The notes beneath the pieces are model-generated. The model made no database searches and was not told the DNA's origin. It saw only the letters and a list, made by a program, of their open reading frames with translations. Made by a program: the position numbers and the translations under genes. From positions 999,501 through 1,063,500 of the forward strand of contig AP024683.1 of the NCBI GenBank assembly GCA_025999455.1: 64,000 nucleotides of DNA, written 5' to 3'. Every line of letters starts with the position of its first letter. Within the stretch, counting starts at the first letter, position 1. This document shows, one piece after another, positions 1 to 64,000 of the stretch. The stretch comes from Geminicoccaceae bacterium. GTDB taxonomy: Bacteria > Pseudomonadota > Alphaproteobacteria > Geminicoccales > Geminicoccaceae.

Positions 1-2
1 CG

Positions 3-1274
3 GTCGGCCTCGGGCCCGGGCCGCTCGAGGCGCGCGCCGCGGCGGTGAGTGTGGCGCCCGACCCGGAGCTCCTGCCGATCGATCGGGACGTGATCGCGTT
101 CCTCGAAGCCGAACGCGCGGCCGGGCGCCGGCTCGTGCTGTTCTCCAACGGCCGCCCGGAGCTCCTGCGCGCGTTGGCGCGCCGGATCGGCCTGTTCGAC
201 GTAGTCCTCGAGCCCGAAGAAACCCAACCGGCGGTGGTCGTCGAGCGCTTCGGTCAGGGCTTCGCCTTGCTCGGCGAAGACGGCGGCGATCCCGCGCTGC
301 GAGGGGCGGCGCGTGGGCTCGTGCTGCGCGAGGACGAGCTGCCGCCCCGCGGCACCGATCGGCCGGTGCTGGCGCGGATCGCCCGGCAGCAGCCCGGCGT
401 CTCCCTGTGGTTGCGGGCGCTGCGGCTGCACCAGTGGGCCAAGAACCTGCTCGTCCTCGTACCGGTCGTGCTGGCCGGCCCGCTCGCCACGGCGGGGGAC
501 TTCGGCCGGGCGCTGCTCGCCTTCTTCGTGCTCGGCCTGCTCGCGTCGGCGGGCTACCTCGTCAACGACTTGTTGGACCTCGAGGCCGACCGGCGCCACC
601 CGAGCAAACGCGAGCGCCCCTTCGCGAGTGGCCAGCTTTCCTTGCGCTCGGGCCTCCTGGCCGTGCCCGCGCTGCTCGCGCCGGCCGGCATCCTCACCGT
701 GCTCCTGCCGCCGCCCTTCGCCGTCGCTGCCGTCGGCTACCTCGTTCTGACCCTCGCTTACTCGCTCGCGCTCAAGCGGATCCCACTTCTCGACGTCGTC
801 GTTCTCGGCGGGCTCTTCTCGCTGCGTGTGTTGGCGGGTGCGGAAGTGATCTCGACCCCGCTCTCTTATTGGCTCTTGACCCTTTCGATGTTCCTCTTCT
901 CGAGCCTGGCGTTCGTGAAGCGCTACGCCGAACTCGATCAACTCCTCCGTCGTGGCGGTTCGGAATTGGCCGATCGAGGTGGCTACAGTACGGCCGACCT
1001 GCCGCTCCTTCTGGCACTCGGCGTGTCGACCGGCGTGGCGGCCACCTTGATCTTCGTCGTCTATCTCGTCGCCGAACAGTTCCCGCGGGAGATCTACACG
1101 CGGCCCGGCTGGCTGTGGCTCGTCTTCCCCGTCCTCCTCCTCTGGCTCGCGCGCGTTTGGCGCTTCGCTCTGCACGGTCGGATGAACCAGGATCCCGTGC
1201 TCTTCGCGCTGACCGATCGGGCGTCGCTCGCGATGGGAGCGGCCGTGCTCGCCTGCCTGGTCGCGGCATGGTGA
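3..1274 (+). CDS. HAD-UbiA fusion, DPPR synthase-like prenyltransferase (5' end outside window)
   Basis: The frame is open to the left edge, so the real start lies upstream. Counting from the GTG at 45, the first ~110 residues look like the tail of a HAD-type hydrolase (strand-loop RRLVLFSN near 28-35). The rest is a UbiA prenyltransferase with about eight membrane segments. The Mg-diphosphate motif NDxxDxxxD is intact at residues 174-182, followed by a second conserved stretch around LLDVVVLGGLFSLRVLAG. UbiA proteins of this subgroup (mycobacterial Rv3806c, rhizobial NoeC) move 5-phosphoribose from PRPP to polyprenyl phosphate. Inference: this protein makes polyprenyl-phosphoryl-5-phosphoribose, and the HAD part could remove the 5-phosphate. 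The next gene overlaps by 7 bases and is a DprE1 homologue, which supports this role. The HAD catalytic aspartates are not visible here. Confidence 0.85.
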   Translation, partial: VGLGPGPLEARAAAVSVAPDPELLPIDRDVIAFLEAERAAGRRLVLFSNGRPELLRALARRIGLFDVVLEPEETQPAVVVERFGQGFALLGEDGGDPALRGAARGLVLREDELPPRGTDRPVLARIARQQPGVSLWLRALRLHQWAKNLLVLVPVVLAGPLATAGDFGRALLAFFVLGLLASAGYLVNDLLDLEADRRHPSKRERPFASGQLSLRSGLLAVPALLAPAGILTVLLPPPFAVAAVGYLVLTLAYSLALKRIPLLDVVVLGGLFSLRVLAGAEVISTPLSYWLLTLSMFLFSSLAFVKRYAELDQLLRRGGSELADRGGYSTADLPLLLALGVSTGVAATLIFVVYLVAEQFPREIYTRPGWLWLVFPVLLLWLARVWRFALHGRMNQDPVLFALTDRASLAMGAAVLACLVAAW

Positions 1275-2656
1275 GCCGCTTTCCCGAAAGCGAGACGCAT
1301 CTTTCCTGGGGTCGGGTGCTCCGCGCCCGTCACCGGATCGCCCGGCCCTCGAGCCCCGAGGCGGCCGAGGAGGCCTTGGCTCGCCGCGGCGGCCTTTCGG
1401 TGTTGGCGTTCGGGCTCGGGCGTTCCTATGGCGATTCCTGCCTCAATCCGGACGGCCTCCTGATCGAGACCCGCGGGCTCGACCGGCTTCTCGCCTTCGA
1501 TCCGACGCGAGGGATCCTGCGCGCCGAGGCAGGGGTCAGCCTCGCCGATCTGTTGGCCACGGTCGTCGGTCGTCCGACACCTGACGGGGGTGTCTGGTGT
1601 CTTCCGGTGAGCCCCGGCACGCGGTTCGTCACGCTCGGCGGGGCCGTCGCCAACGACGTCCACGGTAAGAACCACGGCGTGGCCGGGAGCTTCGGTCGCC
1701 ACGTGCGAGCGTTGACGCTCCTGCGTAGCGACCGGGGTCGCGTCGAGTGCACGCCCGAGCACAACGGGGAGCTTTTCCGCGCGACGATCGGCGGGCTCGG
1801 GCTCACGGGGCTGATCCTCGAGGTGACGTTGCAGCTCGAGCGGGTCGAGGGGCTCCTTCTCGAGGTCGAGGAGATCCGCTTCGAGGATCTCGAAGGGTTC
1901 TACCGCCTGGCCGAGGAGTCGGCCGGCTGGACCTACACGGTCGCGTGGGTCGACTGCCTCGCCCGTGGCCGCAACCTCGGCCGTGGCATCTTCAGCCGGG
2001 CGCGTCATCTGCCGGGCGGGGCCGAGCATGTCGAGCGGCCGGGGCCGCCCCGGCTTTCCGTACCGGTCACCCCGCCGCTCTCCCCGCTCGGCCGCGCGTC
2101 GCTCACCGCCTTCAACGCGCTGATCTGGCGGCGTCTCGGCCTGGCGGGTCGGCGGGTGCGGACCGTCCCCTGGCACCGCTTCCTCTACCCGCTCGACTCG
2201 ATCGGAGCCTGGAACCGGCTCTACGGGCCCCGAGGCTTCTGGCAGTACCAATGTGTCGTCCCGCCCGCGGAAGCACCGCGCGCGGTGGCGCGTCTCCTGG
2301 AGACGATCGCGCACTCGGGTCAGGGCTCGTTCCTCGCCGTGCTCAAGACGATGGGCCCCCTGCCGTCCCCGGGCCTGCTGTCCTTTCCGATGGAAGGGAC
2401 GACGCTCGCGCTCGACTTCCCGAACCGCGGTTCGCCCACGCTCGAGCTCTTGGCTCGGCTCGACCGGATCGTCCTCGAGGCAGGCGGGCGGCTCTACCCT
2501 GCCAAAGACGGCCGCATGCCGGCACACCTGTTCCGCGTCGGCTTTCCCAACTGGCGGGCCTTCGCCGAACTGGTCGATCCCGCTTTCTCCTCGGCCTTCT
2601 GGCGTCGGGTCGATACCGCGGACGAGCGAGCGCAAGTGATGGAGCTGGCGGCGTGA
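1268..2656 (+). CDS. dprE1: DprE1-like FAD-dependent polyprenyl-phosphoribose oxidase
   Basis: A 462-residue VAO-type flavoprotein with an N-terminal FAD-binding domain and a C-terminal ALO-like domain. It follows Mycobacterium tuberculosis DprE1 closely: GLGRSYGD near residue 50, LGGAVANDVHGKNH around 132 (His132 matches the FAD-linked His132), YPLDSIGAWNRLYGP and RLYPAKDGR (Lys413 matches Lys418). DprE1 oxidises the 2'-OH of polyprenyl-phosphoryl-ribose to a keto sugar, the first half of conversion to D-arabinose. Its partner is the coupled downstream reductase. ATG 1268 overlaps the UbiA gene by 7 bases; GTG 1271 is the alternative start. The residue aligned with the benzothiazinone-reactive Cys387 is Ala381. 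The family call is strong; the exact lipid carrier is inferred. Confidence 0.9.
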   Translation: MVSRFPESETHLSWGRVLRARHRIARPSSPEAAEEALARRGGLSVLAFGLGRSYGDSCLNPDGLLIETRGLDRLLAFDPTRGILRAEAGVSLADLLATVVGRPTPDGGVWCLPVSPGTRFVTLGGAVANDVHGKNHGVAGSFGRHVRALTLLRSDRGRVECTPEHNGELFRATIGGLGLTGLILEVTLQLERVEGLLLEVEEIRFEDLEGFYRLAEESAGWTYTVAWVDCLARGRNLGRGIFSRARHLPGGAEHVERPGPPRLSVPVTPPLSPLGRASLTAFNALIWRRLGLAGRRVRTVPWHRFLYPLDSIGAWNRLYGPRGFWQYQCVVPPAEAPRAVARLLETIAHSGQGSFLAVLKTMGPLPSPGLLSFPMEGTTLALDFPNRGSPTLELLARLDRIVLEAGGRLYPAKDGRMPAHLFRVGFPNWRAFAELVDPAFSSAFWRRVDTADERAQVMELAA

Positions 2657-3399
2657 GCGGGCCCTCGGTCGCCGTCTTCGGCGCCACCTCGGCGATCGCC
2701 GAGCAGGTCGCGCGGCGCTTCGCGGCGCGCGGCGCGCGGCTCTTCCTCGTCGCTCGTGACTCGGCTCGTCTCGAGCGGATCGCTGCCGACCTGGCGATCC
2801 GGGGTGCGGCCTCGGTTCACACGCACGCGGCCGATTTCGACGATGCTGCGGCGCTCGGCCCGATGCTCGAAGCCATGGGCCGATCGGTCGGCGTTCCCGA
2901 GATCGCGCTCGTGGCCTTCGGCACACTCGGAGACCAGACGGCGATCGCTCGCGACGTCGACGCCGTCGGCCGCGTGCTAACGACGAACTTCGTGAGCCCG
3001 GCGCGCCTGATCACCGCACTCGTGGAGCGCATGGAGCCCGAGGGGCGCGGCCTCGTCGCCGTGCTCACTTCGGTCGCGGGCGAGCGCGGCCGCGCCTCCA
3101 ATTACGTCTACGGTTCCGCGAAGGCCGGGCTCTCTACCTTTCTCGAGGGCTTGCGACACCGGCTCGCCGGGAGCGGGTTGCAGGTGCTCGACATCCGGCC
3201 GGGCCCGGTCGACACGCCGATGACCCGCGAGCTCGGCCTAGGGGGGCCTCTCTTGGCCTCGGCCGAGCGGGTCGCCGCCGACATCGAGCGGGCGATCGAC
3301 CGGCGCCGCTCGCTCCTCTACACGCCCTGGTTCTGGCGCTGGATCATGCTCGGGATCCGCACCTTGCCCGAGCCGATCTTCCACCGGTTGCAGCTCTGA
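2653..3399 (+). CDS. dprE2: DprE2-like short-chain dehydrogenase (keto-ribose reductase)
   Basis: A 248-residue short-chain dehydrogenase. It has a nucleotide-binding turn GATSAIA near the N-terminus and a catalytic set Ser140, Tyr153 and Lys157 (YGSAK). It shares segments typical of DprE2: VAFGTLGD, AGERGRASNYVYGSAKAGL, and an unusual C-terminal tail that ends IFHRLQL where mycobacterial DprE2 ends IFRKLPI. DprE2 uses NADH to reduce the keto intermediate to polyprenyl-phosphoryl-D-arabinose. The GTG start overlaps the TGA of the oxidase gene (GTGA), as expected for proteins that work as a pair. It is the last gene of the three-gene unit; the next gene is convergent. Confidence 0.9.
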   Translation: MSGPSVAVFGATSAIAEQVARRFAARGARLFLVARDSARLERIAADLAIRGAASVHTHAADFDDAAALGPMLEAMGRSVGVPEIALVAFGTLGDQTAIARDVDAVGRVLTTNFVSPARLITALVERMEPEGRGLVAVLTSVAGERGRASNYVYGSAKAGLSTFLEGLRHRLAGSGLQVLDIRPGPVDTPMTRELGLGGPLLASAERVAADIERAIDRRRSLLYTPWFWRWIMLGIRTLPEPIFHRLQL

Positions 3400-3435
3400 T
3401 CCGACCGCGGCCGCTCGACCCTTCGCGCTCGGCCG

Positions 3436-3897
3436 TCACGTTGCGGTGGTCTCGGGGCGCCGACGCAGGATGTGGTGGCATTTGAAGGTCATGACCGTCT
3501 CGTCGCGCTGGTTCGTGACGGTGTAGGCGAGGAGCGCCGTGCCCCGATCGGGCCGCGAGCGCGACGGCCGGACGTCGAGGACCTCGGCGCGCACACGGAT
3601 CGTGTCGCCCGGGCGGACGGGCGCGACCCACCGCACTTCGTCCATGCCGGGTGATCCCATCGAGGCGGCGTTGATGACCTTTTCCTGGTAGAAGAGACGG
3701 AAGGCCACGAGGAGCGTTTGGAAGCCCGACGCGATAATCCCGCCATAGGGGCTCTCCGCCGCCGCGACCACGTCGATGTGGAACGGTTGCGGATCGTGCT
3801 GCCAGGCGAAATCGAGGATCTGCGCCTCGCTCAACGTGCAGCCGCGGGTGGTGAAGACCCGTCCGACCGTGAAGTCCTCGAGCCAGAGATCCCCCAT
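3436..3897 (-). CDS. MaoC family dehydratase
   Basis: A 153-residue single hot-dog domain. The hydratase signature is clear: HDPQPFHID at residues 34-42 supplies the usual Asp35/His40 pair, and ASGFQTLL follows at 56-63. Members hydrate or dehydrate 2-enoyl-CoA thioesters; the substrate here cannot be read from sequence. The ATG at 3897 is preceded by a good ribosome site (GGTGGAGGT). Length is normal for the family. It stands alone, convergent with the dprE2 gene and divergent from the Ada-like gene. Confidence 0.88.
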   Translation of the reverse strand: MGDLWLEDFTVGRVFTTRGCTLSEAQILDFAWQHDPQPFHIDVVAAAESPYGGIIASGFQTLLVAFRLFYQEKVINAASMGSPGMDEVRWVAPVRPGDTIRVRAEVLDVRPSRSRPDRGTALLAYTVTNQRDETVMTFKCHHILRRRPETTAT

Positions 3898-4083
3898 CGA
3901 CGTACCTCCACCCGGCACCTCGCCCGGGCCGAACCTGCGCGCCCGAAGCCGGCCCCGCAAGACGAACGCCGAGCCGTCCCGCCGCGACCGCGCTCGACGG
4001 CGTGCGCTCCCGACCGCAAGATCCGGGTGTCGCCGGGCCGACCGCGGAGCTAAAGGATCGGGATCAGGGCGGGGGAGGGTGTC

Positions 4084-4977
4084 GTGGGCGACCCGAGCGC
4101 CGTTTCGACCGACGCCGAGTTTTCGAGCGAGGCAGGGCCCTCCTACGAGCGGATGGCGCACGCGATCCGTTGGCTTGTCGACCACCGAGAGGCGCAACCC
4201 GGGCTCGGCGAGCTCGCCGAGGCTCTGGGCCTGAGCCCTTGGCACGCGCAACGCGCCTTCGCCCGGTGGACGGGTCTCAGTCCGAAACAGTTCCTGGGCC
4301 AGCTCACCCTCGAGACGGCCAAGGCGCGATTGCGGGCGAACGCCAGCGTGCTCGACGCCGCTCTGGACGTCGGGCTCTCCGGCCCCTCGCGGCTGCACGA
4401 TCTGTTCGTGCGGCTCGAAGCGGTGACCCCCGGCGAGTATCGCGCCCTCGGTGCCGGGCTCGACCTGCGGTTCGGCGTCCATCCCACGCCCTTCGGGCCG
4501 GCGTTGTTCGTCACGAGTGCACGAGGTCTCGTGCGCCTGGCGTTCCTGGGCGAGGGTGGGCTCGAGGCCGCGCTCGCCGAGGCCCGGGCCGACTGGCCAC
4601 TCTCGCGTCTGATCGAAGACCCGAGCGCCACGTCGGAGCTGCCGTCCGCGGTGTTCACCCGTCGCGACGCCGCGGCCCCGCTCCGCGTCCTGGTCAAGGG
4701 CACGGCCTTCCAAGTCCAGGTTTGGCGGGCGCTGCTGCGCATTCCGGAAGGTGCGGTCGCGACCTACGGCAGGCTCGCCGACGCGCTCGGGGCACCCGGG
4801 GCGAGCCGCGCGGTCGGTGCGGCCTGCGGGCGCAATCGGATCGGCTGGCTGATCCCCTGCCATCGCGTGATCCGAGAAAGCGGTGCCCTCGGCGGCTACC
4901 ACTGGGGCCTCGATCTCAAGCGGGCGATGCTCGCGTTCGAGGCCCGCCGAAGCGGGATCCTCGCCGACGTCCGCTGA
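4084..4977 (+). CDS. AraC-HTH / methylated-DNA-protein cysteine methyltransferase (Ada-like)
   Basis: A 297-residue two-domain protein. Residues ~15-120 form an AraC-type double helix-turn-helix (LGELAEALGLSPWHAQRAF, later PGEYRALG). Residues ~130-295 form an O6-alkylguanine-DNA alkyltransferase with the acceptor motif IPCHRVIRES, active Cys259. The N-terminal zinc/methylphosphotriester domain of classical Ada is absent, so it probably cannot be switched on by phosphotriester repair in the E. coli manner. Role: direct reversal of O6-alkylguanine, possibly with DNA binding or regulation through the HTH. GTG start; 186 bases upstream separate it from the divergent MaoC gene. Confidence 0.88.
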   Translation: MGDPSAVSTDAEFSSEAGPSYERMAHAIRWLVDHREAQPGLGELAEALGLSPWHAQRAFARWTGLSPKQFLGQLTLETAKARLRANASVLDAALDVGLSGPSRLHDLFVRLEAVTPGEYRALGAGLDLRFGVHPTPFGPALFVTSARGLVRLAFLGEGGLEAALAEARADWPLSRLIEDPSATSELPSAVFTRRDAAAPLRVLVKGTAFQVQVWRALLRIPEGAVATYGRLADALGAPGASRAVGAACGRNRIGWLIPCHRVIRESGALGGYHWGLDLKRAMLAFEARRSGILADVR

Positions 4978-4984
4978 AGCCCCC

Positions 4985-6442
4985 ACGCCACGTACGTCCC
5001 GGCTTCCCGAGCCGGGCACGCCCGCCTTCCGGCTCCAGCTCGCTCTCCTGACCGCGCTCGCTCTGGCGCTCCGGCTCGCAACGGCCGTCGCGACCGTCGA
5101 CATTCCCGGGGACGGCCCGACCCGGGCCGCGCTCGGCTGGTTCTGGCGCTAGTCACCGAGGCTCTCCTTTGGTGGGAACTGGCTGCCGCTGGGCGAGGTC
5201 CTCGTCGGTCTCGTGGCTTTCCTCGTCCCGGACCCGGGCTGGGCGGCGCGTGCGCTCTCGCTCACGACGGGAACGCTCACGGTCCCGGTGCTCGCGAGTC
5301 TCTGCGCGCGGATCACGGGCCCGGGCCCGGCTCTCGTGGCGGCCGCGCTCCTCGCCGTACTCCCGATCCACGTCACCCTCTCAGCGTCCTCGCTCATCGA
5401 CGTGCCGGCGCTGTTCTTCACCTTGCTCGCGCTGCGTCTCGCCACGGCGCTTCCGGCCGAGGGGCGTTCTCGGCCACATCTGCTCGCCCTCGCGCTCGTG
5501 GGCGGGCTCGCGAGCGGTCTGCGTTACGAGGCTTGGGTCCTGCTTCTTCTCCTACCTCTCCATCGGCTCCTGGCGACCCGGAAGCCGCTCGAGGGCCTGC
5601 TCGTCGCCGCACTTCTCGCCCCCGTTCCGGTGTTCTGGATCGCGTTCGGGCTCGGTGGGCCGGCGGGCCTGCTCGACGCCTTCGCGCAGGTCGGAGCGAG
5701 CGGTGCCACGGTGGGTGGACGCACCGTGTCGATCGGTGAGGCAGCGACGATCGCGACCGCGAAGCTCGCCCTGCTCGCTGGTCCCGCCACCCTCGCCCTC
5801 GCGGCTGCCGGGCTCGTCCTCCTCGCGCGGAGTCGCTCTTCGGCCGCGGATCGACTGATCTGGCTCGCGGCGACGATCGGCGCGTTCGTCTTCGTGATCG
5901 TGATCGCCCGCGAGCGCGGTCCGAGCTTCGTCGACCGCTATGCGCTCGCCGCCACCGTTCTCGCGCTGCCGCTCGCGACGTTCGCGATCGCCCCCGCGCT
6001 CGCCGAACTCGTTCGCGCCGCGGCGCTCGTGGCGGCGATCGCGGGCTCGACCATCGTCGCGACGGTCCTCACCCCGCCCGAACTCTACCTCGCCCGCCGC
6101 TTCCCCGGCGAGGTCGTGGAGCTCGCCCGTTGGCTCGACGACAACCGTCGACCGGGCGAGACCCTTCTCTTCACCCGCGGCGGATGGCTGCCGACCTACG
6201 TCCCCCTTCTCCACCGGATCGGCCGCGACGAGTACCGCATCGTCTCCTGGTACTTGAGCGAGCCGGCGCTTCGGGCCTTCATCGCCCGCGGCCGGCCGAC
6301 GTTCCTCCTGACCCGCGACGGTGACGAGGCGTTCGTCGAACGGGTGCGGTCGGCCGGCGCCGAGCCCGGCGAGTCCCTCGCGCGCTTCGGTCGTCTCGAG
6401 GTACGCCGGCTGCGCTTGTCGACCGCCGAGCCGCGGCGCTAG
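4985..6442 (+). pseudogene. GT-C (GT39/ArnT-like) membrane glycosyltransferase interrupted by TAG
   Basis: One reading frame carries a typical polytopic glycosyltransferase split by a TAG at 5150-5152. Before the stop lie a first membrane helix (LALLTALALALRLATAVA) and the luminal loop DIPGDGPTRAALGWFW, which holds the acidic residues typical of the catalytic loop. After the stop the same frame continues with GGNWLPLGEVLVGL and about ten more hydrophobic segments to 6442. A restart at GTG 5213 would give a 409-residue protein without the catalytic loop. No ATG, GTG or TTG occurs in frame between the end of the Ada-like gene and the first helix, so the 5' end may also be damaged or lie inside that gene. 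This is either a real pseudogene or a sequencing error. Confidence 0.7.
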
Positions 6443-6475
6443 GCCGCGCTGGCGAGCCGTTGGCGGAGCGGGCGT

Positions 6476-7912
6476 GTGGCGGTTCTCGCAGCGGATCTGG
6501 GCGGCAGCGCACTCAAGGTGGGGCTCGTGGACGAGCAGGGTCACCTGCTCGCGTCAGCGGCCCGCCCGCTTGCCGATACCGAGCCTCACCCGGGCCGGGT
6601 CGAGCAGGACCCGCGTCGATGGTGGGAGGCCTTCGCGGCCCTCGTGCGCGAGGTTCGAGCCGTCGCCGGCCGCCCGATCGAGGCGATCGCGCTCACCGGC
6701 GCCACCCGCTGCGAGGTGCTCGTCGACGAGGAGGGCCGTCCGCTCGCCCCCGCGATCATGTTCCGCGATCGGCGGGCCGAGGCCGAAGCCGCGGAGCTGG
6801 CCGCCGATCCGGCGCTCGCCGCGGCCGGCCCGATCGATGCCTCGCACCCGCTCGCACGTCTCCTCTGGCTGCGACGGCACGCCGCGGGGCTCCTCGAGCG
6901 TACCTTTCGGGTCCTCGAGCCCGCGGCTTTCTTGACCTTTCGACTGACGGGCTCGGCGGCGCGCGATCCCGTCGCGGCCAAGAGGCTCGACGAGCCGTCC
7001 CTGCGCGCCGTGGCCGACCGGTTGGGCGTGGCGCTTCATCTCCTGCCGCCCGTCCAGTCGCTCGGTGCCGTCACGGGCGCGCTCCGGAGCGAGCCGGCCC
7101 GGGAGCTGGGTCTCGTGCCCTCGATACCGGTCGTTCTAGCCCCGTTCGACGCCTGGTGCGCGACGCTCGCGATGGGAGCGGTGGTGGCGGGGCGGGCCTA
7201 TGCGAGCGCCGGGAGCTCGTTGGTGGCCGGTCTCGTCGTCGACCGGCCGATCGCGGCGCCGGGACTGCTCGCGCCGCCCTGGGGGGAGGGGCTCTGGCAC
7301 CTGGGTGGCCCGAGCCGCACCGGCGGCGCGGCGCTCGACTGGCTCGCTCGCCTGACAGGTGCGACGGTCGAAGCCCTTCTGACCTCGGCGGGGCGGTCGG
7401 AGGCGCGCGACGATGCACCGTTCTGCCATCCTTGGCCGACGGGCGAGCGGGTGCCGTTCCTCGCCCCGGAGCTCCGGGCCCGCTTCTGGAACCTCGACGC
7501 CGAGGCGACGGCCGCCGATCTCGCCCGCGCGGTGCTCGAAGGTCTCGGTTTCTGGATTCGTCTCACGCTCGAACGAGCCGAAGCTGCGGCCGGCGTCCGT
7601 TCATCGACGGTCAGGCTCACGGGTGGCCTCGCTGCGAACCCGCTCTTCACGTGGCTCGTCGCCGAAGCACTCGGCCGTGAGGTGTCGCTCTTCCCGGCGC
7701 GCGAGACCGCGCTTTCGGGCGCGGCCGGGCTCGCCCTCCTGGCGATCGGGCGCTACGCCGATCTCGGGGCGATCCAGGAGGCGCTGACCAAGGCCGCCGG
7801 CCCCGCCCGGATCCGTCCCGAAGCTTCCCGGATCGAACGCGCCGAGCACCGCTTCCGGCAGTGGAAAGAGGAGCTCGACCGAGTCCTTTCACGCGCGGAC
7901 CGACGAGCATGA
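6476..7912 (+). CDS. FGGY-family carbohydrate kinase
   Basis: A 478-residue sugar kinase of the hexokinase/actin fold. The N-terminal phosphate loop AADLGGSALKVGLVD is at residues 5-19, and the C-terminal FGGY segment has LTGGLAANPLFTWLVAEAL. Length fits xylulokinase/ribulokinase-type enzymes, which phosphorylate pentuloses, hexuloses or polyols; the exact sugar cannot be decided by eye. It starts with GTG, and its stop overlaps the ATG of the ABC permease (ATGA). The kinase therefore almost certainly phosphorylates the sugar imported by the next three genes. Confidence 0.88.
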   Translation: MAVLAADLGGSALKVGLVDEQGHLLASAARPLADTEPHPGRVEQDPRRWWEAFAALVREVRAVAGRPIEAIALTGATRCEVLVDEEGRPLAPAIMFRDRRAEAEAAELAADPALAAAGPIDASHPLARLLWLRRHAAGLLERTFRVLEPAAFLTFRLTGSAARDPVAAKRLDEPSLRAVADRLGVALHLLPPVQSLGAVTGALRSEPARELGLVPSIPVVLAPFDAWCATLAMGAVVAGRAYASAGSSLVAGLVVDRPIAAPGLLAPPWGEGLWHLGGPSRTGGAALDWLARLTGATVEALLTSAGRSEARDDAPFCHPWPTGERVPFLAPELRARFWNLDAEATAADLARAVLEGLGFWIRLTLERAEAAAGVRSSTVRLTGGLAANPLFTWLVAEALGREVSLFPARETALSGAAGLALLAIGRYADLGAIQEALTKAAGPARIRPEASRIERAEHRFRQWKEELDRVLSRADRRA

Positions 7913-8856
7913 CCGAAATCTTGGGGCGCTACGGTACGCTGATCGCGGCCGTGGCCCTGTTCGCCGCGCTCGCGCTTTCGGCGCCGAACTTCACCGCTCC
8001 GGCGAACCTCCTCAACATCTCGAAGCAGGCGAGCTATTTGGCCGTCCTCGCGATCGGCTTCACCTTGGCCCTGCTCGCGGGCGAGCTCGATCTGTCGGTG
8101 GGGCAGGTCGCGACCTTGGCCTCGGTCGTCTGCGCGGCGCTCGTGTTCGCCGGCCAGCCCTGGCCTCTGGCCGCGCTCGCGGGGTTGTCGGCCGCACTCC
8201 TCTGCGGTGTCGTCAACGGTGTCGCGGTCACCCGCTTCAAGATCCCGTCCTTGATCGCGACTTTGGCGGTGGGCGTGATCGCCACCGGGATCGCCTTCCT
8301 GATCACGGGTGGGATCGCCTATGTCGGCCGTTTCCCGGCGGCTTTCGTGAGCCTCGGCCGGGGCACGCTGGCGGGCGTGCCGCTCCCCGTCGTCTGGTTC
8401 GCGCTGCTGTTCGCAGCCGCCTGGTTCCTCGTGAAACGGACCCGGACCGGTGCCGCGCTGGCCGCGACCGGCGAGGCGCCCGAGGCGGCCCGGCTCGCCG
8501 GCATCGACGTCGCGCGCACGAAGCTCTTGGGGCTGTTGCTTTCCGCCGGCTGCGCGGGGCTGTGCGGGCTCGTTCTGACCGCCGCCCTCGCGTCCTCCTC
8601 GCCGACCATCGCGAACGAGTTCTTGATGCGCGGGATCGCCGCCGTGCTGCTCGGGATGACCACGATCGAGCCCGGCCGGCCCAATCTCGCCGGCACGGTG
8701 CTCGGGACCCTCGTGATCGCCGGGCTCGGCAACGGCCTCACGCTCCTGGGCTTCCCCTATTACGTGCAGGACATCGCGCTCGGTCTCATCATGCTCGCCT
8801 CCGTCGGCTTCTCCGCCCGGTTCTTGACCGAAGCCGCGTTCGGCGGGGCACGCTGA
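7909..8856 (+). CDS. CUT2-family sugar ABC transporter permease
   Basis: A 315-residue inner-membrane protein with about eight to ten helices and the BPD_transp_2 signature. It resembles RbsC, XylH and FrcC: ELDLSVGQVATLASVV in the second third, and AATGEAPEAARLAGIDVARTK as the coupling loop facing the ATPase. Start ATG 7909 overlaps the kinase stop. It forms the membrane pore of the importer with the downstream binding protein and ATPase. Confidence 0.92.
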   Translation: MTEILGRYGTLIAAVALFAALALSAPNFTAPANLLNISKQASYLAVLAIGFTLALLAGELDLSVGQVATLASVVCAALVFAGQPWPLAALAGLSAALLCGVVNGVAVTRFKIPSLIATLAVGVIATGIAFLITGGIAYVGRFPAAFVSLGRGTLAGVPLPVVWFALLFAAAWFLVKRTRTGAALAATGEAPEAARLAGIDVARTKLLGLLLSAGCAGLCGLVLTAALASSSPTIANEFLMRGIAAVLLGMTTIEPGRPNLAGTVLGTLVIAGLGNGLTLLGFPYYVQDIALGLIMLASVGFSARFLTEAAFGGAR

Positions 8857-8946
8857 GCCGCCCCGAGCGCCGGTGGCGTCCGCCGCGTTGATTGTTGCCG
8901 GGAGCCCCGGCATGTTTCGTGGCGTTCATCTTCGGGAGGCACGCCC

Positions 8947-9894
8947 TTGCGCATCCTCGTGACGCTCGCCGCCGCGACGGCGGCTCTGCTCGCAGCGCCC
9001 GGCCCGGCGGCGGCGGTCAAGCTCGGGATCGTCGCCTTCCAGATGTCGGCCGAAACGCACGCGCGCACGGCGAATGCCGCCAAGGCTGCGGCCGAGGACA
9101 AGGGCTGGGAGGTGACGCTGTTGAACTCGGCCGGCTCGGTGCCGGACCACGCCGCCCAGATCGAGAACCTCGTCCAAAAGGGCGTGGACGCGATCCTGTT
9201 GGCCATGGGCAAGCCCCTGCAGGCGGAAGCCCAGCTCGTCGCGGCGGCTGCCAAGAAAATTCCGGTCGTGACCGTGATGTCGGGGACGAGCCCCCACACG
9301 CTGTTCGACGTGACGGTCAACGAGTTCGAGGTCGGTGCGAAGATCGGCGTCTATCTTTTGGGCCTCATGAACTATCAGGGCAACATCCTGATGTCGCGCT
9401 ACGAGGGCCACGGCGGTACCAAGATCCGTGGCCGCGTGATGGACATCATCCTCGAGGAGAATACCGGCGTCAAAGTCTTGGGCACGCATTCGATGGCCCG
9501 CACCCAGAGCTGGCGCGAGGACGTCAAGGCCGGCATGGAGGCGTTGATCCTCCGTCACGGGGGACAGTTCCAGGCGGTCTGGGCGAGTTTCGACGGCCAG
9601 GCTTTCGTGATCGACGACATCCTCCAGGCCCAGGGCTACAAGAAAGGTCAGGTATTCTTGACCGGTGTCGACGGCGGACAAGAGGCCTTCCGGCGGATCC
9701 GCGATCCCAACAGCCTCCTCACCGCGACCGTGGCGATCCCCTTCGAGCTCATGGGTGAGGCGGCGGTCGACGCGCTCGACGACATCCTCTCCGGCACGCC
9801 AAAGAACGAGATCACCCCGGGGCCCTACCTCTTCATGGACGCGGTGCTCGTCGACGCGAACAACGTTCCGGCCGAGGGTGAGTGGCCCTGGTGA
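8947..9894 (+). CDS. Sugar ABC transporter periplasmic substrate-binding protein
   Basis: A 315-residue protein with a signal peptide (hydrophobic residues ~4-22, likely cut after PAAA) and a type-I periplasmic-binding fold. The family pattern is clear: QIENLVQKGVDAILLAMG and later VFLTGVDGGQEAFRRI. The start is TTG 8947, chosen because GGGAGG sits 7-12 bases upstream and the signal peptide begins there. It belongs to the RbsB/FrcB/XylF group, which binds pentoses, hexoses or polyols. No family-specific ligand set is obvious. Confidence 0.9.
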   Translation: MRILVTLAAATAALLAAPGPAAAVKLGIVAFQMSAETHARTANAAKAAAEDKGWEVTLLNSAGSVPDHAAQIENLVQKGVDAILLAMGKPLQAEAQLVAAAAKKIPVVTVMSGTSPHTLFDVTVNEFEVGAKIGVYLLGLMNYQGNILMSRYEGHGGTKIRGRVMDIILEENTGVKVLGTHSMARTQSWREDVKAGMEALILRHGGQFQAVWASFDGQAFVIDDILQAQGYKKGQVFLTGVDGGQEAFRRIRDPNSLLTATVAIPFELMGEAAVDALDDILSGTPKNEITPGPYLFMDAVLVDANNVPAEGEWPW

Positions 9895-9910
9895 ACCCGG
9901 GGCATCGGGC

Positions 9911-10684
9911 GTGACCGGCTCCGAGCGGAACGACGGCCCGCCCCTTTTGGAGCTCGACCGCGTCGGCCTCGCCTACGGACCGGTCCGGGCGCTCACCGAC
10001 GTCTCGCTCGCGATCCGCGCGGGTGAGGTCGTGGGCCTCGTGGGCGACAACGGGGCCGGCAAGTCGAGCCTGGTCAAGCTCGTGGCCGGCGTCCACCGGC
10101 CGACCGCGGGGGGGATGCGCTGGCTCGGTCGTGCTTACGCGCCGAGCGGCCCCCGCGACGCGCTCGAGGCCGGGATCGCGACGATCCACCAGCACCTCGC
10201 CCTCGCGCCGCGTCTGCCGGTTTGGCAGAACCTCTTCCTCGGGACCGAGCGGGTGCGCCGGAGCCTCCTGTTCGGCCTGCCCGTGCTCGACACGGCCCGG
10301 ATGCGCCGCGAGGCCCGGGCCGCCCTCGATCGCCTCGCCATCTCGGTCCCCGACGTCGACCGGCCGGTGGGCGAGCTGTCGGGTGGACAGCGCCAAGCCG
10401 TCGCGATCGCACGAGCGCTCCTCTGGAACGCGCGGCTCCTCGTCATGGACGAGCCGACGGCCGCCCTCGGCGTGCGGGAGACCGAGGAGGTGCGCGCCTT
10501 GATCCGTGGCCTCAAGGCAGAGGGCGTGGCCGTGTTGCTCGTGAGCCACGACATGCAGGATGTCGTCGCGGTCGCCGACCGCGTCGCCGTCTTGCGCAAG
10601 GGCCGGCTCGCAGCCGTGCGGGACGCGGCCGGACTCGATGCCGACCGGCTCGCGCATCTGATCATGACCGCCGAGGCCGCCTGA
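9911..10684 (+). CDS. Sugar ABC transporter ATP-binding protein (single ABC domain)
   Basis: A 257-residue ATPase with Walker A GDNGAGKSS, signature ELSGGQRQAVAIARAL, Walker B LLVMDEPTAALG and switch His in VSHDMQDV. CUT2 transporters usually use a duplicated ATPase of ~500 residues. This one has a single nucleotide-binding domain like FrcA of Sinorhizobium, so it must work as a homodimer. GTG start, 16 bases after the binding-protein stop. It is the last gene of the kinase-permease-binding protein-ATPase unit. Confidence 0.92.
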   Translation: MTGSERNDGPPLLELDRVGLAYGPVRALTDVSLAIRAGEVVGLVGDNGAGKSSLVKLVAGVHRPTAGGMRWLGRAYAPSGPRDALEAGIATIHQHLALAPRLPVWQNLFLGTERVRRSLLFGLPVLDTARMRREARAALDRLAISVPDVDRPVGELSGGQRQAVAIARALLWNARLLVMDEPTAALGVRETEEVRALIRGLKAEGVAVLLVSHDMQDVVAVADRVAVLRKGRLAAVRDAAGLDADRLAHLIMTAEAA

Positions 10685-11105
10685 TATCAGCGTGGCCCCG
10701 TCACGTTCGTACTGTCATCGCATGGGCGAAGGCTCCCAGCTGTCGCTTCGACGGAGGGAAGCTGGATATTCGTTTCGCGAACGACCTCGGCCGGTTCGTC
10801 GCGGTCGTCGAGCCGAGTTTCGGCGAGAGCAGGCCGCTCGAATGCCCGCGGCTCACGTGACGGCAGCGCGATCGGATCGGACCGGGGTGCCTCCGCCCGA
10901 AGTACGCAACGCATCGCCACCGCAAATGCCCCGGATCGTTTGCGCCGATTGCCCCCGGTGACCGAAACACCGGGAGCCGCTCGCCCTGTCGACCCGCTCC
11001 GCGTTTGTCGTTCGAAACGCAAGATAGGAGCGCCGCGACAGCCGTTCCGTTGTGGTTTCGTCTTCTTGCATCATCCGAAAACTGGCTGTTTGCCGGAGAA
11101 CCCCC
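10685..11105 (+). other. Intergenic region with a small hairpin, no gene seen
   Basis: About 420 bases between the sugar importer and the threonine aldolase gene. The open frames here have arginine-rich, shadow-like translations and no ribosome site. The only structure I see is a 7-bp inverted repeat, CCCGGTG at 10954-10960 and CACCGGG at 10968-10974, without a following T run. The last 100 bases are less GC-rich than the surroundings and probably hold the promoter of the next gene. Confidence 0.5.
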
Positions 11106-12143
11106 GTGCCACCGATCGTGATCGATCTCTACAGCGACACTCGGACCAAGCCTGTGCCCGGGATGCGCAAGGCCATGGCGGAGGCCGAGGTCGACGACGA
11201 ACAGGCTTTTCTCGACCCCGAAGTGAACGCGCTCTGCGGGGAGGTGGCCGAGCTCCTCGGCAAAGAGGCGGCGTTGTTCCTGCCTTCGGGGACGATGTGC
11301 AACCAGATCGCGTTCTGCGTGCACTGCGCGCGCGGGGAAGAGGTCCTGCTCGACCGGACGGCCCACCCGATCCACGCCGAGGCGGGTGGCCCCGCCGCCT
11401 GGGCCGGGGTCGTCTTGACGCCGCTCGACGGCGAACGCGGTGTTTTCACGCCCGAACAGGTCGCCGAGCGGATCCGCACCAACCGACACGCGCCACGCAC
11501 CCGGCTCGTCTCGATCGAGCAGACCGCCAACCTCGCGGGCGGCACGATCTGGCCACGCGAGCGGATCGAGGCGGTGGCGGCCACCGCCCGCGCCCACGGG
11601 CTGTCCCTGCACATGGACGGCGCCCGCTTGATGAACGCGGTCGTGGCGACCGGGATCCGGGCGGCCGACTTCTGCGAGCCGTTCGATTCCTGCTGGCTCG
11701 ACTTTTCGAAAGGCCTCGGGGCACCGGTCGGGGCGGTGCTGGCGGGCTCGAAGGCGTTCGTCGAGGAGGCCTGGCGCTACAAGCAGATGCTGGGCGGCGC
11801 GATGCGCCAGGCGGGCGTGCTCGCCGCCGCCTGTCGGTGGGCCTTGCGGCACCATGTCGACCGGCTCGCCGAGGACCACGCCAACGCCCGCCGGTTGGCC
11901 GCGGGCCTCGCCGAGCTCCCGGGTATCCGGCTCGATCCGCCAGAGGTCCAGACGAACATCGTCTTCTTCACGATCGAGCGCGCCGATCTCGATGCCCGTG
12001 CGTTCGTTGCCCGGCTCGCCGAGGAGGGGGTTCGGATGGGTGCCATGGGGGCGAGAAGGGTTCGTGCCGTGACCCATCTCGGCGTCGATCGTGCCGCGGT
12101 CGACCGGGCGCTGGTGGCGGCCCGGCGGGTCCTCCGAGCCTGA
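11106..12143 (+). CDS. ltaE: Low-specificity L-threonine aldolase
   Basis: A 345-residue fold-type I PLP enzyme. It begins with IDLYSDTRTKP, typical of threonine aldolases (family form DLRSDTVTKP). It has the PLP-binding Lys202 in DFSKGLGAPVGAVLAGS and HMDGARLMNA upstream of it. It cleaves L-threonine/allo-threonine to glycine and acetaldehyde. The GTG at 11106 is preferred because CGGAGA lies 6-11 bases before it; GTG 11118 is an alternative. It is isolated between a long upstream gap and a convergent flavin reductase gene. Confidence 0.92.
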   Translation: MPPIVIDLYSDTRTKPVPGMRKAMAEAEVDDEQAFLDPEVNALCGEVAELLGKEAALFLPSGTMCNQIAFCVHCARGEEVLLDRTAHPIHAEAGGPAAWAGVVLTPLDGERGVFTPEQVAERIRTNRHAPRTRLVSIEQTANLAGGTIWPRERIEAVAATARAHGLSLHMDGARLMNAVVATGIRAADFCEPFDSCWLDFSKGLGAPVGAVLAGSKAFVEEAWRYKQMLGGAMRQAGVLAAACRWALRHHVDRLAEDHANARRLAAGLAELPGIRLDPPEVQTNIVFFTIERADLDARAFVARLAEEGVRMGAMGARRVRAVTHLGVDRAAVDRALVAARRVLRA

Positions 12144-12233
12144 GCCGCGTCTTTCGACCCCGGCTCCCCGACCCCGGGCCGTGGCAACGCGCGAACGGGT
12201 CGGCGGACGGCCCTTCGAGTCAGCGGAAAGCCG

Positions 12234-12731
12234 TCAAACCGGAAGCTGCGCCACGAGCCCGTATTCGCCCTCGTGGTAAACGAGCGGGGCGAGATCGGGG
12301 CGGATCGCCACCGCCTCGACGAGGCCCACGAAGATCGTGTGCGTGCCGGCTTCGACGGCGTTGACGAGCCGGCAGTCGAATGCCGCCCGGCATCCCTCGA
12401 GGACCGGTGCGCCCGTCACGAGCCGGGTCCAGCTGCAGCCCGAGAAGCGTTCGGCACCGAATTGACCCGACCGGCCGGCGAAGCGGTCGGCGAGTGCGCG
12501 CTGGTCGGCCGCGAGCACGTTGACGCAGAACCGGCCGCTCGCGCGGATCGGGGCGTTGGCCTCGGCCGCGCGGTTCACACAGACCAGGAGCTGGGGCGGC
12601 TCGGCCGAGACCGAGCAGACCGACGTCGCCGTGAGGCCGGCCGGCCGACCTTCGTGGAGCGTCGTCACGACGGTGACCCCGGCCGCGTGCAGGCGCATGC
12701 CGGCGACGAACAGCTCGGGTGAGACGGGCAT
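12234..12731 (-). CDS. Flavin reductase domain protein
   Basis: A 165-residue flavin reductase-like protein (FMN-binding split barrel). It has GVTVVTTLHEGRPAGLTATS near residues 18-37, LLVCVNRAAEANAPI, and the family FCVNVLA segment. Such proteins supply reduced flavin to a two-component monooxygenase or reduce other substrates. No partner oxygenase is adjacent, so the partner is unknown. ATG start at 12731. Confidence 0.88.
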   Translation of the reverse strand: MPVSPELFVAGMRLHAAGVTVVTTLHEGRPAGLTATSVCSVSAEPPQLLVCVNRAAEANAPIRASGRFCVNVLAADQRALADRFAGRSGQFGAERFSGCSWTRLVTGAPVLEGCRAAFDCRLVNAVEAGTHTIFVGLVEAVAIRPDLAPLVYHEGEYGLVAQLPV

Positions 12732-12810
12732 CGAAGAAAGGGCTCCGCGTCGAGCCGACCGAACCGGGGCGGCTCGACGATCGGCGAGGTGGGCGGCGGT
12801 CCCGCCCGGG

Positions 12811-14286
12811 TCAATAGGCGCGCGGGTCGCGCAGCCCGTGGAGCAGCGTGCGCCAGAGGATCTTCAGATCCAGCCGCAGCGACCAGTTCTGGATGTAGTG
12901 GAGATCGAGCTCGACCCGCCGCTGCATCTCGGCGAGCGAGCGCACCTCGCCGCGACAACCCGAGATCTGCGCGAGGCCGGTGATCCCGGGCTTGACCCGA
13001 TGGCGGGCGAGATAGCGGTCGATCGCTTCGGCGTAGCGATCGTCGTGGGCGACGGCGTGCGGCCGCGGGCCGACCAACGACATGTCACCGCGGAGCACGT
13101 TGAGGAGCTGCGGCAGCTCGTCGAGGCTCGTGCGGCGCAGCCAGCGGCCGATCGGAGTGACACGCGGATCGCCCTTTTTCGTGTGGCCGAGCCCGGCTTC
13201 GGTCCCCACGTCACACGCCTCCGCCCGCATCGTGCGGAACTTCAAAACCTCGAACACCTCGCCGTTGAAGCCCCCGCGCCGCTGCCGACAGAGCACCGGA
13301 CCGGGCGAGGTGAGCTTGATGGCGAGGGCGATCGCGAGGGCGAGCGGGGCCGTGAACAGAAGGGCCAGGGCCGCGAGGAGGCGGTCTTCGACCGTTTTGA
13401 CGAGCAGCGCGGCGCCACTCATCGGCCGCTCGAAGACGTGGAGGACGGGCAAGCCCGCGATTTCGCCGAGGCCGCGGTTGGGGAGATGGAAGCCGATCAG
13501 ATCGGTGCAGAGACGAACGTCGCAGGGTAAGGCTCGAAGTTTCTTCAAGCACGCCAAGAGCCGCCCCTCGGCGCTCCAGGGCAGGGCCACCACGACCTCG
13601 TCGATCCGGTGGCGGCGGGCGAAGACCAGGAGATCGTCGAGTGTCCCGAGGACCGGATAGCCGCCCACGAACTCCGGGACCCGATCCCGCCGATCGTCGA
13701 AGAGGCCGATGAGCCGGACGGTCCGGTCCCGTCGTCGGACCTCGTCGACGAACCGCTGGCCGAGCTCGCCGGCACCCACGACGACGATGTTGCGGCCGAG
13801 CCGACCCTCGCGCTTCCAGCGGGCGATCCAGCGGGCGAGCACGAGCCGGTAGCCGACGAGCCCGGCCCCACCGGCGAGTGCCCACGCCTGGAGCCATCCC
13901 GGGGGCAGAGGCGGTGCCGTCGGTGTGGCGGCGACCAGGGCCAGAAGGACCGCCACGGCTCCCGCCCAGCCGATCGCGGCGCGCGCCGCTTGGGCGCCCG
14001 CGTCGAGGCGGTGGCGATCAGCATAGGTACCGGCCAATTGGCAGAGGGGCAGGGCCAGGAGCAGGCCCGAGGTGAGGACCCAGGGCAACAGCGGATGACG
14101 GGCCGGATCCTCGTGGGCGAGGGCCGCCGTGGCGAGCCCGGTCGCGAGCACGATCGCACCGTCGGCCACCCGTACGAGGCCGCCGAGCACGTCGGGCGAC
14201 AGCCAGTCGGCGGTGTGGCCGGCCACGGGCGTGTCGAGCTGCCGGCCCGCTTCGGCGCTGTCCGCTTGCGCTGCGATCTCCACCAT
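12811..14286 (-). CDS. Exopolysaccharide initiating polyprenyl-phosphate sugar phosphotransferase (WcaJ-like)
   Basis: A 491-residue protein. The N-terminal ~130 residues form four to five membrane helices, the middle (~150-290) is a Rossmann-like CoA_binding_3 domain (NIVVVGAGELGQRFVDEV), and the C-terminal ~190 residues are the catalytic bacterial sugar transferase. The catalytic part keeps KFRTM, RRTSLDELPQLLNVLRGDMS and LVGPRPHA. It links hexose-1-phosphate to undecaprenyl phosphate and so starts a repeat unit of exopolysaccharide or capsule. ATG start. It is a lone gene, divergent from a phasin-like gene; the O-antigen ligase-like gene at 20.7-22.1 kb may belong to the same process. Confidence 0.9.
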   Translation of the reverse strand: MVEIAAQADSAEAGRQLDTPVAGHTADWLSPDVLGGLVRVADGAIVLATGLATAALAHEDPARHPLLPWVLTSGLLLALPLCQLAGTYADRHRLDAGAQAARAAIGWAGAVAVLLALVAATPTAPPLPPGWLQAWALAGGAGLVGYRLVLARWIARWKREGRLGRNIVVVGAGELGQRFVDEVRRRDRTVRLIGLFDDRRDRVPEFVGGYPVLGTLDDLLVFARRHRIDEVVVALPWSAEGRLLACLKKLRALPCDVRLCTDLIGFHLPNRGLGEIAGLPVLHVFERPMSGAALLVKTVEDRLLAALALLFTAPLALAIALAIKLTSPGPVLCRQRRGGFNGEVFEVLKFRTMRAEACDVGTEAGLGHTKKGDPRVTPIGRWLRRTSLDELPQLLNVLRGDMSLVGPRPHAVAHDDRYAEAIDRYLARHRVKPGITGLAQISGCRGEVRSLAEMQRRVELDLHYIQNWSLRLDLKILWRTLLHGLRDPRAY

Positions 14287-14349
14287 CGTCCTGCCCGCTC
14301 GCTTCTCGAGCGTTCACCTCGTTCCCTAACCGCCCGAGATTGACGAAAC

Positions 14350-14389
14350 GTTGAGCACCCGACGGGATAGAACGTCGGCTGAGCTCAAC
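14350..14389. promoter_or_regulatory. Nested inverted repeat between divergent genes
   Basis: Outer arms GTTGAGC (14350-14356) and GCTCAAC (14383-14389), inner arms CCGAC (14359-14363) and GTCGG (14374-14378). The arms are perfect and nested. The repeat lies between the exopolysaccharide transferase gene (minus) and the phasin-like gene (plus). It could be an operator or form an RNA hairpin; the sequence alone does not decide. Confidence 0.4.
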
Positions 14390-14440
14390 CAATGAGATAG
14401 CTCACAGCGGTCGCTCTGCGACACGGGCGCGCGGCCCCGG

Positions 14441-14469
14441 TTGATCGGGGCAGCGCCGGTCGCTATCAT
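14441..14469 (+). promoter_or_regulatory. Predicted sigma-70 promoter of the phasin-like gene
   Basis: TTGATC at 14441-14446 and TATCAT at 14464-14469, separated by 17 bases, about 35 bases before the ATG at 14505. Both boxes are close to the consensus and stand out in GC-rich DNA. Confidence 0.55.
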
Positions 14470-14480
14470 GCTGCAGTGCA
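14469..14480. promoter_or_regulatory. TGC-palindrome at the presumed start site, possible PhaR operator
   Basis: TGCTGCAGTGCA directly follows the -10 box, at the place where a repressor would block initiation. On the other strand it reads TGCACTGCAGCA. PhaR, the storage-granule repressor of alphaproteobacteria, recognises TGC/GCA-rich repeats, and phasin genes are its main targets. A similar element (TGCGCTGCA) lies at the etf promoter at 23157-23165. Confidence 0.4.
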
Positions 14481-14504
14481 AAATGAAGGCTGGCAGAGGT
14501 GCCG

Positions 14505-15044
14505 ATGACCGACCATTCCGCCCCGAAGAGCGCGTCGACGGCCGCGCCCGACCAAGTCACCGTGCTGCCGGCGGCCCATCGGCGCCTCGTCGATGCCATG
14601 CTGCGCTGCAACGACATCGCAACCCGCACCCTTCGTGATTGCGTCGAACGGCAGGCGGCTGTCGCCGGCACCGTTCTACGCGATCTCTGGTCCGCGGCTC
14701 CGCCGACGGCGCGGACCGTGACGGGCGGCGATTGGCCGCGTGCCGGCGAGCGGATGGTGGCTCTCGTGCAAGAGCTCGGCACGCAGCTCGCCGACATCCA
14801 GCGCCTTCTCTTCGAAGCCCAGTTCGCGATGCTGCGAGAGGTCACGGACGCCCTCGTCGGCGAGCCCGCTGCCGCCGAACGGGCGGCTGACCGGGCTGCG
14901 GAGGCGACGGTTCCGAGCGAGGGCGACGTGGCGCCCGTGGAGGCTGCGCCCGCCGAGCCGCCTGCGACCACCGCCGAGCTCGAGCCGGCCAACGGCGAAG
15001 CGGCGAAGCCGCGGCGCGGGCGGCGCACGGCCGCCGCCGGCTGA
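14505..15044 (+). CDS. Phasin-like protein
   Basis: A 179-residue protein with no membrane segment. Residues ~20-115 are amphipathic helices rich in Ala, Leu, Arg and Glu (for example RLLFEAQFAMLREVTDALVG), and the C-terminal ~60 residues are a low-complexity Ala/Pro/Glu tail ending in basic residues (PRRGRRTAAAG). This architecture fits phasins, which coat polyhydroxyalkanoate granules, but no signature is decisive. The ATG at 14505 has AGAGG 7 bases upstream. The promoter with a TGC-palindrome supports the phasin call. Confidence 0.55.
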   Translation: MTDHSAPKSASTAAPDQVTVLPAAHRRLVDAMLRCNDIATRTLRDCVERQAAVAGTVLRDLWSAAPPTARTVTGGDWPRAGERMVALVQELGTQLADIQRLLFEAQFAMLREVTDALVGEPAAAERAADRAAEATVPSEGDVAPVEAAPAEPPATTAELEPANGEAAKPRRGRRTAAAG

Positions 15045-15058
15045 GGCCAGCCGTCGGC

Positions 15059-15844
15059 TCAGGGCCACGCGGCGGGGCGCTCCCAACTTTCGAGGGTGCC
15101 GGCCGCGACCATGCCGAGGCCGCGCAGGAGGGCTTCGGAAGCCCGGCTCGCCGCACCCGCCCAGACGAGCTCGACGCCGGCCTCGGCAGCGTGCGCGAGC
15201 GCCGTGTTCGCGAGCCCACGAGCGAGACCCGTGCGACGACGCTCGGGTGCGGTCCAGAGGCCGGCGAGTTCGACGGCAGGGGGCCCGCCCAGGAGGGAGA
15301 CCGCGGCGACCGGTCGGCCGGTCTCGTCGAGGCGAACCCAGGTTCGAACGCCGCCGTCGCTGAGGCAATCTCGCAACGAGGCGCACTCGGCGGGGCTCGG
15401 CGGCGAGGCCCCCAGGATCGCGTGCTGCGCCGCCAGGGTCGCCATCACGAGATCGTCCGGCGTTTCGCGTCCGAGCCTTAACGCGCTCGGGTCGGTTGGA
15501 GGCTCTTCCGTCGGCCGGATCACGAGAACCGGTACGGACAGGGTCCGCAGCCATCCCGCGTGCGCGAGCGCTGCCCGCAGACCGGCGCGCCGTTCGACCA
15601 GGAGTTCGATCCGCGGCACGAGGTCGAGCGCGGCCGCGGCCCGGACGAGCACGTCGAGTTCCGCGCGCCAGTCCGGCGGATCGCCCATGGGCAGCGCGAT
15701 CGAACGCAGGAACGGGTGTTCGCGCGCGATCCGGAAAAGTTCGAAGCCGCCGAGGCTTCCGATCGCGCCGACTTGGGCGCACGCCGTTCGTAGCCCCGCT
15801 TCGACGAGCGGGAGCGGATCGTCCTCGGCGGCGCCGCGCCTCAC
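15059..15844 (-). CDS. GNAT family N-acetyltransferase
   Basis: A 261-residue protein. The C-terminal third has the acetyl-CoA loop RRRTGLARGLANTALAHA after a beta strand (VELAGLWTAPE), typical of GNAT enzymes. The N-terminal ~120 residues look like a degenerate GNAT-like half, so it may be a tandem GNAT. The substrate is unknown. Start GTG 15844 is chosen because it overlaps the TGA of the TPR-SPOR gene (GTGA); a TTG at 15862 would add six residues. The coupling suggests both proteins act in the same process. Confidence 0.72.
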   Translation of the reverse strand: MRRGAAEDDPLPLVEAGLRTACAQVGAIGSLGGFELFRIAREHPFLRSIALPMGDPPDWRAELDVLVRAAAALDLVPRIELLVERRAGLRAALAHAGWLRTLSVPVLVIRPTEEPPTDPSALRLGRETPDDLVMATLAAQHAILGASPPSPAECASLRDCLSDGGVRTWVRLDETGRPVAAVSLLGGPPAVELAGLWTAPERRRTGLARGLANTALAHAAEAGVELVWAGAASRASEALLRGLGMVAAGTLESWERPAAWP

Positions 15845-16935
15845 GGGCCCAACACGGCGCAAGGGTCACCTTTGGCGGAGATCTCGGCGCAGATCTTGGC
15901 CCCGGCCTCTCGTGAAGCGACGGGCCCGGCGAGCACGCGCCAGAACGTCCCGCGACCGGCGACGTCGACGCGCTCGGCGGGCAGGAGGCCGAGCCCGGCG
16001 AGGCTCGGATGGCGCCCCCTGAGCCGTCGCCATTCCGCCTCGATCCGGGAGGAATCGCCGATCGAGCCGAGATGCAACCGCACGGACCCTTTGGCCGGCG
16101 TCGAACCGGTCGGCGCTGCGGCCGTCGGCCGAGCCCGGTCGACATCCGCCGGCACGGGTCGGGTGCCCGGCTCGGCGGCCGCAGGCGCGGCGGCCGCGCG
16201 AGGCGGTGGCACGAGCGTGCGGGGCGCCGTCGTGCCGCGCGGATCCGTGGCGACCGGCCGCGCCGCCGTCGGCGGGCCCGGAGCGGGCGATGCCGTGGCC
16301 GAAGCGGTTCCCGCTGCCGCCCGGATGCGTCGAAGCGCGGTTTCGATCGCGACGGTGGTGGTGTGATCCGGGCCCAGGCTCGACCGCGCGATCCGCGCGG
16401 CGCGCTCCTGCAGCGCGAGGGCGGTTCGGGGATCGCCGCGCTCGAGCTCGAGCTGGGCCAAATTGTTGAGGGCGCGGGCGGTGTCCGGATGGTCCGGGCC
16501 GAGCGCGTTCTCGAGCAGAGCCACGGCCCGACGGTAGAGATCGGCGGCGGCGTCGAGCCGGCCTTGGGCACGCAGGACGAGCCCCAGATTGTTGAGACTC
16601 GTGGCGAGCGCCGGGCTGCGGCCACCGGCGGCCTCGTCGAGCCGGATCGCCCGGCGCAACAGCTCGCTCGCGCGATCGAGCCGACCCATGCGTCGATAGA
16701 CTTCACCCAGATTGTTGAGATCGACGGCGAGCCGCGGATCGTCGGGTCCGAACGCCCGCTCGGCGAGTTCCACGACCTTTTCGAATTCCCGCGCCGCCTC
16801 TTCGAGCTTGCCGGCCTCCAAGAGCGCCATGCCACGGCGATAGGCGCGATCCGCCTCTTCGGCGGGCTGCGCTCCAACCGGAGCCGCCGCGAGGAGGAGG
16901 ACCAGCACGAGCAGGAGAGGCAGACGCCAGGCCAT
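15841..16935 (-). CDS. Exported TPR-SPOR domain protein
   Basis: A 364-residue protein: signal peptide (AWRLPLLLVLVLLLAAAPVGA), about four kinesin-light-chain-type TPR repeats (residues ~25-190, with repeated LNNLGEVYRRMGRLDRA-like units), an Ala/Pro/Thr-rich linker (~200-285) and a C-terminal SPOR-like domain (~290-364, VRLHLGSIGDSSRIEAEWRRL). SPOR domains bind peptidoglycan lacking stem peptides at division sites, and the TPR part would recruit partners in the periplasm. The ATG at 16935 is preferred because the signal peptide starts there, although the frame stays open upstream. The last four bases overlap the GNAT gene. Confidence 0.78.
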   Translation of the reverse strand: MAWRLPLLLVLVLLLAAAPVGAQPAEEADRAYRRGMALLEAGKLEEAAREFEKVVELAERAFGPDDPRLAVDLNNLGEVYRRMGRLDRASELLRRAIRLDEAAGGRSPALATSLNNLGLVLRAQGRLDAAADLYRRAVALLENALGPDHPDTARALNNLAQLELERGDPRTALALQERAARIARSSLGPDHTTTVAIETALRRIRAAAGTASATASPAPGPPTAARPVATDPRGTTAPRTLVPPPRAAAAPAAAEPGTRPVPADVDRARPTAAAPTGSTPAKGSVRLHLGSIGDSSRIEAEWRRLRGRHPSLAGLGLLPAERVDVAGRGTFWRVLAGPVASREAGAKICAEISAKGDPCAVLGP

Positions 16936-17066
16936 GATCGCGAAAAGCTCCCGACTCCGCCCCGCCCCTGGACCATGAGGTTCGCCCCCATGTCCAGACC
17001 CTTCGCTCACCGATCGGGCTGTGGCATGCAGCGCCGCGCATCTCGGCGGTTTCACGGGAGGCGGAC

Positions 17067-18338
17067 GTGGCGATCGCGACACCGGAAGGTTATCGGCCTT
17101 TGAACGAGGGCACCGTCGGGGTCTTCCTCGCAGCGCTGCCGACGATCCGTGAACGCCTCGGCGGCGAGCCGACGGGCTGGCGCGTGCGGGAGGTCGGGGA
17201 CGGCAATCTCAACCTCGTTTTCTTGGTCGACGGGCCCCGGGGTGCCGTCTGCGTGAAGCAAGCCCTCCCCTACGTGCGGCTCGTCGGCGAGAGCTGGCCG
17301 CTCGGGCTGGAGCGGGCCCGCTTCGAGTGGGAAGCACTTCGGGTCCAACACCGGCTCGCCCCGGGTCTCGTCCCCGAGCCTCTGCATTTCGACGAGCAAC
17401 TCTACGCCATCGTGATGGAGCGCCTCGCGCCGCACATCATCATGCGCAAGGGCATGATCGCCGCGACCGTTTATCCACGCTTCGCCGAGCAGATCGCCAC
17501 GTTCCTGGCGCACACGCTCTATTTCACGAGCGACCTCGGGACGAAGGCCGCGGAGAAGAAGAGGCTTCTGGAACGCTTCGCGCCCAATGTCGAGTTGTGC
17601 AAGATCACCGAAGACCTGATCTTCACCGACCCGTACATGGAGCACGAACGCAACCGGTGGACGAGCCCGCAGCTCGACGACGCCGCGCGCGCGATCCGCG
17701 AAGACCTGCCCTTGAAGCGGGCGGTCGCGGAGTTGAAGCTCAAGTTCCTGAGTGAGGCGCAAGCGCTCGTCCACGGGGACCTTCACACCGGGTCGATCAT
17801 GGTGACCGCCACGGACACCCGGGTGATCGACCCCGAATTCGCCTTCATGGGGCCGATCGGCTTCGACGTCGGTAAGCTCTTGGGCAATCTCCTCATGAGC
17901 TATGCGAGCCAGCCCGGCCACGAGACCAGGCGCGGCGAGCGCGTCGAGTACCAGGAGTGGATCCTCGCCACCGTTCAGGACGTCTGGAACGGCTTCGAAC
18001 GCCGCTTCTTGGAACTCTGGCGGAGCCGGCCCGAGGGCGATGCCTTTCCGGTCGCGCACTTCCCCGGTCCGGACGGCGCGCGGGCGCTCGAAGCGGCGCG
18101 TCGGACCTGCATGCGGCGCCTGTTCGTCGACAGCCTCGGCTATGCCGGCACGTCGATGATCCGCCGGACGCTGGGTCTCGCGCACAATGCCGACATGGAG
18201 ACCATCGCCGATCCCGATCGCCGGGCAGCCTGCGAGCGGCGCAACCTCGCCCTCGCCCGCGAGCTGATCGTCGAGGCTGGATTCTTCCCCGACATCGCCG
18301 CGGTCGCGGATCGGGCTCGGATCGTCGCGCGCGGGTGA
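17067..18338 (+). CDS. mtnK: S-methyl-5-thioribose kinase
   Basis: A 423-residue kinase of the aminoglycoside-phosphotransferase fold. It has the N-terminal [14 protein letters not shown], the catalytic HGDLH at 236-240 followed by TGSIM, and [17 protein letters not shown] as the metal-binding loop. Length and motifs match MtnK, which makes 5-methylthioribose-1-phosphate in methionine salvage. GTG start with GGGAGG just upstream. The usual partner mtnA is not in the window; folE follows in the same direction after 61 bases. Confidence 0.93.
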
Positions 18339-18399
18339 GCCGATCGCCGACGCACGCCGTATAACGCCCGTGACACGACGCCGTCAGCGGAGGAGCGCC

Positions 18400-19050
18400 T
18401 TGAGCCCTTCACCCATCTTGCTCGATCGCGTGGCCGCGCGCGCCACGGATCGCCAACCGCGCCAACGCCCCTCCCGGGAGGAAGCCGAGGCGGCGGTCCG
18501 CACGCTCCTCCGCTGGATCGGGGAGGACCCCGATCGTGAAGGGTTGCAGGAGACCCCGCACCGGGTCGTCAAAGCCTTCCAGGAGCATTTCAAGGGCTAC
18601 CTCGTCGATCCCGCCGACATCCTCCGCAAAACCTTCGAGGAGGTCGAAGGCTACGACGAAATGGTCGTCTTGAAGGACATCTCCTTCGAGAGCCATTGCG
18701 AGCATCACATGGCGCCGATCATCGGCAAGGCACACGTCGCGTACTTGCCCGTTCGGCGGGTGGTCGGGATCTCGAAGCTCGCCCGCCTCGTGGAGGCTTT
18801 CGCGAAGCGGCTGCAGATCCAGGAACGGATGACGGCGCAGATCGCCGATGCCATCCAGGAGGTGCTCCAGCCGCGCGGGGTCGGCGTCGTCATCGAAGCG
18901 ACCCATCACTGCATGACGACGCGCGGGATCCACAAGCCGGGTTCGCTCATGGTCACGAGCCGGCTCCTGGGCGAATTCAAGACCAATCCCGAAACGCGAC
19001 GGGAGTTCTTGGCGATCGTCGGCAAGTCCGGCGGCGAGCTGCTCCGCTGA
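18400..19050 (+). CDS. folE: GTP cyclohydrolase I
   Basis: A 216-residue FolE. The zinc site is intact: Cys100 and His103 in [10 protein letters not shown] and Cys171 in [10 protein letters not shown]. The GTP-binding region [20 protein letters not shown] is also present. It forms 7,8-dihydroneopterin triphosphate, the first step of folate synthesis. TTG 18400 is chosen because GGAGGA lies 6-11 bases upstream; a GTG at 18370 would add ten unconserved basic residues. It is convergent with the next gene. Confidence 0.95.
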
Positions 19051-19069
19051 GGCGTTCGCCGGGGATCGA

Positions 19070-19786
19070 TCACACGGTTGGCGGCGGCACACCGACGAGC
19101 CGCCGCCAGCTCGCGGCGAGGAACGTCGCGAGCACGCAAGCTTGGGCGTAAGCGCCGAGTGTGGCGATCGTGCTGCCGGTGAGGGGTACACCGCTTCCGG
19201 CGATCGCTGCCCCCGTCGAACCGCCGATCAGAGCGAGCGGTAGACTACAGGCGATCAGGCCGATCGCCGCCTGTGGCCACACTCGGCTGGTCGCGCGCCA
19301 CGATCGTTCGATGGCGATCCCGCGCTCTCCGATCGCCGCTGCGGCCAGAGCCAGGTGGAGCCGGGCGAAAACGAAAAGCGCCGCGACGGTTCCCGCCGAG
19401 ACGGCGAGGGGCACGTCACCGATCGGCGCCAGGAGAACCAGCGCCACGAGGCTCGGCGATACGGCGAGGGCGCCCACGACCAATTCTGCCAAGATGTAAC
19501 GAACGACGTGGCGATCGAGCGGCGCCATCAGTCTCGGCGGCGGATCCTCCAAGAGGAGCACGCGGACGCGGTGCACGGTGAGCGCGCTGAGCCCGATCCA
19601 ACCGATCAGGGCGAAGGGAAAGGCCAGCGCGGGTGCGCCGGTACCCTCCGTGTCCCCTGGCCCGGACTCGACTCCGCTCGTCACCGCGACGAGATCGCCC
19701 AAAAGGCTCAACAGAACCCAAAGCCCGCCGGCCCGCGTCAACGCCGCCCGATCTGCCCACGTCCGACGGTAGGCGTCGGCGATCAT
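19070..19786 (-). CDS. Multipass membrane protein of unknown function
   Basis: A 238-residue protein with about six hydrophobic segments and a cytoplasmic N-terminus (MIADAYRRTWADRAALTRAGG). The pattern, including RSWRATSRVWPQAAIG before the last two helices, recalls YciC/GlpF-domain-like inner-membrane proteins, but I cannot assign a family with certainty. ATG 19786 is taken as the start; GTG 19795 is possible. The gene downstream of it on the plus strand, folE, is convergent, and a GST gene lies upstream on the same strand. Confidence 0.6.
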   Translation of the reverse strand: MIADAYRRTWADRAALTRAGGLWVLLSLLGDLVAVTSGVESGPGDTEGTGAPALAFPFALIGWIGLSALTVHRVRVLLLEDPPPRLMAPLDRHVVRYILAELVVGALAVSPSLVALVLLAPIGDVPLAVSAGTVAALFVFARLHLALAAAAIGERGIAIERSWRATSRVWPQAAIGLIACSLPLALIGGSTGAAIAGSGVPLTGSTIATLGAYAQACVLATFLAASWRRLVGVPPPTV

Positions 19787-19832
19787 CGACGCCACGGGGA
19801 AGTCCGGGCTGGTCGAGCCGCTCGACACCGGG

Positions 19833-20441
19833 TCAGCCCGGCCGGGTCGCGAGGAGCGAGGGCCGTTCGGCGACCCGTGCGTACCACGCCGCGAGCTCCG
19901 GTCGCCCGTCACGCCAACGGTCCTCGGCGAAGCGGAAATCGAGATAGCCGAGCGCACAGGCGACCGCGAGCGTGCCGATGTCGATCCGTTCACCGAACCG
20001 CGGGCATTCTTGCTCGAGCCGGTCGAGTGCCCGCTCGATCTTCGCCTTCTGGGCCGCGATCCAATCGGTCCAACGAAGGGGCTCGGGGCGCAGGAACGTC
20101 TCGTAACGTAGGCCCACCGCGGTATCGAGCATCCCGTCGGCCAGAGCTTGGAGCCGGAGCGCTTCGAACCGCGCCGCACCTTTCGCGGGGAAGAGCCTGG
20201 GGCCGTCGTGGAGGCCGTCGAGATATTCGCAAATGACACGCGAATCGTAGAGCACGCTGCCGTCGTCGAGTTCGAGGCAGGGGATCTTGCCGAGCGGGTT
20301 GGCGGCGCAGACCGCCGCGTCGGGGGCGAGCGGGGTCAAGCTCGCGTCGCGCCGCCGGACCTTCGCCACGAGGCCCGTCTCGTGGAGAACGACGGAAACC
20401 TTGCGACCGAAGGGTGAAGCCGGGCTCGTGTGCAAGAGCAT
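19833..20441 (-). CDS. Glutathione S-transferase family protein
   Basis: A 202-residue protein with an N-terminal thioredoxin fold (LLHTSPASPFGRKVSVVLHE, then NPLGKIPCLELDDGSVLYDS, which holds the cis-Pro and the glutathione-binding residues) and a helical C-terminal domain with CALGYLDFRF. It conjugates or reduces with glutathione; the substrate is unknown. The ATG at 20441 has GAGGAGG upstream. Length is normal. Confidence 0.9.
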   Translation of the reverse strand: MLLHTSPASPFGRKVSVVLHETGLVAKVRRRDASLTPLAPDAAVCAANPLGKIPCLELDDGSVLYDSRVICEYLDGLHDGPRLFPAKGAARFEALRLQALADGMLDTAVGLRYETFLRPEPLRWTDWIAAQKAKIERALDRLEQECPRFGERIDIGTLAVACALGYLDFRFAEDRWRDGRPELAAWYARVAERPSLLATRPG

Positions 20442-20667
20442 AGTACGCCTCCTCGCCGATCCGGTCCGTCCATAGCAGTCGAGACGGTCGGCCGACCAGG
20501 CGGCGCTACGCTTGCCCCTCCACGACTTCCCGGTCAGGCGGCGTCGGCTTCGATCGCGTCTCACCTCGCAGCGTAACCGGATCGGCCGGTTGCTCACCGT
20601 CCATCGGCGAACTCGTCGAAATCCGCCGCCGTAGCTACGCGGACCCGTGGGACGTTCCGAGCGCTTC

Positions 20668-22113
20668 TCAAGCCGGAGCGGGCGAGGGCTCGCTCGTATC
20701 AGCGACCACGCGCTTCCGCGACGTACTCGGGATCGATTGCGCCGCGCCCGCCCCGAGGATCGCCGCATAGGTCACGGCCACGGCCGGGATCTGCAGCGAG
20801 AAGTCGACCAGCGCGTGCAGGGCGACGCAAACCGTCGCTGCCGTCGCGACGAGAGGATAGACCTGGTCGCGCCGGCGGACGAACACACCGTACACGCAGA
20901 GCCCGAAAATCAGAAGCGGGCCCGAATAGAGCAGAACCGTGGCCGGAATGCCGAGCTCGACCGCGTGCTCGAGCGGGGTGTTGTGCAAGCGGTCGAAAAC
21001 GGTACGGAACCGGTCGTCCCGATAGGCGTAGAAAACCTGCTCGAAGCCGCCGTAGCCGTGGCCCGTCCACGGCCGGTCGGCGACGGCGCGGAGCGCGAGC
21101 TCGTAGGCCGCGAACCGTGTGCCCGATTGCAGATCGGTCTCACCGGCGATCGCATCGAGCCGCTCGAGTGTGGTGGCACCGCTCCAAGCGACGAGCCCGC
21201 CACCCAGGATCGTGGCGATGGCCACACTGGCGAGGACGGTCCGCCAGCCGGGGCGCGTCGCGACGAGCAGGAGCGGGACGAGGAGCGTGACGCCCACGAG
21301 CCCGCTCAGCATGCCGCCGCGCGAGTGGGTCAAGAGCATCGCCGTCGCGAGCACGAACGTCGCGACGAGCAACGGGCTGCGGCGGCCGAGGAGGCGGCTC
21401 AGGAGTTCGGCGGTGCGGCGTCGCAGATCCGCCATGCCGCGAGCCGCGAGCACCGTCTCGAGCAGCAGCCCGAGGGCCGCGAAGAGTGCCAGATTGGCGA
21501 ACGTCGCGAAATGGTTCCGGTTGACGAAGGTTGCCGTGACGTCACCGACGTACCAAGTCTTTTCCTCACCGAGCAGCCATTCGAGCCCGGTGAAGTGGAG
21601 CACGAGACCGTAAGTCGCGTAGACCGTTCCGATCACGACGACGGCGAGGAACAGTCGGCGGGCGCGCTTCGCCTGCTGGCAGAGCGCGAAGGCGAGCCAG
21701 AACACGCCGAAATAGGCGAGGAGCCGCATCGCAGCGTCGCGCGCGTTCCAAGGGTCGAGCGCGATCGTGGGTTCGACCTGCAATCCCGCATCCCGCGCCG
21801 TCCTCCAGACCGGGTGCGGTTCGAGCAACGGGTGGAGGCCGACGAGGTCGGGGCGCACCTGGATCCAGATCCAAGCGAGGACGAGCACGCCCGAGAGCAT
21901 CGCGAGGCCGACCGGCCAGGGGATCCGCAGCCGCTCCGGCACCGCGAGATTGGCACCCGCCCAAGCCAGCACGAGCAGGCCGACCACGAGCGACAACAGC
22001 GCCCAGGACCAGGGCCGGTTGCTGGCGAGGGGCAAGGGCGCCCAGGCGAGGAGCGCGATCAGGAGCGCGAAGACGACGGATTGGGGCCAGCGTGGCTCCC
22101 GGTCGGTCGGCAT
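20668..22113 (-). CDS. O-antigen ligase / polymerase family membrane protein
   Basis: A 481-residue protein with about eleven or twelve membrane helices and the Wzy_C loop pattern: HSRGGMLSGLVG, then a long periplasmic loop with GHGYGGFEQVF and HNTPLEHAVELGIPA. Such proteins ligate or polymerise undecaprenyl-linked glycans in the periplasm. It could pair with the WcaJ-like transferase 6 kb away. ATG 22113 (MPTDREPRW) is preferred over an upstream extension of 32 residues with no hydrophobic character. The 226 bases between it and the GST gene contain no gene that I can see. Confidence 0.85.
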   Translation of the reverse strand: MPTDREPRWPQSVVFALLIALLAWAPLPLASNRPWSWALLSLVVGLLVLAWAGANLAVPERLRIPWPVGLAMLSGVLVLAWIWIQVRPDLVGLHPLLEPHPVWRTARDAGLQVEPTIALDPWNARDAAMRLLAYFGVFWLAFALCQQAKRARRLFLAVVVIGTVYATYGLVLHFTGLEWLLGEEKTWYVGDVTATFVNRNHFATFANLALFAALGLLLETVLAARGMADLRRRTAELLSRLLGRRSPLLVATFVLATAMLLTHSRGGMLSGLVGVTLLVPLLLVATRPGWRTVLASVAIATILGGGLVAWSGATTLERLDAIAGETDLQSGTRFAAYELALRAVADRPWTGHGYGGFEQVFYAYRDDRFRTVFDRLHNTPLEHAVELGIPATVLLYSGPLLIFGLCVYGVFVRRRDQVYPLVATAATVCVALHALVDFSLQIPAVAVTYAAILGAGAAQSIPSTSRKRVVADTSEPSPAPA

Positions 22114-22263
22114 GGGTCGGACGCCCGTTGGGTCGCTTACAACCCTGGGTAGTGCAGCCTGGCGGGTCGTGACAAGTCCGAACCGCGTTTCCGTGAGCGA
22201 TCTCCGCACCGCGACCGCTTGCCCTACTGGTCGTCACCGGCGTTCCAAGCTACGTTCGTGCGC

Positions 22264-22458
22264 ATGAACAACACGCTCCTCGTGCTCCTGTTCCTGTTCA
22301 TGGCGGCGACCGCGACCGTGCTCCTGGTCGGCGTGACGGGGTTCGCGTTCGGCGGGCGCTTCAACGAGCGTTGGGGCAACAAGCTCATGCAGGCGCGCGT
22401 CGGGCTGCAGCTCGTCGCCGTCGTGATCCTCGGGCTCTTGCTCGCCGCCCACGGCTGA
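22264..22458 (+). CDS. Twin transmembrane small protein (HIG1-like)
   Basis: A 64-residue protein made of two membrane helices joined by a short loop with FNERWGNKLMQARVGLQL, the pattern of alphaproteobacterial twin-transmembrane/HIG1-type proteins. This small gene commonly sits just before the PduO-type adenosyltransferase gene in alphaproteobacteria, as here (31 bases apart). Its role is unknown; mitochondrial HIG1 relatives associate with respiratory complexes. The ATG at 22264 is preferred over an upstream extension. Confidence 0.8.
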   Translation: MNNTLLVLLFLFMAATATVLLVGVTGFAFGGRFNERWGNKLMQARVGLQLVAVVILGLLLAAHG

Positions 22459-22489
22459 AGCCGACGCGGTTCGCGGTCGGAGTCGGGTC

Positions 22490-23050
22490 ATGGTCACGCT
22501 TTCGCGGATCTACACGCGCGGCGGCGACGAGGGGCGGACGTCGCTCGGCGACGGCGCGCGGGTCGCCAAGCACAGCCCGCGCGTCGAAGCCTACGGAACG
22601 GTCGACGAAGCGAACGCCGCGATCGGCCTCGCACGGCTGCACACGACGGGCGAAGCGGACGCGATGCTCGCCCGCATCCAGAACGACCTCTTCGACCTCG
22701 GGGCCGATCTCTGTCGACCGGGCGCGGACGTCGACGACGGTCGGCTGCGGGTGATCGACAGCCAGGTGGCGCGTCTCGAGCGCGAGATCGACGCGATGAA
22801 CGCCGAGCTCGCGCCCTTGCGCTCGTTCGTCCTGCCCGGCGGGACCCCGGCTTCGGCCTTCCTGCATCTGGCTCGCACGGTGGTCCGCCGCGCCGAACGG
22901 CTCGTGGTGGCGTTGGCGGAGAACGAGGCGGTCAATCCCGCGGCGATCCGCTATCTCAACCGACTTTCCGACCATCTCTTCGTTCTCGCCCGCCATCTCA
23001 ACGACAAGGGCGCCCGGGACGTTCTCTGGGTCCCCGGTGCCCATCGCTGA
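22490..23050 (+). CDS. pduO: PduO-type ATP:cob(I)alamin adenosyltransferase
   Basis: A 186-residue protein. It has the N-terminal IYTRGGDEGRTSLGDG nucleotide loop, VEAYGTVDEANAAIG, and the C-terminal RAERLVVALAENE and YLNRLSDHLFVLAR motifs. It transfers adenosyl from ATP to cob(I)alamin to form coenzyme B12. Complete and of normal length. ATG start. It follows the twin-TM gene and precedes the etf genes by 173 bases. Confidence 0.95.
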   Translation: MVTLSRIYTRGGDEGRTSLGDGARVAKHSPRVEAYGTVDEANAAIGLARLHTTGEADAMLARIQNDLFDLGADLCRPGADVDDGRLRVIDSQVARLEREIDAMNAELAPLRSFVLPGGTPASAFLHLARTVVRRAERLVVALAENEAVNPAAIRYLNRLSDHLFVLARHLNDKGARDVLWVPGAHR

Positions 23051-23121
23051 CCGAACGCGCTTCGTCCGCTCTGCAGCGGATGCGCGGCGTCGCGGGCCAG
23101 AACGGGAAGTGTTGGCAATCG

Positions 23122-23150
23122 TTGACAAGGCCCGGGTGCCGCCCTAGCCT
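23122..23150 (+). promoter_or_regulatory. Predicted promoter of the etfBA operon
   Basis: TTGACA at 23122-23127, a 17-base spacer, and TAGCCT at 23145-23150, about 75 bases before etfB. The -35 box is perfect; the -10 box is weak. Confidence 0.45.
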
Positions 23151-23153
23151 CCG

Positions 23154-23169
23154 TTGTGCGCTGCAATAA
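23154..23169. promoter_or_regulatory. TGC-palindrome next to the etf promoter
   Basis: TTGTGCGCTGCAATAA lies just after the predicted -10 box, in the same position as the TGCTGCAGTGCA element at the phasin-like gene. The shared core is TGCRCTGCA. A common repressor of PhaR type is possible. Confidence 0.35.
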
Positions 23170-23223
23170 TGCCTGGCGGGCCAAGGCGCACGTCCTTCGG
23201 GCGGCGATCGAAAGGAAGCGGCG

Positions 23224-23973
23224 ATGCGGGTGCTCGTGCCCGTCAAGCGGGTCGTCGACTACAACGTCAAAATCCGGATCAAGAGCGACCAGAGCGGTGT
23301 CGACATCGCCGGTCTCAAGATGTCGATGAACCCCTTCGACGAGATCGCGACCGAGGAAGCGATCCGTCTCAAGGAGCGCGGCATCGCCACCGAGATCGTG
23401 GCGGTCTCGATGGGCGACGCGAAGTGCCAGGAGACCTTGCGCACCGCGCTTGCCATGGGCGCCGACCGGGCGATCCTGGTCGAGACGGCGGTCGAGTTGC
23501 AGCCGCTCGCGGTGGCCAAGCTCTTGAAGGCGATCGTCGCGCGCGAGCAGCCCTCGCTCGTGCTCATGGGCAAGCAGGCGATCGACGACGATTCGAACCA
23601 GACCGCGCAGATGCTCGCGGGGCTCTTGGGTTGGCCGCAGGCGACCTTCGCTTCCAAGATCGAGATCGCCGACGGCGCCGCCACGGTCGCCCGCGAGGTC
23701 GACGAGGGGATCGAGCGGATCCGGGTGCGCCTGCCGGCGGTGGTGAGCGTCGATCTGCGCTTGAACGAGCCGCGCTACGCCTCCCTGCCGAACATCATGA
23801 AAGCGAAGAAGAAGCCGCTCGACACGCTCACCCCCGAAGCGCTCGGCGTCGACCCCACACCGCGGCTCGACTATGTCCGCGTCGAAGAGCCACCCAAGCG
23901 CAAGGCCGGGGTGAAGGTCGCTTCGGTGCAAGAGCTCGTGGCCAAGCTCAAAACCGAGGCGGGGGTCATCTGA
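23224..23973 (+). CDS. etfB: Electron transfer flavoprotein beta subunit
   Basis: A 249-residue EtfB. It starts [14 protein letters not shown], has [17 protein letters not shown] and [20 protein letters not shown], and the family signature [20 protein letters not shown]. It binds AMP and forms a heterodimer with EtfA. The ETF carries electrons from acyl-CoA and other dehydrogenases to ETF:quinone oxidoreductase. The ATG has AAGGAAG upstream. EtfA starts two bases after the stop-codon end. Confidence 0.97.
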
Positions 23974-23974
23974 A

Positions 23975-24919
23975 ATGAGCGTGCTCGTCCTCGCCCAGCA
24001 CGACAACCGGGCGCTCGACAAGGCGACGCTCCACACCGTGGCCGCCGCGGGCCGCTTGCCCGGGCCCGTTCACGTCCTGGTGGCCGGCCGGGATTGCGCC
24101 GCGGTCGCCGAGGCGGCGGCTTCGGTCGAGGGTGTGGCGAAGGTCTTGAGGGTCGAGCATCCGGCCTACGAGCATCCGCTCGCCGAAGATCTGGCGGCTT
24201 TGCTCGTCTCGATCGCCCAGGACTACGATCATCTGCTCGCGCCCTCGACGACGTTCGGCAAGAACGTGATGCCGCGTGTCGCTGCACTGCTCGACGTCGC
24301 GCAGGTGAGTGACGTCGTCGAGATCCTGGGGCCCGACACCTTCAAACGCTACATCTACGCCGGTAACGCGCTCGCCACCGTCAAGAGCCGCGACGCGCGC
24401 CGGGTGTTGACCGTGCGGACGACGGCCTTCCCGGCGGCGGCGTCGGGGGCCACGCGGGCGGACATCGCCACGGTCGCGGCGGTCGAGCCGACCGGCCTCT
24501 CGACCTTCCTCGGCCGGGAAGTCGCGAAACGGGAACGGCCCGAGCTGACCTCGGCCAGGATCGTCGTGTCGGGCGGGCGCGGTCTCGGCTCGGCCGAGAA
24601 CTTCAAGCTGCTCGAAGAGCTCGCCGACGTCCTGGGGGCGGCGGTCGGTGCCTCGCGCGCCGCGGTCGACGCGGGCTTCGTGCCGAACGAGTACCAGGTC
24701 GGGCAGACCGGCAAGATCGTGGCGCCCGAGCTCTACATCGCGGTCGGCATCTCGGGAGCGATCCAGCACCTGGCCGGCATGAAGGACAGCAAGATCATCG
24801 TGGCGATCAACAAGGACGAGGAAGCACCGATCTTCCAAGTCGCCGACTACGGGCTCGTGGGGGACCTCTTCAAGATCGTGCCCGAACTGACCGCCGAGCT
24901 GCGCCGGGCGCGCGGTTGA
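23975..24919 (+). CDS. etfA: Electron transfer flavoprotein alpha subunit
   Basis: A 314-residue EtfA with the C-terminal FAD-binding domain: [40 protein letters not shown] and [16 protein letters not shown]. It pairs with EtfB. Length is typical. The gene follows etfB with a 1-base gap and precedes the 3-hydroxybutyryl-CoA dehydrogenase gene, a common alphaproteobacterial order. Confidence 0.97.
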
Positions 24920-24937
24920 AGGACGCGGAGAGCGGTG

Positions 24938-25855
24938 ATGGCGCCGGCCCCCTACCAGCCCAAAGGTTACCCCCCGATCCCAGAGATCCGTCGCGTGGGC
25001 GTGATCGGCGCCGGGCAGATGGGCGGCGGGATCGTCCAGGTCGTCGCGGTGGCCGGCCTCGAGGTGCGGCTCCTGGACATCGACCCCGAGGCCGTCGAGC
25101 GTGCGCGCACGGCGATCGAAGCCCGTCTCGCTCGCCAGGTGGCCAAAGGGGCGATGACCGAGGCGCAGAAGGCGGAAGCGCTCGCCCGCATCCATCCGGC
25201 CACGGGCTACGCCGATTTCGCCGATTGCGATCTCGTGATCGAAGCCGCGGTCGAGAACGAGGACGTCAAGCGCAAGATTTTCAAGGACCTGGTCCCGCAC
25301 CTCGCTCCGGGCGCGCTCGTCGCGACCAACACCTCGTCGATCTCGATCACCCGGCTCGCGGCCGTGACGGACCGGCCCGAGCGCTTCATCGGCATGCATT
25401 TCATGAACCCCGTGCCGGTGATGAAGCTCGTGGAGCTGATCCGCGGCATCGCCACCGAAGAGGACACCTACCAGGCGGCCAAGAAGTTCTGCGAGCGGCT
25501 CGGCAAGACGACGGTCACGGCCGAGGATTTCCCGGCCTTCATCGTCAACCGCATCTTGCTGCCGATGATCAACGAGGCCTGCTACACGCTCTACGAGGGC
25601 GTGGGCACGGTCGAGAGCATCGACACGGCGATGAAGCTCGGGGCCAACCATCCGATGGGGCCGCTCGAGCTCGCCGACTTCATCGGTCTCGATACCTGCC
25701 TCGCCATCATGCAGGTGCTGCACGACGGGCTCGCCGACACGAAGTACCGGCCCTGTCCGCTGCTCGTGAAATATGTCGAGGCGGGCTGGCTCGGCCGAAA
25801 GGTCAAGCGCGGTTTCTACGACTATCGCGGCGAACGGCCCGTTCCGACCCGCTGA
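24938..25855 (+). CDS. 3-hydroxybutyryl-CoA dehydrogenase
   Basis: A 305-residue enzyme: N-terminal NAD-binding Rossmann fold (VGVIGAGQMGGGIVQVVA, near residues 20-37), catalytic region IGMHFMNPVPVMKLVELI with the His, and the C-terminal 3HCDH domain (GANHPMGPLELADFIGLDT). It interconverts acetoacetyl-CoA and 3-hydroxybutyryl-CoA, in fatty-acid or polyhydroxybutyrate metabolism. ATG 24938 with GGAG upstream; GTG 24935 would add one residue. It belongs to the etf operon. Confidence 0.93.
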   Translation: MAPAPYQPKGYPPIPEIRRVGVIGAGQMGGGIVQVVAVAGLEVRLLDIDPEAVERARTAIEARLARQVAKGAMTEAQKAEALARIHPATGYADFADCDLVIEAAVENEDVKRKIFKDLVPHLAPGALVATNTSSISITRLAAVTDRPERFIGMHFMNPVPVMKLVELIRGIATEEDTYQAAKKFCERLGKTTVTAEDFPAFIVNRILLPMINEACYTLYEGVGTVESIDTAMKLGANHPMGPLELADFIGLDTCLAIMQVLHDGLADTKYRPCPLLVKYVEAGWLGRKVKRGFYDYRGERPVPTR

Positions 25856-25915
25856 TCTCCCCTCGGGGCGGACCCGGGCCGTGACCCGCGCTTGCCGCCC
25901 GCGGCTGCCCCGCGC

Positions 25916-26884
25916 ATGATCCCGTCCACCATGGGGTTCGCCGGCAAACCCGTCTTCGCGCGGCAGCATCTGCTCGGCATCGAGGGGCTCGAGGCCGCGG
26001 AGATCGAGCATCTCCTCGACCTCGCCGACGGCTTCGTCGAGCTCAACCGGCAGAGCGAGAAGAAGCTCCAGCTCTTGCGCGGTCGTACGCTGATCAATCT
26101 GTTCTTCGAGCCCTCGACCCGCACCCAGACGAGCTTCGAGCTCGCCGGCAAGCGACTGGGCGCCGACGTCGTCAACATGGCCGTGGCCCGCTCGTCGGTC
26201 GTCAAGGGTGAAACCCTGATCGACACGGCCATGACCTTGAACGCCATGCACCCCGATCTCCTCGTCGTCCGCCACCCGGACAGCGGGGCCGTGGCCCTTT
26301 TGGCCCGCCACGTCCGCTGCGCGGTCGTCAACGCCGGCGACGGGGCGCACGAACATCCGACCCAAGCCCTGCTCGACGCCTTGACGATCCGTCGCCGCAA
26401 GGGCCGGATCGCCGGGCTCACCGTGGCGATCTGCGGCGACATCCTGCACTCCCGGGTCGCCCGTTCGAACATCCTCTTGCTCCGCACGATGGGAGCGAAG
26501 GTCCGGGTCGTGGCCCCACCCACGCTCCTACCGGCCGCCGTCGAAAGCTTGGGGGTGGAGGCCCTGACCGACATGCGGCGCGGTCTCGAAGGGGCGGACG
26601 TCGTCATGATGCTGCGCCTGCAGAGCGAGCGGATGCAGGGCAGTCTCGTCCCGTCGATCCGGGAGTATTTCCATTTCTTCGGTCTCACCCACGACAAGCT
26701 CCGGGCCGCCGAGCCCGACGCGATGATCATGCATCCGGGGCCGATGAACCGGGGCGTGGAGATCGACGGGCCGGTGGCCGACGACATCAACCGCAGCGCC
26801 ATCCTCGACCAGGTGGAGATGGGCGTCGCGGTCCGCATGGCGGTCCTCGACGCCCTCACGAGACCGCTCCGCGCGCAAGGCTGA
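25916..26884 (+). CDS. pyrB: Aspartate carbamoyltransferase catalytic subunit
   Basis: A 322-residue protein with the carbamoyl-phosphate motif [11 protein letters not shown] near residues 63-73, [11 protein letters not shown], and the aspartate-binding [12 protein letters not shown]. It forms N-carbamoyl-aspartate in pyrimidine synthesis. ATG 25916 is taken as the start; ATG 25931 is possible. No pyrI is present. A phasin gene lies between it and the pyrC-like gene, which it normally precedes directly. Confidence 0.95.
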
Positions 26885-27014
26885 GGCCGCGCCGTCACGC
26901 TACTGCCGCGCGTTTGTCTTCGGGAAAGGAATTATTGTCGGTTGCGTCGACCGGCTCCCCGGGCTAGGGAGGATCGGGGGATCAGCGAGTTCCCCCGGCA
27001 CAGGGGAGGACGAG

Positions 27015-27407
27015 ATGACCGATTCGTCACGGACCACCGAGGCCACCACCTGGCCCTTCGCCGCCGCACCCCTCGTCGAAGCCTGGATGCGGGCCAACCG
27101 CGTCTGGGTCGAGGCCGCGGGTCGCTGTGGCGCGCGCATGATCGGCTTCGTGGGCGAGCGCCTGGAGGCCGACCTCGAGCACGGTCGCAAGCTCGCGGCG
27201 TGCCGCGATCTCGGCGCGATCGCCGAGGCGCAGAGCGAATGGTTGCGCCGCGCCTTCGAGGACTACCGCCGCGAATTCGAAGCCTTCTCGAAGGAGATGT
27301 GGTCGAGCCTCGAGACCCTGCGCAGCGAAACCGCACGGTCGGTTCCGACGGCCACCGGAGCCTCCGAAAGCACCGAGGCGCGGCCGCGCGAGCGTCGCGC
27401 CGCTTGA
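27015..27407 (+). CDS. Phasin family protein
   Basis: A 130-residue protein of the Phasin_2 type. It has the amphipathic stretch MIGFVGERLEADLEHGRKLA followed by CRDLGAIAEAQSEWLRRAF and EDYRREFEAFSKEM. Phasins coat polyhydroxyalkanoate granules. ATG with GGGGAGGA about 8 bases upstream. It sits between pyrB and the pyrC-like gene, an unusual place, and lacks the TGC-palindrome seen at the other phasin gene. Confidence 0.82.
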   Translation: MTDSSRTTEATTWPFAAAPLVEAWMRANRVWVEAAGRCGARMIGFVGERLEADLEHGRKLAACRDLGAIAEAQSEWLRRAFEDYRREFEAFSKEMWSSLETLRSETARSVPTATGASESTEARPRERRAA

Positions 27408-27477
27408 GAAGAACCGGCGGGCGGCGCGGCCCGCCGGCGCTTGTCGGGGCGGCGCCGGCGGCGCATAGGCGTCGCCC

Positions 27478-28779
27478 ATGAGCCGCCCCGTCCTCGTTCT
27501 CAACGCCCGGCTGCTCGACCCGGCGAGCGGCCTCGACTGCCGCGGTGGTCTGCTCGCGGTCGGTGGTCGAATCGCCGAGCTCGGTCCGCAGGTCACCGGG
27601 GCTCTGGCGCCGCCCGGGACGGAACTCGTCGACGCACGAGGACTGTACCTGATCCCGGGTCTCGTCGATCTCCGCGCGGGCTTCGGGGAACCGGGCGCCG
27701 AGCACAAGGAGCGGTTCGAAAGCGGCTGTCTCGCCGCGGTCGCCGGGGGCGTCACGTCGCTCGCCCTCCTGCCCGATACCGACCCGCCGATCGACGATCC
27801 GGCGATGGTCGAGTTCGTGGCGCGTCGCGCCCGGCAAGCCAAGCTCGCCAAGGTCCATCCGCAAGCCGCCGTGACCCGCCGTCTCGAAGGGCGCGAGCTC
27901 GCCGAGCTCGGTCTCTTGAAGGCGGCGGGCGCGGTCGCCTTCACCGACGGCTTCCGGGCGTTGGCGGACGCGCGCATGATGCGCCGCGCGCTCGCCTACG
28001 CGAGCATGTTCGATGCGCTGATCGTCCAACACCCGGAGGAGCCGAGCCTCGCCCAGGGCGGGGTGATGAACGAGGGACCGGTCGCGAGCCGCCTCGGCCT
28101 CGCCGGGATCCCGGCCGCGGCCGAAGTGATCATGGTCGAGCGCGACCTGCGCCTGCTCGAGCTCACGGGCGGCCGGCTCCACGTCGCCCACGTCTCGACC
28201 GCGGCGGCGGTCGCCGCGATCCGCGCCGCCAAGGCTCGGGGGCTCCGCGTCACCTGCGACACGACCCCGCACCACCTCCTGCTGACCGAAGCGGAGGTGG
28301 AGGGTTATCGGACCTTCGCCAAGGTTTCCCCGCCGCTTAGGAGCGAAGCCGACCGGGAGGCCGTAATCGCGGGCCTGGTCGACGGCACGATCGACGCGAT
28401 CGCCTCCGATCACTGCCCGCAGGACCAAGACAGCAAGCGGCTCCCCTTCGCGCAGGCCGCGTTCGGGGTGATCGGGCTGCAAACGCTCCTCGCCGCTTCT
28501 CTCTCGCTCGTGTTCGCGGGCCGGATCGGGCTCGTCGAACTCTTGCGGCGGCTCACCGTGCAGCCGGCGACCATCCTCGGGCTCGAAGCCGGCCGGCTCG
28601 CGCGGGGCGCCCCTGCGGATTTGGTGCTCCTCGACCTCGACGCGTCGTGGACCGTCACCGAAAAAAGCCTGTTCTCCCTCGCCAAGAACACGCCCTTCGA
28701 GGGCCGGACCTTCCGCGGCAAGGTCGTCCGTACCTTCGTCGACGGCCGGACGGTCTATTCGGCCGAAGATCCCGGCTGA
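27478..28779 (+). CDS. pyrC: Dihydroorotase-like protein lacking the N-terminal metal site (PyrC')
   Basis: A 433-residue amidohydrolase fold. Active dihydroorotases carry DxHxHxREPG; here the segment at 64-73 reads DLRAGFGEPG, so both zinc histidines are replaced (Arg66, Gly68) and the substrate-binding Arg is Gly70. Later ligands remain: His in VAHVST, H265/H266 in TPHHLLL, and Asp311 in ASDHCPQD. This matches inactive PyrC' proteins, which hold aspartate carbamoyltransferase in a large complex as in Pseudomonas. It follows pyrB with one gene between. An active PyrC should exist elsewhere in the genome. ATG start. Confidence 0.88.
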   Translation: MSRPVLVLNARLLDPASGLDCRGGLLAVGGRIAELGPQVTGALAPPGTELVDARGLYLIPGLVDLRAGFGEPGAEHKERFESGCLAAVAGGVTSLALLPDTDPPIDDPAMVEFVARRARQAKLAKVHPQAAVTRRLEGRELAELGLLKAAGAVAFTDGFRALADARMMRRALAYASMFDALIVQHPEEPSLAQGGVMNEGPVASRLGLAGIPAAAEVIMVERDLRLLELTGGRLHVAHVSTAAAVAAIRAAKARGLRVTCDTTPHHLLLTEAEVEGYRTFAKVSPPLRSEADREAVIAGLVDGTIDAIASDHCPQDQDSKRLPFAQAAFGVIGLQTLLAASLSLVFAGRIGLVELLRRLTVQPATILGLEAGRLARGAPADLVLLDLDASWTVTEKSLFSLAKNTPFEGRTFRGKVVRTFVDGRTVYSAEDPG

Positions 28780-28951
28780 CCGGCGAGCCCCGAGGCTCGG
28801 CACGCCTTACGGCCGCCGCGCCGGCGCCGTTGCGATCCTGGCGATCGGAGAGGAGCGAACCGCGGTCCGCCGATGCCGGCGAGGTCCCCGCGTCGACGCC
28901 GGGCCCTCGCGCGCCTAGGATCGCGAGGGGCTTTCGGGAGCGGACCGGGGA

Positions 28952-30022
28952 ATGCGGCAGAGCCTCGTCGAGCGGGCGATCGGCCTCGCGCTCCTCGCCC
29001 TTCTGGTCTGGCTCGTGCTCCTGATCGTCCAGCCCTTCGCAGGTGCCTTGATCTGGGCGATCGTTCTGGCCGTGGCCCTCTGGCAGCCTTTCGATCGCCT
29101 GCGCGCGGCCCTCGGCGGCCGGAGCGGCCTCGCGGCCCTCCTCGTGACCCTCCTCCTCCTCGCCGTGATGGTCGTGCCGATCGTCCGGCTCGCGCTCGAC
29201 GTCGGCCGGCAGGTCGACGAGCTCGTTCGGCTCGGTACCGAGCTCCTGCGCGCGCCGGCGCCGGCGCCGCCCGCCTGGCTCGCGGGCCTCCCCTTGCTCG
29301 GTGGCTGGGTGGAACGCTTCTGGTCGACTCTCGTGGTCGACCGGGAAGCGGCGTTCGGAGCGATCCTGCCCTATTTGCGCGACGTCGCGCCGACCCTTCT
29401 CCAGTTCGGCGCCGGGCTCGGCTTGGTCGCGCTCCAGCTCCTCCTCTCGGTCCTGCTCACCGGCCTCTTGCTCGTCCACGGCGAGCTCTGCGCCGATTAC
29501 GTCCGCCGGTTCGTCGTTCGCGTCGCCGGGGCACAGGCCGAACACCTGGTCGACGTGGCGGGGGGTACGGTCCGCGCCGTGGCTCTGGGCGTCGTCGGGA
29601 CCGCCATCGTCCAAGCGCTCTTGGCCCTCGCCGGCTACGTGGTGGCCGGTGTGCCGGCGGCGGGGCTCCTGGCCCTGCTCGTCTTCGCCTTCAGCACGGT
29701 CCAGCTGCCGGTCCTCATCGCGACCCTGCCGGCGCCGCTGTGGCTCCTGTTCCGCGAAGGTCCGACCCCGACCACGATCGCGCTCTTCATCTGGATCGCC
29801 GGGGTGAGCCTGATCGACAATTTCTTGCGGCCCTACTTGATCAGCCAGGGCACACCCCTGCCTGTCCTGCTCATCATCCTGGGTGTGGTCGGGGGGCTCT
29901 TGGCCTTCGGCCCGATCGGCCTCTTCTTCGGCGCCGTCGTCATCGCGGTTGCCCATCGGGTGCTCCTCGACTGGCTGGATCAGCCGCCGAACCGCCAGGG
30001 CCAGCTGCCGGATTCCGGCTAG
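28952..30022 (+). CDS. AI-2E family transporter (PerM-like)
   Basis: A 356-residue membrane protein with about eight helices, a hydrophobic N-terminal hairpin (IVQPFAGALIWAIVLAVALW), a soluble middle region (~85-150), and the conserved C-terminal part (TPLPVLLIILGVVGGLLAFG, then GLFFGAVVIAVAH). Family members export autoinducer-2 or act as sodium/proton antiporters; the substrate here is open. It is inserted between the pyrC-like gene and plsY. ATG start. Confidence 0.88.
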   Translation: MRQSLVERAIGLALLALLVWLVLLIVQPFAGALIWAIVLAVALWQPFDRLRAALGGRSGLAALLVTLLLLAVMVVPIVRLALDVGRQVDELVRLGTELLRAPAPAPPAWLAGLPLLGGWVERFWSTLVVDREAAFGAILPYLRDVAPTLLQFGAGLGLVALQLLLSVLLTGLLLVHGELCADYVRRFVVRVAGAQAEHLVDVAGGTVRAVALGVVGTAIVQALLALAGYVVAGVPAAGLLALLVFAFSTVQLPVLIATLPAPLWLLFREGPTPTTIALFIWIAGVSLIDNFLRPYLISQGTPLPVLLIILGVVGGLLAFGPIGLFFGAVVIAVAHRVLLDWLDQPPNRQGQLPDSG

Positions 30023-30058
30023 GCTGCTAGGTTTCTCGCAGCGGAACGGAGGAGGTCG

Positions 30059-30685
30059 ATGGTCGAGCCTCTCGGCGGTGGTGCCTATTGGTTGCCGATC
30101 GTCGCGGCCTTCCTGGTCGGCTATCTTGCGGGTTCGATCCCGTTCGGCCTGCTCTTCGCCCGGTTCGGGGGAGCCGGCGACATCCGCACGATCGGCTCGG
30201 GCAACATCGGCGCCACCAACGTCTTGCGGACGGGCCGGCGCGGCCTCGCGGCGGCCACCTTGCTGTTCGATCTCGCCAAGGGCCTCCTGCCCGTCTGGGC
30301 CGCTTGGACCTGGACCGGGCCCGACATGGCCGTCGCTGCCGGAGCGGGCGCGGTGATCGGCCACTGCTTCCCGGTCTGGCTCGGATTCAAGGGCGGCAAG
30401 GGTGTGGCGACGGCCGGCGGGGTGATCCTCGCCCTGACCCCGGCGGTCGTACTCCCGGCGTTCGCCGTCTTCGTGGCCGCCTTTGCGGCGACCCGCTGGG
30501 TGTCGCTTGGCTCGATCCTGGCCGCCCTCACCGTACCGGTTGCGGCCTATCTCCTGGGCGATGTCCAGGCGGCCGAGCTCTATCTCCTCCTGGCCCTGCT
30601 CGTGATCGTTCAACACCGGGCGAACATTGCCCGTCTCCTCGCCGGCAAGGAGCCGAAGACCTCGCTCGGCTCGAAACGCGGCTGA
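30059..30685 (+). CDS. plsY: Acyl-phosphate:glycerol-3-phosphate acyltransferase PlsY
   Basis: A 208-residue integral membrane enzyme with five helices and the three PlsY motifs: GSIPFGLLFARFGGAGDIRT, GSGNIGATNVLR, and GHCFPVWLGFKGGKGVAT. It acylates glycerol-3-phosphate to lysophosphatidate, the first step of phospholipid synthesis. The ATG has GGAGG upstream. Its place before dprA is standard in alphaproteobacteria. Confidence 0.96.
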   Translation: MVEPLGGGAYWLPIVAAFLVGYLAGSIPFGLLFARFGGAGDIRTIGSGNIGATNVLRTGRRGLAAATLLFDLAKGLLPVWAAWTWTGPDMAVAAGAGAVIGHCFPVWLGFKGGKGVATAGGVILALTPAVVLPAFAVFVAAFAATRWVSLGSILAALTVPVAAYLLGDVQAAELYLLLALLVIVQHRANIARLLAGKEPKTSLGSKRG

Positions 30686-30688
30686 CGT

Positions 30689-31285
30689 TCAGGCCGAGCG
30701 CGCCACGAGGTGCCAGAGGTGCCAGCGTTTGCCGACCCCTCGGGGTGTCACGGCAACGCTCTCTTCTTCCTGTCGCCATTCGACCTCGAGGCCGGCCAAA
30801 AGCGCGTCGACCTCCTCGGCCCGATGCACGGTGATCCCGGTCCTGCCCGCCCACTCGTCGCGAGGTCCCAAGAGCTGCAGGGCGAGCCGACCGCCGGGTT
30901 TGAGCGCGGACCGGATCCCCGCCCAAACCTTGGAGAACCGCTCCGGCGGCACGAGAAACAGAGAAAAACTCGCGATCACGAAGTCGGCCGGCGGAAGTCG
31001 AGCCTCCTCGATCCGTTGCGCCCAGAGCAGTAGGCCCGAGCTGGCCGGAGCCGCCCGTTCGGCCAGTGTCGCGAGGGCTTCGGCCCGCTGGTCGAGCGCC
31101 ACGACCCGCCAACCGCGCTCGAGGAGGGGGAGGGTGTCGCGGCCGATCCCGCAGCCGAGATCGATCGCCAGACCTGGAGCACGTCGCTCGGCCTCGAATT
31201 TCTCGAGCGCGAGGAGCACGGTCGAGCGCGGCGCGCCCGCGCCCGCGATCCGGTCGTAGGCCGAGAACCTCGACTCGCCGCTCAT
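30689..31285 (-). CDS. Class I SAM-dependent methyltransferase
   Basis: A 198-residue protein with SAM motif I AIDLGCGIGRDTLPLLERG and later VALDQRAEAL and FVIASFSLFLVP. The substrate is unknown; the fold is of the Methyltransf_11/25 type. ATG 31285 is preferred; an ATG at 31318 would add eleven residues. It lies on the opposite strand between plsY and dprA, an insertion into the usual gene order, and converges on plsY with a 3-base gap. Confidence 0.82.
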   Translation of the reverse strand: MSGESRFSAYDRIAGAGAPRSTVLLALEKFEAERRAPGLAIDLGCGIGRDTLPLLERGWRVVALDQRAEALATLAERAAPASSGLLLWAQRIEEARLPPADFVIASFSLFLVPPERFSKVWAGIRSALKPGGRLALQLLGPRDEWAGRTGITVHRAEEVDALLAGLEVEWRQEEESVAVTPRGVGKRWHLWHLVARSA

Positions 31286-31449
31286 CTCGGGAGATCCACC
31301 GGGCCCGACTCGTCCCACGGGTCCGCGACGGCCGCGCTGGTCGCGCAGATGGTGGTCGGCACCTCAGCCGTCCACCCGCGGCCCTCGTTCGCCCACGGAG
31401 CGCGAAGCGACGCTTGCGGCCCGACGCGCCCTGATACAACCTGTGGTTC

Positions 31450-32655
31450 ATGAAGCTCCGAGACGGTTCGCGGACGCGCGGGCTCGATCCGGCCGAACGG
31501 TTCGCCTGGTTGCAGCTCGCGCGCTCGCCGGGGATCGGGCCCAAGAGCCACGCCCGGCTGATCGAGCGGTTCGGCAGCGCCCGCGCGGCGGTCGCGGCCT
31601 TGCCGGGCCTCTTGGCGACCGGGCGCTGGCCGGGGGTCGAGCTCGCCGAACGCGAGCTGGTCGAGGCCGAGCTCGCGGCCGCCGAGGCGCTCGGCGTCCG
31701 TCTCCTGCTCGCGGTGGAACCGGAATATCCCGCGCGCTTGAAAGAGTTGGCCGATGCCCCGCCGGTGCTCATGGTCCGCGGGACGGTGGAGCTCCTCGCC
31801 GCGCCGTCGGTCGCCGTCGTCGGCGCGCGCAACGCCAGCGCCCACGGCAAGATCTTCGCGAGCCAGCTCGCCCGTGAGCTTTCCGCGGCCGGGCTCGTGG
31901 TCGTCTCGGGTCTCGCGCGCGGCATCGACACCGCCGCCCACGGCGGAGCGCTCGACGGGCCGGGCTCGACCGTCGCGGTCCTGGCGAGCGGGGTCGACCG
32001 GCCCTACCCCGAGGAGAACGCGGAGCTTTGCGAGCGGATAGCAGCCGAGGGCTGCGTGGTGAGCGAGCGGCCGCTCGGCGCGGAGCCCCAGGCTCGCCAC
32101 TTCCCGCGCCGCAACCGGATCATCGCCGGGCTCACGCTCGGTGTCGTGGTGGTCGAGGCGGCGGTCCAGTCGGGCTCGTTGATCACGGCGAGCCTGGCGC
32201 TCGAGCTCGGCCGGGAGGTGATGGCCGTGCCCGGGAGCCCGCTCGATCCCCGCCACAGTGGGACGAACCGCCTGTTGCGCGAGGGCGCGCATCTGATCGA
32301 GACGGCGGCCGACGTTCTGGCGGCGCTCGGAGCGCTGCCGGTGGCGCCGCGGCGAACGGTCCGGTCGGCCGGGCCGACGAGGCCGTCGAACCCCGCGCGG
32401 CGAACGGTACCGAACCGGTCCGTCCGGGAAGCGCCGGCACCCGGCCGGTCGGCGCCGTCCGATGGCGAAACCCGGGCCGAGGGGCCGGCGGATCGGATCC
32501 TCGAAAGTCTCGGCGTCGAGCCCGTGGCGATTGACGATCTGGCGCGCCAATGCCAGATCACCGCGGCCGTGATCCAGGACGCCCTCCTCGAGCTCGAGCT
32601 CGCGGGCTTGGTGGAGCGTCTCCCCGGCAATCGCGTCGCGCGCCGGGCCCGTTGA
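31450..32655 (+). CDS. dprA: DNA-processing protein DprA
   Basis: A 401-residue DprA. An N-terminal helix-hairpin-helix (LARSPGIGPKSHARLIERFG) precedes the Rossmann-like core: VAVVGARNASAHGKIFASQL, VVSGLARGIDTAAHGGAL and FPRRNRIIAGLTLGVVVVEA. A linker of ~70 residues and a C-terminal winged helix (VAIDDLARQCQITAAVIQDA) follow. DprA loads RecA onto incoming single-stranded DNA during natural transformation. Start ATG. It is the first of the dprA-topA-rnr run. Confidence 0.95.
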   Translation: MKLRDGSRTRGLDPAERFAWLQLARSPGIGPKSHARLIERFGSARAAVAALPGLLATGRWPGVELAERELVEAELAAAEALGVRLLLAVEPEYPARLKELADAPPVLMVRGTVELLAAPSVAVVGARNASAHGKIFASQLARELSAAGLVVVSGLARGIDTAAHGGALDGPGSTVAVLASGVDRPYPEENAELCERIAAEGCVVSERPLGAEPQARHFPRRNRIIAGLTLGVVVVEAAVQSGSLITASLALELGREVMAVPGSPLDPRHSGTNRLLREGAHLIETAADVLAALGALPVAPRRTVRSAGPTRPSNPARRTVPNRSVREAPAPGRSAPSDGETRAEGPADRILESLGVEPVAIDDLARQCQITAAVIQDALLELELAGLVERLPGNRVARRAR

Positions 32656-32697
32656 CCAGCCCTCGCGGCGCAAGAGCGAGCCAGAGCTTCGGGTCCC

Positions 32698-35499
32698 ATG
32701 GACGTCGTCGTCGTCGAGTCGCCGACCAAAGCCAAATCGATCGCCAAATATTTGGGCGAGGGCTACACGGTCCTCCCCTCCTATGGCCACGTTCGCGATT
32801 TGCCGGAAAAGGACGGCTCCGTTCTGCCGGAAGAAGATTTCCGGATGCTCTACGAGCCGCTCGCGGAGAAGAAGAAGCGGGTCGACGAGATCGTCCGGGC
32901 GGCCAAGGGGGCCCGGCGGATCTGGCTCGCCACGGACCCCGACCGTGAGGGCGAAGCGATCTCCTGGCATCTCAAGAGCCTTCTGGACGAGCGGGGGGCC
33001 ACCCGCGGCAAGGACGTCAAGCGGGTGGCGTTCCACGAGATCACCAAGCCCGCGGTGCTCGAGGCGATGCGCCATCCGCGCGACCTCGACCCGCATCTGA
33101 TCGACGCCTATCAGGCGCGCCGGGCCCTCGATTATCTCGTGGGCTTCACCCTCTCGCCCGTGCTCTGGCGCAAGCTGCAGGGTGCCCGCTCGGCCGGGCG
33201 GGTCCAATCGGTGGCGCTCCGGCTCATCTGCGAGCGCGAAGCCGAGATCGAATCGTTCGTCCCGCGGGAATATTGGACCGTCGAGGCCCTGCTCCGCACG
33301 CCACGCGGCGAGACCTTCACGGCCCGCCTCGCGAGCCTCGAGGGCAAGCGGCTCGGCAAGTTCGACCTGCCCGATCGGGCGGCCGCCGAGCGGGCGGTCG
33401 AAGCCGTACGGGCCCGGCCGCTCGTGGTCCGCGAGGTCGAGAAGAAGCAGGTGAGCCGCAACCCGGCGCCGCCCTTCTCGACCTCGACCCTGCAGCAGGA
33501 AGCGGCGCGCAAGCTCGGTTTTTCCGCCGATCGGACGATGAAGGTCGCCCAGCGGCTCTTCGAGGGTGTCGACCTCGACGGCGAGACGGTCGGGCTCATC
33601 ACCTACATGCGAACCGACAGCGTGTCGCTTTCGAACGAGGCCTTGCAGAGCGCCCGGCGCGTGATCGAGGCTCGGTTCGGCGACCGCTACCTCCCGGAAA
33701 AGCCACGTCAGTACAAGACCCGGGCCAAGAACGCTCAAGAAGCCCACGAAGCCATTCGGCCGACCGACCTCGCGCGCGCGCCCGAGCAGGTCGCCCGCTT
33801 CTTGGACGAGGATCAGCGGCGGCTTTACGAGTTGATCTGGCGGCGCACGGTCGCGAGCCAGATGGCGGCCGCGATCTTGGATCGCGTCACGGTCGACATC
33901 GCGAGCCCGGACGGCGCCGTCGGCCTCAAGGCCACGGGTCAGACCGTCGCGTTCGACGGTTTCTTGAAAGTTTACCAAGAAGGTCGTGACGATCGGCCGA
34001 GCGACGAAGACGAGGACGAAGAGGGCCGGATCCTTCCGCCCTTGGCTCCGGCCGATCGGCTCGAGCAGGAGAAGATCACGCCGGCCCAGCACTTCACCGA
34101 GCCGCCACCGCGCTACACCGAGGCGTCGCTCGTCAAGAAGCTCGAGGAGCTCGGCATCGGCCGGCCTTCGACCTACGCCAGTATCCTCTCGGTCCTCAAG
34201 GATCGCGAATACGTCAAGCTCGAGCAGAAACGCTTCGTGCCGACCGATCGGGGCCGGTTGGTCAACGGCTTCCTCGTGAGCTTCTTCGACCGCTGGGTGC
34301 AACCGGGCTTCACCGCCGAACTCGAAGCCAAGCTCGACGAGATCGCCGCCGGCGAAATCGACTGGCGCTCGGTTCTACGCGAATTTTGGGAGCCCTTCTC
34401 GAGCTCGGTCGAGGAGGTCAAGCAGCGGCGCGTCGCCGAGGTTCTCGACGCGCTCAACGAGGCTTTGGCACCCAAGCTCTTCCCGCCCCGCTCGGACGGC
34501 TCGGATCCGCGCGCCTGCCCGCTCTGCGGCAGCGGGCGCCTCTCCTTGAAGCTCGGCCGGTTCGGCGCCTTCGTCGGCTGCTCGAACTATCCCGAGTGCC
34601 GCTACACGCGCAAATTGGGCGAGCAGAAGGCGGAAGGCGAAGCGCCGGCGGAGCGGGTGCTGGGCGTCGATCCCGAGACCGGCGAGACGATCCGGGTCCG
34701 CGCCGGCCGCTTCGGCCCCTATGTCGAGCGCGGGACGGGGAAGGACGCCAAACGCTGCTCGCTGCCGCCGGGATGGAGCCTCGAGGAAATGGACCTCGAC
34801 CGGGCGCGCGCGCTTTTGGCGCTGCCGCGCGAGCTCGGCCGCGATCCGAGCACGGGTGAGCCGGTCTTGGCCGGGATCGGGCGCTACGGCCCCTACGTCC
34901 AGCGCGGTCGGCGCTTCGTCAACCTGCCGCCCGACGAGGACGTGCTCGAGATCGGGATCAACCGGGCGATCGACCTCTTGGCCGGCAGCGAAGAAAAAGC
35001 CGCCCGCCGCGGCGGTGGCGGGCCGTTGCGCGAGCTCGGGCCGCATCCCGAGGACGGCGAGCCCGTGACCGTCCATGCCGGCCGCTTCGGCGCCTACGTC
35101 AAGCACGGCGCCCTGAACGTCACGCTGCCCAAAGGGCGCACACCCGAGGAGCTCACCCTCGACGAGGCGGTGGCGCTTCTCGAGGCCAAAGCGGCGCGCA
35201 GCGGCAGCCGTGCGGACGCGCGGACGCGCAAAGGAGCGAAGGGCGGACGCGCCGGCGAAGGCGGGCGGAGCCGGGCCGGGTCGGTCGCGGCGACGGGCGA
35301 GGGAGCGGAGGGCGGCCGAGCGAAGACAGGGTCCGCGCGGGGCGAACGGCCGGCGCGCCGAGGTGCCACCGCATCCGGCGAGGCTGCTCGTCGACCGGCC
35401 GAGGCCGAGACCTCGCGTCGGAGCTCGGCGCCGAGCGAAGCGGGTGCCCGGGCACACGCCGGGCTCGCCGGCCGAACCCGGCGCGGTGGGCGCGGCTGA
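32698..35499 (+). CDS. topA: DNA topoisomerase I
   Basis: A 933-residue type IA topoisomerase. It has an N-terminal TOPRIM domain (VVESPTKAKSIAKYL; acidic DPDREGEAIS), the catalytic Tyr303 in LITYMRTDS, and a C-terminal zinc ribbon (CPLCGSGR, CSNYPEC) followed by three glycine-rich topoisomerase C-terminal repeats with RAGRFGPYVERG-like units. The last ~90 residues are a low-complexity Ala/Arg/Gly/Glu tail, probably DNA-binding. It relaxes negative supercoils. ATG start 42 bases after dprA. Confidence 0.97.
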   Translation: MDVVVVESPTKAKSIAKYLGEGYTVLPSYGHVRDLPEKDGSVLPEEDFRMLYEPLAEKKKRVDEIVRAAKGARRIWLATDPDREGEAISWHLKSLLDERGATRGKDVKRVAFHEITKPAVLEAMRHPRDLDPHLIDAYQARRALDYLVGFTLSPVLWRKLQGARSAGRVQSVALRLICEREAEIESFVPREYWTVEALLRTPRGETFTARLASLEGKRLGKFDLPDRAAAERAVEAVRARPLVVREVEKKQVSRNPAPPFSTSTLQQEAARKLGFSADRTMKVAQRLFEGVDLDGETVGLITYMRTDSVSLSNEALQSARRVIEARFGDRYLPEKPRQYKTRAKNAQEAHEAIRPTDLARAPEQVARFLDEDQRRLYELIWRRTVASQMAAAILDRVTVDIASPDGAVGLKATGQTVAFDGFLKVYQEGRDDRPSDEDEDEEGRILPPLAPADRLEQEKITPAQHFTEPPPRYTEASLVKKLEELGIGRPSTYASILSVLKDREYVKLEQKRFVPTDRGRLVNGFLVSFFDRWVQPGFTAELEAKLDEIAAGEIDWRSVLREFWEPFSSSVEEVKQRRVAEVLDALNEALAPKLFPPRSDGSDPRACPLCGSGRLSLKLGRFGAFVGCSNYPECRYTRKLGEQKAEGEAPAERVLGVDPETGETIRVRAGRFGPYVERGTGKDAKRCSLPPGWSLEEMDLDRARALLALPRELGRDPSTGEPVLAGIGRYGPYVQRGRRFVNLPPDEDVLEIGINRAIDLLAGSEEKAARRGGGGPLRELGPHPEDGEPVTVHAGRFGAYVKHGALNVTLPKGRTPEELTLDEAVALLEAKAARSGSRADARTRKGAKGGRAGEGGRSRAGSVAATGEGAEGGRAKTGSARGERPARRGATASGEAARRPAEAETSRRSSAPSEAGARAHAGLAGRTRRGGRG

Positions 35500-35502
35500 G
35501 CC

Positions 35503-37722
35503 TTGGCACGCGCCGCGACCGCCACGAAGCTTCCGAACCGGGACGAGCTCCTCCGCTGGATCGTCCAGGCCGGGCGGCGGCCGCGGGCGGCCGAGATCGC
35601 CCGTGCGTTCGGCCTCGGCGCCGAAGCGCGCCGCGCGTTGCGGGCGCTACTGCGCGAGCTCGAGGCGGAAGGTGCCATCCCGGCGCGCCGTTCGCTGCCC
35701 GCGACATCGAGGTTGCCGGCGGTGGCGGTCGTCCGGGTCGTGGCGGTCGACCGCGAGGGTGATCTGCGCTGCGAAGCGGAGGCCTGGCCCGAGGCTCGGA
35801 TCCGGCTCCCGGCCGAGCGAGCCGGCAGACCCGCCCCCGGTGTCGGCGACCGACTCCTCGCCCGGCTCCGGCCGGCCGGCGGCGGCCGGTTCACCGCCGA
35901 GCCCATCCGCCTCTTGCCGCGGATCCCGAGCGTCGCCGTCGGTGTGGTCGAAGGCGAGGGGACCGATCTCCGACTGCGGCCGATCGATCGCGCCGCGCGG
36001 GGCGCCGACTACGCGATCGTCGGCGGCGCGAGCGCGTCGGCTCGACCGGGCGAGCTCGTTCGGGTCGCCCTTTCCGTCGACCGGCCGTTCGCCCGGCCGC
36101 AGGCACGGGTGGTGGAGCGGATCGGTCGGCTCGACGATCCGGCTGCGATCTCGACCGCGCTCGCCGTCGAGGCCGGCTTGCCCGTGGCGTTTCCCGCACC
36201 GGCCTTGGCACTCGCCGCGAAAGCCCGGGTGCCCACCCGGCGCGGTCGGGTCGACCTGCGCGATCTGCCGCTCGTGACGATCGACGGCGAGGACGCCCGC
36301 GACTTCGACGACGCGGTCTTCGCCGCTCCGGACGACGATCCGACCAACCCGGGCGGCCACCGGATCACGGTCGCGATCGCCGACGTCGCCTGGTACGTCC
36401 GGCCGGGAGACGCCCTCGACCGGGCCGCCCGAGAGCGCGGCAACTCGGTCTATTTCCCGGATCGGGCGATCCCGATGCTGCCCGAGGCGCTGTCGAACGA
36501 CCTCTGCTCGCTCCGTCCGGGCGAAGATCGGGCCTCGTTGGCCGCCCATCTCCGGATCGACGCCCGCGGTCGTCTTCTGGACTGGCGCTTCGAGCGGGCT
36601 TTGATCCGCTCGCGCGCGCGGCTCACCTACCGCCAGGTCCAAGCGGCGGTCGACGGCACGCCGGACGAGGCGACCGCACCACTCCTCGATCCGGTGCTCC
36701 GCCCGCTCTTCGACGCCTATGCCGTCCTGGCCGAGGCCCGCCGCCTGCGCGGCACGATCGACCTCGACCTGCCCGAACGGAAGATCGTGTTCGATCCGCA
36801 GGGACGGATCGTGGGCGTCGAGAAACGCGAACGGCTCGCGGCGCACCGGCTCATCGAAGAGTTCATGATCCTCGCCAACGTGGCCGCCGCGACGGTCCTC
36901 GAGGAGGCCGCCCAGCCCTGCCTTTTCCGGGTCCACGACCGGCCCGATCCGCTCAAGCTCGCGGCACTCGCCGACTATCTCGAGCGGATCGGCGTGCCCT
37001 GGACGCGGGGTGCGAAGTCACCCGCCGATTTCGACCGCTTGCTCGCGCGCCTCGCCGACCACGCGCTCCGCGAGTCGGTGGCGCAACTCGTCCTCCGCTG
37101 TCAGGCACAGGCCGTCTACAGCCCGCGGAACATCGGCCATTTCGGCCTCCATCTGCGCTGCTACGCGCACTTCACCTCGCCGATCCGCCGCTACGCCGAC
37201 CTCGTCGTCCACCGGACCCTCGTGAAGGTGCTCGGTCTCGGCGCCGGTCGGCTCGGCGAGACGACCGTCGACGAGCTCGAGGAGCTCGGTCGCCATCTGT
37301 CGCTGTGCGAGCGGCGGGCGATGGAGTGCGAGCGGGGTGCGCTCGAGCGGATGATCGCCCTCCACCTCTCCTCGAGGATCGGCGCCCTGTTCGCCGGGCG
37401 GGTGACGGGCGTGCAGCGCTTCGGCCTCTTCGTCACCCTCGACGAGACCGGCGCCGACGGTCTCGTGCCGATCGCCGGGCTGGGTGAGGAGTATTTCCGG
37501 CACGACGAGGCGCACCATCGACTGATCGGCGAGCGCAGCGGCGAGAGCTTCGGGCTGGGTGACCGGGTGGTCGTCGAGCTCGTCGAGGTGGACGTGGCGA
37601 CGGGCACCCTCCTCTTCCGCCTCGAGGAGCACGAGCGTGCACCCGGAGCACCGCTTCTGCCGCCGCCGCGACGCGGCCGCGCCGTTCGCCCGATCGCTCG
37701 CGCGCGCCGCGGTCGGCGGTGA
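35503..37722 (+). CDS. rnr: Ribonuclease R
   Basis: A 739-residue RNase II/R family exoribonuclease: N-terminal helix-turn-helix and cold-shock parts, the RNB catalytic domain with TIDGEDARDFDDAVFA (metal-binding Asp set), and a C-terminal S1 domain (GALFAGRVTGVQRFGLFVTL). The basic tail RGRAVRPIARARRGRR is typical. It degrades structured RNA 3' to 5'. The start is TTG 35503, three bases after topA; GTG/ATG alternatives would cut the N-terminal domain. The stop overlaps the next gene by four bases. Confidence 0.95.
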   Translation: MARAATATKLPNRDELLRWIVQAGRRPRAAEIARAFGLGAEARRALRALLRELEAEGAIPARRSLPATSRLPAVAVVRVVAVDREGDLRCEAEAWPEARIRLPAERAGRPAPGVGDRLLARLRPAGGGRFTAEPIRLLPRIPSVAVGVVEGEGTDLRLRPIDRAARGADYAIVGGASASARPGELVRVALSVDRPFARPQARVVERIGRLDDPAAISTALAVEAGLPVAFPAPALALAAKARVPTRRGRVDLRDLPLVTIDGEDARDFDDAVFAAPDDDPTNPGGHRITVAIADVAWYVRPGDALDRAARERGNSVYFPDRAIPMLPEALSNDLCSLRPGEDRASLAAHLRIDARGRLLDWRFERALIRSRARLTYRQVQAAVDGTPDEATAPLLDPVLRPLFDAYAVLAEARRLRGTIDLDLPERKIVFDPQGRIVGVEKRERLAAHRLIEEFMILANVAAATVLEEAAQPCLFRVHDRPDPLKLAALADYLERIGVPWTRGAKSPADFDRLLARLADHALRESVAQLVLRCQAQAVYSPRNIGHFGLHLRCYAHFTSPIRRYADLVVHRTLVKVLGLGAGRLGETTVDELEELGRHLSLCERRAMECERGALERMIALHLSSRIGALFAGRVTGVQRFGLFVTLDETGADGLVPIAGLGEEYFRHDEAHHRLIGERSGESFGLGDRVVVELVEVDVATGTLLFRLEEHERAPGAPLLPPPRRGRAVRPIARARRGRR

Positions 37723-38900
37723 TCGGCGGCATTCTCCCGGACGGTCCGGCCGGCCGCGAGCTCTTGCTCGTGGTGGCCACGGCTTCCCTGGCGAGTGTCA
37801 CGCTCTCCCTCGGCATGCCGCTCCTCTCGATCGTCTTGGACCGGCACGGGGTCGATCCCGTGGCGATCGGCTTCAACACGGCGCTGGGTGGGGTCGGAAG
37901 CCTCGCCGCCGCCCCGTTCGCCGAAGCGATCGCCCGGCGCGTCGGTGCGGTTCGGACGATGCAGGGCGCCCTCGCCCTGGCGGCGGGAACCCTCCTCCTC
38001 TTCCCCTTGGCGGTCGATCTCCGCCTCTGGTCGCTCTGGCGGATGCTCTTGGGGGCGGCCGGCGCCACGCTCTTCATCGTGAGCGAGGCGGCGATCAACG
38101 CCCTCGCCCCGCCCGATCGACGCGGCCGGATCCTCGGCCTCTACGCCACGGCCTTCAGCCTCGGCTTCGCCGCGGGCCCCCTTCTCCTGGCGATCACCGG
38201 CAGCGAGGGGTGGCCGCCCTTCCTCGTGGCCGCCGGCTTCTTGCTCGCCGCCGCCCTGCCACTCCGGCTGGTCGCCGGAATCGACCGGCTGCTCGCCGCG
38301 CAGCCGAGCGCGGGCGCGAACACGACCGTTGCGGCACTCCTCGCGCGGGCCGGCCTGCCGCTCCTGGGCGTCCTGATCTACGGCCTTTTGGAGACGAGCT
38401 TTTTTGCGCTCCTGCCGGTCTACGTCCTCGCCCTCGGTCGGCCCGAGCAGCTCGCCGCGCTGCTCTTGAGCGTGTGGATCGCCGGCAACATCCTCCTTCA
38501 GCTTCCGATCGGTCGGCTCGCCGATCGGATCGGCCCGGACCGCGCGCTCTTGTTGTGTGGAGCAGCGTCGACCCTCGCGCTCCTCGCGCTGGACCCGGCG
38601 ATCGGTGCCGGATGGCCCGCTTGGCCGCTCCTTCTCGTGGGCGGCGGCACGATGGGCGCCTTCTACACCTTGAGCCTCGTGCTGGTGGGCGCGCGGTTCG
38701 CCACCTCCGAGCTCGTCCGAGCCAACGCCGCGTTCGTCGCGAGCTTCCAGCTCGGGCTGTTGCTCGGCCCGAGCGCGGTCGGCGCCGCGATGGGGGCGCT
38801 CGGCCCCGAAACCTTCGCTTGGCCCTTGGCGCTCGCGACCGCGTTCCTGGTCGTGGCCCTCGTTCGACCGGTGGCCCGTTCGGCCGGCTGCTCGCCTTGA
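37719..38900 (+). CDS. MFS transporter
   Basis: A 393-residue protein with about twelve membrane helices and a major-facilitator-type loop between helices 2 and 3 (GVGSLAAAPFAEAIARRVGA) and a second one in the second half (RLADRIGPDRALLLCG). The substrate is unknown. The GTG start overlaps the TGA of rnr (GTGA), so translation is probably coupled. It replaces the DUF983/NUDIX genes often found between rnr and rpmG. Confidence 0.9.
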   Translation: MIGGILPDGPAGRELLLVVATASLASVTLSLGMPLLSIVLDRHGVDPVAIGFNTALGGVGSLAAAPFAEAIARRVGAVRTMQGALALAAGTLLLFPLAVDLRLWSLWRMLLGAAGATLFIVSEAAINALAPPDRRGRILGLYATAFSLGFAAGPLLLAITGSEGWPPFLVAAGFLLAAALPLRLVAGIDRLLAAQPSAGANTTVAALLARAGLPLLGVLIYGLLETSFFALLPVYVLALGRPEQLAALLLSVWIAGNILLQLPIGRLADRIGPDRALLLCGAASTLALLALDPAIGAGWPAWPLLLVGGGTMGAFYTLSLVLVGARFATSELVRANAAFVASFQLGLLLGPSAVGAAMGALGPETFAWPLALATAFLVVALVRPVARSAGCSP

Positions 38901-38924
38901 CAGGGCGGGGCCGCTCCCTATTGT
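38897..38924 (+). promoter_or_regulatory. Predicted rpmG promoter
   Basis: TTGACA at 38897-38902 overlaps the end of the MFS gene; TATTGT at 38919-38924 follows after 16 bases. The rpmG start codon is 33 bases downstream. Perfect -35, good -10. Confidence 0.65.
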
Positions 38925-38957
38925 CGCGGCTTCGAGCGCTCTCGAGGATTTCCCAAC

Positions 38958-39125
38958 ATGGCCAAAGCCGCTACCACGCTGATCAAGCTCGTGAGCTCGG
39001 CCGGTACCGGTTACTTCTACACGACCAAGAAGAACACCCGGTCGAGCACCGAAAAGCTGAGCTTCCGCAAATACGACCCGAAGGTGCGCAAGCACGTCGA
39101 GTTCAAGGAAGCCAAGATCAAGTGA
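38958..39125 (+). CDS. rpmG: Ribosomal protein bL33
   Basis: A 55-residue protein of the cysteine-free bL33 type: [19 protein letters not shown] followed by [20 protein letters not shown] and the terminal KIK. It belongs to the large ribosomal subunit. It has its own predicted promoter and a strong terminator, so it is probably a single-gene unit. Lower GC than the neighbours and AAG-rich codon use, as expected for a highly expressed basic protein. Confidence 0.97.
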
Positions 39126-39156
39126 GCCCGGCGCTCGTTGCGCCGACTCCGACCCC

Positions 39157-39191
39157 GAGCGGCCCGCGGCGACGCGGGCCGCTCGCCTTTT
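39157..39191 (+). terminator. Rho-independent terminator after rpmG
   Basis: A perfect 12-bp stem, GAGCGGCCCGCG (39157-39168) and CGCGGGCCGCTC (39173-39184), with the loop GCGA, followed by TTTT at 39188-39191. It is the clearest terminator in the window. Confidence 0.85.
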
Positions 39192-39251
39192 CGGGGACGC
39201 TATTGTCGGAAAAGGCGAAATCGCGCTAATCTCCTCCCGCGTAAGTAGCTG

Positions 39252-39281
39252 GTCCGGCATCTCCGCCGGCCGCTGCCGGAC
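39252..39281. promoter_or_regulatory. Inverted repeat upstream of the OmpA-like gene
   Basis: GTCCGGCA (39252-39259) and TGCCGGAC (39274-39281) are perfect 8-base arms around a 14-base loop. It lies in the probable leader, just before the GAGGAGG ribosome site. Function unknown. Confidence 0.35.
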
Positions 39282-39299
39282 GGACGAGGAGGGTTGGCC

Positions 39300-40742
39300 G
39301 TGACGGAGCAGCGAGCGACGGGCGCCGTCCGGGTGTTCGCGTCGAGCGTCGCGACGACGGGGCGGTGGCTCGCCGGCACGCTCGGCACGATCGCGATCCT
39401 CGGCGCTTCGCCTCCGGTCGGCGCCGGTCAACTGCGCGAGCTCGCCCGCGAAGCGACGCCGCTCGTGCTCAAGGACGGGCGGATCGCCCACGTCGCGATC
39501 TGGGCGGTACCGTTCCGCCCCGGCACGAGCGATCTCGAGCCCGAGGCCGAGCGGGAGCTCGCCGGTCTCGTCGAGACGCTCGCGACCGACTGTTTCCTCA
39601 CCGCCCAAGCGATCGGCCACGTCGAGCCCGAAGCGGCCAAGGCGGGCGAGAGCTTGACCGCGCACCGCTTGGCGCGGGCCCGTGCCGATCGGATCCAGAA
39701 GGCGATGGTCGAGCGGGGCTTGCAGGCGAGCGCCATCGCCTCGGTTTGGGACTGGCAGTTCCTCGTCAAGGAACCGCGCGTCACGGTCTGGGTCTTCCGC
39801 CTCCACGAGGGCGAGGATTGCGAAGGCAAGCGGCTCGATCGGCCGGCGGCGGCGACGAGTGGGGCGACGCCCGGAGCGCGCGAGCTGCCCGTCCGCTCGG
39901 CCGGCGCCGCCGCGCCGCCGGAACGCCCGCCCGTCGAACGCAAGGCGGGACCGGCGCTGGAGCGCGCTGCTGCCGATGCGTCGTCTCCGTCGCCGGATGC
40001 AGGCTCCCGACCGGCGGGCGCGACCGAGCCGGCGGAAGGTTCGGCGAAGGGCGCTCCGCCGGCCTCGGTACCGGGCAGCAAGCCGCCGCCGAAGCCGCTC
40101 GTCGTCACCCGTCCGGCGCCGCCGCCGTCGCTGCCCGGCGCGTCCGCGGCGGCCGACGAGGCGCTCCCGAGCCCCCTCGCGGCCGAAGGTGCCGCAACGG
40201 CGTCCGAAGAGCCGCGCCCCGCCGAGCCATCGGTTCGAGCGGAAGCCGGCGCCCGACCCCCCACGGCCACCGCGTCCGTGTCGCCAAGTCCGTCGGCGCC
40301 GACCACGATCGCGCCGGCTCCCGGCACCGCTTCGGACCCGGCCGCGGTGGTCCGGGGCGAAGCGAAGCCGGCGCCGGCCACCCTCGCCGCCGTCGACCCG
40401 AGCAGCCGGCGCAGCGCGTCGAGCTTGGAGATCGTCTTCGACGTCAACAGCAGCTACTTGCCGAAAGGTGCCGCGGCCGAGCTCAGGAAGTTCCTCGAAG
40501 GTCTGCCGGCCGGGGGGAAGATCCGCCTCGAGATCGTGGGCGCGGTCGGTGGCGCGGACGTCAAGGAGGCACGCGGCACGGACAGCGTGCGCTACAATCG
40601 TTGGCTCGCCGAGCGACGCGTCGGTCGGATCGCCGACTGGCTCGAACAGAACGCTCGGGGCCGGCGCCTCGAGATCGTCCGCGGCTATGCGGAAGACGAT
40701 CCCTCCCGGCGCGTCACGGTGCGGGTCGTCTCCGGCGGTTGA
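39300..40742 (+). CDS. Exported protein with two OmpA-like domains joined by a Pro/Ala linker
   Basis: A 480-residue protein of unknown role. Residues ~15-45 contain a hydrophobic signal-like segment (GTLGTIAILGASPPVGAG). Residues ~50-165 resemble an OmpA-type peptidoglycan-binding domain (FRPGTSDLEPEAERELAGL, IGHVEP, then LARARADRIQKAMVERGL). About 190 residues of Pro/Ala/Ser-rich linker follow, and a second OmpA-like fold occupies ~375-480 (SLEIVFDVNSSYLPKGAAAE, RYNRWLAERRVGRIADWLEQ). It may bind peptidoglycan at both ends. GTG 39300 is preferred because GAGGAGG is 7 bases upstream; TTG 39294 is possible. Confidence 0.6.
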   Translation: MTEQRATGAVRVFASSVATTGRWLAGTLGTIAILGASPPVGAGQLRELAREATPLVLKDGRIAHVAIWAVPFRPGTSDLEPEAERELAGLVETLATDCFLTAQAIGHVEPEAAKAGESLTAHRLARARADRIQKAMVERGLQASAIASVWDWQFLVKEPRVTVWVFRLHEGEDCEGKRLDRPAAATSGATPGARELPVRSAGAAAPPERPPVERKAGPALERAAADASSPSPDAGSRPAGATEPAEGSAKGAPPASVPGSKPPPKPLVVTRPAPPPSLPGASAAADEALPSPLAAEGAATASEEPRPAEPSVRAEAGARPPTATASVSPSPSAPTTIAPAPGTASDPAAVVRGEAKPAPATLAAVDPSSRRSASSLEIVFDVNSSYLPKGAAAELRKFLEGLPAGGKIRLEIVGAVGGADVKEARGTDSVRYNRWLAERRVGRIADWLEQNARGRRLEIVRGYAEDDPSRRVTVRVVSGG

Positions 40743-40802
40743 GCCTGCCTCCCGGGACGCCCCGGAGCCTGCTAGGAAAGGCCCGGCGCAAAGGGGGTGC
40801 CC

Positions 40803-41771
40803 ATGGACCTGGCCTTCGGGGTCGATCTCGGTGGAACCAAGATCGAAATCGTGGCGCTCGACGGCGCGGGTCGGGAGCTCGCGCGGCGGCGGATCGCCAC
40901 CCCGCGCGAGGATTACGCGGGGACGATCGAGGCGATCGCCCGGCTGATCGAGGAGGAGGAGGCTCGGCTCGGCGGCCGGGGCACGGTCGGCGTGGGCCAC
41001 CCGGGTGCGATCTCGCCGGCGAGCGGGCTCATCAAGAACGCGAACTCCACCTGGCTCAACGGTCGGCCGCTGCACAACGACCTGGCGGCGCGCCTGGGTC
41101 GCGAGGTCGTGCTGGCCAACGACGCGAACTGTCTCGCACTCTCCGAGGCGACCGACGGCGCCGCGGCCGGCGCGCGGATCGTCTTCGCCGTGATCTTGGG
41201 GACCGGCGTGGGCGGCGGCATCGCGGTCGACGGCAAGGTCCTCGACGGCGCCAACGCGATCGCCGGCGAATGGGGACACAATCCGCTGCCCTGGCCGAGC
41301 GCAGAGGAGTTGCCCGGGCCGAGTTGCTGGTGCGGTCTCGAGGGCTGCCAAGAGACCTGGCTCTCGGGGCCCGGGCTCGCGGCCGACCACCGAAGGGTCA
41401 CCGGGGAGGAGGTGAGCGGGCCCGAGATCGTCGCCCGTGCCGAGGCCGGCGACCCGGCTTGCCGGGCGACCCTCGATCGCTACGTCACGCGATTGGCCCG
41501 TGGCCTCGCGGCGGTGATCAACCTGCTCGACCCCGACGTGATCGTGCTGGGCGGCGGGCTTTCGCGCGTCGGTCGGCTCTACGAGGCCGTGCCGGCGCTC
41601 TGGAGCCGGTGGATCTTCTCCGACCGCGTGGTGACCCGGCTCGTCCCCGCTCGCCACGGCGACAGCTCGGGTGTGCGCGGTGCCGCCTGGCTCGGGCAGG
41701 GCGGTCGCGGTGGTGCGCTCAGCGGCAATCGGGGGTCGGCAGCGGCTCCAGCCGATCGAGCCGGCCCTTGA
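40803..41771 (+). CDS. ROK family sugar kinase (fructokinase-like)
   Basis: A 322-residue protein: phosphate loop GVDLGGTKIEIVALDG near residue 5, sugar-binding ANDANCLALSEATDG, and the ROK zinc motif WCGLEGCQETWLSGPGL. The GHNPL and CWCGLEGC segments match the Mak/fructokinase branch. It phosphorylates fructose or another hexose. The ATG at 40803 follows a G-rich ribosome site. The last 17 codons lie inside the 3' end of the opposite-strand EipB gene, a 53-base convergent overlap. Confidence 0.9.
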   Translation: MDLAFGVDLGGTKIEIVALDGAGRELARRRIATPREDYAGTIEAIARLIEEEEARLGGRGTVGVGHPGAISPASGLIKNANSTWLNGRPLHNDLAARLGREVVLANDANCLALSEATDGAAAGARIVFAVILGTGVGGGIAVDGKVLDGANAIAGEWGHNPLPWPSAEELPGPSCWCGLEGCQETWLSGPGLAADHRRVTGEEVSGPEIVARAEAGDPACRATLDRYVTRLARGLAAVINLLDPDVIVLGGGLSRVGRLYEAVPALWSRWIFSDRVVTRLVPARHGDSSGVRGAAWLGQGGRGGALSGNRGSAAAPADRAGP

Positions 41772-42498
41772 GCACGAAATCCCCGTAATCGAGCGTGATG
41801 TCGTAGAGCACGCCGCGCCGGTCGAGATCGAACCCGATCGAGAAGTCCGGCGTCGCGTCGTTCTTGCGCGCGCTGAAATAGGCGAGGCGGACCGGCCAGC
41901 GGGTGATCCCCTCGACCTCCTTCGCCTTGCCGATGACCGCACTCACGGTCGAGAGGGCGTCTTTACCGGAGCCGTCGAACACCGAGTGCGTGACCATCCG
42001 CTCACCGGCTTCGGCGGCCGCGATCAGCCGTTTGATGTGCTCTGTCGGGAAGATGGTCCCGGCCGGCAGCTCGAGACGACTCTCTTCGGGCAGCGAAAAA
42101 TGGGCCACCCCCTTCCCACCCGGTGCTTCGAGAGACGCCCGGCCACGATATTCCTCGCCGGGCGCCCCGTCGTCGAAGCTCTTGACCGAAAAGCGGAGCT
42201 GCGTGTTGTCGCGCGATTCCCAACTCGAGAAACGGACGTCGTAGCTGAAATCGGGCCCGTCCTCGGTCGCCGCGACGAAGCCGAGTCGCTGGTTGGAGAT
42301 CCAGCCCTCGCACTCGGCGCGCCATTCGAGGACGAGGCCTCCTTGCACGGCCGTCACCGAGCCGTTCCGGCCGTTCTCGGCGAGGGTCACGCGATACGCG
42401 GCGCGATGCGGCAGCAATTCGATCGGGCCGGCTTCCGCGGCGGTGGCGGCGAGCCCGAGGAAGAGCGACGCGGCGAGGCGGGCTTTGCTTCCTGTCAT
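41719..42498 (-). CDS. eipB: EipB-family cell-envelope integrity protein
   Basis: A 259-residue exported protein with a signal peptide (ARLAASLFLGLAATAAEA) and the DUF1849 fold. Family features are LLPHRAAYRVTLA after the cleavage site, IFPTEHIKRLIAAAEAG, and VFDGSGKDALSTVSAVIG. Brucella EipB has a disulfide between a central and a C-terminal cysteine; here only Cys63 and Cys258 (last-but-one residue) are present, in the matching places. It is a periplasmic protein needed for envelope stability. ATG 42498 is the natural start. Its 3' end overlaps the ROK gene. Confidence 0.85.
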   Translation of the reverse strand: MTGSKARLAASLFLGLAATAAEAGPIELLPHRAAYRVTLAENGRNGSVTAVQGGLVLEWRAECEGWISNQRLGFVAATEDGPDFSYDVRFSSWESRDNTQLRFSVKSFDDGAPGEEYRGRASLEAPGGKGVAHFSLPEESRLELPAGTIFPTEHIKRLIAAAEAGERMVTHSVFDGSGKDALSTVSAVIGKAKEVEGITRWPVRLAYFSARKNDATPDFSIGFDLDRRGVLYDITLDYGDFVLKGRLDRLEPLPTPDCR

Positions 42499-42617
42499 CC
42501 TGGATTCCACGGCGGGGGCGTTTTCTTCACGGGCGGATCGGGTCAAGCTCGCTCCACACCCGGCCACGATCGAAGGTGGCACGGGTGGTCGACCTCGGCA
42601 AGCGGGAGGTAGGGGCG

Positions 42618-43586
42618 ATGGGCGGACGACGGCCGGTGATCCTGGTGACGCGGCGTTTGCCGGAAGCGGTCGAGGCGCGCCTCCTGCGCGACTTCGAGCC
42701 GCGGCTCAACCCCGAGGACCGGACGCTCTCGGCCGAGGAGATCCTCGCCCGTGCCGAGGGCGCCGACGGGATCCTCACCTCCGCGATCGACCGGCTCCCC
42801 GCCTCGTTGATCGAACGGTTGCCGGCGAGCGTCCGGATCATCGCCACCTTCTCGGTGGGCTACGATCACATCGACCTCGAGGCCGCTCGGGCGCGCGGGA
42901 TCACCGTCACGAACACGCCCGACGTGCTGACGGACGCGACGGCCGACGTCGCGATCCTCCTCCTGCTCGCCGCCGCACGGCGGGCCGCGGAGGGGATGCG
43001 GCTGATCCGCGAACGGCGCTGGATCGGCTGGCGCCCGACCCAACTCTTGGGCCTCGGCCTCGCCGGGAAAAACCTCGGGATCGTCGGCATGGGGCGGATC
43101 GGTCTGGCGGTTGCCAAGCGTGCCCGGGCGTTCGGGTTGACGATCCATTACCACAATCGCACGCGCCTTTCGCCCGAGAAAGAGGAAGGGGCGACGTACC
43201 ACGAGACGTTGGAGACCTTGTTGCCACTCTGCCCGTTCCTCTCGCTCCACTGTCCGGCGACACCCGCGACCCGCCACATGATCAACCGCGCGACGATCGA
43301 GTTGATGCCGAAAGAGGCCGTTCTCGTGAACACGGCACGCGGCGCGCTGATCGACGACGAGGCGCTGATCGAAGCGCTCCGCACGGGCCGCTTGTTCGCG
43401 GCCGGCCTCGACGTGTTCGAGGGCGAGCCGGATCTCCATCCGGGCTATCTCGAGCTCGACAACGTCGTCCTCTTGCCGCACCTCGGCTCGGCGACGCGCG
43501 ATGCGCGCAACGCCATGGGCTTCCGCTGCCTCTACAACCTCGACTGCTTCTTCGCCGGCAAGCCGGTTCCCGACCCGGTGACCTGA
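42618..43586 (+). CDS. D-2-hydroxyacid dehydrogenase (glyoxylate/hydroxypyruvate reductase-like)
   Basis: A 322-residue NAD(P)-dependent dehydrogenase. It has the nucleotide-binding LGIVGMGRIGLAVAKRARAF, the catalytic Arg in VNTARGALIDDEAL, the Glu in LDVFEGEP and the His in LLPHLGSAT. The family reduces glyoxylate or hydroxypyruvate, or oxidises D-2-hydroxyacids. ATG 42618 has GGGAGGT upstream and is preferred over ATG 42576. It is divergent from eipB. Confidence 0.92.
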   Translation: MGGRRPVILVTRRLPEAVEARLLRDFEPRLNPEDRTLSAEEILARAEGADGILTSAIDRLPASLIERLPASVRIIATFSVGYDHIDLEAARARGITVTNTPDVLTDATADVAILLLLAAARRAAEGMRLIRERRWIGWRPTQLLGLGLAGKNLGIVGMGRIGLAVAKRARAFGLTIHYHNRTRLSPEKEEGATYHETLETLLPLCPFLSLHCPATPATRHMINRATIELMPKEAVLVNTARGALIDDEALIEALRTGRLFAAGLDVFEGEPDLHPGYLELDNVVLLPHLGSATRDARNAMGFRCLYNLDCFFAGKPVPDPVT

Positions 43587-43699
43587 GGCGATCGGCCACT
43601 CGACGCGACGGCGTCGAGACGGCAGCTTGCGCCGCGCGGTCGGAGCGGCAAGGCCGCGCGTCGAGGCGCGTCGGGCGATCGTAGCGGAGGCCGGGGTCG

Positions 43700-44764
43700 G
43701 TGACCGGAGAGCGGTTCTGGAGGTTCCTCGCGATCTGGGCGCTCGTGCTCGTGAGCCTGTTGCTCGGCGAGCGCTATTGGCGCGATTTCTTCCTCACCGC
43801 CGATCGGCCGCGGCCGGTCGAGCCGCGCGGCCCTTTGTGGCCCGACGAAGAGCGGGCGATCCGCCTGTTCGAGACGGTGGCACCCTCGGTGGTCGCGATC
43901 GTCACCGAGGGGCGCACCGGTGAGGGCGGCACCGGCTCGGGCTTCGTCTGGGACGCGGCGGGCCACATCGTGACGAATCACCACGTGATCGACGGCGCCC
44001 GCTCGATCGCGGTCGTCCTCGACGACGGGACCGCGGCACCGGCCCGGCTCGTCGGCTCGGCGCCCTGGACCGATCTCGCGGTCTTGAAACTGCAATCGCC
44101 GGAGCTGCGGCCGCCGCCGATCGCGATCGGCAGCTCCGCGGATCTCAAGGTCGGCCAGACCGTCTTCGCGATCGGCAACCCGTTCGGCCTGTCGCGCACG
44201 CTCACCCAGGGGATCGTGAGCGCCCTCGACCGGCGGTTGCCCACCGCCGGGGGTCGCGAGGTGGCAGGCGTGATCCAGACCGACGCGGCCATCAATCCGG
44301 GCAACTCGGGCGGCCCCTTGGTGGACAGCGCCGGGCGCCTCGTCGGCGTCAACACGGCGATCCTCTCCCCGGCCGGCGCCTATGCCGGGATCGGCTTCGC
44401 CGTACCGGTCGACACGGTCAACCGGATCGTGCCCGAAATCGTGCGCACGGGCCGCGTGCCGCTCCCGGGCATCGGGATCCTCGTCCTGCCGGAGGAGCTG
44501 ACCGCCCGGGCCGGGATCCGCGGCGTGGCCGTTCAGGCTGTGATTCCCGGGAGCGCCGCCGCCCGGGCCGGTCTGCGCGGCGCCGATCTCGAGCGCGGCC
44601 GGCTCGGCGACGTGATCCTCGCGGTCGACGGTCGGCCCGTCCGCAGCCTCGCCGATCTCGCCCTCGAGCTCGAGCGCGTGGGCATCGGTAATCGTGCGCG
44701 TCTCGAGGTGATGCGCGACGGTCGTCGCTTCACCGTCGAGGTCGAGGTGCAAGACGTCGGATGA
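43700..44764 (+). CDS. Membrane-anchored HtrA/DegP-like serine protease with one PDZ domain
   Basis: A 354-residue protein. The N-terminal helix ([20 protein letters not shown]) is a membrane anchor, not a cleaved signal. The S1C protease domain has the triad His (TNHHVIDGA), Asp (TDLAVLKL) and Ser ([11 protein letters not shown]). One C-terminal PDZ domain covers about residues 260-350. This layout is that of DegS/HtrA-type quality-control proteases of the periplasm. Start GTG. The stop overlaps an ATG at 44761, but the next gene more likely starts at 44866. Confidence 0.92.
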
Positions 44765-44865
44765 GCCCGCACCGCCTCCTCGTTCATCCTTCGTTGAGGA
44801 TCTCCTGGCAGAACGATGCGCGGACGACCGGCCGGAACCGGCCGGTGGTGGCCGGGAGATCGAGC

Positions 44866-45402
44866 ATGGAGCGCCGCGGTCCCGAACTCCTGGAGCTCGG
44901 CGAACGAGCCGAGCCGCGCGCACGTCACGCCGTTGCCGCCGCGGCCGACGCCGCGAGCGAACCGGTCCTGTTCTGGGCCGAACGCGATCTCGCCGCGGCC
45001 TTCCGCGGCTGGGCCGTGCTCACCGCTTTGACTTTGCCCCTCGGGCTTCTGGTTCCCGATGCGGTGCTCGTAGCGGCCGGGATCGGTGCTCTCGTGACCT
45101 GGCTCGACTACAAGGCGTTCCGGCTCGAGCTCACGCGCCGCGAGCTGCGCCTGCGGACCGGCTTGTTCGCCCCGACCCGCCGTTGGCCGCTCGCCGCGAT
45201 CGGGCTCGTCGAAGCCCGTGATGCGGAGATGCGGCGTGTCCGTTGGGGAGCGGCCCGGCCGGCGGTCGGGCACGTCTTGATCGAGCTGCCGGACGGTCTG
45301 CTCGGCATTCCGGGACTGCGGGAGCCGCAAGAGCTCGTCGAGGCGATCGAAACGCTCTGCGCCGGGGGCGTGGGCCCACCCGCCGCACCCAGGCTCGCGT
45401 GA
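44866..45402 (+). CDS. Membrane PH-like domain protein
   Basis: A 178-residue protein: two membrane helices (AFRGWAVLTALTLPLGLLVP and AVLVAAGIGALVTWL) followed by a PH-like fold (LELTRRELRLRTGLFAPTRR, then WPLAAIGLVEARDAEMRRVR). Bacterial PH proteins of this form are membrane-bound, with unknown partners. ATG 44866 has GGGAG 7 bases upstream; ATG 44761 would add 35 unconserved residues. The gene stop overlaps the start of the next gene. Confidence 0.65.
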   Translation: MERRGPELLELGERAEPRARHAVAAAADAASEPVLFWAERDLAAAFRGWAVLTALTLPLGLLVPDAVLVAAGIGALVTWLDYKAFRLELTRRELRLRTGLFAPTRRWPLAAIGLVEARDAEMRRVRWGAARPAVGHVLIELPDGLLGIPGLREPQELVEAIETLCAGGVGPPAAPRLA

Positions 45403-45848
45403 GCTTCGCGGATCCGGCTCTTCTCGGTCTGTTCGCCAACGCCTTCTTGGCGGCGACGATCCTGCCGATCGCTTCCGAGCCGCTCGCCCTCGGCCTCTTG
45501 GCTTCAGGCTTCGATCCTCGGGCCGTTTGGGCCGTCGCGACGGTCGGGAACACGGCGGGCGCGGTGGTCGGCTGGGGGCTCGGCCGGTTCGCGTCCCGGT
45601 ATCGGGAACATCCCCGCTTTCCCGTGCGGCCCCGAGAGCTCGCGCGAGCCGAGACCTGGTTCGCCCGCTTCGGCCGCCCGGCCTTGTTGTTCAGCTGGCT
45701 GCCGCTCGTGGGGGATGCGCTCACCGTCGTGGCGGGCGCGCTGCGGACGCCTCTCCTGCCGTTCCTGGTTCTGGTCGGGATCGGAAAGGCCGGCCGTTAC
45801 GCCGCCGTTCTGTTTCCTGCCGCCGGCTGGCTCGGGCCTTCGGACTGA
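45399..45848 (+). CDS. YqaA family inner-membrane protein
   Basis: A 149-residue membrane protein with four hydrophobic segments and the SNARE-associated/YqaA pattern: FANAFLAATILPIASEPLAL, VATVGNTAGAVVGWGLGRFA, and LPLVGDALTVVAGALRTPLL. Such proteins are DedA relatives; the role is unknown. The GTG start overlaps the TGA of the preceding gene (GTGA). Confidence 0.82.
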   Translation: MSFADPALLGLFANAFLAATILPIASEPLALGLLASGFDPRAVWAVATVGNTAGAVVGWGLGRFASRYREHPRFPVRPRELARAETWFARFGRPALLFSWLPLVGDALTVVAGALRTPLLPFLVLVGIGKAGRYAAVLFPAAGWLGPSD

Positions 45849-45936
45849 CCCTCGGCTGGCCGACAGGGCTCACCCGTCCGAAGCTGCGAGCGTGCCGTGA
45901 GCCGGTGATCCGGAGCCCCGAGCCCCGTCGACGGTG

Positions 45937-46353
45937 TCACCAGAGCATGCCGAGCTCGAGCCGCGCCTCTTCCGACATCATCTGCGGGCTCCAGGGCGGG
46001 TCCCAGACGATCTCGACTTCGCAGCCCTTCACACCCTCGACCGCCGCGACCTTCTCTTTGACTTCCGCGGGCAAGCTTTCCGCCACCGGGCAATGCGGCG
46101 ACGTCAAGGTCATTTCGATCCGGACCGTGTTGTCGTCTTCGACGTCGACCCGGTAGATCAGGCCGAGCTCGTAGATGTCCACAGGAATTTCCGGATCGTA
46201 GCAGGTCTTGAGCGCGGCGACGATCTTGTCCCCGAGTGCTTGGACTTCGGCCATCCGCTCGGGCGAGGGCTGCTCGCCCGTGGTTTCGGCGAGGAACGCG
46301 GCAGCACGTGCCACACCATCCTCCTCGAGACGGCTCTCCGGCTTTCCGTCCAT
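45937..46353 (-). CDS. sufT: SUF system Fe-S assembly protein SufT
   Basis: A 138-residue DUF59/MIP18 protein: TCYDPEIPVDIYELGLIYRV, TLTSPHCPVAESLPAEVKEK with the conserved Cys, and WDPPWSPQMMSEEARLELGML at the end. SufT proteins help deliver or mature Fe-S clusters. It is the last gene of the suf operon. ATG 46353 with GAGG upstream is chosen; GTG 46365 would overlap the sufS stop and add four residues. Confidence 0.93.
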   Translation of the reverse strand: MDGKPESRLEEDGVARAAAFLAETTGEQPSPERMAEVQALGDKIVAALKTCYDPEIPVDIYELGLIYRVDVEDDNTVRIEMTLTSPHCPVAESLPAEVKEKVAAVEGVKGCEVEIVWDPPWSPQMMSEEARLELGMLW

Positions 46354-46361
46354 CGGCGACC

Positions 46362-47621
46362 TCACCGCCAGCGTGTCGCGATCCGCTGCAGGGCCCGGGC
46401 GAGGGCCTCGATCTCGGCCGGGCTCGTGTACGCGGCGAAGGAGGCCCGCGCCGAGGCGGGGATCCCGAGCCGCGCGTGGAGCGGCATCGCGCAATGATGA
46501 CCCGTGCGCACGGCGATCCCCTCGAGATCGAGGAGCGTGCCCAGGTCCTGGGCGTGCACGCCGTCGAGGGTGAAGGAGAGCAGGCTCGTGCGCTTGCGCG
46601 GCGCGCCGAGCACGCGCAGCCCCGGGATCTCCGCGAGTGCCGCCTCGGCCTGGGCGAGGATCGAGGCTTCGTGCGCCGCCACGGCCTCGAGGCCCAGAGC
46701 CTGGAGCCAGTCGAGCGCCACACCGAGCGCATGGATTCCGGCGATGTCGGGCGTGCCCGCCTCGAACCGGAACGGCGGTTCGGCGAAGGTCGTACCCTCG
46801 AAGGCCACCCGCTCGATCATGTCGCCGCCGCCCTGCCAAGGTGGCATCGCCGCCAGATGCTCGAGCCGGCCCCAGAGCACGCCCACCCCCGAGGGCCCGT
46901 AGATCTTGTGCGCCGAGAAGACCAAAAAATCGGCGCCGAGTGCGCGGACGTCGACCGGAAAGTGCTGGACCGCCTGGGCGGCGTCGACCAGCACCGGGAC
47001 GCCACGGCGACGCGCGAGGGCCACGACCTCTTCGACCGGGTTGACCGTGCCGAGCACGTTCGAAACCCAGACCACGCCCAGCATCCGCGTCCTGGGCCCG
47101 AGCCGCTCGGCGAGGGCGGCGAGGTCGAGCTCGCCCGCATCCGTGATCGGTGCGGCAACGACCTTGGCCCCGCAGCGCGCGGCGACGAGCTGCCAAGGCA
47201 CGATGTTGGCGTGGTGCTCCATCTCGGTCACGAGGATCTCGTCGCCCGGACCGAGCCGCGGTGCGAGGAAGCTCTGCGCGACGAGGTTGACCGCCTCCGT
47301 GGCGTTGCGCACGAAGACGATCTCGCGCCAGTCCGCCGCGCCGAGGAAATGCTGGACCTTGCGGCGCGCGGCATCGTGCAGGGCCGAGGCGCGCTGGCTC
47401 AGCTCGTACACGCCCCGATGGATGTTCGCGTAGTCGTGCTCGTAGAAGTGGGTGAGCGCCTCGATCACCGCGCGCGGCTTCTGCGCGCTCGCCGCACTGT
47501 CGAGATAGACGAGCGGCCGGCCGTGCGCGGTGGTCCCGAGGATCGGGAACTGCGCCCGCACGGCGTCCAGGTCGAAGGCCCCGGACCGGGCGAGCATCTT
47601 CGGCGCCGCAGCCGCACTCAC
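46362..47621 (-). CDS. sufS: Cysteine desulfurase SufS
   Basis: A 419-residue fold-type I PLP enzyme: VYLDSAASAQKP, EHHANIVPWQL, the PLP-binding Lys in FSAHKIYGPSGVG, and the catalytic Cys in RTGHHCAMPLHARLG. The short loop around the Cys places it in the group II (SufS/CsdA) enzymes. It provides sulfur for SufBCD. No sufE or sufU partner is in the window. The GTG start overlaps the sufD stop (GTGA). Confidence 0.96.
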   Translation of the reverse strand: MSAAAAPKMLARSGAFDLDAVRAQFPILGTTAHGRPLVYLDSAASAQKPRAVIEALTHFYEHDYANIHRGVYELSQRASALHDAARRKVQHFLGAADWREIVFVRNATEAVNLVAQSFLAPRLGPGDEILVTEMEHHANIVPWQLVAARCGAKVVAAPITDAGELDLAALAERLGPRTRMLGVVWVSNVLGTVNPVEEVVALARRRGVPVLVDAAQAVQHFPVDVRALGADFLVFSAHKIYGPSGVGVLWGRLEHLAAMPPWQGGGDMIERVAFEGTTFAEPPFRFEAGTPDIAGIHALGVALDWLQALGLEAVAAHEASILAQAEAALAEIPGLRVLGAPRKRTSLLSFTLDGVHAQDLGTLLDLEGIAVRTGHHCAMPLHARLGIPASARASFAAYTSPAEIEALARALQRIATRWR

Positions 47622-48984
47622 GCCGCGTCCTCGTGCTCGTCGACGAGCGCCCCGGTCGGCAGGCGCGCCGCCAGAGCCCGGCGCGCAGCGGCTCTGGCCG
47701 TGCGGTCGCCGAGCCGGTCGAGCAGCTCGCTCGCGAAAGCCCAGATCAACAGGCCGCGAGCCGTCGTGGCGTCGATGCCGCGTGCCCGCAGATAGAAGAG
47801 GGCGGACGGATCGAGCTCGCCGCAGGTGGCGCCGTGGCTGCACTTGACGTCGTCGGCGTAGATCTCGAGCTCGGGCTTGCTGTCGACCTCACCGTCCTCC
47901 GCCAGCAACAAATTGTCGTTCTTCTGATAGGCGTTGGTGCGCTGGGCGCCGCGGTGGACGAAGATCTTGCCGGCGAAAGCGTGGTGCCCACGCTCTTCGA
48001 CCACGCTCTTGAAGAGCTGGTCGGAGTGGCTCGCAGGTGCCCGATGGTGCACCCGCACGAGCGTGTCGACATGCTCCCCGGCGCGCGGCACGGCGAGGCC
48101 GGCGAGCCGGCACTCGACCCCCTCGCCCTCGATCGAGACCTCGCTCTCGCTGCGCAGGAGCGACCCGCCCAGCGCCACCGTCGTCTGGTCGTAGCGGGCC
48201 CGCGCGCCGAGGACGAGCTCGACCTTGCCGATCAGCGCTGCCTCGTCGGCTTGGAGGAGCAAGCGATCGTGCGCGAGGCTCGCACCCTCGCCGAGCTCGC
48301 CTTCGAGCACGAGGTTGGTGAGCGCGGGCCCCGGCTCCAGGCCCACGTGGCTTTCGAGGAGCGTGAGCGCGGCGCCGGAGCCGAGCCGGAGCACGACCCG
48401 TGGATGGCTCATGGGGGCGCTCGCACCCGGCACGGTCACGAACAGGAGCTGAACGGGATCGGACAGAACGACACCCGGGGCGAGCTCGATCCAAGCACCG
48501 CTCGCCGCGAGAGCCGCGTTCAGCGCGGTGAAGGACCGCCCGTCGTCTCGGGCGAGGCGGGCCGCGACCGCTTCGGTTCGACGCTCCAGCGCGCGTGTCA
48601 GGCTCTCGATCGCCGCCCCTTCCGGCAGCCCACCCACGTGCGACCATTGCGGCACGAGCCGACCGTTCACGAAGACCAGACGGCGTGCCTTGGGGCCGCC
48701 CAGAAGGTGCGGCAGGATCCGCTCCAGCGGCGGTTCGGCCGGCACGTCCGCGGCGTGGGGCCGATTCACGATCCGGCCGACCGGGGTGAACTTCCAGGCT
48801 TCGTCGCGCTGGGTCGGGATGCCGAGCTCCGTGAACCGCGCGAGGGATCGCGCACGCAATGCCGCGATCTCCTGGCGGTCCGAGCCGGGCAAGCGGGGCG
48901 CGAGCTCGGCGAACGCCCGGGTGAAGCTCGGATCGGGGTCGATCCGACGGCGGCTCGCGCTCACGACCATGGCGGGACCCGCGC

Positions 48985-48988
<4 letters not shown>
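47618..48988 (-). CDS. sufD: Fe-S cluster assembly protein SufD
   Basis: A 456-residue SufB/SufD family protein with RRDEAWKFTP-like N-terminal pattern (residues RDEAWKFTPVGRIVNR), a right-handed beta-helix core, and the C-terminal family stretch KPELEIYADDVKCSHGATCG and RARGIDATTARGLLIWAF. It forms the SufBC2D scaffold. The ATG overlaps the stop of sufC (ATGA). Confidence 0.95.
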
Positions 48989-49740
<752 letters not shown>

Positions 49741-49769
49741 GTCTTGTTCCGTGTTTCGTCTTCGGCCGC

Positions 49770-51215
49770 TCAGCCGACGCTGCCCTCGAGCGAGATCCCG
49801 AGCAGCTTCTTGGCCTCGACGGCGAACTCCATCGGCAATTCGTTCATGACCTCGCGGCAGAACCCGTTGACGATCAACGCTACCGCGTCCTCTTCGGAAA
49901 TGCCGCGCTGGCGGCAGTAGAAGAGCTGGTCCTCGCTGATCTTCGAGGTCGTCGCCTCGTGCTCGCACTTCGCCGTGCGGTTCTTGATCTCGATGTAGGG
50001 AACCGTGTGCGCCCCGCAGTGCTCGCCGATCAACATCGAATCGCACTGTGTGTAGTTGCGCGCCCCCTCGGCGGAGCGGAGGATCCGCACGAGACCGCGA
50101 TAGGTGTTGTCCGACCGACCAGCGGAGATCCCCTTCGAGACGATCCGCGAGCGGGTCCGCTTGCCGATGTGGATCATCTTCGTACCGGTGTCGGCTTGTT
50201 GACGATGGTTGGTGACCGCCACCGAATAGAACTCGCCGACCGAATCGTCACCTTGTAGGATGCACGACGGATATTTCCACGTGATCGCGGAGCCCGTTTC
50301 GACTTGGGTCCAAGAGATCTTGGAGCGCTTGCCGCGGCAGAGGCCCCGCTTCGTGACGAAATTGTAGATTCCGCCACGGCCTTCCTTGTCTCCGGGATAC
50401 CAATTCTGGACCGTCGAATATTTGATCTCGGCATCGTCCAGTGCGACGAGCTCGACCACCGCGGCGTGCAGCTGGTTCTCGTCCCGCATCGGCGCGGTGC
50501 AGCCTTCGAGGTAGCTCACGTAAGAGCCCTCGTCGGCGATGATGAGGGTCCGTTCGAACTGGCCGGTGCCCGCGGCGTTGATCCGGAAATAGGTCGAGAG
50601 CTCCATCGGGCAGCGAACACCCTTCGGCACGTAGACGAAGCTCCCGTCGCTGAAGACGGCCGAGTTCAGTGCCGCGAAGATGTTGTCGCCCGGGGGTACG
50701 ACCGAACCCAGATATTTGCGGACGAGCTCGGGGTGCTCGCGTACCGCCTCCGAGATCGAGCAGAAGATGACGCCGAGCTCCTCGAGCTTGCGCTTGAAGG
50801 TGGTGGCGACCGAGACGCTGTCGAACACGTAGTCGACGGCGACGCCGGCCAGGATCTCCTGCTCGCGGATCGGAATGCCGAGCTTGTCGTAGGTTCGGCG
50901 GATCTCGGGATCGATCTCGTCGAGCGACTTCGGCCGTTCTTTCTGCCGGGGCGCGGCGTAATAGGAAATGGCCTGGAAATCGATCGGATCGAACCGGACC
51001 TTCTGCCAGGTCGGCATTTCCATCGCGAAGAAGCGCCGGAGCGCCGAAAGCCGCCACTCGGTGAGCCAAGCCGGCTCGCCCTTCTTCGCGGAAAGCCGGC
51101 GGACCACCTCCTCGTCGAGGCCGGGCGGGAAGCGTTCCTCCTCGACGGGCGTGACGAACCCGTACTTGTATTCGGCCTCGGTGTAATCCTTGACCGTGTC
51201 GAGCGCGGTCGCCAT
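49770..51215 (-). CDS. sufB: Fe-S cluster scaffold protein SufB
   Basis: A 481-residue Suf[21 protein letters not shown] at the start, [30 protein letters not shown], and the C-terminal [20 protein letters not shown] with the cysteines and His used for cluster building. It is the main scaffold of the SUF machinery. The ATG shares one base with the stop of the regulator gene (TGATG), so both are transcribed together. Confidence 0.97.
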
Positions 51216-51703
51216 CAGCGGGCTCCGATCGTGGCGGCCGCCGGCTCCGACGCGGCGGCGCGCGGTCGTGTCTCGAGGTTCGGGGGAGGGACGTCGGGCA
51301 CGGTCCGCGCCATCTCGGCGAGCGTGATGCCGGCCAAGGCCTCACGGATCGCGCGGTTGATCCGCCGCCAGCCGTCGCGGGCCGGGCAGAGCGACTCGAT
51401 CCCGCAGGCGTGGACGAGCGGATCGGCGCAGCTCGTGAGGGCGATCGGCCCGTCGAGTGCTTCGATGATCTGCGCCACCGTGATCGTCTCCGGGGGTCGG
51501 GCGAGCGCGTAGCCGCCGCGCACGCCCCGCTGCGAGACGAGGATGTCGGCGCGGACCAGGAGCTTGAGGATCTTGCCCGTCATCGCGGTGGAGACGGCCG
51601 TGGCCCGCGCGAGCGTCGAGGCCGCCATCGCACGGCCCGGCTCGCGCGCGAGCCGCGTCAGGATCACGATCCCGTAGTCGGAAAGCCTGCTCAGCCGGAT
51701 CAC
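51215..51703 (-). CDS. Rrf2-family SUF Fe-S regulator
   Basis: A 162-residue Rrf2 protein: N-terminal winged helix ([16 protein letters not shown]; recognition region [14 protein letters not shown]; wing VRGGYALAR) and three cysteines at 92, 100 and 106 (spacing x7, x5) for a [2Fe-2S] cluster. It matches the SUF-associated branch of IscR-like regulators, which sense cluster supply and control the suf operon. GTG start. It is the first gene of the operon and probably controls its own promoter at 51730-51758. Confidence 0.92.
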
Positions 51704-51729
51704 GGCGTGCCCCGTCTCCCTCGGGGCGG

Positions 51730-51758
51730 GAAATAGAACCGAACCGGTTCTGTTTCAA
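51730..51758 (-). promoter_or_regulatory. suf operon promoter with an internal dyad operator
   Basis: On the minus strand, TTGAAA (51758-51753), a 17-base spacer and TATTTC (51735-51730). Within the spacer lies the 10-base palindrome GAACCGGTTC (51741-51750), and a wider dyad AGAACC (51735-51740) / GGTTCT (51746-51751). A repressor bound here would block RNA polymerase. The Rrf2 protein of the operon is the obvious candidate. Confidence 0.6.
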
Positions 51759-51855
51759 GGACGCGATCGGTTCGTGGAAGCGCGGCGCGTCAACCGTTCG
51801 TTAACCAGGACGCGGCAGATTGGCGGCGGGGACGATCCCCCGGAGTGTTGCAGCC

Positions 51856-52764
51856 ATGAGCCTTTCCCTCGCGGACGTGCGTGCGGCGGCCGATCGGCTG
51901 GCCGCGGTCCGGCGCGGAGCCTCGCTGATCCGATCCGGGCGGGCGGCGATCCCCGAGCCCATTCGGCACGTCGCGGTCCGGTTGCGCACGAGCGATCTTC
52001 GCTTGCCTGCCGCGGTGTTCGTGCTGGTCCCGTTGCTTCTCGGTCCATCGGCTCCGACCGGAGCACTGCGCGATCTCCTCTTGGGATTCCTCCTGTTCCT
52101 GGTCGTCGAGCGGGCGATCCCGTCCATCGCCGCGGCCTTACCCTCGGCCGGGTGGTCGCTCGCGCGCTCTCCCCGCTCCTGGCCCTGGGCGCACGGGGCC
52201 GCCGCACTCGCGGCACTCGCGGCGGCCGCGGCCCACGGTTCGGGGTTGCTGCTGCTCGTTCTCCTGGTGGTGGCCTGTGAGCTCGCCCGTCGCCTGCGTC
52301 GTGCGACGTTCCTCGACGTCGCCTCGCTCGCGGTGGGTGCCGCTCTCCGGGTCGATGCGGGTGCCCTCCTGCTCGGGGACGGACGGGGGGCTCTCCTGCC
52401 GCTCCTCGTCGGCTGTTGCGTGCTCTTCGTGACACTCGCTCGCGTGCGCACCCGACCGCCTGCGAGCTTCGGGCCGGCCCGGCTCGTCGGACGCGGTGCA
52501 CTCGACCTGGCGCTGCTCGCGTCCTTCTCGCTGCTCCTCGTCCTCACGCTGGCCCTCGCTACCGAACAGGGCCTCTTGGCCGATCGGCCGTCACCCTGGG
52601 CGGCCCTCGGCTGGGGGTTCCTCGCGGCCGCCGGCCTCGCGGTTCTGGTCTCGGCCGATCGGCCTCGGCGCTGCCACCTGTGCTGCGCACGTTCGGCCCT
52701 CGCCCTCGCCTCGGCAGGGCTCGCCGGTGTCCTTCTCGGCGGTCCGCTCGCGGGTGGCTCCTGA
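51856..52764 (+). CDS. UbiA-like polytopic membrane protein without the catalytic motif
   Basis: A 302-residue protein with about eight hydrophobic helices. Segments recall the DPPR-synthase branch of UbiA: AAVFVLVPLLLG after a basic N-terminal part (compare NLLVLVPVVLAG in the first gene of the window) and FLDVASLAVGAALRVDAGALLLG (compare LLDVVVLGGLFSLRVLAGA). The NDxxDxxxD metal motif is missing: the expected place reads AIPSIAAALPSAGWSLARSP. It is either a degenerate paralogue or another membrane family; the likeness is weak. ATG 51856 is preferred over TTG 51820. Confidence 0.5.
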   Translation: MSLSLADVRAAADRLAAVRRGASLIRSGRAAIPEPIRHVAVRLRTSDLRLPAAVFVLVPLLLGPSAPTGALRDLLLGFLLFLVVERAIPSIAAALPSAGWSLARSPRSWPWAHGAAALAALAAAAAHGSGLLLLVLLVVACELARRLRRATFLDVASLAVGAALRVDAGALLLGDGRGALLPLLVGCCVLFVTLARVRTRPPASFGPARLVGRGALDLALLASFSLLLVLTLALATEQGLLADRPSPWAALGWGFLAAAGLAVLVSADRPRRCHLCCARSALALASAGLAGVLLGGPLAGGS

Positions 52765-52781
52765 TCGGCCGGGGGCCTCGG

Positions 52782-53669
52782 TCAAGCCCGGATGCGCGGT
52801 GCGAGCCGCGCCACCAAGCCGCGCCAACCGAGGGTCCCGGTCGAAAGATCGACGCTCAGCAGGTCCTCGCCCACGATGACCGGGCCCGCGAAATCTCGGC
52901 CGGCTTCGATCGCGAGCTCGCTCGGGTCGGCGGTCGGCGGAACGATGTGCGTCAACAACAGAGCCCCCGCACCCGCGGCCGCGGCGATCGGGCCCACCTC
53001 TTCGACGGCCGTGTGGTAGGACGCGACGGCGGCGATCGTGGCGGCCTCGCGGACACCCGGCACGACCGGCATGGCGCGGTGAACGAACACCTCGTGGACC
53101 AGGAGATCGCAGCCCCGAGCGGCCTCGATCAACCTCTCGGAGCGGCGGGTGTCGCCACTCACGGCGAGGGTCCGTCCGCCGGCTCGGAAGACGAACCCGA
53201 AGGCCGGTTCGACCGGGCGATGGTCGACCGGCACGACCTCGACTTCGAGACCGTCGAAGCGGAGCCGTCGGCCGGCCTCGAGCGGCTCGACGAGGAGGCC
53301 GAACCCGGCGGGATTGGGCCGCCGCTCGTGGGCGAGGCGCCGCGCCCGCTCCTCGGCCCAGGCCGCCTCGAGACCGCGGGCCAGCCGGGCGACCGCCGGA
53401 TCGGCGAAGAGCCGGAGCGGGCCCCGCCGACCTTGGTGCCAGCCGCCGACCACGAGCGTCCAGAGATCCGCCAGATGGTCGGTGTGCAAATGGCTCGCGA
53501 GCACGGCGTCGAGATCGGCGATCCGCATCCCGGCCTCGGCCAAGCGCTGCGCCACGCCGTGGCCACAGTCGACCAAGATCCGCCTGTCGCCGGCCTCGAC
53601 CAGGAGGCCGGCACCCGCCCGCCTCGGATGGAGCGCCGGACAGCCCGTTCCGAGCAGGGTCACTCGCAC
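52782..53669 (-). CDS. MBL-fold metallo-hydrolase (RNase Z-like)
   Basis: A 295-residue metallo-beta-lactamase-fold protein: VTLLGTGCPALHPRRAGAG at the start, the metal motif ASHLHTDHLADLW, LAVSGDTRRSERL, and a terminal THIVP with the last His. Layout resembles RNase Z/arylsulfatase-type hydrolases, but the RNase Z exosite is not obvious. Substrate unknown. GTG start. The 207 bases upstream to the next gene contain no gene I can support. Confidence 0.83.
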   Translation of the reverse strand: MRVTLLGTGCPALHPRRAGAGLLVEAGDRRILVDCGHGVAQRLAEAGMRIADLDAVLASHLHTDHLADLWTLVVGGWHQGRRGPLRLFADPAVARLARGLEAAWAEERARRLAHERRPNPAGFGLLVEPLEAGRRLRFDGLEVEVVPVDHRPVEPAFGFVFRAGGRTLAVSGDTRRSERLIEAARGCDLLVHEVFVHRAMPVVPGVREAATIAAVASYHTAVEEVGPIAAAAGAGALLLTHIVPPTADPSELAIEAGRDFAGPVIVGEDLLSVDLSTGTLGWRGLVARLAPRIRA

Positions 53670-53876
53670 GATCGGAGCCCATCGGCGCCGACACGCGGCG
53701 TGTTCCGGATCGGGACCCTGCGAGCCGGCGGACCGAGCGCCCGTCGGCTCGCTTCGCGACGAAGGGGAAGGGCCTCCTCGCGGCCCGAGCGATCGCAGGC
53801 CCCGGGGAGACCGCGACGCGCGGCGCGCGGCCCTGACGACCCGGCGGTGCGGCCCGAGGAAGGCGGAAAGGTCACG

Positions 53877-56242
<2,366 letters not shown>

Positions 56243-57919
56243 TCAACCGCGCCCCGCGAGCTCGAGCAGGCTCTGCGCCGCCGCTCGCGCCGCCTCGGTG
56301 ATCTCGGCACCGGCGAGCATCCGGGCGATCTCCTGCCGACGTCCGCTCGGGTCCAACAGCTCCACCTCCACCCTCGCCGTCGCCCCGTCGATCCGCTTGC
56401 GCACGAGCAGGTGGCGATCGGCACGGGCCGCGACTTGCGGCGCGTGGGTCACGACCAGGACCTGCCGGTCGCGGCCGAGCCGGGCGAGCCGCTCTCCGAC
56501 CGCGTCCGCGGTGGCTCCGCCGATGCCGGTGTCGATCTCGTCGAAGATCAAGGTCGGGGTCGGGTCGAGCCGGGCGAGGACGACCTCGAGCGCCAGCATC
56601 AGCCGCGAGAGCTCACCCCCCGAGGCGACCTTGGCGAGCGGCCCCGGCGTTTGGCCCGGGTTGGTCGCGACCCGGAAGCTCACGCGCTCGGCGCCCTCGG
56701 GGCCCCAGTCGGCCTCGGGCAACGGATCGAGGGCGACCTCGAGGCGGGCCCGTTCGAGCCGAAGCGGCGCGAGCTCGTTCGAGACCGCGGCGGCGAGCCG
56801 CTCGGCAGCCGCGGCGCGCAACCCCGAAAGCCGCGTCGCGGCGGCACGGAAAGCCGCTTCGGCCTCGGCTGCGGCGCGCTCGGCGGCGGCCAGACCGCTC
56901 CCGGCGTCCTCGAGCCGGGCGAGCTCGGCTCGCGTGACTTCGAGGAGCTCCGGCAATCCCTCGACCGGGACGCGATATTTGCGGGCCGCGGCGCGCAACG
57001 CGAAGAGCCGCGACTCGATCGCCTCCAACGAGTCGTCGCTCGTGGCGAGCTCGCGACGCAGGGCCGCGAGCCCGGCCTCGGCCTCGTCGAGTTCGACCTG
57101 GGCCCGTTCGAGTGCGGCGAGCGCCGGGGCGAGCTCGCTCTCGGCCAAAGCGCGGACCCGCTCCAGCCGGCGCGAGGCCTGGGCGAGCCGCTCGCGTGCG
57201 GCTTCGGTTCCGGAAAGGCCCTCCTCGAGCGCGCCCAGGAGCCGCTCGCGGCCCTGCAAGCGGGCTCGCACTTCGGCGAGGCGGGTCTCCTCGCCGGGCT
57301 CGGGGGCGAGTGCTTCGAGCTCCTCGGCTCGCCGGCGCAGCTCTTCGGCCTCCCGTTCGGCCCGCGCGGCGGCCTCGGCGAGCTCGCGACGGCGGCGCTC
57401 GGCATCGCGCCAGGCCCGCCAGGCGGCGCGCGTCGCCGCCATCGCGCCTTCCGCTCCGGCGAAAGCGTCGAGCACGGCGCGCTGGACCGCCGGATCGAGC
57501 AGTCCGTGGGTGTCGTGTTGGCCGTGGATCGCGACCAAGCTCGCGCCGAGCCGCCTCAGGATCTGGCTCGGCACCGGCGCGTCGTCGAGGAAGGCGCGGC
57601 TCTTGCCGTCGGCGGCGAGCGAGCGCCGCAGCAGGATCTCGCCCGCCCCCTCCTCGCTCGGCGCGAGGCCCTGCTCGGCCAGGAGACGGCGTGCCGGATG
57701 GTCCGCCGGCAAGGAGAAGCTCGCGGCGACCACGGCCCGCTCGGCGCCCCGCCGGACGAGGTCGCGCTCGGCGCGCCCGCCGAGTGCCAGACCCAGCGCG
57801 TCGAGCAGGATCGACTTGCCGGCGCCGGTCTCGCCGGTCAGCACGGTGAGCCCCGGTCCGAGCTCCAGATCGAGGCGCTCGATCAGCACGACGTCGCGGA
57901 TCGAGAGGCCGGTGAGCAT
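56243..57919 (-). CDS. recN: DNA repair protein RecN
   Basis: A 558-residue SMC-like ATPase. It has the N-terminal Walker A TGETGAGKSILLDALGLALG, long coiled coils rich in Ala/Arg/Glu (~150-380), signature KVASGGELSRLMLALEVVL, and Walker B LIFDEIDTGIGG. It acts early in double-strand-break repair. ATG start three bases after the bamD stop. The order bamD-recN-ligA is typical for alphaproteobacteria. Confidence 0.96.
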   Translation of the reverse strand: MLTGLSIRDVVLIERLDLELGPGLTVLTGETGAGKSILLDALGLALGGRAERDLVRRGAERAVVAASFSLPADHPARRLLAEQGLAPSEEGAGEILLRRSLAADGKSRAFLDDAPVPSQILRRLGASLVAIHGQHDTHGLLDPAVQRAVLDAFAGAEGAMAATRAAWRAWRDAERRRRELAEAAARAEREAEELRRRAEELEALAPEPGEETRLAEVRARLQGRERLLGALEEGLSGTEAARERLAQASRRLERVRALAESELAPALAALERAQVELDEAEAGLAALRRELATSDDSLEAIESRLFALRAAARKYRVPVEGLPELLEVTRAELARLEDAGSGLAAAERAAAEAEAAFRAAATRLSGLRAAAAERLAAAVSNELAPLRLERARLEVALDPLPEADWGPEGAERVSFRVATNPGQTPGPLAKVASGGELSRLMLALEVVLARLDPTPTLIFDEIDTGIGGATADAVGERLARLGRDRQVLVVTHAPQVAARADRHLLVRKRIDGATARVEVELLDPSGRRQEIARMLAGAEITEAARAAAQSLLELAGRG

Positions 57920-57922
57920 CGC

Positions 57923-58747
57923 TCAGAAGAGGCTCCCGAGCCAGGACCGCGAGGAGCGCGCGGGCGTCAACTGCTGGCCTTGCAGCAGCGCGTAGGCGCG
58001 TTCGTACCAGGGGCTCCCGGGGAAATTGTAGCCGAGCACGGCGGCGGCGTTCTGCGCCTCCTCGCGCACGCCGAGTGCGAGGTAGCATTCGGTCAGCCGG
58101 TGCAGCGCCTCGGGCACGTGGGTGGTCGTCTGGAATTGCTCCACCACGGTGCGGAAGCGGTTGATGGCGGCGACGTATTGGCCCCGCTTCTGGTAGTAAC
58201 GGCCGATCTCCATGTGCTTGCCGGCCATGTGGTCGCGGGTGAGGTCGAGCTTGAGCCGGGCGTCGCGTGCGTAGTCGGTGTCCGGGTAGCGGCGGATCAG
58301 CTCCTCGAAGGCCTTGGTGGCCTCCTCGGTCATCTCCTGGTCGCGCTGCACGTCGGAGATCCGCTCGTAATAGCTCATCCCGATGAGATATTGGGCGTAG
58401 GGCGTGTCCGGATGGCCCGGATGGAGCTCGATGAAGCGGCGGGCCGCGGCGATCGCCTCCTCGTAGTCGTTCGCCTCGTAATAGGCGTAGGCGGCCATGA
58501 GCTGGCTCCTGACCGCCCATTGCGAATAGGGATGTTGCCGCTCGACCTCCTCGAACGCCCGGCCCGCCTCGCGGAACTCGCCCCGGTCGAGCAGGTCCTG
58601 GGCGAGGTTGTAAAGCTCGTCGACGGGACGGTCGGCGTAGGGTGCCGGCCGGTCGCCGGCGCAGCCGACGAGGAGGAGAAGGGCGAGCGCGACGGCGGCG
58701 CGGCGGAGCGCGCCGAACGGGTCGGAAAGGGGTGCCGGAAACGGCAT
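57923..58747 (-). CDS. bamD: Outer membrane assembly lipoprotein BamD
   Basis: A 274-residue lipoprotein: basic N-terminus, hydrophobic stretch ALALLLLVGC with lipobox Cys29, then TPR-like repeats (YNLAQDLLDRGEFREAGRAF, AYYEANDYEEAIAAARRFIE, QYLIGMSYYERI). It belongs to the BAM complex that inserts beta-barrel proteins. lpxC and ftsZ, its usual upstream neighbours, are absent; the region upstream holds a divergent XRE gene. Confidence 0.95.
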   Translation of the reverse strand: MPFPAPLSDPFGALRRAAVALALLLLVGCAGDRPAPYADRPVDELYNLAQDLLDRGEFREAGRAFEEVERQHPYSQWAVRSQLMAAYAYYEANDYEEAIAAARRFIELHPGHPDTPYAQYLIGMSYYERISDVQRDQEMTEEATKAFEELIRRYPDTDYARDARLKLDLTRDHMAGKHMEIGRYYQKRGQYVAAINRFRTVVEQFQTTTHVPEALHRLTECYLALGVREEAQNAAAVLGYNFPGSPWYERAYALLQGQQLTPARSSRSWLGSLF

Positions 58748-58922
58748 GGCGGATGCGGGTCCTCTGCGCGACGTCCCGGCCCAACCTCAACCGAACGGCG
58801 TCGCCTTGCGGAACGACTAACCGGTTGGTAGATTGGGCTCGTCGACGACGGCGCGACCATAGTCAAGAGGCGCCCGGCCCGGAAGCCGGGGCACGAGGCC
58901 GAGGAGGTGGCGGCAACCGCCC

Positions 58923-59291
58923 ATGAGCCCGGAGCCAGTGAGCCTCGATCGACGGATCGGCGAGCGGATCCGGTTGCGGCGCACGGAGCTCGGGCTGACC
59001 CAGGACCAGCTCGCCGCCGCACTCGGCGTCTCCTATCAGCAGATCCAGAAGTACGAGAACGGGGCGAACCGGATCAGCGCCGTCCGGCTCTGGCAGATCG
59101 GCCGCCGGCTGGAGGTGCCGGTCGGCTGGTTCTTCGACGAACCGGACGATCCGACGGGGTCCGATGACGGTCGGCTCGTCCAGGCTCGCGGCGTCCTCGA
59201 GGTGGCCCGCGGCTTCGGCGCCCTCCGCGCCGCCCCGGTCAAAGCCGCGCTCGTGGGGCTCCTGCGCGCGCTCGCCGAACGCCGGCTTTGA
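58923..59291 (+). CDS. XRE-family helix-turn-helix regulator
   Basis: A 122-residue protein with a classical Cro/C1 helix-turn-helix at ~10-65: RRTELGLTQDQLAAALGVSY and QQIQKYENGANRISAVRLWQ. The C-terminal half (~85-122) is helical and may dimerise. Such small regulators are common in alphaproteobacteria; the target is unknown. The ATG at 58923 is preceded by GAGGAGG 13-19 bases upstream. It is divergent from bamD and convergent with parA. The 175 bases to bamD contain an AACCGGTT palindrome (58819-58826). Confidence 0.88.
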   Translation: MSPEPVSLDRRIGERIRLRRTELGLTQDQLAAALGVSYQQIQKYENGANRISAVRLWQIGRRLEVPVGWFFDEPDDPTGSDDGRLVQARGVLEVARGFGALRAAPVKAALVGLLRALAERRL

Positions 59292-59303
59292 GCGCGTGGC
59301 CGC

Positions 59304-59322
59304 GGCCGGCCGTCAGCCGGCC
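59304..59322. terminator. Possible hairpin terminator between convergent genes
   Basis: GGCCGGC (59304-59310) and GCCGGCC (59316-59322) form a perfect 7-bp stem with a 5-base loop between the XRE gene and parA. It overlaps the parA stop. No T run follows on either strand, so termination is uncertain. Confidence 0.3.
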
Positions 59323-59939
59323 TCCTCGATCGCGCGCAGGAGCGGCTGCCACTCGGCGAGCGCGGCGGCCGCGTCCCGCGCGGGCGCGTCCAGGACCGAG
59401 AGGCCCTTCAGCGCGAGCTCGCCGTAGAGCGCTCGGTCGGCGAGCCGGGCCACCGGCGGATGACCGAGCTCGGCCAGGAAGGCCTCGAGCCGCTGACCGG
59501 CGCGCGAGCGGGGGCGGAGCCGGTTGGCCACCACGAGCACGGGCTTCTTGCCCTTGCGCACGGGCTTGAGCTCGTCGAGGCGGGCGAGGAAGCGCGCACT
59601 GCTCGCTTCGTCGAAGAGCGAGGGCAGGATCGGCACGACCACGAGATCGGCCTCGACGAGCAGGGCTTCGACCTCCTTGACCCGCAAGGCGGCCGGCGCG
59701 TCGATGACGAGCCGGGCGGTCCCGGGCGGCACCTCACCCGATTCCTTGTGCCAATCGAGGCCGGTGATCGGCGGGGCCGTCGCGGCCCGCTGTGCGAGCC
59801 AGGCCAGCGCCGAGCGCTGGCGATCGCTGTCGGCGAGGGCGGTCGGCAAGCCGGCGCGGGCGAAGATGCCGGCGAGGTTCGTCGCGATCGTCGTCTTGCC
59901 ACAGCCGCCCTTCAAGTTGCTCACGAGGATCCGGATCAT
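59313..59939 (-). CDS. ParA/MinD-family ATPase
   Basis: A 208-residue ATPase with the deviant Walker A LKGGCGKTT (residues 9-17, signature Lys10), ALADSDRQRSALAWLAQR, and VIDAPAALR as the Walker B region. ParA proteins pattern cargo such as DNA, carboxysomes or granules on the nucleoid. No parB or parS is nearby, so this is an orphan ParA. The ATG overlaps the stop of the CYTH-CHAD gene (ATGA), so it is probably translated with that polyphosphate-type protein. Complete, no frameshift. Confidence 0.9.
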   Translation of the reverse strand: MIRILVSNLKGGCGKTTIATNLAGIFARAGLPTALADSDRQRSALAWLAQRAATAPPITGLDWHKESGEVPPGTARLVIDAPAALRVKEVEALLVEADLVVVPILPSLFDEASSARFLARLDELKPVRKGKKPVLVVANRLRPRSRAGQRLEAFLAELGHPPVARLADRALYGELALKGLSVLDAPARDAAAALAEWQPLLRAIEEAG

Positions 59940-61525
59940 GCGGCCTCGCGCCAGAAGGGCTCGATCGCGAGCAGCTCGTCCAGACACTCGCCGGCCTGCC
60001 GGAGGAGACGGCGGCCGGCTCGGGCGTGCCAGCCGATCACCGCACCGAGCGCGAGGCCGGCCGAGGGCGCCCGGGGGTCGGTCCCGGCCACGGCCAGGAC
60101 GTCGCGGGCGAGCTGGGTCGCGACCGCGACGTCGTTCAGATGGCCGAGCCGATCCTGGAGGTCGGCACAGGCGCCGGCGAGTTTCTTCACCGCCGTCTCG
60201 GGCCAGAGCGAGCCGAAAAAGTCCACCCCGTAGCGGAGCTTCTTGAGCGTGATCCGGAGCCGGTGGCGGCGTTCGGCGTCGAGCTGCTCGAACCGTCGGC
60301 CCAGCTTCTTGACCTGCCGCCAGCGCTTGTCGAGCCGCTCGGCAGCGAACGGTCGAAGCGGCTCGTCGAAGCGTGTCGGCTCGGGCGCGTTTTCCCGGAA
60401 CCGCTCGAGCTCGAACCAAGCGGCGAGATCGAGCCAGAGTTCGGCCGCCCGACGGCTCTCGAGTGCCGTCCGGACCCGCGCGTAGAGCGCCGGCCGGCCC
60501 TCAGCCAAAAGCTCGGCCGAGGCTGCCCGCTCGGCGGCGAGATCCTCGATCGGCTCGATGGCGGCGAGGAGTTCGGTCGCGAGCACGTCGCGGTCGCGGG
60601 CGGGGCCGAGCTCGCCCAGGAGCCAGCGCATCTCGCCGTTCAGCCGGTCGCGATCGGTCTCCGCCAGCACCGGCCGGAACAGGGAGAGGGCGGAACGGAG
60701 CCGTCGGAGCGCCACCCGGAGCTGGTGCACCCCTTCGGGGTCGCGACCATCGGCGGCAGGGGCGAGGTTGGCGACCGCGTGCGCGAGCCCCGCGAGCCCG
60801 ATCCGACGGAGACCGGCCGCGACGGTATCTTCGGGATCGAGCGCGAGACGGCCCGCCTTGCGCGGTGGGGGCGCGAGGCCGAGCGCCAGGGCGAAGCCGC
60901 GGCTCGCTTTGTCGCGCGTCTCGAACGCGACCGGCGCGATCGCACGCAACGCCTCGACCAGCGCGGCGAGCGCTCGTTCCGCACCGTGACGCAGCTCGAG
61001 CTCGACCTCGGCGATCGGCTCTTCCTTCCCGTCGGCGACGATCCGGCCGCGGTCGAGGGCGACCGCGACGACCGCCTCGCGACGATCGAGCGAGGGCCAG
61101 CCGACCTCGAGCTCGGTCCGCTCGATGTGGGTGGTGAACACCGGGACGAGCTCGCCCGGGAGCACGAGGCCGGTGAGCTCGAAAGCGAGCGGGTCACGGA
61201 AAGCGGCGAGATCGGGGGTGTCGCTCTCGATCGCGACCTCGAGTTCCGGACGGTCGGCGGCGGCACCCGTTCCCCGCGAGGGGCCCTTGAGGGTCTGGAC
61301 CCGCCGGCGGCCGATCCGCCGCACGCGCAGCGCGACGCCCCGCCGCCACAGGCGGCCGTCGCGGGTGTCGAAATAAGTGCTGAGGAGCTCCCGCCGGGTC
61401 GTCCGCAGCGCCCGTTCGGTCAGCATCGGCGCTGCCGCGAGCCGCTCGAGATCATGGGCGGCGACGGCGAGCTTGACCTCCACCTCCCGGCCAGCGGGGG
61501 CGGCCGCCTCGGCTCTCGTCACCAT
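59936..61525 (-). CDS. CYTH-CHAD domain protein (polyphosphate-associated)
   Basis: A 529-residue two-domain protein. The N-terminal CYTH domain carries the ExExK motif (EVEVK, 14-18) and alternating charged strands typical of triphosphate-tunnel enzymes. The C-terminal CHAD domain (~230-510) holds the His-rich helix signatures HQLRVALRRLRSAL and HRLRITLKKLRYGVDFF. CHAD domains bind polyphosphate and localise to its granules. Inference: it binds or hydrolyses (tri)polyphosphate. ATG 61525 is preferred; the upstream extension of 51 residues is not domain-like. It is divergent from the universal stress gene. Confidence 0.93.
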   Translation of the reverse strand: MVTRAEAAAPAGREVEVKLAVAAHDLERLAAAPMLTERALRTTRRELLSTYFDTRDGRLWRRGVALRVRRIGRRRVQTLKGPSRGTGAAADRPELEVAIESDTPDLAAFRDPLAFELTGLVLPGELVPVFTTHIERTELEVGWPSLDRREAVVAVALDRGRIVADGKEEPIAEVELELRHGAERALAALVEALRAIAPVAFETRDKASRGFALALGLAPPPRKAGRLALDPEDTVAAGLRRIGLAGLAHAVANLAPAADGRDPEGVHQLRVALRRLRSALSLFRPVLAETDRDRLNGEMRWLLGELGPARDRDVLATELLAAIEPIEDLAAERAASAELLAEGRPALYARVRTALESRRAAELWLDLAAWFELERFRENAPEPTRFDEPLRPFAAERLDKRWRQVKKLGRRFEQLDAERRHRLRITLKKLRYGVDFFGSLWPETAVKKLAGACADLQDRLGHLNDVAVATQLARDVLAVAGTDPRAPSAGLALGAVIGWHARAGRRLLRQAGECLDELLAIEPFWREAA

Positions 61526-61667
61526 TTTGTCACATTTCGGGGACAAGCAGAGGAACTTTCGGTCAGCTCGTACGATGTGCATAGGTGATCGGCGAGCCGG
61601 CTGCAACGCGACGTCGGCCGCGAAACGTGCTAGCACGCTCCGCGGTCCGACCACGGGGAGGGGAGCG

Positions 61668-62510
61668 GTGAGCCTCAAAGACCTGCTCGTTCAGATCGAC
61701 GCGAGCGAGGCGTCGAATGCGCGCTTGGATGCGGCCGTGGCCTTGGCGCGGGCCTTCGACGCGCACCTGGCCGCGCTGTGCCTGGTCGTCGAGCCCTACG
61801 TGCCCGCCGTGGTCGGCGTGAACCTGCCGCCCGACGTCCTCGTGCAGCAGCGTGAGCGGGCGGAGGCCGAAGCCGACGAGTTGCTGGCCCGAGCCGTGGC
61901 GCGGGCCGAGGCACTGGGGGTCACCCTCGAACGTCGGCGGGAGACGGTGATGGTCGACCGGCTCGGCGACGCTCTCGCCCGGCAAGCCCGCCACGCCGAC
62001 ATGACGATCGTCGGCCAGCCCGATCCGGACAAAGCCGGGGTCGACGACACGCTCATGGTCGAGGCGGCGTTCATGGGCTCCGGCCGGCCGGCTCTCGTGA
62101 TCCCCTACATCGGCCCGCGGGCGATGCCGCCGGAGCGGGTGATCGTCGGCTGGGACGGGTCGCGGGAAGCGGCACGCGCGCTCAACGACGCGATCCCGCT
62201 GCTGGCCCGTGCACGGGAGGTGGCGGTCGTGATCATCGATCCACAGGCGCTCGGTGATCGGATCGGCGAGGTCCCCGGTGCCGACATCGCCGCGCATCTC
62301 GCCCGCCACGGGATCGCCGTGACGGTCAAGACCGTTCCGTCCGGCGGGCTCGACCCGGGCGACGTCCTCCTTTCGACCGCCGCCGACGACGGCGCCGACC
62401 TGTTGGTCATGGGCGCTTACGGTCATTCGCGCCTGCGGGAGCTGATCCTGGGCGGGACGACCGCGCACATCTTGAAGCACATGACGGTGCCGGTCCTGTT
62501 CTCGCATTGA
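61668..62510 (+). CDS. Universal stress protein with two UspA domains
   Basis: A 280-residue tandem UspA protein. The second domain has the ATP-binding loop GAYGHSRLRELILGGTTAHI near the C-terminus; the first domain is shorter and less conserved (LLVQIDASEASNARLDAAVA). It is a cytoplasmic stress or starvation protein. GTG 61668 has GGGGAGGGG upstream. Its last bases overlap a TTG of the next gene. Confidence 0.9.
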   Translation: MSLKDLLVQIDASEASNARLDAAVALARAFDAHLAALCLVVEPYVPAVVGVNLPPDVLVQQRERAEAEADELLARAVARAEALGVTLERRRETVMVDRLGDALARQARHADMTIVGQPDPDKAGVDDTLMVEAAFMGSGRPALVIPYIGPRAMPPERVIVGWDGSREAARALNDAIPLLARAREVAVVIIDPQALGDRIGEVPGADIAAHLARHGIAVTVKTVPSGGLDPGDVLLSTAADDGADLLVMGAYGHSRLRELILGGTTAHILKHMTVPVLFSH

Positions 62511-62515
62511 GGGCG

Positions 62516-63256
62516 ATGCGGCGCCGCCTCGGCCGGCTCGTCGCGCTCGTGGTCGCGCTCGTCGCGGACGCCGGCCGGGCCGACGCCGAGCGGCTCCTGG
62601 TCCTCACCGCGACGGCCGGCTACCGACACGAGTCGATCCCGGCCGCCGTGGCGGCGATCGAGGACCTCGCCCGGCCGGTCGGCCTCGTCGTCGAGCGGCT
62701 CGATGGTCCGCCGCCGATCGGTCGACTGCCGCTCGACGGTGTGGTCGCGGTGGTCCTCGCCCACACCACGGGCGACTTCCTCGGCGCGGAAGCGGCCGCC
62801 CGGCTCGATGCGTTCGTCCGCGAGGGTGGCGGCCTCCTGGCGCTGCACGCCGCGGCCGACGCGCATTACGGCTGGCCGGCCTACGAAGCGCTCGTCGGCG
62901 CCTGGTTCCGATCCCACCCGCCGGGCTTGCAGACGACCATCGTCCGGTTCGAGCCGGACGTCCCCGGTCTCGCCGCACTCGGGGACGGCCGAGAATGGTG
63001 GGTCACCGACGAGCTCTACGATTTCCGCACCAATCCGCGCGGGCGGGTGCGGGTGATCGCGACGATCGACGAGCGCACCTATGCGGGTGGCGGGATGGGT
63101 GCCGACCATCCGATCGCCTGGTGCCACGCGGTCGGCCGAGGGCGGAGCTGGTACACCGGTCTCGGCCATCGCGCCGAGCTCTTCGCCGACGCCGTGATGC
63201 GCGAGCATCTGGGCCGCGGCCTCGCCTGGGTCACGGGCCGCGGCGAGACCTGTTGA
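62516..63256 (+). CDS. ThuA domain protein, exported
   Basis: A 246-residue protein with an N-terminal hydrophobic signal (LGRLVALVVALVADAGRADA) and a ThuA fold of the glutamine-amidotransferase class: VLTATAGYRHESIPAAVAAI, GGGLLALHAAADAHYGWPAY, ELYDF and MGADHPIAWCHAVGRGRSW. ThuA proteins act in disaccharide use; the enzymatic role is not settled. ATG 62516 or the overlapping TTG 62507. It directly follows the universal stress gene. Confidence 0.85.
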   Translation: MRRRLGRLVALVVALVADAGRADAERLLVLTATAGYRHESIPAAVAAIEDLARPVGLVVERLDGPPPIGRLPLDGVVAVVLAHTTGDFLGAEAAARLDAFVREGGGLLALHAAADAHYGWPAYEALVGAWFRSHPPGLQTTIVRFEPDVPGLAALGDGREWWVTDELYDFRTNPRGRVRVIATIDERTYAGGGMGADHPIAWCHAVGRGRSWYTGLGHRAELFADAVMREHLGRGLAWVTGRGETC

Positions 63257-63265
63257 GGAACGGGC

Positions 63266-64000
63266 TCAGTCGACCCGGCCGCGCGCGGCGACCGCGAGGC
63301 TGCCCTCGACCCGGTCGCCGCGGACCGTGACGATCCGGTCGAAGAGGTTGGAGACCGGGCAGGCGTGGTTCGGGATCACCCGCACCTTCTCGCCGATCGC
63401 GGGACGCGCCGAACAAGCCGAAAGATCGACATGCCCGTGCTCCTCGCTCAAGGCGTAGATCACCGCCTCGGGATACTCGACGATCCGCCCGTGGCCCGTT
63501 TGGCCGTTGAGGTCGGAGGTGAGCGATTTCGAGCCCGCGTCCAGGATCGCCCGATCGGAGGTGGGACGGCTCACGACCGTCGTGAGCACGGTGAGGGCGC
63601 AGTCGTCGAGCGTGGCGGCGCCGCAGGCGACCTCCATCAGGTCGTTGTAGATGTAGGTGCCGACCCGGTACTCGGTGACGACCGGGTATTCGTGTACCCG
63701 CCACATGTCGGGTGTGCCGCCCGAGGAGACTTTCGCGACCGCCAGCCCCTCGGCCTCGATCAGAGCCTTCGCTTCGGCGAGGAAGGCAGCGGCGCGCGCG
63801 GGGGCGCCCTTGGCGGGGTAGGTCATGAGACCCGCGAACCGGAGCCCGCGGGCACGATCGATGCGGCGTGCCAGATCGCGCGCGGCCTCGGGCGTCTGGA
63901 CGCCGCAGCGCTTGGCTCCGGTGTCGCATTCGACGAGGACCGGGAGCGGCCGAGGGGCGCTCGCGAAGGCCTCGGCGAGGCCGTCGACGACCTTCGGATC
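63266..64000 (-). CDS. D-threonine aldolase / D-serine dehydratase-like PLP enzyme (5' end outside window)
   Basis: The frame is open to the right edge, so the N-terminus with the PLP-Lys is not visible. The visible 244 residues show the alanine-racemase-like barrel (VLVECDTGAKRCGVQTPEAA, LRFAGLMTYPA, VSSGGTPDM) and the C-terminal beta domain with the metal motif PNHACPVSNLFD, whose His and Cys bind zinc in D-serine dehydratases. These enzymes act on D-3-hydroxy-amino acids. The substrate cannot be decided. Confidence 0.85.
   Translation of the reverse strand, partial: DPKVVDGLAEAFASAPRPLPVLVECDTGAKRCGVQTPEAARDLARRIDRARGLRFAGLMTYPAKGAPARAAAFLAEAKALIEAEGLAVAKVSSGGTPDMWRVHEYPVVTEYRVGTYIYNDLMEVACGAATLDDCALTVLTTVVSRPTSDRAILDAGSKSLTSDLNGQTGHGRIVEYPEAVIYALSEEHGHVDLSACSARPAIGEKVRVIPNHACPVSNLFDRIVTVRGDRVEGSLAVAARGRVD

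Follow-up and report, generated by a model that had tools for sequence, protein, structure and literature searches.

Results

A gene trio at the edge of the window

The window, a stretch of 64,000 nucleotides from a Geminicoccaceae bacterium, opens inside a head-to-tail run of three overlapping genes (the trio), which encode a HAD-UbiA protein, a DprE1-like protein and a DprE2-like protein. The UbiA and DprE1 genes overlap by 7 bases and the DprE1 and DprE2 genes by 4 bases. The features considered here are the following:

Start outside the window at -156 or -120 (11345 or 11381 in locus L006), stop at 1272-1274, plus strand: HAD-UbiA gene
1 to 380, plus strand: N-terminal HAD-like domain of HAD-UbiA, catalytic motifs lost, VEAEA at motif I
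381 to 1274, plus strand: UbiA membrane domain, resembling polyprenyl-phosphate phosphoribosyltransferases and retaining NDxxDxxxDRxHxxKxxRP
1268-2656, plus strand, ATG start: DprE1-like FAD oxidoreductase (NF053785, 4aut, comparison with 21gq_A)
2653-3399, plus strand, GTG start: DprE2-like SDR reductase (NF053786, NF005489, 21gq_C, tree), YxxxK present
5003 to 6442, plus strand: GT-C gene (PMT_2) interrupted by an in-frame TAG (5150-5152), a possible, unproven transferase of the system

If the first start (-156) is used, the window holds HAD-UbiA from residue 54 onwards; the HAD/UbiA boundary, at about residue 180, is our own choice. A sequence-only reading of this DNA had assigned the three overlapping genes to the HAD-UbiA, DprE1 and DprE2 families, and coordinates, profile scores and PDB matches confirm the assignment. 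Chance similarity is ruled out by the profile scores and by the recurrence of the trio at other loci. Comparisons within the genus were made over six genomes, namely the source of the window (G000) and its relatives G020, G021, G022, G023 and G024, and the order of the trio is common to G022, G023 and G024. Searches of the window for tRNA genes and Rfam families returned no match. Downstream of the trio lie an FGGY kinase gene and sugar ABC genes, whose order is again the same in G022, G023 and G024; a link to arabinose is unproven.

A conserved UbiA domain joined to a HAD-like domain without catalytic motifs

The membrane part of HAD-UbiA carries the motif NDLLDLEADRRHPSKRERP at residue 241, scores 441.8 bits with NCBIfam NF006088 (cut-off 351) and 82.5 bits with Pfam PF01040, and has as its best PDB match the DPPR synthase 8j8j (E 3.3e-25); the DPPR synthase model NF008977 gives 152.4 bits, below its cut-off of 234. 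The UbiA fold family together with the NDxxDxxxD metal/substrate motif marks this part as phosphoribosyltransferase-like, of the PPPRS / DPPR synthase kind, and its predicted function is PRPP-dependent transfer to polyprenyl phosphate. Of five places with UbiA in the genome, the weakest (3111140) has neighbours that match none of the genes in the set from the 80 loci surveyed below, and it was set aside.

The name HAD-UbiA is borne out by homology to the profile of intact HAD domains (E 2.4e-19), whereas Pfam detects UbiA alone. At motif I the protein reads VEAEA, versus VDLDG in intact relatives, and motifs II-IV are gone as well. The same loss of catalytic motifs is seen in all six genomes of the genus, and in G020 and G021 the distal part of the domain is missing altogether. 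Among the best 80 of at least 524 confirmed HAD-UbiA loci (at least 592 pattern matches), the DxD of motif I is kept at 75, and four of the five exceptions belong to this genus. A second copy of this HAD family, as a substitute phosphatase, did not turn up in G000, G022, G023 and G024, where a profile search matched only the domain itself. The attached HAD phosphatase thus looks dead, as judged from its motifs.

DprE1 and DprE2 homologues under purifying selection

The DprE1 homologue scores 338 bits with NF053785, below the curated cut-off of 500 and far above the 29.6 bits of the next family, and its best PDB match is 4aut (E 9.9e-73). PF04030 has no match in G000 and is therefore no measure of DprE1. 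Against 21gq_A, which we take from its 461 residues to be M. tuberculosis DprE1, 169 of 444 aligned positions (38%) are identical. At 20 presumed FAD and active-site positions, 14 are identical (60, 117, 118, 132, 133, 134, 230, 325, 334, 336, 363, 365, 367 and 418) and six differ (S228V, Y314L, H315Y, F369M, N385T and C387A). The last of these is Cys387, the benzothiazinone target in DprE1; it is alanine here.

The DprE2 homologue scores 178.4 bits with NF053786, below its curated cut-off of 250, and 284.6 bits with NF005489, 'SDR family oxidoreductase', above the cut-off of 267. Its YxxxK motif is YGSAK at residue 153, and its best PDB match is the DprE2 of 21gq (21gq_C, E 1.4e-30). The motifs named in the earlier reading are present in both proteins (HGKNH at residue 132 and YPLD at 307 of DprE1; VAFGTLGD at residue 87 and IFHRLQL at 242 of DprE2). 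That reading had also called for a phylogenetic test, and in the tree, built for DprE2 alone, the mycobacterial-type 21gq_C groups with Gram-negative DprE2 against four other SDRs (99/97), on a long branch that was flagged as unsure. Between G000 and G024, dN/dS values derived from the computed dN and dS are about 0.20 for the UbiA part, 0.25 for DprE1 and 0.27 for DprE2, which indicates purifying selection on all three. In G020, a draft genome, DprE2 is truncated to a stub whose frame runs into a PcaB-like one, which may be an assembly error.

PF03706 genes often accompany DprE1/DprE2 modules elsewhere

Matches to both DprE1 and DprE2 occur at 45 of the best 80 HAD-UbiA loci, and 32 have no DprE1 match. 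The DprE2 match is a 35-residue stub at L037 and spans 156 residues at L086, so that at 44 of the 80 loci DprE1 is paired with a DprE2 match longer than a stub. The trio recurs in several phyla. A gene of the PF03706 family, a membrane protein that we predict to be a flippase, lies nearby (no more than 4.5 kb from the UbiA frame, strand disregarded) at 24 of the 45 loci versus 1 of the 32, a count that omits three loci with a DprE1 match and no DprE2 match (L099, L101 and L102), of which L102 also has a PF03706-like gene. Counted by lineages, which we grouped from record titles, the association is 9 of 19 versus 1 of 16 (p = 0.0098). Because the PF03706 profile derives from that same gene cluster, with most of its sequences taken from trio loci, it may overlook divergent members elsewhere; most sequences behind the GtrA profile, in turn, come from loci lacking DprE1. 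Outside the 80 loci, G004 has a short contig on which PF03706 adjoins HAD-UbiA and DprE1 is lacking, and the partnership is thus not tied to arabinose alone.

Within the genus, a profile search found no PF03706 match in the genomes G000, G020 and G023, weak matches below the cut-off in G021 and G022, and a strong one in G024. Beside the trio we found no flippase and no intact transferase. GtrA occurs at two places in the G000 genome, both away from the trio, three further PMT_2 places were found, and GT87 has no match in this genome. In the GT-C gene, PF13231 (34.4 bits) is matched on the segment that follows the in-frame TAG; the orthologues in G022 and G023 are free of the stop, and the closest relative, G024, has another TAG.

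Discussion

In mycobacteria, the DPA pathway, which yields lipid-bound D-arabinose, a rare sugar, runs through Rv3806c (UbiA), the phosphatase Rv3807c, DprE1 (Rv3790) and DprE2 (Rv3791). The trio comprises the same three catalytic families, at the level of identity given above for DprE1. It differs in the fusion of UbiA to a HAD-like domain, in the alanine at position 387 of DprE1 and in the missing GT87 transferase family. The trio itself is not unusual: it is found across several phyla, and PMC11127046 already describes a non-mycobacterial three-component pathway for pentofuranoses, including DprE1/E2 homologues that it links with Araf-containing glycans. The Citrobacter youngae system of that study (the PPPRS ORF15, a MATE flippase and GT136) shares the HAD-UbiA fusion; here, however, the HAD motifs are lost and no MATE/GT-C three-gene set, with its linked flippase and transferase, accompanies the trio. 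In rhizobia, noeCNHOP is tied to Nod factor arabinosylation (PMC5080398). Our comparison covered three rhizobial plasmid regions: UbiA, FAD oxidoreductase and SDR genes stand in a row as here, whereas GtrA (three of three regions) and a GT87 gene (one region) are not beside our trio. The sets PF03706 - HAD-UbiA - DprE1 - DprE2 of other Gram-negatives, Parvibaculum and Salinisphaera among them, have the trio in the same order, but PF03706 is absent here, and the examples from outside the genus have intact HAD domains.

The earlier reading held that the module was complete from polyprenyl phosphate to polyprenyl-phosphoryl-D-arabinose, and proposed a surface glycan as the destination of the sugar. 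Profile scores, conserved residues and the DprE2 tree support membership in families that produce polyprenyl-phosphoryl-D-arabinofuranose out of PRPP and polyprenyl phosphate. Completeness was not supported, given the loss of the HAD motifs and the failure to find a second HAD copy in the genome or, beside the trio, a flippase or an intact transferase. We consider it probable that the three genes form an active module for a lipid-bound D-arabinofuranose donor, with phosphatase, flippase and transferase encoded elsewhere. Counting against this are the DprE1 and DprE2 scores below the equivalog cut-offs, the six DprE1 differences and the DprE2 stub of G020.

From family membership we infer a route whose every reaction is predicted, as are the lipid involved and the identity of phosphatase, flippase, transferase and acceptor. 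UbiA would use PRPP to load 5-phosphoribose onto polyprenyl phosphate, which in a Gram-negative is likely undecaprenyl phosphate. Because its catalytic residues are lost, the fused HAD would not be used to remove the 5-phosphate, which would fall to an unrelated phosphatase encoded elsewhere, as with Rv3807c in mycobacteria. DprE1 would then oxidise C2, and reduction by DprE2 would yield the arabino configuration. Proteins encoded away from the trio would carry out the flipping and the transfer; the two GtrA and three PMT_2 places are candidates. In the Citrobacter prototype ORF15 the fused HAD is the 5-phosphate phosphatase, with D18 as catalytic Asp; D18A gave mainly the 5-phosphate product in vitro, and in cells some dephosphorylated product and side chains were still formed (PMC11127046). 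Arabinosylation was lowered, though not abolished, when noeN, which is proposed to encode the phosphatase, was deleted (PMC5080398). Together these results suggest that other phosphatases are able to act.

The main rival, which we regard as rather unlikely, is that the locus is a decaying remnant in which HAD activity was lost, followed in most of the genus by PF03706 and in part by the GT-C gene, and in which the arabinosylated product is no longer made. The HAD motifs lost in all six genomes, the missing distal domain in G020 and G021, the patchy PF03706 matches, the TAG in the GT-C genes of both G000 and G024, and the DprE2 stub of G020 all point this way, and erosion fits the absent PF03706 and the interrupted GT-C gene equally well. 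Against it, the reading frames of the UbiA part, DprE1 and DprE2 are uninterrupted, the comparison of G000 with G024 points to purifying selection on all three, and the trio order is unchanged in G022, G023 and G024.

More speculative still is the proposal that a genus-wide HAD pseudo-enzyme beside constrained epimerases reflects either a pathway through a phosphorylated form of the lipid-linked arabinose or a HAD domain with a structural or regulatory function, and that PF03706 proteins would be flippases of lipid-linked ribose and arabinofuranose in many Gram-negatives. We hold it improbable that the DprE1/DprE2 homologues use a related lipid-linked pentose to give a product other than D-arabinofuranose: the scores below cut-off and the better DprE2 match to the unnamed SDR family NF005489 would agree with this, whereas the margin of the DprE1 model over the next family, the oxidation-reduction pair kept together at 44 of the best 80 loci and the tie of such homologues to Araf-containing glycans (PMC11127046) argue against it. 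Least probable is that the 5-phosphate is retained and DprE1/DprE2 act on the phosphorylated lipid to give an arabinose 5-phosphate donor, a reading consistent with the dead-looking HAD of all six genomes, the single copy of its family in G000, G022, G023 and G024 and the differences in the DprE1 substrate region, but without precedent in the literature compared and weakened by the phosphatases that seem able to act in the Citrobacter and rhizobial systems.

In conclusion, the preferred reading of an active donor module places arabinofuranose-donor genes in a genus of Geminicoccaceae. Our results indicate that constraint on the other enzymes can persist where a fused phosphatase has lost its motifs. 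The phosphatase step is thereby open to direct test, and the association of PF03706 with DprE1/DprE2 modules provides a concrete flippase candidate. If the enzymes work, they would offer harmless relatives for the study of a mycobacterial drug target.

Results

The three overlapping genes at the window's start are what the sequence-only reading had called them, namely HAD-UbiA, DprE1-like and DprE2-like genes, and their pathway is of a kind already known. The module had also been called complete, which is not borne out: the HAD motifs are lost, the window's genome (G000; one contig of 3,762,466 bases, of which the window is 999501-1063500) has no PF03706 match, and the adjacent GT-C gene is interrupted by a TAG. 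The layout, in window coordinates, is as follows.

Upstream of the trio, beyond the window's edge, same strand as the trio: gene with methyltransferase and acetyltransferase domains
-156 or -120 (alternative starts) to 1274: HAD-UbiA
1268-2656: DprE1-like gene, 7-base overlap with HAD-UbiA
2653-3399: DprE2-like gene, 4-base overlap with the DprE1-like gene
Downstream of the trio, minus strand: MaoC gene
Downstream of the trio: Ada-type gene
5003-6442, downstream of the trio: GT-C gene, in-frame TAG at 5150-5152
6476-10684: XylB-like FGGY kinase, then permease, binding protein and ATPase of a pentose-type ABC transporter

The kinase and transporter order is common to the congeneric genomes G022, G023 and, up to its contig end, G024. 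Searches across the window returned neither tRNA genes nor Rfam matches.

UbiA scored 441.8 bits with NF006088 (cut-off 351) and 152.4 with the DPPR synthase model, below its cut-off of 234, and matched the structure PDB 8j8j. DprE1 and DprE2 fell below the curated cut-offs of NF053785 (338 against 500) and NF053786 (178.4 against 250), and DprE2 passed the unnamed SDR family NF005489 (284.6). DprE1 is identical to chain A of structure 21gq, presumably from M. tuberculosis judging by chain length, at 169 of 444 positions; among 20 selected positions, 14 are identical and six differ (S228V, Y314L, H315Y, F369M, N385T, C387A). For DprE2, phylogeny supports the expected kinship with the mycobacterial enzymes: in a tree of 49 rows, 21gq_C and 44 Gram-negative rows split from four other SDRs (support 99/97), the exact place of 21gq being unsure because the tree program flags it as a long branch.

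Among 31 genomes of the order, 12 have a UbiA of this type and eight have DprE1, including five of the six in the window's genus; the contig of the sixth, G021, stops inside the UbiA gene. The trio is known from Pseudomonadota, Acidobacteriota, Myxococcota, Verrucomicrobiota and a Marinimicrobia record, and DprE1 matched 64 plasmid records; the three plasmid regions inspected all carry UbiA, an FAD oxidoreductase, an SDR and GtrA, and one also GT87. In the congeneric G020 (locus L023, 9378-10019), about 40 residues of DprE2 run on in frame into sequence resembling, by eye, a PcaB-type cycloisomerase, through either a deletion or an assembly join.

What stands out most in the module is that the motifs of the fused phosphatase are lost throughout the genus. 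In Citrobacter youngae, 5-phosphate removal is the job of the fused HAD domain, with D18 required (PMC11127046). In G000, VEAEA occupies the place of motif I and none of the remaining motifs is preserved, and the loss recurs in all six genus genomes examined (G000, G020-G024; the G021 gene is interrupted by the contig end). Elsewhere in the family, motif I survives in three genomes whose UbiA carries a HAD fusion (G027, G004, G011); UbiA lacks the fusion in G026 and G006, and a separate HAD gene adjoins it in G026. Among the best 80 of at least 524 confirmed HAD-UbiA loci, 75 keep DxD, the exceptions being Hansschlegelia beijingensis (L104) and four loci of the window's genus, which are the same contigs as G020, G022, G023 and G024 and not extra cases. 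The Hansschlegelia HAD-UbiA (9001-10392), with degenerate HAD motifs, no DprE1 or DprE2 match and a GtrA gene nearby, is probably an independent loss, since it lies outside the genus.

Divergence has been quicker in the HAD part than in the UbiA part. For ten pairs within the genus the HAD/UbiA identity ratio spans 0.47-0.74, whereas 354 pairs drawn from other loci average 0.86. Six genus pairs lie below all 354, and for the remaining four, 1.4 to 9.3% of the 354 are at or below. Between G000 and its closest relative G024, the HAD part has a dN/dS of about 0.35, exceeding the UbiA part (about 0.20), DprE1 (about 0.25) and DprE2 (about 0.27), so selection on the HAD part is relaxed, yet not absent. 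Searched with a profile built on ten intact HAD domains, G000, G022, G023 and G024 yielded only the fused domain and no second copy of the phosphatase.

PF03706 is predicted to include flippases (PMC5898192, PMC12713373). Among the same best 80 of at least 524 loci, PF03706 lies within 4.5 kb of UbiA in 24 of 45 with DprE1 and DprE2 matches, as against 1 of 32 without DprE1 (Fisher 1.2e-6, loci counted singly regardless of kinship; 9/19 against 1/16, p 0.0098, when collapsed to lineages). It adjoins HAD-UbiA in, for example, L092 (7970-8974), L063 (7775-9016) and L036 (4781-5779), and stands beside the trio in G024, G027 and G026 of the window's family; in G004 it adjoins a HAD-UbiA lacking any detected DprE1. 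GtrA shows the opposite pattern in these 80 loci (6/45 against 17/32). A genome-wide search of G000 gave no PF03706 match. Its two GtrA places may be ordinary hexose systems, because each has a PMT_2 place close by, together with a frame resembling, by eye, a GT2-type polyprenyl-phosphate glycosyltransferase.

The GT-C gene is present in 4 of the 31 genomes (G000, G022, G023, G024). G024 (L022, from about 9533) has one in-frame TAG, at another position than in G000; the gene is open in G022 and G023. Counting this gene, G000 has four PMT_2 places, and a genome search for GT87 found no match. A GT-C-like gene adjoining HAD-UbiA in Citrobacter youngae (L078, 12406-14357) appears split into two frames of 231 and 412 residues.

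Discussion

Among the papers listed by our literature search, made with related rather than exact terms, we recognised no treatment of a degenerate HAD in HAD-UbiA or of PF03706 with DprE1. Either may already be in print, for instance with the further candidate systems in the supplement of PMC11127046.

That the trio is an eroding remnant seems to us rather unlikely. We favour, with reasonable though not strong confidence and from the genomic evidence, an active donor module, for which the phosphatase, flippase and transferase would be supplied from elsewhere in the genome.
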